Source: Deltaproteobacteria bacterium (lineage in GTDB: Bacteria; Desulfobacterota; Desulfarculia; Adiutricales; Adiutricaceae). From it: 40,674 bases of DNA. Both the position numbers and the translations under genes were made by a program. A model generated the notes under the pieces. That model was not told the DNA's origin. It saw nothing but the letters and a program-made list of their open reading frames with translations, and did no database searches. The stretch spans positions 1 through 40,674 of the forward strand of contig JAISEL010000105.1 in NCBI GenBank assembly GCA_031264185.1. Reading direction: 5' to 3'. Shown here piece by piece: positions 1 to 40,674 of the stretch (positions within the stretch are counted from its first letter, which is position 1; the number at the start of each line of letters is the position of its first letter).

Positions 1-1106
<1,106 letters not shown>

Positions 1107-1205
1107 TTACCCCGGCGGATAATTATGAGAATCTATTTTCTTCGGGTTCACCTTGACTTTCGCGTATTTAATTTTATCTATGGTCAAAATTATCCACCGG
1201 AGTAA
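1107..1205. mobile_element. MITE-like element, copy 1 (TA-flanked, IS630/Tc1-type)
   Basis: A 99-bp segment with imperfect terminal inverted repeats. The left end begins TTACCCCGGCGGATAATT and the right end read inward is TTACTCCGGTGGATAATT (16 of 18 identical). It is flanked by TA on both sides (within a longer direct match TAAATA at 1101-1106 and 1206-1211). TA duplication is the hallmark of IS630/Tc1-mariner insertion. There is no coding capacity, so it would need a transposase supplied in trans. Its left arm resembles one arm of copy 2, including the interior motif AATCTATTT. Confidence 0.7.
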
Positions 1206-1320
1206 TAAATAATCCAGCAGAATGTAAACATATGCAAAAATGACAGCTGGGGCAATTACTATTGGCGGAGCAACATAAAGACTGGAATCACCGTTGTCAT
1301 TTTGTTTTTATTTGCTGCTA

Positions 1321-1409
1321 TTACCCCGGCGGATAATTTTGATACAAACAAATCACCATAAGGTAAAATCAATAAAGAAATAGATTATCATAATAATCCG
1401 CCGAGGTAA
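1321..1409. mobile_element. MITE-like element, copy 2 (TA-flanked)
   Basis: An 89-bp element. Its two ends read inward are TTACCCCGGCGGATAATT and TTACCTCGGCGGATTATT, and TA flanks both sides (1319-1320, 1410-1411). Together with its right-hand TA, 63 bp (1349-1411) recur without mismatch, in inverted orientation, at 40448-40510. It looks like an internally deleted derivative of an IS630-type element; an IS630 transposase relic exists in the window at about 34.6 kb, but a parental relationship is not shown. Confidence 0.72.
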
Positions 1410-1411
1410 TA

Positions 1412-2790
1412 ACACAGCATTAGCTGAAATATTTGCAACCAATGATTATTGAGATGATAGGATCAGATCTCAGTGGAGCTGGCTGTGCTGGCAGATAAAC
1501 ATGATCCTCCGACAGCTCAGGCTTAAACAATTCGCCATATGTAACTATATGAGTTTACTATTTTTAACGTGTATTTTTGCGGTCATAAGATAAAGATATT
1601 GGTACTGTAAAATGTTTGATGGATACTGATGGTGGCTGACGCATGACCGCTGCGATTCTGTAGTTGCTGAGTGCGGTGACGGACGACCGGACTGCCGAAT
1701 TGGCGCCCAGGAGTCATAGCGATTACCTGGAAAGTCAAGGAGTCAGTGTTCCTCATCGCCAGACCTGGCAGGATATCCCGGCCAATACCCAGCAGTGGGT
1801 AGATACCGAAATTTTGGTCAACATTTTTGAGCTCCATGGCGAGGACCTCTTGGCTGTCGGCTTTACCAATTCCAACGCCAGTCCAACAGCCGGGGTCAAC
1901 GATTTAGCAGCTGAAGAGGCTAACGGAAAGACGGACTCACTTTTTTTGACAGTCCTTTCGTAAATACTCAAAATCAGTGAGCCTTATCTAAAGGCGGGAT
2001 GATTTTTGAGCCAAGAGAGATTTTGGAATCAGGCCTTCTGGCCCGCAGGCTGCCGGAGACTGTTATCCCTGGCAACTCAGGTCCCTGCCCCGAGCTTTGT
2101 GGTCAGTTTTCTGACATTGCCCGGCTCATCTTTCATTGACAGTAGCTGCTTAAAGTTTTCCTTGATTTAGTGACCGGACACATAACCACCGCCTCAATTG
2201 CTCCAGCTTACATTCGTCGCCTTTCAACATTTTGGTAAAGCCTGCACTGCTACAACGACTATGGCGGCGTATGTCGCTCGCCTCGGCTACGCTTACTTTT
2301 TTGATCAGCTTTTTTTGACTCCTTAAGCGACAATAAATTTTGATAAAATTAAACTTACGCAGCCTGCAGGCATTTAGGGTCCAGCATAACACAAAGTGGC
2401 AGTTTAGGCGGCCTCATCAATTACGGTCAGACCATCTTATGGCCCTTGCCCCCCATACTAATTTTAATGCTCCATGCCTTCCGGAGCGGTTTGTCAATTG
2501 ATTTTACATTCTCAAGCGGACAAATTGTAAACTTTTCAATTTGATCTTGAATTTTTGGCGAAATAATTAAATTTTTCCTTTGGCACCGTAAGATTTTGGT
2601 TGTAGAATGATGGTGTTGGTTGAGATATTTAAACCCTCCAACACTTACCTGCCACGACAGGCGTTAAAATAGGGCTTGGCAGTCTTACTGACCCATTCGG
2701 TTCATTCGAGGTGCTTAGTACCTGGTTCTGCTACTCCGCAATAAAAGCGGCGAGTGGCTCCTTAGGTCAATAGACCACAAACTGGGGTTT
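1412..2790. other. Region with no supportable gene
   Basis: Short frames on both strands (for example 1583-1837 minus and 1664-1963 plus) overlap one another, lack good ribosome binding sites, and resemble no family I know. The 1600-2100 part is less AT-rich than its surroundings and may be decayed coding sequence of unknown origin. I see no RNA gene or clear terminator. Confidence 0.4.
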
Positions 2791-2798
2791 AGCAGAAT

Positions 2799-3233
2799 TT
2801 GGAAGAAAAACGCAGCAGTTTGTGTCCGCTTGAAGAATATAATGGCATCACGCTAAAGCCCACGACCATAGACGAGGCAGCACATTTTCTTGCAATGCAA
2901 ATTGTAGTCTGCACGCAACCGTCAAGGAAGCCGATATCGCGACAGTTTATATTAGCAAAGAAGGGAACGCCCACCAAAAGTCGAGTCTGCCGGTATTTGT
3001 CAGGATTGCCGATGGGCTTGGATCCGAGTTGAACTCTCTGATTTGCGATAACATTGTGGAGTCTCCGTTTCAGAACTCGGACTTGCCGCTCTACTTGACG
3101 ATTGTTCCTACCTTGATATTCGGCTGATTGTCAGTCAGATGTAGCCGTTGAAGGAAGAACTGGCGAATGGCGAAGTACTCCAAAGGAGTGCGGCAAAGGC
3201 ATTTGAAATTGAAAATACCAGCGAAGGTAATAA
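2799..3233 (+). pseudogene. Decayed coding remnant upstream of the DUF3990-like gene
   Basis: Protein-like sequence on the plus strand is split over frames. One frame (2799-3032) contains LEEYNGITLKPTTIDEAAHF. A second, from about 2921 to a stop near 3126, contains EADIATVYISKEGNAH and a hydrophobic end. A third (about 3142-3236) ends in AAKAFEIENTSEGNK just before the next gene. None alone has a convincing start. The pattern suggests one or two genes broken by frameshifts ahead of the 3.3-4.3 kb gene group. I cannot name the family. Confidence 0.35.
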
Positions 3234-3290
3234 ATAGATGGCTATGTTATACTTTATCACGGTACGATTAGTATCTTTAATGCCATTGAC

Positions 3291-3779
3291 GTGAATCAAG
3301 GCAAGCCGTACAAAGATTTCGGGCGCGGATTTTACGTCAGCCGAACGGAGTCGCAAGCACGGCGAATTGCCATCCGCAACCGCAACTTTAAGAACGACTT
3401 GCTAGCTGAAAATGGTATCATGCCTGACGCACAAGCGTGGGTTTACACCTGTGAATTTGACGACGGCAATCTGGCTAAACTTAAAGTGAAAGAGTTCACC
3501 GAACCAAACAAGGAATGGGTGCAGTTTGTCGTTAAGAACCGATCTAACCGCAAGCGTCAGCACGACTATGACATAGTTATAGGTTCGACCGCGAACGATG
3601 ACACAAATGTTGCAGTACAGGCGTTTATGAACCGTATCTACGGAGATCCTAACAGTGACAAAGCAATCCAAACATTCTTGGATAATATTCTGCCAGACAG
3701 ACTTCCGTATCAAATGTTCTTCGGAACGCAACGTGCGGTGAACCTACTTCGGAACGTTGGAAGGATGGCGGTCAGATGA
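3291..3779 (+). CDS. DUF3990-like protein (ADP-ribosyltransferase-fold), 5' end damaged
   Basis: The encoded protein carries NQGKPYKDFGRGFYVSRTES, very like DUF3990 proteins, a family placed in the ADP-ribosyltransferase superfamily and usually found with small DUF3791-type partners. The conserved first strand of the family (ILYHG-like) is present here as VILYHGTISIFNAID, but it lies upstream of the only normal start codon in frame (GTG 3291). The frame is open back to 3234 with no ATG, GTG or TTG before the YHGT motif; two ATGs at 3238 and 3244 are in another frame. So either a small indel removed the start and inactivated the gene, or an unusual start is used. The stop overlaps the next start by ATGA, showing an operon. 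A role as toxin or modifier is inference from the family. Confidence 0.6.
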   Translation: MNQGKPYKDFGRGFYVSRTESQARRIAIRNRNFKNDLLAENGIMPDAQAWVYTCEFDDGNLAKLKVKEFTEPNKEWVQFVVKNRSNRKRQHDYDIVIGSTANDDTNVAVQAFMNRIYGDPNSDKAIQTFLDNILPDRLPYQMFFGTQRAVNLLRNVGRMAVR

Positions 3780-4018
3780 AAATTGACGAGAACCAAATCG
3801 CCTTTATTGTTAAGGTGCTGACGGCGAACGTCGCGGAGAAACTCGCGGAGATTTCAGGTAAGTCAACAACCGATGCCCTGCGTGATTTTATGGCCACCAA
3901 AACGTATAGTGTTTTGATGAAACCCAATTCGCAGCTCTACCGTGAAAGTCCCGCCTGTGTGGCGGAAATGGTTGAGGCAGAACAGTCCGGCGACTGGGCG
4001 CGGTGGTTGGAGGTGTGA
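3776..4018 (+). CDS. Small partner protein of the DUF3990-like gene
   Basis: 80 residues beginning MKIDENQIAFIVKVLTANV. It is predicted mostly helical, with no membrane segment or signal peptide. The start is favoured by a GGAAGGA ribosome binding site at 3759-3765 and a 4-bp ATGA overlap with the gene before. It ends in EQSGDWARWLEV. I recognise the pattern from small proteins encoded next to DUF3990/DUF3791 genes but cannot assign a family with certainty. Its position suggests a cognate antitoxin or accessory protein; this is inference from operon structure only. Confidence 0.6.
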   Translation: MKIDENQIAFIVKVLTANVAEKLAEISGKSTTDALRDFMATKTYSVLMKPNSQLYRESPACVAEMVEAEQSGDWARWLEV

Positions 4019-4020
4019 CG

Positions 4021-4269
4021 ATGAAAATTAATCCTTTGTTGTTCCTGCAAGCTGACGTCTCTAACGAGTATATGCGCCGACACAACCTCACTCCGCAGGA
4101 ATTTCTTGAGCTTGATAAGAAGCACAACATTCTACGTTTCCTTGAAATCGGCTATGAACCGTTTCACCTTACAGGAACGCAGGGCGTTGTTGAGGAAGTT
4201 GAGGATTACATCCAACGTCGAGAGACAGCTGCAGCTGCGATGTTAACCAATAAGAAACTATCCACTTAA
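4021..4269 (+). CDS. DUF3791-like small protein
   Basis: 82 residues starting MKINPLLFLQADVSNEYMRR. The body, with LTPQEFLELDKKHNIL followed by RFLEIGYEPFHLTGTQGVVE and EDYIQRR, fits the DUF3791 pattern of a helix, a Y-x-x-x-H/F turn and a terminal 'VEDI' helix. I chose ATG 4021 rather than an upstream GTG because GGAGGTG at 4009-4015 is well spaced for it. It follows the previous stop by 2 bp and closes the three-gene group. DUF3791 proteins commonly accompany DUF3990 proteins; an antitoxin role is plausible but unproven. Confidence 0.65.
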   Translation: MKINPLLFLQADVSNEYMRRHNLTPQEFLELDKKHNILRFLEIGYEPFHLTGTQGVVEEVEDYIQRRETAAAAMLTNKKLST

Positions 4270-4627
4270 TCGTTACTTTCTGCAGCTTGGCTTGAGTACA
4301 ATGCAACTAAATATAAAAGCTTGCAATCAAACCGAAATGCAGCCTGATACGCTAATTTCAAAATTGACGTATGCGACTTCTGTGATTCACCTCAGGCCCC
4401 ATGGCGCAAAGGAGCGAGCAGCAACTATTTCTTGAAGCCGCTTTCAGCACACCTGCCATTACCTGCGAGAAATACAAATTACGTTAAATATTCATTCATT
4501 AAATTATAACGAAACAAAAAAAGAAATAAATTTGCCAAGTAAAAAAAGAATTGCAGAAAAAGCCCGGCAAAAATCGACAAAAACAGTTAAGGCTGAAGGC
4601 TGAAAATTTAAAATAAACTGTTGATAA
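4270..4627. other. Intergenic, nothing recognised
   Basis: AT-rich spacer between the accessory genes and tRNA-Thr. I see no reading frame, clear hairpin terminator or repeat. The tRNA gene at its right border is a possible boundary for the accessory DNA at 1-4300, but I see no duplicated tRNA 3' end to the left that would mark an integration site. Confidence 0.4.
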
Positions 4628-4703
4628 TGGAGCCGACGAGGGGACTTGAACCCTTAACCACCTGATTACAAATCAGGAGCTCTGCCAATTGAGCTACGTC
4701 GGC
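4628..4703 (-). tRNA. tRNA-Thr (anticodon UGU), CCA encoded
   Basis: Read on the minus strand, a complete cloverleaf is visible. The 7-bp acceptor stem is GCCGACG pairing with CGTCGGC, the D arm contains AGCTCAATTGGCAGAGCT, the anticodon stem CCTGA/TCAGG encloses loop TTTGTAA with anticodon TGT, and the T arm contains GGTTCAAGTCC. The discriminator base is T and the terminal CCA is genomically encoded (plus-strand TGG at 4628-4630). It decodes ACA and related Thr codons. Confidence 0.95.
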
Positions 4704-4726
4704 TTAATAACCAAATGGGACCTTTT

Positions 4727-4749
4727 GGGTCTGAATTAAAATCAGACCC
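4727..4749 (-). terminator. Hairpin downstream of pnp
   Basis: An 8-bp perfect stem, GGGTCTGA with TCAGACCC and a 7-nt loop, lies 15 bp beyond the pnp stop codon. No good U-tract follows on the minus strand, so it may be a 3'-end stabilising hairpin or a weak terminator rather than a canonical intrinsic one. Confidence 0.45.
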
Positions 4750-4764
4750 TAAGGCCGTATAATA

Positions 4765-6849
4765 TTAGCGGCCGCCTTCTTCAATGACCGCCCGCCGGGA
4801 AAGACGGATCTTACCGGCTTTGTCGATGCCCAAAACTTTGACATCAAACACGTCCCCTTCTTTGCAGACATCTGAGACGCGCTGGACTCTCTCCGGGGAC
4901 AGTTGGGAAATATGAACCAATCCGTCGGTGCCTGGCAGGATCTCCACAAAGGCTCCGAAGTCCACGATCTTGACCACCCGGCCGGAGTAAATCTTGTCCA
5001 CTTCCGGAGACAGGGTATAGCGCCGGACAGCCTCAACGGCCGCCTGAGCCTTTTCCTGGGAGGGAGCGTAGATAATGACCTTGCCGCTGTCTTCCACTTC
5101 CAGACGGGTGTCGGTCTCCGCCTGGATGGATTTAATGATCTTCCCCCCCGGTCCGATTATATCTTTGATCTTATCCGGATTAATTTCAATAATCGTAGTC
5201 TGGGGAGCGTACTGGGAGATCTCTTTTCTGGGGCCCTTTAAAGTTTTGGCCATGGCGGCCAGAATATGGAGCCTTCCTTCTCTGGCCTGGGCTAAAGCCC
5301 TGGTCATAATTTCCCTGGTAACGCCGCTGATTTTTATGTCCATCTGAACAGCGGTGATGCCGTCCTTTGTGCCGGCCACCTTAAAATCCATGTCGCCTAA
5401 GTGATCTTCATCGCCTAAGATGTCGGTTAAAACCACGACCCGTTCGCCGTCCACCACCAGACCCATGGCTACTCCGGCCACCGGGGCTTTAATGGGCACG
5501 CCGGCATCCATTAAAGCTAAGGCTCCGGAACAGACTGTAGCCATGGAGGACGAGCCGTTGGACTCTAAAATCTCCGAAACGACCCTGACCGTATAAGGAA
5601 ATGAATCATGGTTCGGCATAACGGCTCTTAAAGCCCGTTCGGCCAGAGCTCCGTGCCCTATCTCCCTTCTGCCGGGAGCGCCTAAGCGTTTGACTTCCCC
5701 GGTGCAGTAAGGCGGAAAATTGTAGTGGAGCATAAAAGTTTTGGAGCTGTCCCCGATAACCGTATCTAATCTCTGGTCATCATAGCTTGTGCCTAAGGTA
5801 GCTACCCCTAAGCTCTGGGTTTCCCCCCGCGTAAAGATAGCCGAACCGTGAGCCCGAGGCAGGCAGCTGACCTGACACTCAATGGGCCTGACATCGGTCA
5901 GGCCGCGACCGTCAATTCTCTGGCCTTTGTCTAAAATAAGACCCCGTAAAATTTCCCCTTCCAGCTCGTGAACGGCCAGGGAGATATCGGAGGCGCTGTC
6001 AGGATAATTCTCAGTTAGAGCCTCTTTGACTTTGGCCCCTAAATCACTTACTTTTTGGTGCCGGATTTGCTTTTCCGGGGTAGTCAGGGCGACCAGCATG
6101 TCATTTTGGTAATCGGCTTTAATCTTTTTAATCAGTTCGTCGTCATGGGTGACTTCCGGGACCGCTCTTTTCGGTTTTCCGCAGCTTTCCCTAAGCTTTC
6201 TTTGCATGTCCAACAAAGGGGCCACCGCTTTCTGGCCCAAAAATATGGCCTCTAAAATATCGGCTTCATTAGCTTCTTTAGCCCCGCCCTCGACCATAAC
6301 CACAGCCTCATCGGAAGCGGCTACGATTAAAACCAGATCCGCCTCTTCCAGCTGGCTTTGGGTGGGGGCGACTGTCAGCCGGCCGCCGACCCTGGCCACT
6401 CTGGTGCCGGCAATGGGACCGTTGAAGGGGATATCAGATATAAAAAGAGCCGCCGAGGCTCCCAGCATGGCCAGGAGATCGGGATCGTATTTGTCATCCA
6501 CAGACAGGGCCTGGGCAATAACCTGGGTTTCATAGGTCCAGTTCTTGGCGATCAGGGGACGACAAGGCCGGTCAATAAACCGGGAAGTTAGGGTCTCCTT
6601 TTCAGAAGGCCGGCCGACTTCCCGACGGAAAAAGTTACCTGGAATGCGGCCTACGGAGTAGAACCTTTCCTGATAATCAACCGTCAGGGGTAAAAAATCT
6701 ATCCCTTCCCTCTTTTCCTGGGAAGCCTGAGCCGTGGCCAGAATCACTGTCTCCCCCATGGTAACCACGACCGACCCGGAGGCCTGCTTGGCCAGCCGAC
6801 CGGATTCAATGGTGACTACGGAGTCGCCAAATTTAGTTTCAAATTTCAT
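4765..6849 (-). CDS. pnp: Polyribonucleotide nucleotidyltransferase (PNPase)
   Basis: 694 residues, the usual length for PNPase, the phosphorolytic 3'-5' exoribonuclease that degrades mRNA and can add tails, often with the degradosome. Order: first RNase PH domain (GRIPGNFFRREGRPSE-like loop appears as GRIPGNFFRREVGRPSEKE), helical linker, second RNase PH core (about 320-540, with LGAPGRREIGHGALAERAL), KH domain with IIGPGGKIIK near 565, and C-terminal S1 domain with VDFGAFVEILPGTDGLVHIS. I chose the ATG giving MKFETKFGDS because AAGGAG at 6859-6864 is properly spaced; a longer frame adds 23 residues unlike the family. It is the last gene of the rimP-pnp cluster; its leader carries an IS605-type relic and it sits next to rpsO as in many bacteria. 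Confidence 0.97.
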   Translation of the reverse strand: MKFETKFGDSVVTIESGRLAKQASGSVVVTMGETVILATAQASQEKREGIDFLPLTVDYQERFYSVGRIPGNFFRREVGRPSEKETLTSRFIDRPCRPLIAKNWTYETQVIAQALSVDDKYDPDLLAMLGASAALFISDIPFNGPIAGTRVARVGGRLTVAPTQSQLEEADLVLIVAASDEAVVMVEGGAKEANEADILEAIFLGQKAVAPLLDMQRKLRESCGKPKRAVPEVTHDDELIKKIKADYQNDMLVALTTPEKQIRHQKVSDLGAKVKEALTENYPDSASDISLAVHELEGEILRGLILDKGQRIDGRGLTDVRPIECQVSCLPRAHGSAIFTRGETQSLGVATLGTSYDDQRLDTVIGDSSKTFMLHYNFPPYCTGEVKRLGAPGRREIGHGALAERALRAVMPNHDSFPYTVRVVSEILESNGSSSMATVCSGALALMDAGVPIKAPVAGVAMGLVVDGERVVVLTDILGDEDHLGDMDFKVAGTKDGITAVQMDIKISGVTREIMTRALAQAREGRLHILAAMAKTLKGPRKEISQYAPQTTIIEINPDKIKDIIGPGGKIIKSIQAETDTRLEVEDSGKVIIYAPSQEKAQAAVEAVRRYTLSPEVDKIYSGRVVKIVDFGAFVEILPGTDGLVHISQLSPERVQRVSDVCKEGDVFDVKVLGIDKAGKIRLSRRAVIEEGGR

Positions 6850-6965
6850 GCCTTTTTTCTCCTTGCCCAAACCTGCGTCAGGGCAGTTGTCTGACTGCCC
6901 TGAAAAATGGAGCTCCATGCTCCAGGGAGTTTTCCCATCAAGGTGCCTGTTTAAGTTTTCCGAGC

Positions 6966-7075
6966 TGGCATCCGCCCCCGTTTAAAGTCGGGGGATTCTC
7001 ACAGAGCCAAAAAAGTTATCGCTCACAGTCTCATCAGTGATTCCTGCTTCATCGGCCGAAAAAACGTTTACGGCG
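6966..7075 (-). mobile_element. IS200/IS605-type right-end relic in the pnp leader
   Basis: Minus-strand reading gives GATGAAGCAGGAATC, then GGCTCTGTGAGAATCCCC, then a hairpin CCCCCG-x8-CGGGGG and GGATGCCA. The same ordered blocks occur at 15921-16070. GAATCCCC-hairpin-GGGGAGGATGTCA is the familiar right-end structure of IS200/IS605 (tnpB-bearing) elements. No transposase or tnpB coding sequence remains, so this is a palindrome-associated remnant. It lies 115-225 bp upstream of the pnp start and would be transcribed in the pnp leader. Confidence 0.6.
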
Positions 7076-7175
7076 GCGACCAGACCGGTGTTATTTCAAT
7101 AGCCGCATTTTCTGAACTATGCGGCCCTTTGGATAAATACTGAGCCCGTATTAAAAACTAAAAGGGGCCTGATTA

Positions 7176-7205
7176 TTCCCGGAAAAGGCCGGCCTTTTCC
7201 GGGAA
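7176..7205 (-). terminator. Perfect 15-bp palindrome between rpsO and pnp
   Basis: TTCCCGGAAAAGGCC is followed immediately by its exact complement, giving a long GC-rich hairpin just after the rpsO stop. On the minus strand only a short T run follows later (CCCCTTTTAGTTTTT). In E. coli the rpsO-pnp junction has both a terminator and an RNase III-cut hairpin controlling pnp; either function is possible here and is inferred from position. Confidence 0.6.
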
Positions 7206-7223
7206 AGAAACGCTTATTTTAGC

Positions 7224-7487
7224 CTACTTCCTGAGCCCTAAGCGGCTGATTAAATCACGGTAGCGGCCTATATCAACCTTTTTGAGGTAGTTTAAAAGGC
7301 GGCGCCTCTGGCCGACCAGTTTCAACAGTCCCCGGCGGGAGGTGTGGTCCTTGTGGTGGACTTTAAAATGCTCGGTGAGAGTGCTGATCCGGTCAGACAG
7401 GAGGGCTACCTGAACCTCGGGGCTGCCGGTATCGCTTTCATGTTTACGGTAAGCGGCTAAAATTTCCGCTGTTTTGGCGTTGGACAT
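7224..7487 (-). CDS. rpsO: 30S ribosomal protein S15
   Basis: 87 residues from [20 protein letters not shown]; the bacterial S15 signature is clear in [15 protein letters not shown] and in [21 protein letters not shown]15 binds the central domain of 16S rRNA early in 30S assembly. The ATG at 7487 is preferred over an upstream in-frame start because AAGGAG at 7494-7499 precedes it at good spacing. It lies between truB and pnp, the standard arrangement, and is followed by a strong palindrome. Confidence 0.97.
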
Positions 7488-7522
7488 TTTCAACTCCTTG
7501 CCCAATGTAAGTTGCGCCGCTT

Positions 7523-8452
7523 TTACGGCTTAAAGACCCGCACAGGCCGCAAGAAAGGCCTATGGGGCTCAAATTCTGCTTCGCTGTCTATCCGGCCTAC
7601 GGCCACGAGCCGCTCGTCCGGACCTAAAATTTTATATCTGCCCTTTGGCCCGCAAACAGCCGGAATATTTTCTTCGGTCAGGTAAATACCCCGGCCCTGT
7701 CTGATTTTCCCGGCTCCGGCCTGGTCAACCTTAATCCGGGGCATGGCGACTAAAACGGCCTCTGGCCCTAAAAGGCACTTTTCAGCCTCATCTCTGGAAA
7801 AAGGGGGCTTAAGGGCCCTTGAAAGCTCAAAAGGACCAATACTTTCCCTTTTAAGTTCCCGGACCGCCCCGCCGCTGAGCCCCAGTTTTTGGCCTAAATC
7901 CCTGGCCAGAGAGCGGATATAAAAGCCCGACGATACCCGGACCCACAATGTAACCTGCGGCGCCTCATAAGCAATAAGCTTAAAATCAAAAAGCCTGACT
8001 TCTCTGGGGGCCAAATCCAAAGGCCGTCCGGCTCGGGCCGCTTTATAGGCTCTTTGCCCTCCCACTTTGACAGCCGAATAAGTCGGCGGCACCTGGGCTA
8101 TAGGACCTGCCAAAGAGTTCAGGGCCGATTCAATTTCTTTTCCCGAAGGATACGGCCCCGAATGCTCAGAGACTACAGGCCCGGTTATATCATCCGTTTC
8201 AGTCAGCAGGCCTAAGGTGACCACAGCTAAATAAGTCTTCTCCATTCCGCTTAGATATTCGGCCAGCCGGGTGGCCTGGCCGAGTAAAAGACCCATAAGG
8301 CCGACGGCCAGAGGATCTAACGTGCCGATATGGCCGACGGCTTTCTGCTTTAAGATATTTCTGGTCTGTCTGACCAAATCAAAACTGGTCAGACCGGCAG
8401 GCTTATCCAGCAATAGTAAACCGTTTAATTCCGGTAGAGTTAAGTTAATCAC
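7523..8452 (-). CDS. truB: tRNA pseudouridine(55) synthase
   Basis: 309 residues, normal for TruB, which makes pseudouridine 55 in the T loop of tRNAs. The catalytic motif is visible as [12 protein letters not shown] with the essential Asp near residue 47; the family opening [18 protein letters not shown] and the [10 protein letters not shown] strand follow, with [14 protein letters not shown] in the second half. The C-terminal part after about 230 carries a PUA-like extension ([31 protein letters not shown]). The start is GTG overlapping the nrnA stop as GTGA, indicating translational coupling. Confidence 0.95.
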
Positions 8453-9462
8453 CTGGGTTTTAAATACCTGATAGCCTGGCTTAAAAACCTCTCCCTGGCC
8501 TGAGCCGGATCGCCGGAGGGATCGGTGTAAGCCGCAGCCTGCCGATGGCCGCCGCCGCCGAAATGTTCGGCCACTTCCTGAACATTGTAGTGAAGATCGC
8601 TCCTTAAGCTGACCCGGGTGTGACCCTGACCGTCCACCCGGAATAAAACTGCCACTTCCACTCCGGACATGGATCTGGGATATTCCACAAAACCGTCCAT
8701 ATCGTCTAAATTGGCCCCTGTTTCCTCCAGCATGGCCTGAGTTAAAAGCATACTGGCCAGATGGCCGTCAAAAGTAATTTCCAAAGTGCCCAAAGCCGCA
8801 GCCAGCAGCCGGACCCGGGCCTGGGTCCAGTTTCTTTTTAAGCAGCCGGCCAGATACTCCGAACGGGCCCCGTGAGCTACCAGAACGCTGGCCTGCCGGA
8901 AAGACTCGCTGGTGGAGTTATTCTGGGAGAAAAAGCCCGTATCCGACATTAAAGCCACCATCAGCGCCTCGGCTATAGACCGGGTAAGAGGCACATTTAA
9001 AGCTTCAATGACTTTGAACATCAGTTCTCCGGCCGAAGAAACCTCGGGACTGTGGATTTTGGCAATGGGCTTAAAAATATGCTCCTGACCCGGATGATGG
9101 TCAACAATCAAAATCGGCGGCAAAAGATCCTGGTCAACCATTCCTTCCCAAATGCGGTCAGGCTGAAGACAGTCAACAATAACGGCCAGATCAAACTGGC
9201 TTAAATCTTTTTCCGTTGCCTCAATAAGCCGGCAATCCCTGACCCCGTTCAATAAAAACGCCAGATGGCCGTGGATCCTCCCCTGGTAACCTAAGGTAAC
9301 TTTCCGGCCCAGACTTTCCAAAGCCAGATATAAAGCCACCGAAGAGCCTAAACTGTCGCCGTCGGGATTGAAGTGCCCCATGACCAGAGTATGGGAGGCA
9401 GACAGAAGAGTATCCAGAAACAGACTGTCATGTCCCGGAAATAAAGCTCCGGCGCCGCTCAT
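8449..9462 (-). CDS. nrnA: DHH/DHHA1 phosphoesterase, NrnA-type oligoribonuclease/pAp phosphatase
   Basis: 337 residues. The DHH motifs are intact: GHFNPDGDSLGS, VIVDCLQ, VDHHPGQE for metal binding, and in the C-terminal DHHA1 domain FGGGGHRQAAAY for substrate binding. NrnA-type enzymes finish RNA decay by hydrolysing nano-RNAs and can dephosphorylate pAp. The gene overlaps rbfA by ATGA and truB by GTGA, so it is embedded in the operon. Functional assignment rests on family and on its common place between rbfA and truB in this phylum. Confidence 0.9.
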   Translation of the reverse strand: MSGAGALFPGHDSLFLDTLLSASHTLVMGHFNPDGDSLGSSVALYLALESLGRKVTLGYQGRIHGHLAFLLNGVRDCRLIEATEKDLSQFDLAVIVDCLQPDRIWEGMVDQDLLPPILIVDHHPGQEHIFKPIAKIHSPEVSSAGELMFKVIEALNVPLTRSIAEALMVALMSDTGFFSQNNSTSESFRQASVLVAHGARSEYLAGCLKRNWTQARVRLLAAALGTLEITFDGHLASMLLTQAMLEETGANLDDMDGFVEYPRSMSGVEVAVLFRVDGQGHTRVSLRSDLHYNVQEVAEHFGGGGHRQAAAYTDPSGDPAQARERFLSQAIRYLKPR

Positions 9463-9926
9463 GAACCATTGCCTTCGTTTAAGCCTGAGGTCTTAAAGGA
9501 AACCAGAGCAGTTGGGGAGACTTCTGGAGCCCCGGCCAAAGAAACTTCGGACAATTCATCATTTTCCCGGCTTTCTTCCGCCTCGGCCGGGGACAGTTCT
9601 GCTAAAAGCCGAGTCAGACGTTGAGCGTATTCCGGATTTTTATCAAACATAAACGTCAGATCCGGTACATGTTTTAAACTCAGAGAACCGGCTAAATTGG
9701 AGCGGATAAAACCGGCCGCTTTTTTTAAAGCCGCCTCGGCTTTTTCCCGGTCAGAATCCGAGCCCAGGACGCTGAAAAAGACCCGGGCTTTTTTTAAATC
9801 CGCGCTGACGTCCGCCCGGGTCACCGTGACGGACTTAAGACGGGGATCGCCTGTCTTAAACAGCAAAAGTTCCGCCACCTGGGACACTATCTGACGGTTA
9901 ATCTTTTCCAATCGCCGGTGGCTCAT
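9459..9926 (-). CDS. rbfA: Ribosome-binding factor A
   Basis: 155 residues. The KH-like RbfA fold is seen in RRLEKINRQIVSQVAELLL, GDPRLKSVTVTRADVSADLK, KARVFFSV and the helix with GFIRSNLAGSLSLKHVPDL followed by FMFDKNPEYAQRLTRLL. RbfA matures the 5' end of 16S rRNA in the 30S subunit. I start at MSHRRLEK because the longer frame adds 27 residues of out-of-frame ylxP sequence; the chosen start has GAGGA just ahead and overlaps the ylxP 3' end by 29 bp. The last 40 residues are an acidic, Ser/Glu-rich tail not needed by the family. Confidence 0.93.
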   Translation of the reverse strand: MSHRRLEKINRQIVSQVAELLLFKTGDPRLKSVTVTRADVSADLKKARVFFSVLGSDSDREKAEAALKKAAGFIRSNLAGSLSLKHVPDLTFMFDKNPEYAQRLTRLLAELSPAEAEESRENDELSEVSLAGAPEVSPTALVSFKTSGLNEGNGS

Positions 9927-10236
9927 GGTCCTCAAAATCTCCTGTGTCGCTCCAGACAGCCGTATCTTTCTGTGCCTCAGCCACTTCGGCTTCGGCATTG
10001 TCCTCAATAAAATTCAAGAGCCGATCTAAAACGCTGTTCAGTATCCGCTGTTCTGAACCGCAGACCGTAAAACCTAAAACCGCCAGACCGTGACTGTTCT
10101 GGGCCCCCACTTCCGAAGCGGAACAGTTGAAGCGGGCTTTAACCCGACCCAGCAAACTTTTTACAACCCGTCTTTTATCCTTGAAACTGTGGTTGCCTTC
10201 CAGAATCAAGGTCACTTCCAATACTCCCACCACCAC
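9898..10236 (-). CDS. ylxP: DUF503 (YlxP-like) protein
   Basis: 112 residues starting from GTG, MVVGVLEVTLILEGNHSFKD. The DUF503 pattern, LKDKRRVVKSLLGRVKARFN-like helix then SEVGAQNSHGLAVLGFTVCG, is clear. Members are small proteins linked by conserved position between infB and rbfA and implicated in ribosome assembly in some bacteria. The C-terminal 30 residues are acidic and poorly conserved, overlapping the rbfA start. The start is 8 bp from the infB stop. Confidence 0.88.
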   Translation of the reverse strand: MVVGVLEVTLILEGNHSFKDKRRVVKSLLGRVKARFNCSASEVGAQNSHGLAVLGFTVCGSEQRILNSVLDRLLNFIEDNAEAEVAEAQKDTAVWSDTGDFEDHEPPAIGKD

Positions 10237-10243
10237 GGGCCGT

Positions 10244-13200
10244 CTACCTGGTGGCCTCCTTTCTGGCCTGCTCGGCTCTTTCCACGGCTTCGTTTATCAA
10301 ATCAACCGTGGCCGCCGTTTCCTCAATCTGGTAAGCCTCAATACGGTCACCGACCAAGACGTCACTGAAGTTCTCCAGGCAGATACCGCACTCGTGGCCG
10401 CTGGTCACTTCCCGGACATCGGATTTCTCCCTTTTCAGAGAGCCGATCCGGCCGTCGTAGACCGATTGGCCGTCTCTGATTAGCCTGGCCCGAACCCCTC
10501 TGTGAATTTTGCCCTCCGAGACATACGACCCGGCCACCTGGCCGACTTTGGAGATCATAAAGATGGCCCGGACATCGGCCTGGCCTAAAATCTTCTCGCT
10601 CTTTACCGGATCGAGTAAACCGGCCATGGCCTCTTTGATGTCTTCCAAAAGTTTATAGATGATATTGTAGTGGCGGACCTGAACCTGCTCCCGTTCAGCC
10701 AGTTCCTGGATCTGAGCCGCCGGCCTGACCCCGAAACAGATGATTAAAGCCTTGGAAGCCGAAGCCAGCATGATATCTGTCTCCGAGACCCCGCCGGTCG
10801 ACTGGTGCAGCACGGTGATCTTTATTTCCGGGGTGGAAAGTTTGCTGACTGCGTCTAAGATAGCCTCCAAAGACCCCTGAACATCGGCCTTGATGATTAA
10901 GTTCAAACCCTTAACCGCGCCGGCTTTAATATGATCAAAAAGGTTCTCCAAGGTCAGTTTGGAGGTTTTGACCAGCTCACTCTCCCTCTGCTTCAAAAGC
11001 CGGTGCTGGGAGACCTGGCGGGCCTGCTTTTCGTCTTCCATGACAATGAACTCGTCGCCGGCCTGGGGAACCCCAGATATGCCCTGGATCTCCACCGGAA
11101 AGGAAGGTCCGGCCGCCTCGACTTTCAGGCCCTGATCATTATACAGAGCCCGGACTTTGCCGTAAAAAGCCCCGCAGACGTAAGGATCGCCAAGTTTTAA
11201 GACCCCGGCCCCAACCAAAAGAGTGGCCATGGCCCCCCGGCCCCGGTCAAGACGGGCTTCAATGATCCGACCTCTGGCCGGACCGTCGATTCTGGCGTTT
11301 AAAGCCAGGATATCGGCCTGCAAAAGGATCATCTCCAGAAGTTCGTCCACCCCCCGGCCGGTTTTAGCTGAGATGTCCACAAAGACTGTCTCCCCTCCGA
11401 GATCGCCGGCCAGAAGTCCCAGTTCGGTCATCTGTTGCCGGATCTTTAAGGGATTGGCGCCGGGTTTATCAATTTTATTGACCGCCACTATAATGGGCAC
11501 TTTAGCCGCTTTGGCGTGATCGGCCGCTTCTCTGGTCTGGGGCATAACCCCGTCGTCGGCGGCCACAATCAAGATAACAATGTCGGTGACCTGAGCTCCG
11601 CGGGAACGCATGGAGGTAAAAGCCTCATGGCCTGGCGTATCAAGAAAAGTTATGTACTTGTCGCCGACTTTTACGTGGTAAGCACCGATGTGCTGGGTAA
11701 TGCCGCCGGCCTCGCCTTCCTGGATCTTCGTCTTGCGGATATAGTCCAGAAGAGACGTTTTGCCGTGGTCAACATGGCCCATGATGGTCACGACCGGCGA
11801 CCTGGGACCGATCTGGTACTTTTCCGAGATGTCTGGCAAAGGCAGATAGATGCCCTCGTCAAAAGAGGACTTCTCCACTTCGTAGTCAAACTCGGCCGCC
11901 ACCAGGGTAGCTGTGTCAAAATCCAGTGACTGGTTAAGGCCGGCCATGACGCCCATGCCCATGAGCTTTTTGATGATATCCCCGGCCTTAAGCGACAGCC
12001 GGTGGGCCAGTTCCGAGACCGTGATGACCTCATCGACCTTGATCCGCCGCTTAATGGCCTTAGGCACCGTAATCTCTGTTTTGGCCTGGGTTTTCTTGGC
12101 CATTTTGTTCTTTTTGTTCCGCCGCTCCATAGCCCCGTCCGGGTAGAGGTCGGTCCTTTCCACCAGTTCCCGGCGTTTACGGACTCCGGAGGTATCGTCA
12201 CTACGCTCGTGCCCGCCTTTTTTCTTGCGGTCTTTCTTCCGGCCATCATGCTCGGGCGGCGGTGCCTGGGTCAGGATATCGGGTCGGGCTCCGGGCCTCG
12301 ACGGGGAAATACCCGGACGGGCGCCGCCTGGTTTGAAGCCGGTTCGACGGCTCGGCTCTTCGCTGGGCAGTCCGCCCACCGAAACGGTTCTGGAACGGCC
12401 GGCCGGGGAATCGGGTCTGACCCCGTTGGTCCAATCGGGCTTCACGCCAATCACCCTGGCGGCCTCAAAATGCCCTTTAGGATGTCCAGAACCTGGCTGA
12501 CGGCCGACCTGGCTCAATTCCCGGGTAATCTTGCGGGGATGGGGAGAAGGGGTCTCACCTGGCTTATCAAGCCTTTTTTCGCCCTTTCCTCCGGCTTCGC
12601 CCGGCTGGCGCTCCTGTTTGCCGCCTTTGTCGGGTCTGGCCCCTCTGCCTGCCTGGCCTTTAGTTTCCTGGCCTGCACCGGGCTTTTTGGTTTCGGCCTG
12701 GGCAGCGGTCTCGGCCGATTCCCCGGCCTCCAGGACAGGAGAACTTACTTTTATTTCATAAGATTGTTCTTCGGAAGCTCTAACTTCAGCCGATGCGGCT
12801 GAGGCCGACTCTTCCCCGCTGACCGCTTCGGCCGTAGCCGGACTTTCGGCTTTCTGCCCTGGAACCGCTAAAAACTCAGAGGTTTCGGGCTGTTCGGCCT
12901 TATTGAGGCCCAGCTCGTATCTGACCTCGCCTGGAGTGTCCAGTTTCCGAAAATCCGGTTCTCTTAACCGTTCCGCTCCGCCTGGCCGACCGGACGAAGC
13001 GGTTCCGACAATAGTGGCTTTTTCATACGGCCGAGGGGCAATCTTAACCGGAATCTGGGGAGGCGTTGCCATACCGGCCGTTTCGCCTTTGGTTCCTGGT
13101 CCTACGGCGGCCGATTCCTTGGCCTCTGTCAGAATCTCTTCGGGAACCGCCTGCTCGGAGCCTGAAATGCGGTCAGCCGCATCTCTTGCCTTGGCCTCCG

Positions 13201-13423
13201 CCTGCCCACTTTTTTTCCGTCGCTTGACGACCGTCGGCGAAGAACCGCGTCCGCCCACTGAACCCAGGCGTTTTCGGACTTCCGTGACCACGCTTTCTTC
13301 AATACTGTTGGAAGCGCCCAATTTTACCCCAGGCATAATTTTCATGTCGGCCATATGCTGCAGAAGCTCGTTGCTGGTCATTGAAAGTTCCTTGGCCAGT
13401 TCATGAATCCGTTTTTTACCCAT
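10244..13423 (-). CDS. infB: Translation initiation factor IF-2
   Basis: 1059 residues, long for IF-2 because of an extended linker. The first 55 residues form an IF2_N module (KKRIHELAKELSMTSNELLQ). Residues about 60-450 are an Ala/Glu/Gly/Pro/Lys-rich disordered linker. A second IF2_N module (VDEVITVSELAHRLSLKAGD) precedes the GTPase: G1 GHVDHGKT near 548, GGITQHIG, G3 DTPGHEAF, G4 NKID, G5 SAKTG. Domains II-IV follow, ending in the fMet-tRNA-binding C2 domain (GHECGICLENFSDVLVGD). IF-2 positions initiator tRNA on the ribosome. It starts 3 bp after the ylxR stop. Confidence 0.97.
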   Translation of the reverse strand: MGKKRIHELAKELSMTSNELLQHMADMKIMPGVKLGASNSIEESVVTEVRKRLGSVGGRGSSPTVVKRRKKSGQAEAKARDAADRISGSEQAVPEEILTEAKESAAVGPGTKGETAGMATPPQIPVKIAPRPYEKATIVGTASSGRPGGAERLREPDFRKLDTPGEVRYELGLNKAEQPETSEFLAVPGQKAESPATAEAVSGEESASAASAEVRASEEQSYEIKVSSPVLEAGESAETAAQAETKKPGAGQETKGQAGRGARPDKGGKQERQPGEAGGKGEKRLDKPGETPSPHPRKITRELSQVGRQPGSGHPKGHFEAARVIGVKPDWTNGVRPDSPAGRSRTVSVGGLPSEEPSRRTGFKPGGARPGISPSRPGARPDILTQAPPPEHDGRKKDRKKKGGHERSDDTSGVRKRRELVERTDLYPDGAMERRNKKNKMAKKTQAKTEITVPKAIKRRIKVDEVITVSELAHRLSLKAGDIIKKLMGMGVMAGLNQSLDFDTATLVAAEFDYEVEKSSFDEGIYLPLPDISEKYQIGPRSPVVTIMGHVDHGKTSLLDYIRKTKIQEGEAGGITQHIGAYHVKVGDKYITFLDTPGHEAFTSMRSRGAQVTDIVILIVAADDGVMPQTREAADHAKAAKVPIIVAVNKIDKPGANPLKIRQQMTELGLLAGDLGGETVFVDISAKTGRGVDELLEMILLQADILALNARIDGPARGRIIEARLDRGRGAMATLLVGAGVLKLGDPYVCGAFYGKVRALYNDQGLKVEAAGPSFPVEIQGISGVPQAGDEFIVMEDEKQARQVSQHRLLKQRESELVKTSKLTLENLFDHIKAGAVKGLNLIIKADVQGSLEAILDAVSKLSTPEIKITVLHQSTGGVSETDIMLASASKALIICFGVRPAAQIQELAEREQVQVRHYNIIYKLLEDIKEAMAGLLDPVKSEKILGQADVRAIFMISKVGQVAGSYVSEGKIHRGVRARLIRDGQSVYDGRIGSLKREKSDVREVTSGHECGICLENFSDVLVGDRIEAYQIEETAATVDLINEAVERAEQARKEATR

Positions 13424-13426
13424 ACC

Positions 13427-13732
13427 CTACGATACCTGTTCCTTGTTGAAAAGGCTCCCTAAAGAATCGGACGTTATCCTTACCGGCCCATCTGTTAATT
13501 TGAACGCTCTGGCCAGAAGCCCGGGTTTGGCGGCCTTGACCAGACAACCCGGATTATCCCGACAAATCCAGGCCCCCCGTCCGCGAAGACGGGTTTTAAT
13601 ATCCCAGACCAACTCATAATAATGGTCTTTATGTCTTCTGATCACCAGCCTGTATAACCTGTCCTGGGGCAGTTTTCGGCGGCACCCAAGACAGGTTCTA
13701 ACGGGCCTGTCAGATATTTTCCTGCGGCTCAT
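13427..13732 (-). CDS. ylxR: DUF448 (YlxR) RNA-binding-like protein
   Basis: 101 residues. The YlxR signature is present: RTCLGCRRKLPQDRLYRLV near the N terminus, then RGRGAWIC, with further cysteine in NPGCL. The family is a small basic protein between nusA and infB, proposed to bind RNA or the nucleoid. Its start overlaps the nusA 3' end by 23 bp and it is nearly abutted by infB, so it is transcribed within the operon. Confidence 0.93.
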   Translation of the reverse strand: MSRRKISDRPVRTCLGCRRKLPQDRLYRLVIRRHKDHYYELVWDIKTRLRGRGAWICRDNPGCLVKAAKPGLLARAFKLTDGPVRITSDSLGSLFNKEQVS

Positions 13733-15086
13733 CTGACTCAGGGCTCCGGCGCTCGTTCAATTCCGAAGCCGCTGCCCGTCCGGCTTTCTGGGTGAAAAAA
13801 TCCCGGGCCATCGCCTCCCTGGCCGCCTCTTCCGCGTCTTCTCTGGCCAAATTTTCCACGTAAATCCTGGCCGCTTCCCAGACTTGCTGGGCTTTGTCGC
13901 CGCCTAAACCCTCAATCATTGACAGTTGATCAGGTCCGACTTCCAGAAGATCCCTAGCCGAACCGTAACCGGCCTCAAAGAGCTGATCGGCCGTCGCCTC
14001 GCCTACGCCCGGCAGACGCAACAGCGACTGATAGCCGTCTTTTAAGGCCCTCTGGTACTTGGACTCGTTTTTAACGTCAATACGCCAGCCCACTAAACGG
14101 GAGGCTAAACGGACATTCTGACCTTTACGCCCTATGGCCAGGGAAAGCTGCTCATCAGGCACAACTACTTCCAGGGATCTGGCCCCTTCGTCAACAACCA
14201 CCCGTAAAACCCCGGCCGGAGCCAGAGCGCTGGCCACATAGTGCACCACATCGGGACTGTAAGGGATGATATCTATTTTTTCGCCTTTTAGTTCCTGGAC
14301 CACGCCCTGAACTCTGGACCCCCGCAGACCGACACAGGCGCCGACAGGATCGATTTCGCTGTCCGAGGTGGTGACGGCTATTTTGGAACGGCTGCCGGGC
14401 TCTCTGGCCACGGACACTATTTTAACAATGCCCTCGGTAATTTCCGGGACTTCAGCCTCAAATAAGGCTGATAAAAAATCGGGGTGAGTTCGGGAAAGGA
14501 TAATCTGAGGCCCCCGACTGACTAATTTGGCATCAATAATCAATGCCCTGATCCGCTCGCCCCGGTGAAAGTAATTCTCTCTGGGAATCTGCTCGGATGC
14601 CGGAAGCAAGGCTTCGGCCCGGCCTAGGCTTAAGATGATATTGCCTTTGTCCACCCTCTGGATGGTGCCGTTGACAATCTCACCTACCCGCTCTTTATAA
14701 TCATCGAATATAAGATCCCGTTCCGCGTCCTTCATCCGCTGGATAATGACCTGCTTGGCCGACTGGGCGGCAATCCGTCCGAAATTGGCCGCTTCCAGTT
14801 TGACCCCCAGCTCTTCGCCCACCACTGATTCGGGGTCTAATTTTTTGGCCTCTTCTAAGGAGATCTGGGTCTCCGGGTCGGTCACCTCATTAACGACTTC
14901 CTTGTAGCGAAAAATATCAATGTCGCCGGTTTCCTCGTTAAAGGAAACCTCAAAGTTGTCACTTAGACCGAATTTGCGTTTAGCCGCCGACCGGATGGCC
15001 TCTTCCAGGGTTCCGATTAAGACAGATTTATCAATTCCCTTGTCGCGGCTAATCTGGTCAACTATTCTTTTCAGGTCAAGATTCAT
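13710..15086 (-). CDS. nusA: Transcription termination/antitermination factor NusA
   Basis: 458 residues. Order: N-terminal polymerase-binding domain (about 1-130), S1 domain near 130-200 (GEIVNGTIQRVDKGNIILSL), KH1 and KH2 at about 225-345 with VGACVGLRGSRVQGVV and LSLAIGRKGQNVRLASRLVG, then a helix-hairpin-helix region with RLPGVGEATADQLFEAGY. It acts on pausing, termination and rRNA antitermination. I start at MNLDLKRIVDQISRD because GGGAG precedes that ATG at short spacing and longer frames add non-family residues. It leads the nusA-ylxR-infB block; a 279-bp gap separates it from rimP. Confidence 0.96.
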   Translation of the reverse strand: MNLDLKRIVDQISRDKGIDKSVLIGTLEEAIRSAAKRKFGLSDNFEVSFNEETGDIDIFRYKEVVNEVTDPETQISLEEAKKLDPESVVGEELGVKLEAANFGRIAAQSAKQVIIQRMKDAERDLIFDDYKERVGEIVNGTIQRVDKGNIILSLGRAEALLPASEQIPRENYFHRGERIRALIIDAKLVSRGPQIILSRTHPDFLSALFEAEVPEITEGIVKIVSVAREPGSRSKIAVTTSDSEIDPVGACVGLRGSRVQGVVQELKGEKIDIIPYSPDVVHYVASALAPAGVLRVVVDEGARSLEVVVPDEQLSLAIGRKGQNVRLASRLVGWRIDVKNESKYQRALKDGYQSLLRLPGVGEATADQLFEAGYGSARDLLEVGPDQLSMIEGLGGDKAQQVWEAARIYVENLAREDAEEAAREAMARDFFTQKAGRAAASELNERRSPESDEPQENI

Positions 15087-15365
15087 AATTCTCCCTACTC
15101 TTCCCCGGCTCCTGACCAAGAGAGAAATTGGGTTTTGGTTAAGCCCTTTAATTCTAAAGCATCTCCGGACTTCCTAACGGATTGCGGGCCAATTTAAATG
15201 TGAGCCGCCGGTATCTCTCCTTATTTTCCGGACAGCATAGCGGCCTTGCCAATCATTACAGGAACCAAAGTTATTTTTGGTCCGGAAGCTCCGTGCTTTT
15301 TATCCTGGTCTCGCTTTTGTAAGCCTCCTAATCTTTATTCTAGAGGACTGCGAGTATGATAATGT

Positions 15366-15923
15366 CTACATCTCAGGGATAAGACGGGCTTTTAGTTCAG
15401 GGCTCAGACCGAAAGTAATATCGCCTTCCGAAGTAATGAGTTTAAAATCGCCTTCCGAAGTTGACAGACGGCCCAGGTATGCAATTGTCCGGCCGTCCTT
15501 TATCATTTTTATCTTAGCCAGACATCCGGAAAACCTCCGGAAATCGGCTTCGGTCACCAAACGACGGTCCAGGCCTGGGGAAGAAACTTCCAAGACATAG
15601 GCCGGACCACAATCAGGCTCAAGTTCGTCTAACTTCGCCGACAACTGACGGGCTATTTGGGTGCATTCGTCAATTGTCACTTTAGAGCCACCCGGACCTG
15701 TGCCCGGATGATCGACCACCACCCGGACAATCCTGCGTCCGTTTTCCAGGGGGGTTTCCAAAGCCACCAGCTCTAAGTTTAAAGGGGCCATAAATAGCCG
15801 GGCCAGAGGTTCTATTTTCCCGACCAAAGCCTTTAAGCCTGCTCCCGAGAGAACGTCTTTTTTGGGGCCGGATTTTTTGGCCTTAGGGCCTGAAGGCATT
15901 TGTTTGGGTCCTAAACTTGACAT
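15366..15923 (-). CDS. rimP: Ribosome maturation factor RimP
   Basis: 185 residues from the chosen start MSSLGPKQMPSGPK. The RimP core begins about residue 27 with LKALVGKIEPLARLFMAPLN, includes VTIDECTQIARQLSAKLDE and the signature YVLEVSSPGLDRRL, and ends with the Sm-like domain. RimP promotes 30S maturation. The N-terminal 26 residues are Lys/Pro/Gly-rich and extra to the family. The ATG at 15923 lies in the end of an IS605-type relic whose GGGGAGG abuts it with no spacer, so an internal ATG (MPSGPK) at 15899 is an alternative. A longer frame to 16073 merely translates the relic. Confidence 0.9.
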   Translation of the reverse strand: MSSLGPKQMPSGPKAKKSGPKKDVLSGAGLKALVGKIEPLARLFMAPLNLELVALETPLENGRRIVRVVVDHPGTGPGGSKVTIDECTQIARQLSAKLDELEPDCGPAYVLEVSSPGLDRRLVTEADFRRFSGCLAKIKMIKDGRTIAYLGRLSTSEGDFKLITSEGDITFGLSPELKARLIPEM

Positions 15924-16070
15924 CCTCCCCGCCAAATGTCTGGGGATTTTCACAAAGCCAGAAACTTTAAAGCTTCTGATCCCCTCGGTGGATTCATGCT
16001 TCACCGGCAGACTGACGTGTCTAAACCTCAACCGGAGAAAGCGGCCTGACGGCCGCCAAAAAGCGTAATG
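15921..16070 (-). mobile_element. IS200/IS605-type right-end relic providing the rimP start
   Basis: On the minus strand the blocks GGTGAAGCATGAATCC, GGCTTTGTGAAAATCCCC, a short hairpin, and GGGGAGGATGTCAAG appear in the order and spacing of the pnp-leader relic. GGGGAGGATGTCAAG is a classic right terminus of IS200/IS605 elements. Here its ATG is in frame with rimP. The outer part (CGGCCTGACGGCCGCC palindrome near 16047) may belong to the same relic. No tnpA or tnpB remains. Confidence 0.62.
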
Positions 16071-16149
16071 CATCGAACTGAAGCGCCGAATACGATCGGA
16101 TTGCGCCTTATATCCCAGGCCTTACGGTCGGAATTTTACAGCGCTTTAA

Positions 16150-16178
16150 TAAAAAAGAAAGCGGGCCCAGGCCCACTT
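16150..16178 (-). terminator. Intrinsic terminator upstream of rimP
   Basis: Read on the minus strand: an 8-bp stem (one G-U pair) AAGTGGGC / GCCCGCTT with tetraloop CTGG, followed by TTCTTTTTT. This is a textbook Rho-independent terminator pointing toward rimP. The nearest minus-strand gene upstream ends at 17547 and has its own terminator, so what this one ends is unclear. Confidence 0.7.
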
Positions 16179-16179
16179 C

Positions 16180-17477
16180 TTAAATAAGAGGGTTTAATTG
16201 TCCACCTGCTTTAGTTCCTAGAAAAGGAAAAAAAGCCCAGATACAGACGAGCTGGTCAAAAAAACCAAACCCCTCCCCGGAAAACGGCTTAAAATCAAGC
16301 CCGATCAGGTCCGAATCAATAATCTACCTCAATTAAACAAACAGAAGGTAAATTTAACGGACCAAAATCAAAACCACAGGACTGAAAAACCGGTCTGACC
16401 AAAGTCAAACTTAATTTCATAAAACTTATTAAAGCTCAAATTTGAGATTATTACATATAAAAATATGTTAATAAATCAAATATAAACTCTCAAAGAGTCC
16501 GGTAGTTCTGCCGAACTGCCCGGCTCCAGTGGCATTCGTTATTTACACTAAATTTCAACCCATGTCAAGATATTTATAATTTATCCAGAATTTTTATATT
16601 TTTTTCCGTCCAAAGGGCTTTTTGGGGGACCTTTCCCCTAAAAAATGAGGTGTTCGGGCGGGGCTGGTTTAAAATTCGAATAAGGACGGCCAAAGTTGAT
16701 CAGGGACAGAGTCAGGTTGCCGACCAGACCTTTAGAAATCCACATCTGAGTGAGAAAGCGACCCAGTTATTCCTCCCCGCAGGCCGGACCGGTTGATCTT
16801 AAGAACAGGGGGCCTTTCGGGTTATTTTTTTTACCCAAATAAGACAATCTCGCCCATTGTTTAAAACTAAAAATCGGTCTGGCCGAAAATATAGCCGGAA
16901 CAGAAAAATATTATCACAGCCGTCCAAGAAAATTTCAAAAGACTAAGTCAATCGCCGTAACTCCTTGATAATAGCTCCTACTTAACCGTCAAAAATGGCG
17001 GTTTGAATTCCTAACCCCTTTACGTGTTCTGAGACCAGCTGTCCAAAAATAATCCACTGCCCAACTCTTACAGGTTAGGCGGCTACATCAGCCCACAAAA
17101 AAAGAGTGGAGAAATGAGGTCTCCTGCGGAAACCCTGTTTTATAGATTGCACTTTTAAAAATCAAAAGAAAACAAGGAAATTTCTGATGAAATCTTCACC
17201 GAAACGTCCTTTAATAACATTAGTTAATCTTTATAATTATAGCATTGCACTTGTATTGCAAAATTGCAATTTCTTATAACCCATTGATTTTACGTTATTC
17301 TTTTTCTTGGACAGGCGTGAAATATTATTTAAACAGCAAAAGTTCCGCTTTTTTGGTCCCTGATACCTGATACCTGATACTTTTGTTTTTTTGAGGCAGC
17401 CTCATTAGCTGCCCCCCAAAAAGCGTAATAACTCAATTGAGCTGTCCTCCTCAGCCCCTAAAGTCTTGACCGGTTGC
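16180..17477. other. Long intergenic region, no gene recognised
   Basis: About 1.3 kb without a credible reading frame on either strand. Composition varies between AT-rich stretches (16430-16470, 17200-17300) and GC-richer patches. A hairpin CCGG-x-AGTTC-TGCC-GAACT lies near 16500. The intrinsic terminator at 16150-16178 points out of this region, so an unannotated minus-strand RNA or a decayed gene may lie here. Confidence 0.45.
17359..17379. repeat. Three tandem CCTGATA heptamers
   Basis: Three perfect 7-bp units in tandem followed by CTTTTG. It lies in intergenic DNA, about 170 bp downstream of the stop of the low-complexity gene ending at 17547. Could be slippage-derived; no function suggested. 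Confidence 0.9.
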
Positions 17478-17511
17478 AAAAAATCCGGGGATCAGGCAGA
17501 AAATCCCCGGA
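17478..17511 (-). terminator. Intrinsic terminator of the exported low-complexity gene
   Basis: On the minus strand TCCGGGGAT, a 10-nt loop, ATCCCCGGA, then TTTTTT. The 9-bp perfect stem and six-T tract lie about 36 bp after the stop at 17547, a canonical Rho-independent terminator for that gene. Confidence 0.88.
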
Positions 17512-17546
17512 CTGCTGAATTCCGATATTATTTCCTGATATTCAGG

Positions 17547-18578
17547 TTATTCGGCTGTTTCACCACGAGGTCCGCGATCGCCGCCTCCGGGCTGACCGCC
17601 GCCGCTTCCGCTGCCGCTGCTTCCGCCGCGATCTCCGCCGCCGCCGGGAGTTCCGGCATTATCAGGCTGACTGCCGCCGCTCCCTCCGCGATCACCGCCG
17701 CCGGGCTGACTGCCGCCGGAAGTTCCGGCATTACCGGGCTGACCGTTTCCGGGCCGGTCCTGACCGGGTCTCTGGCCGGAATTGTAGTTAGAGTCTCCGC
17801 CGGGTCTCCGCCCTCCGCCGGAAGGGCTGACATTACCAGGCCGGTTCTGGCCAGGTCTCTGGCCGGAATTGTAGTTCGAATCTCCGCCGGGCCTCCGCCC
17901 TTCACTGGAAGGTCCGACATTCCCGGGCCGGTTCTGGCCAGGTCTCTGGCCGGAATTATAGTTCGAATCTCCGCCGGGCCTCCGATTATTCCGATTATTC
18001 CGACGATCATTTCCTTGGTTATATTGATTGCTCCGACGGTCGTTTCCCCGGTTGTACTGACTGTCCCGGCGGTTATCCCGGCGGTTATCCCGGCGGTCGT
18101 TTTGGCGGACTTCGCTACGCTGCTGCCGGCGGTTATTGTTCTGACGAACTTCCCGCTGGTTCTCCCGGCGATTATTGTCCTGACGAACTTCCCGACGCTG
18201 CTGCCGGCGGTTATTGTTCTGACGAACTTCCCGCTGGTTCTCCCGGCGATTATTGTCCTGACGGACTTCCCGACGCTGCTGCCGACGGTTATTGTTCTGA
18301 CGGACTTCCCGTTGGTTCTCCCGGCGATCGTTTCGGTCGTAACTGTCATCTCGTCGGTCGTCTCGTCTGTTCGGACCCTGGACATGCTGAACCATCGGCC
18401 TGTCTTGGTCAGTTATGGACTGGGCTGTAACCAAAGCACCCGACAGGCCGTCAATTGGGCTGTAGGCCGATTCCGTAGCCACTGCCCCGGCTTCGGCCGG
18501 ACCGGACCAGACCACAGCCAGAAGCACTAGTAAAGGCAGACAAAACGCTGACAATAAAAATGATTTGGACTTAAACAT
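17547..18578 (-). CDS. Exported Arg/Asn/Gln- and Gly/Pro-rich repeat protein (family copy A)
   Basis: 343 residues. A signal peptide (SFLLSAFCLPLLVLLAVVW then AEA cleavage) leads to a short spacer, then low-complexity repeats: first R/N/Q-rich units of 26 residues (REVRQNNNRRQQR alternating with REVRQDNNRRENQ), then about three 29-residue units around RRPGGDSNYNSGQRPGQNRP, then a Gly/Ser/Pro tail. No cysteine or enzyme motif follows the signal. The mature part should be disordered and very basic at first. The start has GAGGTG four bases ahead, a feature shared with its paralogues at 19.4, 20.5 and 33-38 kb. A terminator follows. Function unknown; surface or nucleic-acid/polyanion binding is speculation. 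The opposite-strand frames here are shadows. Confidence 0.8.
   Translation of the reverse strand: MFKSKSFLLSAFCLPLLVLLAVVWSGPAEAGAVATESAYSPIDGLSGALVTAQSITDQDRPMVQHVQGPNRRDDRRDDSYDRNDRRENQREVRQNNNRRQQRREVRQDNNRRENQREVRQNNNRRQQRREVRQDNNRRENQREVRQNNNRRQQRSEVRQNDRRDNRRDNRRDSQYNRGNDRRSNQYNQGNDRRNNRNNRRPGGDSNYNSGQRPGQNRPGNVGPSSEGRRPGGDSNYNSGQRPGQNRPGNVSPSGGGRRPGGDSNYNSGQRPGQDRPGNGQPGNAGTSGGSQPGGGDRGGSGGSQPDNAGTPGGGGDRGGSSGSGSGGGQPGGGDRGPRGETAE
18101..18322 (-). repeat. 78-bp in-frame tandem repeats inside the copy A gene
   Basis: Nearly identical 78-bp units, each encoding about 26 residues of the REVRQ-N/D-NNRR type, occur roughly 2.7 times with only a few base differences. High DNA identity between units suggests recent expansion by slippage or recombination, as for length-variable surface proteins. 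Confidence 0.8.
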
Positions 18579-18807
18579 GGAACACCTCGTTAATTTAGCC
18601 TGGGAGTAACCGCCAGATAAATACGTCAGACTATTTGCATTTATGATCTTTATTTTAAGGTCAGAAAGCTGATATTTATGAACAGCAAAAAGTGGGCCAA
18701 CCGGTATTTTAAGGCCTTTTTTATTTCTGCCATTTATTTAGTAGGTCTAAAACTGCCGGGAACATTACAGTCCGGACTACTTGGCTCCGAATAACTCACA
18801 TTTTTAG

Positions 18808-18867
18808 GGTAATTTTTATCCACACATACTAATAAAATAACCATTGGGTTATTTTTACTCAGTCTAA
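18808..18867. repeat. Upstream element shared with the 19.7-kb copy (unit 1)
   Basis: GGTAATTTTTATCC followed by spaced blocks and TGGGTTATTTTTACTC. A related stretch is at 19676-19737. Both lie about 220-290 bp upstream of a member of the exported low-complexity family on the minus strand, at matching relative positions. It may be a remnant of tandem duplication or a conserved regulatory region. Confidence 0.5.
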
Positions 18868-19179
18868 AGAACCTTACGGCTCAGGTTGATTCTTTTTTAA
18901 CCGCCGTATTTTATTAACCCTCAACCAAATAAACTGACCCGGACTCCAAAAAAGCCAACACTTCCCTATTTTGCCAAAGGATTATCTTAGCCCAAAAATT
19001 ATGAGACCGAGGCTAACAAAATCCTTAAAATATTGACCATGGTCTAAGATTACATGGCTAAAATTGGAAAATATGGTCCATCTTGTTGATAATCTGATAT
19101 CTAATAACACCTTCCCGAGCTAAAGTCCAGGAAAAAAATGAAAATGGCTCATGAAGAAACCAAAGGCCTTAAGATTTAA

Positions 19180-19461
19180 AGCTGACTGGAACTATTTTGC
19201 AGATTATCGCCGGTTGTCCCCTCTATCATGGTCCCGCCAATCATTCCGTCTCTTCTGACCCTAAGCCGGTTGAACCGATTAGCCGCCCTGAGTTGTGATT
19301 AACTGTTGAGGCAAGAGTACTTAGGACAAAACGTCACCTGAGCAAAAGGCTAGATCCGGAGCAACGGCTCAGGCTAGAGGCTAACCGGTCCAGGACACAG
19401 CCAACAGCCGAGCTATGGGCAGACAAAAAGCCAACAGAGCAATTGTTTTTGAATTAATCAG
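19180..19461 (-). pseudogene. Dead paralogue of the exported low-complexity family
   Basis: Minus strand: GAGGTG, four bases, then CTG where the paralogues have ATG, followed by a translation collinear with the copy A signal peptide: SKTIALLAFCLP then LLAVSWTG against SKSFLLSAFCLP and LLAVVWSG (14 of 26 identical). A TAG stop follows directly. Further down only scattered Arg/Asp/Gly-coding fragments remain, and a decayed terminator (GGCCTTTGG...TTTTTTTCC, near 19130-19165) resembles that of the 20.0-20.5 kb gene. So this is a full former gene unit that lost its start and frame. The left limit is approximate. Confidence 0.7.
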
Positions 19462-19675
19462 AAAACACCTCGTTTTTAATTTCGGGACTGAATGCCATAA
19501 GTATTAAACAGCTGAAACACATATTTTTAAGAGCTTTAAATTCTGAACCAAAAGGCTGGTTTTTATTAAGTGCAAAAAAAGCTCAGAGAAATTTTGGGGG
19601 CCCAATCTCATTTAATTTTGCCAATACCAGAAATGAGACATCTGAGCCGTAAAAAACGAGCCCTGGCATTATTGC

Positions 19676-19737
19676 GGATAATTTTTATCCTCTTAAGGCA
19701 ATCAAGTAATCACTGGGTATTTTTACTCGGTTCTAAT
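19676..19737. repeat. Upstream element shared with the 18.8-kb copy (unit 2)
   Basis: GGATAATTTTTATCC, a spacer, then CTGGGTATTTTTACTCGG match the blocks of 18808-18867 with small indels. It lies upstream of the dead paralogue (start region 19461), mirroring unit 1. A plus-strand frame through it (19570-19815) is not considered a gene. Confidence 0.5.
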
Positions 19738-19947
19738 CAACCCAATCTCAGTCAAAGCCTTTTCCTGTCAGCAAATATTCTAACCGGACTTTATGCCCTA
19801 AAATCGACGACTTGAAACGGCCAGAATTTCCAAAATTCTGTCAATTAATACATATAGTTCAACTTTACATTAATAAAGATGGAAATATGAAAATATTTAT
19901 TGTCTAATCCGGCCTTTAATAACATCTTCCACTACCAAAGTCCATAG

Positions 19948-19976
19948 AAAAAAAAGCCCATGAAATAATCACGGGC
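19948..19976 (-). terminator. Intrinsic terminator of the 20.0-20.5 kb gene
   Basis: Minus strand: GCCCGTGA, a 5-nt loop, TCATGGGC (one G-U pair), then eight Ts. It sits about 38 bp beyond the stop at 20014. Confidence 0.88.
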
Positions 19977-20013
19977 CTGAAAATCTAAAACTAACTGGGA
20001 AGACAGGTGGCTG

Positions 20014-20508
20014 TCACCGGTGGTCTCTTCTGTCACGGTCGTCGTCCCGACGGTTGTCGTCCCGACGGTTGTTGTCGTTCCGACGGTTGTCCGAACGGCG
20101 GTTACGGTCCCGGTCTTTTCTTTGTTTGGGCGGCTTTTTGGTGTAGGAATCTTTCCTGTGCTTAGATTTTGATTTGGAGTTGGAGTTGGAGTTGTAATCA
20201 TGCCTTCTGTCACGGCGGTCATCCCGGTCATACCGGCCGTCACGATCATCCCGGCGGTCATCCCGGTCATACCGACCATCCCGGCTGTCATCCCGGCGAT
20301 CCCGGTCGGCGACTTGGGCAACCGGATTTCCGGCTTCATTATCCATGAATTGGACCGCATCCAAAGAGTCGGTCACACTGGTCCAGACTCTTTCGGAATT
20401 GTTGTGGTCAAAAGCCCGGGCCTCGGCCTGATTAGACCAAATAATGGCCAAAAAAGCGACCAGAGGCAGACAAAGACAAGACAAGACAATTTTCCTGCTG
20501 TGGGACAT
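20014..20508 (-). CDS. Exported Asp/Arg-rich low-complexity protein (family copy B)
   Basis: 164 residues from MSHSRKIVLSCLCLP; start chosen at 20508 because GAGGTG lies four bases ahead, as in copy A, and the in-frame ATG four codons earlier overlaps that site. Signal peptide ends near NQAEARAF. The spacer contains NPVAQVADRDRRDD, equivalent to the VAQ-type motif of the other copies, then runs of DRRDD, a short NSNSNSKSKSK stretch and a terminal RRDD-rich tail. It should be disordered, with dense alternating charge. Own terminator downstream. Same family as 17547-18578; function unknown. Confidence 0.8.
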   Translation of the reverse strand: MSHSRKIVLSCLCLPLVAFLAIIWSNQAEARAFDHNNSERVWTSVTDSLDAVQFMDNEAGNPVAQVADRDRRDDSRDGRYDRDDRRDDRDGRYDRDDRRDRRHDYNSNSNSKSKSKHRKDSYTKKPPKQRKDRDRNRRSDNRRNDNNRRDDNRRDDDRDRRDHR

Positions 20509-21569
20509 TAAACACCTCATTTAAGATGAGTTTTAGATAACTCTGACAATTAATATAATGAAACCCGAAAAAACTTTCAAGCCTCAAACTGACAACTCAG
20601 CCCAGTTTTTCCTAACAGCAAGAAAAAGGCCAAAACTGGAATTTTTATCAGATAATTTAGTTCCGGCCTTAAAATACTTGACCATTTCAGGTTAAACGTC
20701 TTTAGAAAACCTGACCCTAAGACCTAACCGCCTAAAAAGAGCGCATTAATTACCTGCTCTGACCAAAAAATCAACCAAACAGCAAAATTTTCATCCACTC
20801 CAGGAAAACAGATTAATTTTTTTCACTTTATTGTGCATTATTAAATGCTATTAAATTATATATTATAGTTCTTATTTAATACATTTCTGCGATTTCCATT
20901 TTCCTGAGCCAACTTCCGGTTCAGTTCAGTTCCGCTATTATTATAGTTAATCCTCAGCTGAATCACTCAAAACCGGTGACCAGGTTCATTTTGAGCAGAC
21001 CAGACCGTCCGGTGCATTCAGAGACAAAAACAGGCGGCTTATAAACTTGAACTGAGGTCAAGACCGTCTCCTGACCGAAAGTCCAAAAAGTTTTTAGTTT
21101 TTCAATGAAAACAGAGGCTGCTTTTTTAAAACCGGAAACACATGAAGTCAAAGAATTATTGGCAGAAATAGCTGAGGAAAGACATAAACATTTGATAATC
21201 AACTTAAACGCTGACAGTCAAAATTTTATTATATTCTGAAATCTGTCCATTGAATTTTGGCGTAATAAAAACTCCCTCCGGCGAAATGACAAAAAAACTG
21301 GCCGTTGATCCATAAAAAAATAGCTTTTTTCCTGCCCCGAAACCGGACCCAGTGCCCGGAATTTTGGTTAACCAAGACAAAAATGGTTTAAATTTCCTGA
21401 TTTTTAGTACTCACCTGCAGACTAATGCTTTCTCAGAGCAAAAAAATATGCCGCTTCCCGGCAATTTTAAATCACCATAAGAAAAATCTTAGGATACTAA
21501 TTACCCATCATTAAAATTGACAGGTCTTTTTTACCCATATCGGCTAAATTCCGGATAAAAATCGCCGCA
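20509..21569. other. Intergenic, no gene supported
   Basis: About 1 kb of AT-rich DNA. A 79-codon frame at 20963-21202 (minus, TTG start) lacks a clear ribosome binding site and a recognisable domain; I leave it uncalled. I see no tRNA or strong terminator. Confidence 0.45.
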
Positions 21570-23459
21570 CTACTGAGAATTGGCTTTCTCTTCGTCCACT
21601 GTCGGACGAACGGCCCACGGCAGACCTATCTGACCGGCGCTCAGTCCGGCTGCCGCCGCCAATTCCCGTCCGGCTTTCTCAGCTTCAGCCTGAGTATCAA
21701 AAAAACCCAGTCTGATCCGGTACTGGATCTGACCGCTGACCGAAGTCTGGGTTCGGTAAACTTTGGGGCCTGGGACTGCGGCCGGGGATTTTTTTAGTTT
21801 ACTTATAAAATTCTGAGCCTTTTTTCCTGTAAGAGACTCCCAAATCCGGTCGGAATCGGCCGAAACCGGAGTGGAAGAGATATTGACCGCCCAGTGGGCA
21901 GAGGGCGACTGGCCGTAATATCTTCTATATTCAGCCGCAGTCGGCTGAACGAGCCAGGGGGTAACCGACAGTTTAGCCTCTTCGGTTATTTTTCGGCCTG
22001 CCGCCTCGGCTTCACTGCGGGTGTCAAAAAAGCCCAGTCTGATCCGGTACTGCTTAATACCGCCCACCGTAGTTTCGTAGCGGTACAGACGGCCTGAGAC
22101 AGGTATATTTTCTACCCTCCGCCAGATCTGGTCCGACTCGTCCTGAGCCGGGGTGGAGTAAAGATTACTCACCCAAACTGGAGCAATGGTATCTTCTTCA
22201 ACCGGGTCAGAAGCGGCTGTTTCGGCGGCCGGCGACAACTCAGGCTCAACCGTGCCCAGAGGCACCGGAGCGGCCTGAGTTGGCTTTTCCGGTTCATGAG
22301 GCTCATTGACATCCAAAGTGGCCGCAGGCGGAGCTGTAGGGGCAGCCGGAGCCGTCGGCGCTTGAAGAGCTTCAGCAGACAGTGGAGTCTGGGGGAGTTC
22401 TGTAACCGCCGGAACTCTGAGAACTTCCGGGGCAGCTGCTTCCGGAGGCCCCGAGGCGGCTTGGGGAGTCGACGGAACTGGAGGTGCTGCCGGAATCTGG
22501 GCAGATTCCGAAGCCTGAGCAGCTTGCGGAGCTTCCTGTTCCGAGGCTGTCCGGACAGGTTCTGGAGCCGGTTCAACCGAATCAGGACTTACCTGAGCTG
22601 CCTCTGCTGTTAAAGAATTTCGGGCAGAAAGCGGTTCAGCTTCAGCCGGAATTCTATCCGCCTCGGGTATCTGGGGTAAATCAGTGCTGTCCACCACTTC
22701 CAAAGACTCTGCGGGCAGACTGACGGCTGTCCCGTTCTCGGAAGGGCTTTCGGCCACCACTTCCAAAGGTTCAGGTGTTTCCGTAATCTCTTTAATTGGA
22801 AAATTCTCAGCCGATTCAATGGATAAATTATCAATATTACCAGGATAGACAGTTATATTTTCCTCAGCCGGAGCCTCAAATTCGGTCAGAGAGTCAGACG
22901 GCTCCGCATCAGAGGCCGATTCGGCCTCCTGCTCCAGAGCCGGGAGGCAGTTTTCTTCCAGACAGTCAGCGGCACCTGGCAGATTACCGGACCGAACCTC
23001 GGACTGAGGTGTTCCTTGATCTGCCTGGGGAGAAAAATCCAGACCCCGGGGCCTGTCGGATTCCTGAGCCGGGACGGAATCGGAAGGGCCTGAACCCGGC
23101 CCAAACGAGCCGGTAGCTGGTTCTATGGCAGTTCCTTCGGCAGTGTCTTCCTGAAGGGCAGGCCGCTGAGTTTCTTCAGACCGACCGGTCCGGGGCCGGT
23201 CCGAATAGGCCGGCATCTGGTCAACCAAAGAGGCCGGCGGAGTCTGATTTTGCTGATAAAGATAAACGGTCGCTCCGATTAAACCTCCAGCCAAGGCAGC
23301 TGCGATTAAAAAAATATAAAGACTTCCTCTTCGGGACTTTAAAGGCTCGGAAGACTCATCTTCTTCTGGAGACCAATTGTCCGGGAAAGAATTTTGTTCT
23401 CCCTGTTCGTCTTGGCCCTGAGCGGCATCGGGCAGCCGTCCGCTGGATTCTTCAACCAT
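21570..23459 (-). CDS. Membrane-anchored protein with two SPOR domains
   Basis: 629 residues. An acidic cytoplasmic N-terminal part (1-45) is followed by one transmembrane segment (about 47-66, LYIFLIAAALAGGLIGATVY), a 360-residue Pro/Ala/Glu/Ser-rich periplasmic linker, and two SPOR repeats near 440-515 and 550-625, each with YRIRLGFFDT and a following Glu/Ala-rich helix. SPOR domains bind denuded glycan strands of peptidoglycan at division sites, so this is a likely cell-division or envelope protein that spans the periplasm. It is the last gene of the minus-strand envelope cluster. The linker is longer than in typical SPOR proteins such as FtsN or DamX. Confidence 0.85.
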   Translation of the reverse strand: MVEESSGRLPDAAQGQDEQGEQNSFPDNWSPEEDESSEPLKSRRGSLYIFLIAAALAGGLIGATVYLYQQNQTPPASLVDQMPAYSDRPRTGRSEETQRPALQEDTAEGTAIEPATGSFGPGSGPSDSVPAQESDRPRGLDFSPQADQGTPQSEVRSGNLPGAADCLEENCLPALEQEAESASDAEPSDSLTEFEAPAEENITVYPGNIDNLSIESAENFPIKEITETPEPLEVVAESPSENGTAVSLPAESLEVVDSTDLPQIPEADRIPAEAEPLSARNSLTAEAAQVSPDSVEPAPEPVRTASEQEAPQAAQASESAQIPAAPPVPSTPQAASGPPEAAAPEVLRVPAVTELPQTPLSAEALQAPTAPAAPTAPPAATLDVNEPHEPEKPTQAAPVPLGTVEPELSPAAETAASDPVEEDTIAPVWVSNLYSTPAQDESDQIWRRVENIPVSGRLYRYETTVGGIKQYRIRLGFFDTRSEAEAAGRKITEEAKLSVTPWLVQPTAAEYRRYYGQSPSAHWAVNISSTPVSADSDRIWESLTGKKAQNFISKLKKSPAAVPGPKVYRTQTSVSGQIQYRIRLGFFDTQAEAEKAGRELAAAAGLSAGQIGLPWAVRPTVDEEKANSQ

Positions 23460-23531
23460 TTTGACCTCTGGAGGTATATAGCCGGACCCGGAGAGCCGGC
23501 CATAATCTTAAGATTGCCGCTACTGCCTTCT

Positions 23532-24596
23532 TTATCGGTTGCTGCGCCTTCTGGAGCTTGCCTTTGGTTTAGGCTTAACCGGAGTCTTGGTTTTATCGTC
23601 TTTGGTCACATTGTCAGCGCCGGCGGCATTGTCAGAAGTGACATTAGCCGAGGCATTTTCAGAAGTGACATTAGCCGAAGTATTACCGTCAGCAGCATTA
23701 ACCGAAGCGTTATCTGAGGTGACACCGGCCGAGGTGTTATCTGAGGTGACATTCGCCGGAACTCCGCCAGCCTTAGCATTGGCTGAAGCGTCAGCGGCCT
23801 CATCGGCGGCAGCATTGGCCGAAACATTGGCCGACGGAGTTGCACTGACGGAAGCGGCATTGGCAGCCGGAGCCACGGGGCTGACAGCCTGAGCCTGGAC
23901 CGGACCCAACTGAGCCAGAGCGTACCTGGCCATGATATCCTGAACAGTATTCCGGTTAGGATTCATCATCAGGACTGTTTCGTAACCCTGCCGGGACTGA
24001 TCGGTCTGACCTGACTTGCCCATAACCCGGGCCAAGGACATAGCCAGCTCCGACTGAAGAGGCCTCTCCAACGGATCGAGACCCCCGCCCTCGCTTCTGA
24101 TTAATGACTGGACTGTGCGATAATTTTTCTGAGCCTCGTCCAAATTATTGACTTCTTCGTACAGCTGACCCAGAGCCAGTTGGCTGATAATCCTCTCTGC
24201 ACTGCTGGCCTGGTTCAGGCCCCCGACAAACTTTTCCAGATTAGTTATGGCCTGAGCATAGTCTTTGGTCCCGGTCTGGAGTTCAACTAATCCCAAAATT
24301 GCCGCTCTGGACGCCGGTGAGTCAGGATGCTTCTCCAGAATCTCGTTTAAAGCCAAAAGGGAACTGCCGGGATCCTCGACAGACAGAGCCTCGGAGGATT
24401 GTTCGGCCACGACCCTTAGATTGCTTGCCCGCACATGGGATATTATCAGGATCAGCCCCGCCAGCGCCGCCAGACCGACGACGGCCAGAATGATTTGACG
24501 GGAATGGGTCAGAAAAAAACTGTAAGCCCTCTCTGAAGTGGTCAGGAAAGCGTCTTCAGTGCGCAGAAGCTTCTTGATGTTAACCTGTTTAGCCAT
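23532..24596 (-). CDS. Membrane-anchored TPR protein (YfgM/TPR_21-like) with Asn/Ser-rich tail
   Basis: 354 residues from MAKQVNIKKLLRTEDAFLTT. A transmembrane segment at about 34-54 (QIILAVVGLAALAGLILIIS) anchors a periplasmic TPR-like domain (about 75-240, LEKHPDSPASRAAILGLVEL and LALGQLYEEVNNLDEAQKNY). This layout resembles YfgM-type periplasmic ancillary proteins. The last 110 residues change to Ala/Asn/Ser/Val-rich repeats (NVTSDNAS-like, near 7-11 residues) and end in a basic KPKPKASSRRRSNR tail. An upstream start at 24647 adds 17 residues without support. It lies 72 bp ahead of the SPOR gene, probably cotranscribed. Confidence 0.75.
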   Translation of the reverse strand: MAKQVNIKKLLRTEDAFLTTSERAYSFFLTHSRQIILAVVGLAALAGLILIISHVRASNLRVVAEQSSEALSVEDPGSSLLALNEILEKHPDSPASRAAILGLVELQTGTKDYAQAITNLEKFVGGLNQASSAERIISQLALGQLYEEVNNLDEAQKNYRTVQSLIRSEGGGLDPLERPLQSELAMSLARVMGKSGQTDQSRQGYETVLMMNPNRNTVQDIMARYALAQLGPVQAQAVSPVAPAANAASVSATPSANVSANAAADEAADASANAKAGGVPANVTSDNTSAGVTSDNASVNAADGNTSANVTSENASANVTSDNAAGADNVTKDDKTKTPVKPKPKASSRRRSNR

Positions 24597-24926
24597 TAAA
24601 CTACACTCAAGCTCCGAAAAACGGAAAAAATAGAATAAGCCCCGCATGAAGGGACTTTTTCCCAGGCAACCCGGGTCATATTTTCCAAAACTCTGCCTTT
24701 AAAACAGGTTATGGACCAAAATTACTCATTAATCTCTGTTTGATTTTTCTAAATATAAAAACCAAAAATTTCTAATCATCCGGAAAGCGCCGGAACGTAA
24801 GGGCAGGCAAATAAAAACCGGGGCTAAAGCCTAGGCTTTTTTAGGCCGAATAGTATCAATAGGGCCTGAAAAAATCAAGCTGCCTTAAATTCTATTCTTT
24901 CGTTCCGGATGAATTCAGACTGTTTT
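24597..24926. other. Spacer within the envelope cluster
   Basis: 330 bp of non-coding DNA. A palindromic stretch around AAAGCCTAGGCTTT (near 24828-24841) is followed on the plus strand by TTT but has no convincing stem-T-tract on the minus strand. It may contain the promoter for the TPR and SPOR genes; I cannot place one. Confidence 0.4.
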
Positions 24927-25544
24927 TCAGCTTTTGGCCTTCTGAGCGGCCAGAGCTCTCCGGAACCCTTTTTCCACCGCTTTTTCAATGAGCTCGGCCA
25001 GTTCCAAAGGTGTCATCTGGGCCACGGTGCCTTCACCGGGCAATGACAAACCCAAAATGGCCCCTGCTTCCGCCGGAGCCTCTTCCCCGGCCAGACGCTC
25101 GGTTAAGAGGATTGTCCCCGAGTCAGTCTGGGGCGGTGATTCCTGGGCTTCCGGAGCAGTGGCCTGGAGCGGTCTGGCTGCTGGCTGATTTCTTAGGCCC
25201 TGACCCGGCCTCTCCGTGGGGGGCGGAACGACCTTCTGAGGCTGGGCCGAAGGCTTTACTGCCCTGGGCACTTGGGGCGGTCTGGGTATAGGCGGAGGAG
25301 GAATCGACTCCGGATCCGGTTCTTCGGCCTCAACTTCCAGAACCTGAGGCGCCGGCGGGACCGGGGCGGTCACCTCATCTAAGCGGCGGATAATCCTCTC
25401 CAGTTCCAGATCCATCTCCGGATTTTCGTAAGCCGCCTCCGGCTGCTCTTCCTCATGAAAATTCAGATTGTCAAAGCCCTCAATCTCTATATCAAAAGTG
25501 TCATCTCCGCCTGGGCGGTCATCGTCACGGTCCGGAACGCTCAT
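24927..25544 (-). CDS. Hypothetical acidic Pro-rich cytoplasmic protein
   Basis: 205 residues, MSVPDRDDDRPGGDDTFDIE at the start, no signal peptide or membrane segment. An acidic region (1-60) ends in a helix LELERIIRRLDEVTAP; residues 60-130 are Pro/Gln-rich (PPPPIPRPPQVPRAV) and the last 35 residues form a predicted amphipathic helix (TPLELAELIEKAVEKGFRRA). That C-terminal motif looks like a conserved docking helix. AAGGTG precedes the ATG. It sits 32 bp after the LolB-like gene and is probably in its operon. Not recognised. Confidence 0.7.
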   Translation of the reverse strand: MSVPDRDDDRPGGDDTFDIEIEGFDNLNFHEEEQPEAAYENPEMDLELERIIRRLDEVTAPVPPAPQVLEVEAEEPDPESIPPPPIPRPPQVPRAVKPSAQPQKVVPPPTERPGQGLRNQPAARPLQATAPEAQESPPQTDSGTILLTERLAGEEAPAEAGAILGLSLPGEGTVAQMTPLELAELIEKAVEKGFRRALAAQKAKS

Positions 25545-25576
25545 GCTGCACCTTAAATTACCATTAAGCCTTTTGG

Positions 25577-26443
25577 CTACAAGTCTTGTTGGGTAAAGCC
25601 GGCCGGCGGACTTTGAGCGAAATTTTCCTGAGGCAAAATAAGGCCCAAAACCGCTTCCTCATAAGATATTTCCAGTCTCTGCTTCTGCCTTGAACGGCCA
25701 ATCTCGCAAATAACCGAGTGAGGGAACAGAACTGTCTCCTCCCGGTCCCGCCTGGTCAATTCGGTCAGACGATCATAGGCCACGGTCAGAGGGCCCCTGA
25801 CAGTTTCGGCTGTAAGACGCCGCAGAACCGGGAGTTTGTCCTCTTGAGGCGCCCCGTCTAAATATAATCTGACCGGTTCACCGGACCTTTTCAGCCAGAC
25901 CGTAAATTCACTTCTGGCCGGTTCGGTCCATAGACCGGTTAACTGAACCCTTTCCGGGGCCGAAGACAGGGACCCGGATAAAATCGAAGCCAGTTCCTCC
26001 GGCGGCAGAGGTATAGGCAGACTGACATCCGAAAGAGCCGAGCGTAAACCTGCGGCCACAATTTTCCGGCCGTAATCAATGATCTCGGCTGTCTGATCCC
26101 TTAAAGTCAGCCTCATGACCGGAGAGCCGCCGGGACCGAAAATATAGAGGGCCAAAAGGTCGGGGTTTTGGACATAGGCCTCAAAAGTGAAATGGTGGCC
26201 GGCCCCGTTAATTTCCGTGTATCTGGCCGAGCCCCTGACCGCTACAGCCGGAATCTCCCGGCTTAGGACGTAAAGGCGTTCAATAAACTCAAAATCACGG
26301 CCCTGACTTTGGGGCTCCGAAACACTGACAGGCAGTCTGTGGCTCTGACAGGCGGAAAGCCCCAGGCCCAGAAAAATCCAGACGTAAAGGGCCTTAACGG
26401 GAAATCTTGCGCAACTTTTCATAAATTTTCTCTGGTTCTTCAT
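25577..26443 (-). CDS. LolB/DUF4292-like outer-membrane lipoprotein
   Basis: 288 residues. An N-terminal signal with lipobox GLSAC at about 29-33 marks a lipoprotein. The mature part has the pattern of LolB-like/DUF4292 proteins: VRGSARYTEINGAGHHFTFE, PDLLALYIFGPGGSPVMRLT, YGRKIVAAG, and a later PEELASILSG. LolB receives lipoproteins from LolA and inserts them in the outer membrane. It overlaps the TPR gene by 50 bp, so a later start (MKSCARF, 26422) is possible. TPR lipoprotein plus LolB-like gene is an arrangement I associate with Desulfobacterota; the assignment is from pattern, not search. Confidence 0.7.
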   Translation of the reverse strand: MKNQRKFMKSCARFPVKALYVWIFLGLGLSACQSHRLPVSVSEPQSQGRDFEFIERLYVLSREIPAVAVRGSARYTEINGAGHHFTFEAYVQNPDLLALYIFGPGGSPVMRLTLRDQTAEIIDYGRKIVAAGLRSALSDVSLPIPLPPEELASILSGSLSSAPERVQLTGLWTEPARSEFTVWLKRSGEPVRLYLDGAPQEDKLPVLRRLTAETVRGPLTVAYDRLTELTRRDREETVLFPHSVICEIGRSRQKQRLEISYEEAVLGLILPQENFAQSPPAGFTQQDL

Positions 26444-28094
26444 GATCTTTTCTGATAGCCCGGTCGTAAGCCCGTCTGGCTTCGTTAAGCCGCCTGACTT
26501 TAACTAAGGCGTCGCCTAAATGCTCCAGAATAACCGGGTCGCCGCCGGAGAGCTGGGCGGCTTTATCCAACAGAGGCAAGGCTTTTCTCGTGTCGCCCAT
26601 AACAAAATAGATCCAGCCCAAAGTATCAACTATGTAGCCGTTATCGGGCCTCAAATTGTTGGCCTTGACGGCCAGAGCCAGAGCTTCGGTTAAATTTTCC
26701 CCCCGTTCGGCCCAGGAGTAAGCCAGATAGTTTAAAGCGTCCACAAAGTTGGGGTCCAGGACGATCGCCTTTTCCATGAACTTAAGACCATCGGTCTGAC
26801 GGCCTAAATTATCCTCAAGCATACCGAGCCGGAAAAAGATCTCAGCCGAGTCGGGAAAAGCTTTCGTTCCTTCGACGTAGAGATTCCGGGCCTCATCCAA
26901 GCGCTGAAGATTTTCCAAAAGTATTGCGCTGGCAACTAAAAGCTGAGGTGAAGACGGAGAATGGCGGCGGGCGGCTTTCAGCAGGCTTAAAGCTTCGGAA
27001 ACTTTATTGTCTTTTACTAAAATGGTGCTTATGAACAGCTGAGCATCGACATACTGTTCGCTTCTGGCCGGGATTTTGAGTAAAAGCTCCTTGGCCTCGA
27101 CCTGTTTGCCCTGCTCTAAGTAAACTGAAGCTAAAAGATAGCGGGCCTGATCATTTTCAGGGGCATCTTTCAAGACCGCCCTGAACTCTTCGGCCGCCTC
27201 GGGCAGCATGGTTTCCTCAATAAAGACCAGACCTATTAAAATACCGGCCTGAGCCTGATCCTGAGCCAGACCGCCTATTTCCCGCAAAAGGGCTATGGCC
27301 TCCCGGCGGCGGCCGGATTTTAGCAAAATCCTGGATAACCGGGCCCGGGGCATATTCGCGTCAGGCCTGAGCCTTATTAACTGGCGGTAGCTTTTTTCGG
27401 CCAGGCCGGGCCGGCCCTCCTGTTCGTATAATATAGCCAGTTCGGTCATGGCCGAGACAAAGCCAGGGTTTTTATCCAGAGCCTTTTTAAAATGACGGAC
27501 AGCCTCGGCGTTCCGGCCCCTTTTCTGAGCCAGCCGGCCTAAGAAATAATCGGGCAAAAAAGAGGTTGGGGACTGGGAACCCAGCTGCCGGAAAGCGCTG
27601 TGGGCCTCTTCCAGCCGCCCGCTTTCGGCGTAAAGGGCGCCTAAGTAAGACAGCGCCTCTTCGTTTTGAGGGTCCAGCTTTAAAGCTTCCACGTAGTGGT
27701 TTTCGGCCTCGGCCCACTGGCCGGTCGCCGCCGCCAGCCAGGCCGCAAACAGCCTGGTTTCGGGATCGCCCGGGTTTAATTCAATGGCTCTTAAAACAAA
27801 AGCCTGAGCCTCGTCGATCCGGCCGGACCGGCTTAATAGTTTAGCCAGTTCCATTTTCAGGTAATAAGAGTCTTCCCCGCTCAGACTGACGGCCTTTTGC
27901 ATGGAACTGACAGCTGCGTCTTCGTGCCGCCCCAGCTCTTCGTACTGGGATCTTAAGAAATAGTAATAACTCTGGGAGCGGGAATTGTCGGCAATCATTC
28001 TGGGACCGGCGCAGCCGGGCCAAAAACAGGCCGTGAACAGGACCAGGACAGCTGAAGCCCCGTAACTGAAGAAGACTTTTATATTAAACCTCAT
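26394..28094 (-). CDS. TPR-repeat lipoprotein
   Basis: 566 residues from MRFNIKVFFSYGASAVLVLF. A signal with a possible lipobox (FWPGC, C near 28) exports it. From about 40 to the end the sequence consists of some 13-15 TPR units: AIELNPGDPETRLFAAWLAA, ALKLDPQNEEALSYLGALY, ALDKNPGFVSAMTELAILY and AIVLDPNFVDALNYLAYSWA. Such proteins are scaffolds; in this lineage they are often encoded beside lolB. An upstream TTG start (28106) is possible but has worse spacing. It lies 34 bp beyond the sigma-factor gene stop. Confidence 0.88.
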   Translation of the reverse strand: MRFNIKVFFSYGASAVLVLFTACFWPGCAGPRMIADNSRSQSYYYFLRSQYEELGRHEDAAVSSMQKAVSLSGEDSYYLKMELAKLLSRSGRIDEAQAFVLRAIELNPGDPETRLFAAWLAAATGQWAEAENHYVEALKLDPQNEEALSYLGALYAESGRLEEAHSAFRQLGSQSPTSFLPDYFLGRLAQKRGRNAEAVRHFKKALDKNPGFVSAMTELAILYEQEGRPGLAEKSYRQLIRLRPDANMPRARLSRILLKSGRRREAIALLREIGGLAQDQAQAGILIGLVFIEETMLPEAAEEFRAVLKDAPENDQARYLLASVYLEQGKQVEAKELLLKIPARSEQYVDAQLFISTILVKDNKVSEALSLLKAARRHSPSSPQLLVASAILLENLQRLDEARNLYVEGTKAFPDSAEIFFRLGMLEDNLGRQTDGLKFMEKAIVLDPNFVDALNYLAYSWAERGENLTEALALAVKANNLRPDNGYIVDTLGWIYFVMGDTRKALPLLDKAAQLSGGDPVILEHLGDALVKVRRLNEARRAYDRAIRKDHEEPEKIYEKLRKISR

Positions 28095-28128
28095 AGAATA
28101 TTCCAAATCCTACTCTGGCAGATTTTGG

Positions 28129-29115
28129 TCACAGAGCATTGGGCGCCAAATCTGGCAGTTCTTTCAGCAGGTAAGCGCTTATGGTTTTTTTAAGTCTTTC
28201 CTCCAGCTGCCTGACCCGCTCCCGGCTGATGCCGAACTCTTCGCCGACTTCCTGCAAAGTCACCGGCTCTTCGGCCAAAAGGCGCTTATCTAAAATAATA
28301 AGTTCCCGCCCCGATAATGTTTCTCGGAAGCGATGCAGTTTATCGCTGACCAGTTGCCGCATCTGGGCGTTGGCCAGAAAATTGTCAACACCTTCATCGT
28401 TACTGGGGAGTAAACTAATCTGGGTCTGTTCGGAATCGGGACCCACCGGAGCGTCCAGAGAAACCTCCCGGCCGGCCGACAGGCGGATGTTCATCTCTTT
28501 GACATCGCCTTCGGACACGCCAAGTCTTTCGGCCAGAATACCGTAACCCGGTTCCAGCCCTTCCCTCTGGATTTTTTCCTGCTCTTTTTTCAGATTGTAA
28601 AAAAGTTTTCTCTGGGCCTGGGTGGTACCGACTTTGACCAGACGCCAGTTATCCATGATGTATTTAAGAATATAGGCTTTAATCCAGTAAGCGGCGTAGT
28701 AGCTGAACTTGACACCTTTGGTCGGATCGTATTTTTTTAAGGCCTGCAATAAACCGATATTGCCTTCCTGAATGAGATCCTGAAGATTATTCAGCCAATG
28801 ACTCTGGAATTCCATGGCTATTTTGACGACCAGCCGCAGATTGCCGGTCACCAGACGCTGCCCGGCTTCCTTGTCGCCGGTTCTTTTGTACTTTCTTATC
28901 AGCTCCTCTTCTTCCTCTTTGGTTAAAAGCTGAAAACGCTTGACCTCGGCTAAATATGTCCTGAGCGAATCGAACTGCCTTAAGGACGGCACCTGAGCGC
29001 TGGGTCTGGGCGCCGGAGTTAAAGAAACCGGCCTTTGGGCCGGAACCGAGGCTCCCGGCCTTTCGGCCAGAACCTTTTTTTCGAGGCCGTTCTGTTCTTT
29101 GCGGCCTTTGGCCAT
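28129..29115 (-). CDS. rpoH: RNA polymerase sigma factor, RpoH (sigma-32) type
   Basis: 328 residues from MAKGRKEQNGLEKKVLAERP. Region 2 is complete: RLVTGNLRLVVKIAMEF, DLIQEGNIGLLQALKKYDP, KFSYYAAYWIKAYILKYIM. QRKLFYNLKKEQ matches the RpoH box that separates heat-shock factors from other sigma-70 proteins. Region 4.2 is VTLQEVGEEFGISRERVRQL. The first 45 residues, rich in Pro/Ala/Arg, are an extension not usual in E. coli RpoH. It leads the minus-strand envelope cluster, so it may be cotranscribed with the TPR and LolB-like genes. A specialised heat-shock or envelope-stress role is inference. Confidence 0.85.
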   Translation of the reverse strand: MAKGRKEQNGLEKKVLAERPGASVPAQRPVSLTPAPRPSAQVPSLRQFDSLRTYLAEVKRFQLLTKEEEEELIRKYKRTGDKEAGQRLVTGNLRLVVKIAMEFQSHWLNNLQDLIQEGNIGLLQALKKYDPTKGVKFSYYAAYWIKAYILKYIMDNWRLVKVGTTQAQRKLFYNLKKEQEKIQREGLEPGYGILAERLGVSEGDVKEMNIRLSAGREVSLDAPVGPDSEQTQISLLPSNDEGVDNFLANAQMRQLVSDKLHRFRETLSGRELIILDKRLLAEEPVTLQEVGEEFGISRERVRQLEERLKKTISAYLLKELPDLAPNAL

Positions 29116-29754
29116 AAAAAACCTCAATCGCCTGAATATCTTTAATTATTAAGCCCCGGCTGTCCGATGATAGACCGCTATTCTTTATCCTGCCGGCCAA
29201 AATGTTAAAGCCAGCTCCTCGCGGAACCGGCCCAGGACGCTTGACCTTTAGTTCAGCCGGAAGCTGAGGGAGCTTTCAGCTGAAAATCAGGCTGAGACTT
29301 TTCTGCCCGAAGGCCGGTCAGCCTTAGACTCTCCTCAGCGCAGGTCAAAAACAGCAGAATGACAGAAACCCTGAATTTAAGTTCAATTCCCAGTTCAGGA
29401 AAGTTTAATCGAATCAAAGCAAAGAATATGTTCTGAGATTTTGGCCTAAAAATGACCCAGTCTTAAATAATCTGATAAAAAACAGTCCAAGACCGGATTT
29501 CGGCCGCCGCTCGACAGTCTGCTCCTTTTAAACCCGCTGATTTTAACACATAACAGTCCATTTGTTAAGAAGAAATAAAGCAGCCGCCTGAAGTCAGCTT
29601 TAACGGCCAGCGATTCCAAAAAACAGGGCCGTCCCTAAAACCGGAGCCGCCGCCGGACTTCACTCCCGGCCTCAGCCGGACCTGAAATTAAACTTTAATT
29701 CTATCTTAAGCTGATACTAAGATTTAAAATAATTAAAATTTTTTAAAAAAACAT
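29116..29754. other. Divergent intergenic region rpoH / flagellin
   Basis: 640 bp with no reading frame worth calling. It separates the minus-strand sigma-factor gene from the plus-strand flagellin operon and must hold the rpoH promoter. AT content rises sharply in the last 60 bp, just before the sigma-28 promoter. Confidence 0.5.
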
Positions 29755-29781
29755 TAAAGTTATTTTCCTAAATCCCGATAA
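29755..29781 (+). promoter_or_regulatory. Sigma-28 (FliA) promoter for the flagellin gene
   Basis: TAAA at 29755-29758, exactly 15 bp, then CCCGATAA at 29774-29781. This matches the FliA consensus TAAA-N15-GCCGATAA with one mismatch. It lies about 70 bp upstream of the flagellin ATG. A 6-bp hairpin AAGCCC/GGGCTT lies at 29822-29835, just before the ribosome binding site, and could influence translation. Confidence 0.82.
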
Positions 29782-29850
29782 GATACCTGAAGAAAGTTTG
29801 AGGCCCCTCAAACATATCTTTAAGCCCAAGGGCTTCAGGAAGGTGAGATC

Positions 29851-31734
29851 ATGGGAATAGTCATTAACCACAATATGCCGGCCCTGTTCGCAGCTAATAT
29901 GCTGGACAAGAACTACAACCGTCTGGCGGTCAATACCCAAAGACTCTCCACTGGCCTGAAAATCAACTCCGCCGCCGATGACCCGGCCGGATTCGGAATC
30001 CGGGAGCTGATGCGTTCTGATCTGACAAATATGGAACAGGGCATGAGAAACGTGGCCGACGGCATCAGCATGCTTCAGACGGCCGAAGGCGCTCTGGCCG
30101 TTATTGACGAAAAACTGATCCGGATGAAAGAACTGGCCGAGCAGGCCGCCACCGGCACTTACACCACCTTACAAAGAGACATAATAAATTCCGAGTATCA
30201 GGCCATGGCCGCCGAAATTGACCGGATTGCCAATGCCACCGAGTTTAACGGGGTTAAGCTTTTAGACGGCACGGCCAACCTCTGGCATCACGGCCAGGGG
30301 CTCAAGATCCACTTCGGAACCGGCAACTGCCAGACGGAAGACTATTATTTCGTCAAGATCTGCGATGTCCGGGCCACAGCCTCCACCGGCCTCCGCCTGG
30401 CCGGAGATGCCAAAAACGATATCTGGAGCACCTCCCCGCTGACCGCCGGCATGGGTCCCGAAGGCTGCTGCGGCGGCGGCATCCCGTCTTTGTCTCAGGC
30501 TGTCTCGGGCTGGACCGGCGGTCAGATCTTCAGTTACGGCTATAACTGGGACAATAACGAAACCGTGGACACGAATCTTTCCAGGGGCCGTTATGTGGCC
30601 GGAGCTTACCAGCTTGAAAACGAGACGTCTTTATCCCAGCTTTTAAATCAGGTCAACAAAGGCTCCCAGTCCCGGGTCAGGCTGGATATCCGCAACACGG
30701 CCGACACCGATTATCTGACCGGCTACAGCGCCAGCCAGAACGCCACCCGCATCTGTCTGGACAATGAGATCTACTATCTGGGCAGCTATGCCATGACAGT
30801 CTGCGCCTGCACCGGGGATCTTTCGGCTTACGAATTTTTCAGCATCAGCGCTCACAGCGACATTGAGGCCGAAGCTATGCTATCGGCTTACAACAGTATC
30901 GCCGTACCCTTAGTCAGAGCCATTAACAGCTCCAGCAAGCAGTTCTGGGCCAAGTTAGAGGAGCATCAGTACCGGTCGGGCTACACCACGGTTTACATAT
31001 TCAACAAAGAAGGCGGCAACCACGACGACCTGTTCGGCAGCGATCAGTCTTTGGGCCCGGGCGTGGCCGGGAAAGCCGGTTACAGCTCGGCTATCCTATG
31101 GTATAACGATGAGACCGAAGCCTCGGGCACAGACGGCAGTTATTTCGGTAACGGCGGAGAGTTCTGGGGCGTCATGAGAGCCCAGCCCACAGCCTACGGA
31201 ACCTGGTCGGTCAGACTGGACGGCCGGGATGCGGGGGCCGAAAGAGATCTGTGGATCTTAAACGCCGGACGCAGCAGCGGAGTTCCTTCCGTTTACGACC
31301 TCGACTTCTACTGGACAGGGGGCTCGGGATTCGGCTGGTACGCCAATGCCTCCGGTCAGTCCTGGGTGACCGGCTTAAACCGGGAAACTTTTACCGAAAT
31401 CCAGAACGCCTCGGACGGCGACTGGGCCGGAGCCTCTTTAAGAACCCAGTCTTCGGCCCAGGAAGCCTTAGGCGCCATAGACGCGGCCATTGCCAAAAAA
31501 GAAAGCTGCCGGGCCAGACTGGGCGCTTACGTCAACCGCCTGGAAAATACCTTAACTAATATGGAAATTATGCACGAAACCCTGCAGGGGGCCGAGAGCC
31601 GGATTTCCGATGTTGATATAGCCACCGAGATGACTGACTTTGTCCGCAACCAGATCCTCTCTCAGGCTGCCGTCTCCATCCTGAGCCAGGCCAACGCTAT
31701 GCCTGAAATGGCCTTAAGTTTACTTAACGGATAG
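29851..31734 (+). CDS. fliC: Flagellin, large and cysteine-containing
   Basis: 627 residues. The N-terminal D0/D1 part is typical: NHNMPALFAANMLDKNYNRL, then RLSTGLKINSAADDPAGFGI and EIDRIANATEFNGVKLLDG. The C-terminal part, QEALGAIDAAIAKKESCRAR and AESRISDVDIATEMTDFVRN to ALSLLNG, closes the D1/D0 coiled coil. The roughly 370-residue middle (D2/D3) has Gly/Ser/Tyr/Trp-rich sequence and LKIHFGTGNCQTEDYY, which resembles Desulfovibrio-type flagellins. Eight cysteines, including GCCGG and VCACT, are unusual. GGAAGGTGAG precedes the ATG and a sigma-28 promoter lies upstream. It should polymerise into the flagellar filament after export by the flagellar type III system. Confidence 0.95.
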   Translation: MGIVINHNMPALFAANMLDKNYNRLAVNTQRLSTGLKINSAADDPAGFGIRELMRSDLTNMEQGMRNVADGISMLQTAEGALAVIDEKLIRMKELAEQAATGTYTTLQRDIINSEYQAMAAEIDRIANATEFNGVKLLDGTANLWHHGQGLKIHFGTGNCQTEDYYFVKICDVRATASTGLRLAGDAKNDIWSTSPLTAGMGPEGCCGGGIPSLSQAVSGWTGGQIFSYGYNWDNNETVDTNLSRGRYVAGAYQLENETSLSQLLNQVNKGSQSRVRLDIRNTADTDYLTGYSASQNATRICLDNEIYYLGSYAMTVCACTGDLSAYEFFSISAHSDIEAEAMLSAYNSIAVPLVRAINSSSKQFWAKLEEHQYRSGYTTVYIFNKEGGNHDDLFGSDQSLGPGVAGKAGYSSAILWYNDETEASGTDGSYFGNGGEFWGVMRAQPTAYGTWSVRLDGRDAGAERDLWILNAGRSSGVPSVYDLDFYWTGGSGFGWYANASGQSWVTGLNRETFTEIQNASDGDWAGASLRTQSSAQEALGAIDAAIAKKESCRARLGAYVNRLENTLTNMEIMHETLQGAESRISDVDIATEMTDFVRNQILSQAAVSILSQANAMPEMALSLLNG

Positions 31735-31779
31735 ATAACTAAACCGCTTTTCGGCGAAATCGCCTCATAAGGAGTTAAC

Positions 31780-32400
31780 ATGACCACCTTAAAAGAGTTT
31801 CAGGAAATCAACCAGCTGACCGGCTTACTGGCCAGCGGTCTGGCCGAGACGCCCCAGGAAGACATGCCTAAGGATGTGGCCGAGGCCTTACTGGCCGCCA
31901 AAAAACAGATGGAAGATCTGCCTCAGGTTTTAGAAGACCTGAACTTAGCTTTCAGCCGTTACATGACATTAAACCACACCATCAGGCGGATGGGCCTTTT
32001 GGCCCGGGAATCGGCGGCCATGGACCAGGGGCCAGAAGAAGATCAGTTCCGCCTGGAAATGGAAGAAGAATTTGTGGCTCTGGCCAAAATCGTAGCCGCC
32101 GAAGCCGGACAGCGCTATTTTCAGGGCACCGGACTTTCGATTCTTAATTCCCAGTCAGCTCAGGCGGCGGTCCGGGTCCTTTCTTACTTAGAGCCGGTAT
32201 TAAAAAACTTTGATCATGAAATCAGGGGCCAAAAAAGCCTGATTTTAGAGGCCATCAGCGAGACCATCAACTTCATGGGCATTGTGGCCAGATCTTATCC
32301 CCAGGCCAAGGGGGTAGAAGCCATCAAGCAGACCTTGGGCAGGGTTAAACTGCCTGAAAATACTGACGAGCCGGTCCTGATGCGCCCGACCTTCCATTAA
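31780..32400 (+). CDS. Mini-flagellin-like protein (D0/D1 helices only), cotranscribed with flagellin
   Basis: 206 residues with AAGGAG well placed before the ATG, 45 bp after the flagellin stop. I align it to the D0/D1 parts of the flagellin. LASGL matches LSTGL. RRMGLLARESA matches IRMKELAEQAA. EEFVALAKIVAAEAGQRYFQ matches SEYQAMAAEIDRIANATEFN. QSAQAAVRVLSYLEP matches SSAQEALGAIDAAIA, with an IxxTxxFMxI helix then corresponding to the flagellin ENTLTNMEI stretch. The two halves join directly, with no D2/D3 insert, and the invariant D0 termini (start motif and ALSLLNG end) are absent. Predicted all-helical. It could be a filament cap, minor filament component, chaperone or assembly regulator; none is shown. 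Similarity is distant and by eye. Confidence 0.72.
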   Translation: MTTLKEFQEINQLTGLLASGLAETPQEDMPKDVAEALLAAKKQMEDLPQVLEDLNLAFSRYMTLNHTIRRMGLLARESAAMDQGPEEDQFRLEMEEEFVALAKIVAAEAGQRYFQGTGLSILNSQSAQAAVRVLSYLEPVLKNFDHEIRGQKSLILEAISETINFMGIVARSYPQAKGVEAIKQTLGRVKLPENTDEPVLMRPTFH

Positions 32401-32416
32401 CCAAAGGGAGGCGGTT

Positions 32417-32515
32417 ATGACTACAATTCCTGCCCTAATCAAGAAAAAGCCGCCCGGATCTTTTTGGTCTGGAAAAACCGAAAGATCCCGGCGGACCAGA
32501 AAGCCTCAGCGGTGA
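32417..32515 (+). CDS. Possible 32-residue basic protein after the mini-flagellin gene
   Basis: ATG at 32417 is preceded by a strong GGGAGGCGG ribosome binding site 16 bp after the previous stop. The frame encodes MTTIPALIKKKPPGSFW followed by a very basic end and TGA. No homology recognised. It could be a real small gene, a leader peptide, or the remnant of a longer gene (another frame beyond it is Cys-rich, with VCCIC). Confidence 0.3.
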   Translation: MTTIPALIKKKPPGSFWSGKTERSRRTRKPQR

Positions 32516-32730
32516 AGAGAGGAGCTGAAGGCGCCTTCTTCACCGTCTGTTGTATCTGCCGCGCCCAACCGGCCCTTATCTGCCGCCACCCGGCCGCATA
32601 ATTCAGTTTAAGTTCTCAATCAATAATATATTTATTTAAAGCAGATTGCAATATAAACTTGAAGATCCGAAGTCTGCCATAAAAAGCTGTGAGCCGTAAC
32701 TATAAGCCAAGATGTTTTTCCCGGGTCTTC
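32516..32730. other. Spacer between the flagellar genes and the exported-protein array
   Basis: A short GC-rich hairpin (GAAGGCGCCTTC near 32527) may end the flagellin operon on the plus strand, though no T-tract follows. Beyond it the sequence is AT-rich with nothing recognisable. Confidence 0.4.
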
Positions 32731-33239
32731 TCAGTTCCGGACCAGATCAGCCGGAATTCTGCAAAAAAATTCCCCCCTTAGGCGTTCATCTTCATTAATA
32801 GCTTCATCTGTCTCCTGTGACTGCTGCTCGCAACTCTCCGCTTTAAGTTTTACATTATCCGTCATCCTCCCTTGGCCTATGGGCTGGCCAGAGTCAGCCG
32901 CACTTCCGTTTTGTCCCTGCCTTTGGCGATCATCAGCTTCCTCCCTGTACTCCGACTGCGGTTCACTGTTTCCTTGTTTATCCGGCTGACTGGCTGATTG
33001 GCGGTCTCCGGGCGAGCAATTTTCATTGTCCCCGTCTTTTCTTCGGCTGATCGGTTCCTGCGGCTGTTGTCCTGATTCGTCTGACCTGTCTTTTCTCTGG
33101 GCCACTTTAGTTTCGGCCTCAAGAGAGTCTTTTAAGATTCGGGCCGACTGACGGTCATTAAAATCATAAGCCCCGGGCCGGCCGGCACCCGTCAGAGCAG
33201 GGAAACCAAAGCCGGAATCAGAAAACTAAATTTAAACAT
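32731..33239 (-). pseudogene. Exported low-complexity family, array copy 1, broken in the signal peptide
   Basis: GAGGCG, four bases, then ATG 33239 begins MFKFSFLIPALVSLL, followed by TGA at 33192-33194. In the -1 frame from the base before that TGA, the sequence continues open to 32731: LTGAGRPGAYDFNDRQ, then KVAQRKDRSDESG (the VAQ-type motif), a hydrophilic Gln/Glu/Asp/Ser-rich middle, and RGEFFCRIPADLVRN at the end, a degraded form of the array's C-terminal motif. The frame break is at the same place as in copy 2. Either an inherited frameshift mutation or, less likely, programmed -1 shifting. Confidence 0.7.
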
Positions 33240-33274
33240 TAAACGCCTCAGATTACTTAAGGTCAGTCTTCCGA

Positions 33275-33303
33275 AGGTCCGGGGACTAAAAACTCCCGGA
33301 CCT
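33275..33303 (-). terminator. Hairpin ending array copy 2
   Basis: AGGTCCGGG and CCCGGACCT form a 9-bp stem around a loop containing AGTTTTTAG (minus). A near-identical hairpin is at 34387-34413. Both follow a gene unit of the array, so they look like duplicated 3' ends. No T-tract follows; termination efficiency is uncertain. Confidence 0.55.
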
Positions 33304-33402
33304 GAACTTGAAGCCGCATTATTGCTGCCTCAGGATTTTACAGTCCTGATGACTTCTGTTATTTTCGCCTCATTATTTTTCAGTCCAGGCCCCGGCTGCT
33401 TA

Positions 33403-34244
33403 ACCGGCGATTATCCATACGGCAGTCCGTGGCAACCGAGCCGTCCAGCCATGTCCCCAAAAAACTCTGTCCCGGCGTTCCTTTTTTTCACAGCCGCATC
33501 AACGAAGCCCCGGAGCTGACTTAGAAGTCTTTGCAGCCGTGTCCATAAGCCGGAGCATTGCCTTATTTGGCGGCCGGCTTCAGCCGCCTTAACCGTCCTG
33601 AGCTTAACCTTGAATCTAATCAGCCACAGCTTCATGCATTCTTTCAATTGCTTTACTGCGGCGTTCCATAGACTCAATCATACTTGCGGCGTCCTGTGAC
33701 TGCTGCCCGTGACTGTCCCGCTTAATCTCTATTCTTTCCGTTGACCTTCCGCCTCCTGTCCGATCAGAGTCAGTCCGGCGCCTGTTAGGGTCAGGCATTT
33801 GAGGTTCATTATTAATTGCTTATTGCATTATATCGTAAGTTTCTCTCTTGCGCTGAAGTCTTTCCATCATTTTCTGAGAACTCCGCTCGTTTACGGTTTG
33901 GAGCAGATCTAAACGGTCAGCAGGCCGGTTACGGCCAAACGGCTGCCTATCAGGTTCCTGTCTTTGGGATCTGTTTACCGTGTGACCAGACCGATTGGCT
34001 GATTGACGGTCCCTGGACGAATAATTATCATTGTCAAGACGCTTTTCGGGGTTGACCGATCCGGCCTGCGGTTGTATTGATTCGCCTGACCTGTCCCGTC
34101 TCCGGGCCGCTTGGGTCACGGCCCTGGGTGAGCCATTTAAGTTTAGACCCGATTGACTGTTGCTAAAATCATACGCCTCAGCCAGCCTCAGGCCATCATG
34201 GACAGGAAAACCAAAGCCAGAATCAGAAAACTTAACTTAAACAT
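33403..34244 (-). pseudogene. Exported low-complexity family, array copy 2, multiply broken
   Basis: GAGGCG, four bases, then ATG 34244: MFKLSFLILALVFLSMMA then TGA (34188-34190). The -1 frame gives LRLAEAYDFSNSQSG, VTQAARRRDRSGES and an Arg/Asn/Gln/Ser-rich region to a stop at 33820. A further fragment at 33616-33798 (RRRTDSDRTGGGRSTERIEI) matches the middle of copy 1. Near 33403-33480 a frame gives WLDGSVATDCRMDNRR, the remains of the IWLAGLATLDR motif, and the DNA around it closely matches the end of the 34876-35679 gene (AACGCCGG, ACAGAG, TTTTTTGGG). So a complete former gene is present, broken at least three times. Confidence 0.7.
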
Positions 34245-34386
34245 TCAGCGCCTCTGACGGCTTCAGTCCAGTCTTCCTGCTGACTATGATCTTCATAACT
34301 TTAATATTGCGTTTATTCAGCCGACCCGGCTGCATAAAGTTGGTACTTGTTACTTTTTTTATTTTGAAAAAATCTCCAAACTTAAA

Positions 34387-34413
34387 GGCCCGGGGCTTAA
34401 AAACTCCCGGGCC
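34387..34413 (-). terminator. Hairpin matching the 33275 hairpin
   Basis: GGCCCGGG and CCCGGGCC, 8-bp stem, loop with AGTTTTTAAG on the minus strand; TTTAAGTTT follows. By analogy with 33275-33303 it would be the original terminator of the 34876-35679 gene, now separated from it by the IS630 relic. Confidence 0.55.
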
Positions 34414-34599
34414 AAAACTTAAAGACGACTTTTATCCTCAGAGCTTCTTATTCCAATGAGCGTTCAAGATTACCATAATTAATTGCAAAATGGCAGACTC
34501 TGTTACTCAGTCACCGGAAAAATGAATACAGAAAATATAACAGTCATTTATTTCAAGATTCAAAACAGTTTCGAAATTCATTCAGCATAATTAATTGCT

Positions 34600-34870
34600 G
34601 ACGGTGCCCCTTCACACAGGAGCAGTAATTTATTGTAGCTGTTCCCAATAATATTTGATTCATCCGGCTTCCTCCGTATGTCCGGAGCTGAATGCTGTCG
34701 GACAGATTTGGAGAATTTTGAGAGGCAAATATTTTGCTGATAAATCATTCAGTTCATTGAGTGAAGCAATTTTCCAAGCCGATAAAGGGTTGCGAGAAAT
34801 GGCTTCAGGCAAAAAAGCAATTTCTGCGCTGAAAAACTGGCTGCGGATTATGGCAATCGTGAACGCATAG
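34600..34870 (+). mobile_element. IS630-family transposase, C-terminal relic
   Basis: The plus strand encodes IHPASSVCPELNAVGQIWRI and LRGKYFADKSFSSL. This is the IS630 signature LPPYSPELNPVEQIW-LR-KYFANKSF with several changed residues: the Pro-Pro-Tyr-Ser run is lost and NPVE has become NAVG, so the catalytic Glu is missing. A TAA lies just upstream of the matching part, and only about 70 codons remain. It ends 5 bp from the stop of the neighbouring minus-strand gene. Non-functional. IS630 elements insert at TA, like the three MITEs of this window. Confidence 0.75.
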
Positions 34871-34875
34871 AGGAA

Positions 34876-35679
34876 TTAGTCCCGATCACGGTCATTTCTG
34901 CGGCCAAAATCCATAGCCCGGTCCAGGGTAGCCAACCCGGCCAGCCAGATCCCAAAAAAACCTCTGTTCCGGCGTTCCCTTTCTCTTTCCACAATCACGA
35001 TCTGAGGCCCGGATCTGGCTTGAGAATCTTCGTAACCCTGTTCGTAAGCCCGCTCTAAGGCCCGTCTTTGGTCTCGCTGATCGGCTCTCCTCTGGGCTTC
35101 CCGACGCTGATCCCGTCTGTCTTCTATTACTTCCCGGCGTCGCTGCTGGGCTTCCCTATGCTCCCGCTCCTTCTGACGTTCCAAGGCTTCCCGGCGTTCC
35201 AGCGATTCCCGCCGCTCCCTTTCCCTCCGGCGTTCCAGTTCTTCCCGGCGTTCCCTTTCATTTCTGGCCCGCTCCCGGTAATAACTGTCATCGCGGCGGT
35301 GGTCTCCGGGCCGGGCGCTGACCCGGCTGGGCGGTCCGTCACGGCGGTCGCGGTCAACATCTCGCCTGTTTTGACCCTGTCTTTGATGGCGATCCGCATC
35401 CTGCCTGGAATTGGGCCGGTTGTCGCGGTTAGAGCGCTGAACCGACTGACCGGGTGATCTACGGTCCTCAGGTGTTTTTTTCTTCCGGTCATTAGATTTT
35501 TCGGATTTGCCCGGTCTGGACTGATTCCGGTGATCGTTGTCTCGATCCTTTCTCTGGGCCGCTACCTTCGGGAAGTACTGGGAATCTTTGGTTGGCTGAT
35601 GATCAAAAGCCACAGCCTGACCGTTGAACATCAAAGCCACAGAAATTGCCGCTAAAATCAAAAAATTTAACTTACCCAT
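34876..35679 (-). CDS. Exported Arg/Glu-rich protein with C-terminal IWLAGLATLDR motif (array copy 3)
   Basis: 267 residues. Signal peptide: KLNFLILAAISVALMFNGQA, cleavage before FDHQ. The motif VAAQRKDRDNDHR is followed by Asp/Arg/Asn/Gln-rich sequence, then residues about 130-215 form a highly charged Arg/Glu helix or coiled coil (RRREREREESLERRE-like). A segment YEQGYEDSQARSGPQIVIVE leads to the end NRGFFGIWLAGLATLDRAMD, the only hydrophobic part, shared with the next gene. GAGGTG precedes the ATG by five bases. It looks like an exported rod or linker with a conserved terminal anchor. Function unknown. Confidence 0.8.
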   Translation of the reverse strand: MGKLNFLILAAISVALMFNGQAVAFDHQPTKDSQYFPKVAAQRKDRDNDHRNQSRPGKSEKSNDRKKKTPEDRRSPGQSVQRSNRDNRPNSRQDADRHQRQGQNRRDVDRDRRDGPPSRVSARPGDHRRDDSYYRERARNERERREELERRRERERRESLERREALERQKEREHREAQQRRREVIEDRRDQRREAQRRADQRDQRRALERAYEQGYEDSQARSGPQIVIVERERERRNRGFFGIWLAGLATLDRAMDFGRRNDRDRD

Positions 35680-35973
35680 ATAATCACCTCAGATCACCTC
35701 AGCTAGTCAGCCTGCCGCAGACGGACAGGCAAAGAAGTAAAAAAATGACAATTATGCATTAAAATACCAATATATAATCTTTATAAAAATATAAATAAAT
35801 TATTAACTACGTAAATAAGACTATTAAATCAATAAAGCGATATTTTAGTATGTATATTATTTTTTTACTTTGAAAAACACTTCATTAGACAAATTTCACG
35901 AATTAAAATCCCAGTATCAAGAAAATTTCTCCCGGCTTTTGCAACCAAAGATAACTATTTTTTACCCAACTAA
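35680..35973. other. AT-rich spacer between array copies 3 and 4
   Basis: Contains a duplicated ribosome-binding-site-like stretch (GAGGTGATCTGAGGTGAT, minus) immediately before copy 3. The rest is strongly AT-rich, probably promoter DNA for copy 3. No gene. Confidence 0.5.
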
Positions 35974-36005
35974 GGCCCATGGACAGCCAAAAAAGACCAT
36001 GGGCC
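35974..36005 (-). terminator. Hairpin after array copy 4
   Basis: GGCCCATGG and CCATGGGCC form a perfect 9-bp stem with a 14-nt loop containing TTTTTT (minus). It lies about 39 bp beyond the stop at 36044. Only TTAGTT follows, so a weak or atypical terminator. Confidence 0.55.
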
Positions 36006-36043
36006 AGTAATACAGCCTACTGTTTTACAGAAGCTGATTTCTG

Positions 36044-37945
36044 CTAATCTCTGTAACTGTAATCTATTAACCGATCTAAAGTGACAAGTCCGGCCAGCCA
36101 TATCTGGATGAAACTACGGTCGTCATCGTCACGGTCACGGCGACTGCTGGCCGGAAGAGGGAAAGCAGTCACCGGCCCCTGTCTCCGAGTTCTACTGCGG
36201 TCCGGACCATAGTCATTGCCCTCATCGTAGCCTTCATCGTACCCCTCATCATAGCCAGCATCGTAGCCCTCGTCATAGCCGCCGGAGTTGCCGCCCAGTC
36301 CCAAACCGGTCCCAAACCCGGCAAATAAACCGGCTAAAAAGCCTGATCCGAAGTCTTCGTTTCCTGAATCACCATTGTCATAATAGCCGTCGTCGGAGCC
36401 ATAGTCATCGTAATATCCGCCAGAATCGTAACTGCCTGAGTCATAGCCACCTGAATCATAGCTGCCCGAGTTATAACCGCCCGAGTCATAGTACGGTTCG
36501 TAGCTCTCGCCTTCTTGGTTTAAAGTCCGACGTTCAGCGCTAAGTTCGCGTGCCCGCTGACGGTCAGCCGCCCGCTGGGCTCTAATCTCGGCCCGACGCT
36601 GTTCCCGTTGTTCATCACGTCTCTCTTCCCATTGTTCCCGGCGATCCTGACGACTATCCCTAATATCTTCCCTGCGATCTCCTGACCGGCGATTTCCTGG
36701 ACCACGATCTTGATTGGAACCAAAATCTGGACGCCGATCTCCCGGCCGACGATCCCTTCCAGGCCCAATATCTGCCTGGCGGTTCTGAGGTCCACGATTA
36801 CTGCCCGGACGCCTGTCAAAACGACCGTCCCTGGGATTGTTCCCGCCACCCGAACTTGGATCTTCATTGTTAAGTCTGGCCCGTTCGTAAGGCGACAGAG
36901 GATTATTTGATCCAGGACGGTTTGGTCCGGGCCGGTCACCGGGACGGTCACCGGGACGGTTTGGTCCGGGCCTGTCACCGGGACGGTTTGGTCCGGGCCT
37001 GTCAACTTGCTGTAAGGGCGACCTCGACTGGTCACCAGGACGATTATTAGGCCCAGGGCGGTCACCAGGTCGGTTAGCTCCAGGGCGATCATCTGGACGG
37101 TTGGGTCCGGGCCGGTCACCGGGACGGTTAGGTCCGGGCCGGTCAACTTGCTGTAAGGGCGACCTCGACTGGTCACCAGGTCGGTTAGCTCCAGGGCGAT
37201 CATCTGGACGGTTAGGCCCTGGGCGTTCCGGCCTTGGTCTGGTGTTGCCGTCTGGACGTTCCGGTCTGGGACGAGCACTTTGCCCAGGCTCAACAACCGG
37301 CTGTCTGGTAGGACTGGGGCGTTCCGACCTCGGTCTGGTGTTGCCGTCGGGGCGAACCGGTCTGGACCGAGCATTTTGCTCGGGCCGCTGAACCTGCTGC
37401 CCTTGCTTACGCTGCTGTTGCTGCTGGCGTTGCTGTTGTTCCTGCTGACGCCGCTGCCGTTCCTGTTGCTGTTGCTGCTGCTGGCGTTGCTGCCGTTCCT
37501 GTTGCTGTTGCTGCTGCTGGCGTTGCTGCCGCTGGCGTTGCTGCTGCTGTTGCTGCTGCTGGCGTTGCTGCCGTTCCTGTTGCTGTTGCTGTTGCTGGCG
37601 TTGCTGCTGTTGCTGCTGTTGGCGTTGTTGCTGCTGTTGGCGTTGTTGCTGCTGTTGCTGCTGTTGGCGTTGCTGCTGCTGTTGCTGCTGCTGTTGTTCC
37701 TGCTGACGCCTCTGCCGCTCTTGTTGCTGCTGTTGCTGCTGTTGCTGGCTTTGCTGTTGATCCTGGTTTTGCTGGCGATTCTGCCGGGATGGTCTTTCCC
37801 TCTGGGCTACCTGAGCAATAACCGGTAATTCTTTGGAAGAAAAAAAGTTCTGGTCTTTATTATCGGCTAAAGCCTGGCCGGTAAAAACCAAGGCCATAAT
37901 TACAGAAAAAATCAACCACCTTGAAGTTGACTTGACGTTAAGCAT
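36044..37945 (-). CDS. Exported polyGln / Arg-Pro-Gly repeat protein with C-terminal IWLAGL motif (array copy 4)
   Basis: 633 residues from MLNVKSTSRWLIFS; start chosen because GAGGTG lies six bases ahead. After the signal peptide (cleavage near GQALA) comes LPVIAQVAQRERPSRQNRQQ and a roughly 130-residue tract almost entirely Gln and Arg (about 55-190). Residues about 195-350 are decapeptide-like DRPGPNRPG repeats. Arg/Asp-rich sequence follows, then YDSGG repeats, a Gly-rich hydrophobic patch GFLAGLFAGFGTGLGLGG, YDEGYDEG repeats, and the end SFIQIWLAGLVTLDRLIDYS. The last motif matches copy 3. The whole mature chain should be disordered except the ends. Function unknown; matrix, adhesion or phase-separating roles are speculation. 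Confidence 0.82.
   Translation of the reverse strand: MLNVKSTSRWLIFSVIMALVFTGQALADNKDQNFFSSKELPVIAQVAQRERPSRQNRQQNQDQQQSQQQQQQQQQERQRRQQEQQQQQQQQQRQQQQQQQQRQQQQQRQQQQQQQRQQQQQQQERQQRQQQQQQQQRQRQQRQQQQQQQERQQRQQQQQQQERQRRQQEQQQRQQQQQRKQGQQVQRPEQNARSRPVRPDGNTRPRSERPSPTRQPVVEPGQSARPRPERPDGNTRPRPERPGPNRPDDRPGANRPGDQSRSPLQQVDRPGPNRPGDRPGPNRPDDRPGANRPGDRPGPNNRPGDQSRSPLQQVDRPGPNRPGDRPGPNRPGDRPGDRPGPNRPGSNNPLSPYERARLNNEDPSSGGGNNPRDGRFDRRPGSNRGPQNRQADIGPGRDRRPGDRRPDFGSNQDRGPGNRRSGDRREDIRDSRQDRREQWEERRDEQREQRRAEIRAQRAADRQRARELSAERRTLNQEGESYEPYYDSGGYNSGSYDSGGYDSGSYDSGGYYDDYGSDDGYYDNGDSGNEDFGSGFLAGLFAGFGTGLGLGGNSGGYDEGYDAGYDEGYDEGYDEGNDYGPDRSRTRRQGPVTAFPLPASSRRDRDDDDRSFIQIWLAGLVTLDRLIDYSYRD
36905..37260 (-). 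repeat. In-frame repeats encoding DRPGPNRPG units
   Basis: DNA units around GGTCCGGGCCGGTCACCGGG repeat many times, with a longer unit including the GACCTCGACTGGTCACCAGG stretch occurring twice. They encode DRPGPNRPG and QSRSPLQQVDRPGPNRPGD. Near-identity of the longer units points to recent internal duplication. Confidence 0.8.
37390..37780 (-). repeat. CAG/CAA-rich tract encoding polyGln with Arg
   Basis: About 390 bp made almost only of CAG, CAA and CGC/CGG/CGT codons on the minus strand, with occasional GAA. On the plus strand it reads as a Leu-rich frame (37280-37828), which is a shadow. Mixed CAG/CAA use suggests selection for Gln as well as slippage. Confidence 0.9.
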
Positions 37946-38533
37946 AAAACACACCTCAAATTACCAGAGGATCCCCATCCCAACATACTTGAGACTTTCG
38001 CCAACAATTAGGGCGCCTATATAAATAAGATACCATATTGAAGCAGAATATCAACTTAATCTAACAAAGGTATAACAATAAAATATCCAATAACAAAAAT
38101 AAAAATATAAATACTATTATTATATCAATTTTATACTACAACACTAACATAAGAAAAAAATTATTTCATATAGATAAAAAAATAAAACATATAAAATTAT
38201 TATTAAATAAAAAAACTAACATTGATGATGTCTGAAAAAATAACCTTATTGATTCAAATAACAAAAAAATGGCGGTAAGTCAAGAATATTTCGTGAGTGT
38301 ATTTTAGGTCCGAAACTGCCAATAACCATGCACAAAAAATTTTTCAGGCCAATCTTTAAGGCGAACAATTTCAGGGTTGACCGCCAACAGGCATCTTTAG
38401 TAAGGCTCGAAACCAAAGTAAATAAGTAAATATTATCTGTTTTAAAAAACTAAATTACAGTACTGTTATAAATGATAATCAGACCTGATCAGGCCGGATT
38501 TTTTAGTTGGCCTTAAGGCAATAGGAGAATTAT
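37946..38533. other. Very AT-rich spacer
   Basis: About 590 bp without a gene. The section 38040-38230 is extremely AT-rich with many A or T runs, fitting a promoter region for array copy 4 or silenced DNA. ATAGGAGAATTAT at the right end supplies the ribosome binding site for the next, broken, gene. Confidence 0.5.
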
Positions 38534-40339
38534 ATGGAGCCGGAACTGCCCGCTGGGATGCAAGATTTTGAAAAACTGGTAGCCAAAAAAGGCTTATATG
38601 TTGACAAGACTAAATATTTTCCCCTGTTACCAAAGAGAGGAGACGTTATTTTTTGTGCCCGGCCCCGGCGTTTCGGCAAATCTCTGACTGTCACCGCCTT
38701 GGATGCCTTCCATTCCGGGAAGAAAGAGCTTTTTTCATGGCTTGGCCGCCGAAAAATTTATGAACTCCCCTGAATTCGCCCCAAAGCCGGTCATTCGTCC
38801 GGACATGAGCCGGTTTCTGGACTGCGGCAGCAAGGAAATTCTGGAAAAAAATAATTGCCTGTCTGTAAGATATTGCTGAAAAATTTAAGGTTACTGTAAG
38901 CGGGATTGATTCCGCCGATGCCTTTTCCCGGCTGCTTGCAGCTGCCGGTAAGGCAGCCTCCCCAAAAATCGTCCTGCTGACTGACGAATACGGCACCCCC
39001 GTCATAAGTTTAATCCAGAGAGATGAACTGACTTATGATCAGCGGCTGGTTAACCAAACCCGTAACATCATGCGAGCATTCTATTCCATGGTCAAAGCCA
39101 GTGATGGATGCCTTGATTTCGTCTTCATCTCCGGTGTTACTAAATTTTCTGCAATGAGTGTCTTTTCCACCCTCAATAACCTCGCGGATATCTCGACTGA
39201 ACCGGAATTCGCGGCCTTCATGGGCCTGACTCAGACGGAACTGGAGCATGACTTCGCTCCGCACATTACGGCCGCAGCCGAACAGCTCAGGTCAGACGAA
39301 AAACGAAAAAGAGCTTTTAGAGCAGATCCGAAGCTGCTATGACGGTTTTTCCTCTGACGGAGAGACCAGAGTCTATAATCACTTTTCCACTCTGCTTTTC
39401 TTCGGATCCAGGGAGTTTAATAATTACTGGATGGAATCCGGTTCCAACGGTCTCATCCGAAAATTTTTAAATGACCGGAAACTCACGGCGGAAGAATTTT
39501 CCGGACTTAAGACCACTATAAATTTCGCCCGGTCTCCCGGAGAAACAGGGGCCGCGCCTCCCAAAGGCTTTCTTTATCAGGCAGGTTACCTGACCTTGCG
39601 TAAAGACAGCCGGGGAACCTGCACCCTTGATTATCCGAACTTTGAAGTCCGTTCAGCTCTGTCGGCTCTGTTCATGGACAATTTATGCTCCTCCGAGGAT
39701 ATCGGAGATGAGGTCCGGTCTGAACTGGACGGATATCCGGCCGCAGGCGATGCCCCTAATCTGACGGCCGTTTTGGGCGCCTGTACGCAGGCCTGTCCTA
39801 TCCGGATCATGCGGGATGCCTTTTCCGTGAGGCTGGCCAGAAGAATTTTGGGCGGACTTTCAAAGATGCTGAAAAAAAAGCCCAGAGACCTGCATGATCC
39901 GCTCCCGGATTGTAGTTTTCTGATTTCCATGCGTCAGAAGCATGGCAAGTATTTCTGTCGGAGCGCTTTGCAGTCCTGTCTGCGTGGAGCCGGGGCCCAT
40001 GTCCGGCCCGAAGCCCGTAAAAACAGAGGCCGTTCCGATTTGGAGGTCCGGTATAAAGGCCAGGTTTACATAATGGAGATAAAATCAGCCGCCGGCCGTC
40101 AGGCCGCCCATAACGGGATGACCCGGATCCGGGAGCTTGACTGAGGAGGAGCCTCCAGAAATCCCGTCCTCATTTCCATGGCTGCGGATACGGCGGTCAG
40201 GAACCTCGGGGCCTGCATCTTTGTGAAAAACGGAAAAACCACGGTTCTGGACCATCAGGAATTATACAGGCTCGCTCACCGGCCGGATACAGAATCAGAT
40301 CAAATTCCAGCCTCCCAGGATAAACCTGATATGGCTTAA
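38534..40339 (+). pseudogene. AAA-ATPase-like / PD-(D/E)XK nuclease (DUF1703-type) gene, frameshifted
   Basis: The start is intact (AGGAG, ATG 38534): ELPAGMQDFEKLVAKKGLYV, then FCARPRRFGKSLTVTAL, which is the P-loop of the AAA-ATPase-like family PF09820. Frame is lost near 38740; GLAAEKFMNSPEFAPKPVIR continues in another frame to a stop near 38878; IVLLTDEYGTPVISLI (Walker B region) to 39342 is in a third; SCYDGFSSDGETRVYNHFST to a TGA at 40142-40144 is in a fourth segment; after this TGA the same frame runs to TAA 40337-40339 (NPVLISMAADTAVRNLGACI). The nuclease motif is seen as RSDLEVRYKGQVYIMEIKSA (D...E-x-K). So at least three frameshifts and one nonsense codon: not functional as one protein. 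Intact relatives are widespread, often in many copies, in gut bacteria. Confidence 0.82.
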
Positions 40340-40447
40340 ATAGACAATAATAGTCTTCATGAGCTGAAACGTCTCACTTGTCACTAAAACAAGTCCGACA
40401 CTCCGTGAAGGCTAACCTCTTCCACAATAAAAGCCGGTGTTGTAAGG
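40340..40447. other. Short spacer
   Basis: No gene or clear hairpin between the nuclease pseudogene and the MITE arm. Confidence 0.4.
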
Positions 40448-40449
40448 TA

Positions 40450-40510
40450 TTACCTCGGCGGATTATTATGATAATCTATTTCTTTATTGATTTTACCTTA
40501 TGGTGATTTG
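40450..40510. mobile_element. MITE arm, copy 3 (one end only)
   Basis: Starts TTACCTCGGCGGATTATT next to a TA (40448-40449). The 63 bp 40448-40510 match the inverted complement of 1349-1411 without mismatch. The opposite terminal repeat is absent: after 40510 the sequence becomes coding DNA of the gene leaving the window. It is therefore a truncated element or a MITE rearranged with the neighbouring gene. Confidence 0.7.
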
Positions 40511-40674
40511 GGTGTTCTGAAAACCTGATATATAAAATTGCAAACTACTCACATCCACGTAACCTGTACCCTGCACTCCGTTTATTAAATGTTGAGCGCC
40601 GGAAGGATAACCGGTATAAGGGCTTGTAAAATATTCTATGTCAAAGCCGGCGAAGTCTATCAGGCCATTGCCGA
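40493..40674 (-). CDS. 3' end of an unidentified protein gene, stop codon inside the MITE arm
   Basis: Only the last 59 codons are in the window; the gene enters from the right edge. The peptide has GNGLIDFAGFDIEYFTSPYT, then GAQHLINGVQGTGYVD and ends GFQNTQITIR. Its composition (Gly/Tyr/Phe/Thr, no charged runs) resembles beta-rich or extracellular proteins, and codon choice fits a real gene. The last few codons and the TAA (40493-40495) belong to the 63-bp MITE sequence, so the original C terminus was probably replaced. Family not recognised. Confidence 0.55.
   Translation of the reverse strand, partial: GNGLIDFAGFDIEYFTSPYTGYPSGAQHLINGVQGTGYVDVSSLQFYISGFQNTQITIR

Follow-up and report, generated by a model that had tools for sequence, protein, structure and literature searches.

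A flagellin-D1-like protein family encoded directly downstream of one flagellin type in Adiutricales-like Desulfobacterota

Results

The flagellin and D1-like gene pair

The window, meaning the whole stretch of 40,674 nucleotides analyzed here, comes from a member of the Adiutricaceae, a termite-gut family (PMC9137090). On its forward strand, a single sigma-28 promoter box precedes a large flagellin gene, which is followed after a short spacer by a gene for a small flagellin-D1-like protein, here called P0001 (Table 1). The open reading frame of P0001 is intact, comprises 206 codons and begins with an ATG preceded by AAGGAG; the product has a pI of about 5 and contains neither Cys nor Trp. A partial RLSSGL-like stretch, LLASGL (residues 16–21), is kept near the N-terminus, and the ND1 homology segment includes RM..LA, R...EEF..LA and F.G..L. 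His206 is invariant across the clade A family to which P0001 belongs. In the paralogous clade B the C-termini are L-N or L-H, and a hydrophobic-Leu-His or hydrophobic-Leu-Asn terminus is common to both clades with few exceptions.

Table 1. Features of the flagellin and D1-like gene pair (positions in the window)
Feature	Position	Strand	Basis or remark
Sigma-28 (FliA-type) promoter box TAAAGTTATTTTCCTAAATCCCGATAA	29755..29781	+	Sole sigma-28 box in the 40.7-kb window
Partner flagellin, 627 aa, complete Flagellin_N and Flagellin_C, large D2/D3 insert	29851..31734	+	Pfam 4.8e-36, 1.2e-22
45-bp spacer with ribosome-binding site AAGGAG	31735..31779	+	Flagellin stop to start of D1-like gene
Flagellin-D1-like protein gene (clade A, P0001), 206 aa	31780..32400	+	ORF, family profile
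P0001 residues 37–117, flagellin ND1 homology segment	31888..32130	+	Profile comparisons
P0001 third long helix, residues 124–172, predicted to occupy the flagellin CD1 position	32149..32295	+	AlphaFold
P0001 C-terminal tail, conserved hydrophobic-Leu-His end, in place of flagellin CD0	32296..32397	+	

Directly 3' of the D1-like gene lies a 32-codon open reading frame (32417–32515), whose ATG is preceded by a good ribosome-binding site (AAAGGGAGGCGGTT ATG). No clear homologues of its product were found, and a possibly similar KKPPG peptide is found 3' of the orthologue in locus L004. Further along, two secreted-looking, low-complexity proteins very rich in R, D and Q are encoded on the minus strand (34876–35679 and 36044–37954) and share a C-terminal IWLAGLxTLDRxxD motif, with shorter possible remnants at 32731–33105 and 33820–34119. 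The gene at 39070–40144 occupies two overlapping frames, seemingly split by a frameshift; by its appearance, the product may be of the AAA-ATPase/PD-(D/E)XK nuclease type.

Distribution, promoters and selection

Clades A and B are two paralogous families, separated with a support of 100/100 and restricted to Adiutricales-like Desulfobacterota; neither was found elsewhere among 395 genomes of the phylum (E ≤ 1e-8). Two class-level matches from the first genome search (G045:C167 and G059:C24) were dropped as spurious, the former falling within what is presumably a GlyS-type tRNA synthetase. Besides the genus and family of the window (family f1), two other families of the same order (f2 and f3) have clade A. 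The gene order noticed in the sequence-only reading recurs in these relatives, a flagellin lying directly upstream of the clade A gene at every locus with enough sequence (34/34). Clade A is tied to one particular flagellin type, and the flagellins of the other type, in the window's genome and in genome G019, have no clade A companion. Clade B proteins, of about 215 residues, are encoded at separate loci and in f1 only, by a single gene whose neighbors vary (MutL, TonB/ABC transport, a type IV pilus ATPase and others); no gene neighbors of clade B conserved across families were found.

Several local variations were recorded. In genome G029 the flagellin and clade A pair occurs twice (L049, G029:C1:540666; L050, G029:C1:14723), with identical clade A scores. 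In f2 and f3, an extra protein of 57–64 aa (..SRFVRPADLDA..), not found in f1, is encoded between the sigma-28 box and the flagellin (L138–L141: G037:C20:21276-21467, G039:C374, G040:C502 and G038:C23). Elsewhere in the window's genome (G000), similar tandem flagellins of about 1070–1100 aa are encoded at G000:C124 44233–51105, and a single open frame of about 1690 aa at G000:C157:13181 begins like a flagellin, with a flagellin N-terminal region.

The two clades differ in their promoters. Each of the 13 clade A loci compared has a sigma-28 box ahead of the flagellin operon (13/13; 0.00 expected from shuffles), and no sigma-54 box was found at these operons. A sigma-54-type box (TTGGC-N7-TTGC) was detected at 11 of 12 clade B genes (0.20 expected), with no sigma-28 box at the 12 genes checked. 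Since the spacer between the flagellin and the D1-like gene contains no promoter box and no plus-strand terminator-like site that we could find, the two genes are likely co-transcribed, and on position and promoter, that is, on DNA sequence alone, the cotranscription proposed in the sequence-only reading is supported. In some relatives the gap between the genes widens to 153–717 bases, and neither type of promoter box was found in these wider gaps. Just past the sigma-28 box, the flagellin leader contains a hairpin (GTTTGAGG-CCCC-TCAAAC, 29796–29813), and hairpins of changed sequence occupy the equivalent place in several relatives. Control of the leader by CsrA or by another factor is possible; a search against Rfam returned no RNA elements.

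More than 30 genomes of the order carry an intact clade A gene, and near pairs give a dN/dS of 0.08–0.17, i.e., purifying selection. That P0001 could be a decaying, functionless fragment of a duplicated flagellin has a parallel in one relative, where an extra 76-aa partial tandem copy of the N half lies between the flagellin and the full gene (L032 3597–3827, G002/JAISYP010000057). The selection data, the many intact copies and the invariant C-terminal His refute this reading, to which we give next to no credence. Among 37 genomes of the same family, G023 is the only one that lacks both clades; it also has no flagellin and no FliS, keeps an FlhA remnant with nine stops, and retains a fliW-like gene. 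The link between loss of flagella and absence of both paralogues is supportive and, as it comes from one genome only, not conclusive.

The N-terminal half is related to flagellin ND1

Profile comparisons indicate that residues ~8–119 of P0001 are homologous to the ND0 end/ND1 region of flagellin. When compared by hhalign with 12 flagellins, the clade A profile gave a P of 4.6e-5, the clade B profile 6.4e-4 in the register found for clade A, and the joint profile of both clades 6e-6, again with the register unchanged. The N half alone reached a P of 2.2e-7; its score was 45.7, and none of 30 column-shuffled controls exceeded 24.8. The register is the one in which EEFVALAKIVAAEAGQRYFQ had been aligned by eye with SEYQAMAAEIDRIANATEFN in the sequence-only reading, and hhalign arrived at it independently. 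The proposed descent from flagellin D1 is thus upheld by ND1 profile homology for the N half, while the CD1 half is without sequence support (see below).

Searches against wider collections returned flagellins as well. In a search of all PDB chains, the clade A profile (A1, 34 orthologues) placed flagellins in positions one to five, with E-values of 4e-4 to 7e-3. Flagellin_N was the Pfam family with the most matching members (7 of the 34, best 9e-5). P0001 alone had no Flagellin_N match at E ≤ 10 and stayed below the gathering score of that family; a single-sequence search would therefore miss the relation. The joint profile (A5), run against 63 genomes of the class, retrieved its own members first, followed by matches with E-values of 4e-7 to 1e-4, and all 45 non-member matches that were checked fall in Flagellin_N regions. 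Most of these flagellin matches stop at profile position 117, the point at which the flagellin chain exits D1.

The aligned part starts around flagellin residue 20–29, which means that the first part of ND0 is absent, and the alignments indicate that P0001 retains about 20 residues of the inner ND0 end. D2/D3 and both polymerizing D0 ends are absent from P0001, as the sequence-only reading had correctly stated. Taken on these comparisons, the P0001 family is a real, new and order-specific family derived from flagellin D1.

Predicted fold and the second half

The second half was compared with flagellin by several routes. No Pfam match to Flagellin_C was obtained for P0001 or for the A1 orthologues; hhalign scores of the C half against flagellin fell inside those of shuffled controls, and so did local and global comparisons with a flagellin profile from which D2/D3 had been deleted. 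The alignment of QSAQAAVRVLSYL with SSAQEALGAIDAA, which the sequence-only reading had offered for the CD1 helix, is accordingly not significant. Its register, which places A127/Q128 on A536/Q537, ranked first among the ungapped CD1 offsets in clade B and third in clade A, a preference that is suggestive only. Sequence comparison gave no support for CD1 homology, as neither the half profiles nor the cut flagellin profile nor the ungapped registers rose clearly above the shuffles.

AlphaFold modeling of P0001, with an input of eight sequences from which the more distant orthologues were left out, gave a pLDDT of 85 and helices at residues 4–20, 31–80, 85–108 and 124–172. In order and approximate length, these correspond to the ND0 end, ND1a, ND1b and CD1 of flagellin, so that the predicted structure fits the D1 layout that had been proposed; the model of a second orthologue has the same helix layout. 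Among the best 50 Foldseek matches listed for P0001, flagellins have the highest probability (9lrz 0.99, 9lry 0.98, 9hpz 0.98); the flagellin matches combine probabilities of 0.97–0.99 with a TM of about 0.5 and weak E-values of 0.1–0.4. For the orthologue model, designed (de novo) helix bundles score above the flagellins. Given these E-values and the designed bundles, a flagellin D1 fold of P0001 is likely but short of proof. The predicted fold and the position of the third long helix suggest that the second half is the counterpart of CD1.

The same weak E-values, the de novo bundles that compete with flagellins for the second model, and a C half without sequence signal would also suit an unrelated helical bundle whose likeness to ND1 arose by convergence. 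A colinear match over 80–110 residues, to flagellins only, in both clades and in genes adjoining flagellin genes, makes such convergence highly improbable.

Comparison with known flagellar proteins

No significant family was found for P0001 in Pfam and NCBIfam, and FlgH, DUF7760 and Adeno_knob were rejected as candidates, their matches being weak and scattered. P0001 matched neither FliS (PF02561) nor FliW (PF02623), and the Pfam models for FlaG, FliD, FlgN and FlgL gave no P0001 match at E ≤ 10; one clade B member reached FlgN at an E of 0.1, which is not significant. The window's genome has separate genes for FliS (G000:C107:91787-92119) and FliW (G000:C74), and a role of P0001 as a substitute for either was dismissed on these grounds. 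The earlier statement that P0001 is not a FliS, FlaG, FliW or FliD therefore stands. P0001 shares with FliS the character of a small helical flagellar protein, but not its sequence family.

The closest precedent is HP1076 of H. pylori, whose description as a partner of FliS reportedly dates from 2010. HP1076 resembles flagellin D1 and is RpoN-dependent. It binds FliS at the flagellin D1 site with a Kd of about 15 nM and, by competing with flagellin, reduces flagellin–FliS binding (PMC7248283). Its role was left open: flagella and motility were normal in the null strain, and HP1076 was membrane-associated (PMC7248283), which makes HP1076 a precedent without a settled role. The sequence-only reading knew of no flagellar protein of this kind; HP1076 corrects that statement, which holds insofar as no sequence likeness to HP1076 is detectable. 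The HP1076 family (FliS_cochap, PF16522) matched neither P0001 nor its paralogue and is absent among the families listed for members of A1, A2 and A5; its lone weak match in the window's genome is a flagellin (E 0.26). Like HP1076, P0001 is small and without D2/D3, and it is predicted to be helical, with a likely flagellin-D1 fold. Both families are lineage-restricted and have FliS in the same cell. Flagellar sigma factor control is common to both as well: HP1076 depends on RpoN, and the promoter box of clade B points to the same factor. Unlike HP1076, clade A is driven by sigma-28 in an operon with flagellin, and the family comprises two paralogues in a different phylum.

With flagellin (FliC) itself, P0001 shares the ND0-end and ND1 sequence and the promoter type, and its predicted helix layout is that of D1; it differs in lacking the first ~20 residues, D2/D3 and recognizable CD1/CD0 sequence, and in scoring under the Pfam gathering threshold. 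Campylobacter FlaC is said to retain both D0 ends, which P0001 lacks. FlaC is a non-structural flagellin-like protein (PMC4863622) that is secreted (PMC4863622, PMC5466977), and P0001 resembles it in being flagellin-derived without being a main filament subunit.

Discussion

Our results are consistent with P0001 being a flagellin derivative reduced to the D1 core, which would consist of the inner ND0 end, the ND1 helices and a helix in the CD1 position. Sequence shows this reduction for ND0 and ND1, and the model predicts it for the remainder. Promoter and gene order suggest that P0001 and its partner flagellin are produced together in one sigma-28 burst. In flagellin, the D0 ends build the filament tube and the CD0 tail is the part bound by FliS. 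P0001 has neither the D0 assembly ends nor the FliS-bound tail, which makes the cytoplasm its most likely location. The flagellin export signal lies in a region that LLASGL of P0001 overlaps, and for this reason the protein may be secreted, which counts against a cytoplasmic location.

Secretion would lead to a different role, that of a minor axial protein at the hook–filament junction, the tip or the filament surface, docking on the partner flagellin through D1–D1 contacts. D1 is established as mediating the contacts between flagellin protofilaments, the inner ND0 is partly kept, the gene is co-transcribed with one particular flagellin type only, and the timing by sigma-28 and sigma-54 suits axial proteins too. 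However, both tube-building D0 ends are missing, there is no CD0 for FliS-mediated delivery, and the fixed motif of the C-terminal tail is unlike the end of the partner flagellin; we consider an axial role unlikely, if worth keeping in mind.

A decoy or sensor in the FliW–CsrA switch, which would take the place of flagellin on FliW and thereby shift the repression of flagellin translation by CsrA, is an improbable alternative. Of 26 same-family genomes searched, 25 have FliW, and the flagellin leader has its hairpin. In G037, an order-level relative, csrA-fliW adjoins the operon on one side of the clade A pair, and flgL-flgK-flgN lies on the other. Against this, FliW reportedly contacts the C-terminal part of flagellin, the part not conserved in P0001, and G023 keeps its fliW-like gene despite the loss of both paralogues.

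The explanation that we favor, at close to even chances, is that the proteins of both clades act in the cytoplasm as mimics of D1 and dock on the machinery for flagellin export, with FliS as the first candidate partner; the presence of FliS and FliW genes in the window's genome means that a chaperone is available to act on. P0001 would occupy the D1-docking surface of the flagellin-handling machinery in the manner of HP1076, and it would thereby tune the loading, unfolded holding or release of its partner flagellin for export. The sigma-54-driven clade B paralogue would act in the same way at the earlier hook stage. The family plausibly works like HP1076. A more specific and distinctly doubtful extension is a relay, in which the sigma-54 paralogue holds one chaperone or export site during hook assembly and the sigma-28 paralogue takes over for one specific flagellin while the filament is assembled. 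If true, such a relay would amount to control by mimicry that is specific to each stage and has an origin separate from that of HP1076.

Flagellin-derived proteins that are not subunits of the filament are rare and poorly understood. A second family of D1 mimics, in another phylum and with sigma-28 and sigma-54 paralogues, would make the idea that such proteins act in the timing or sorting of export testable by comparison.
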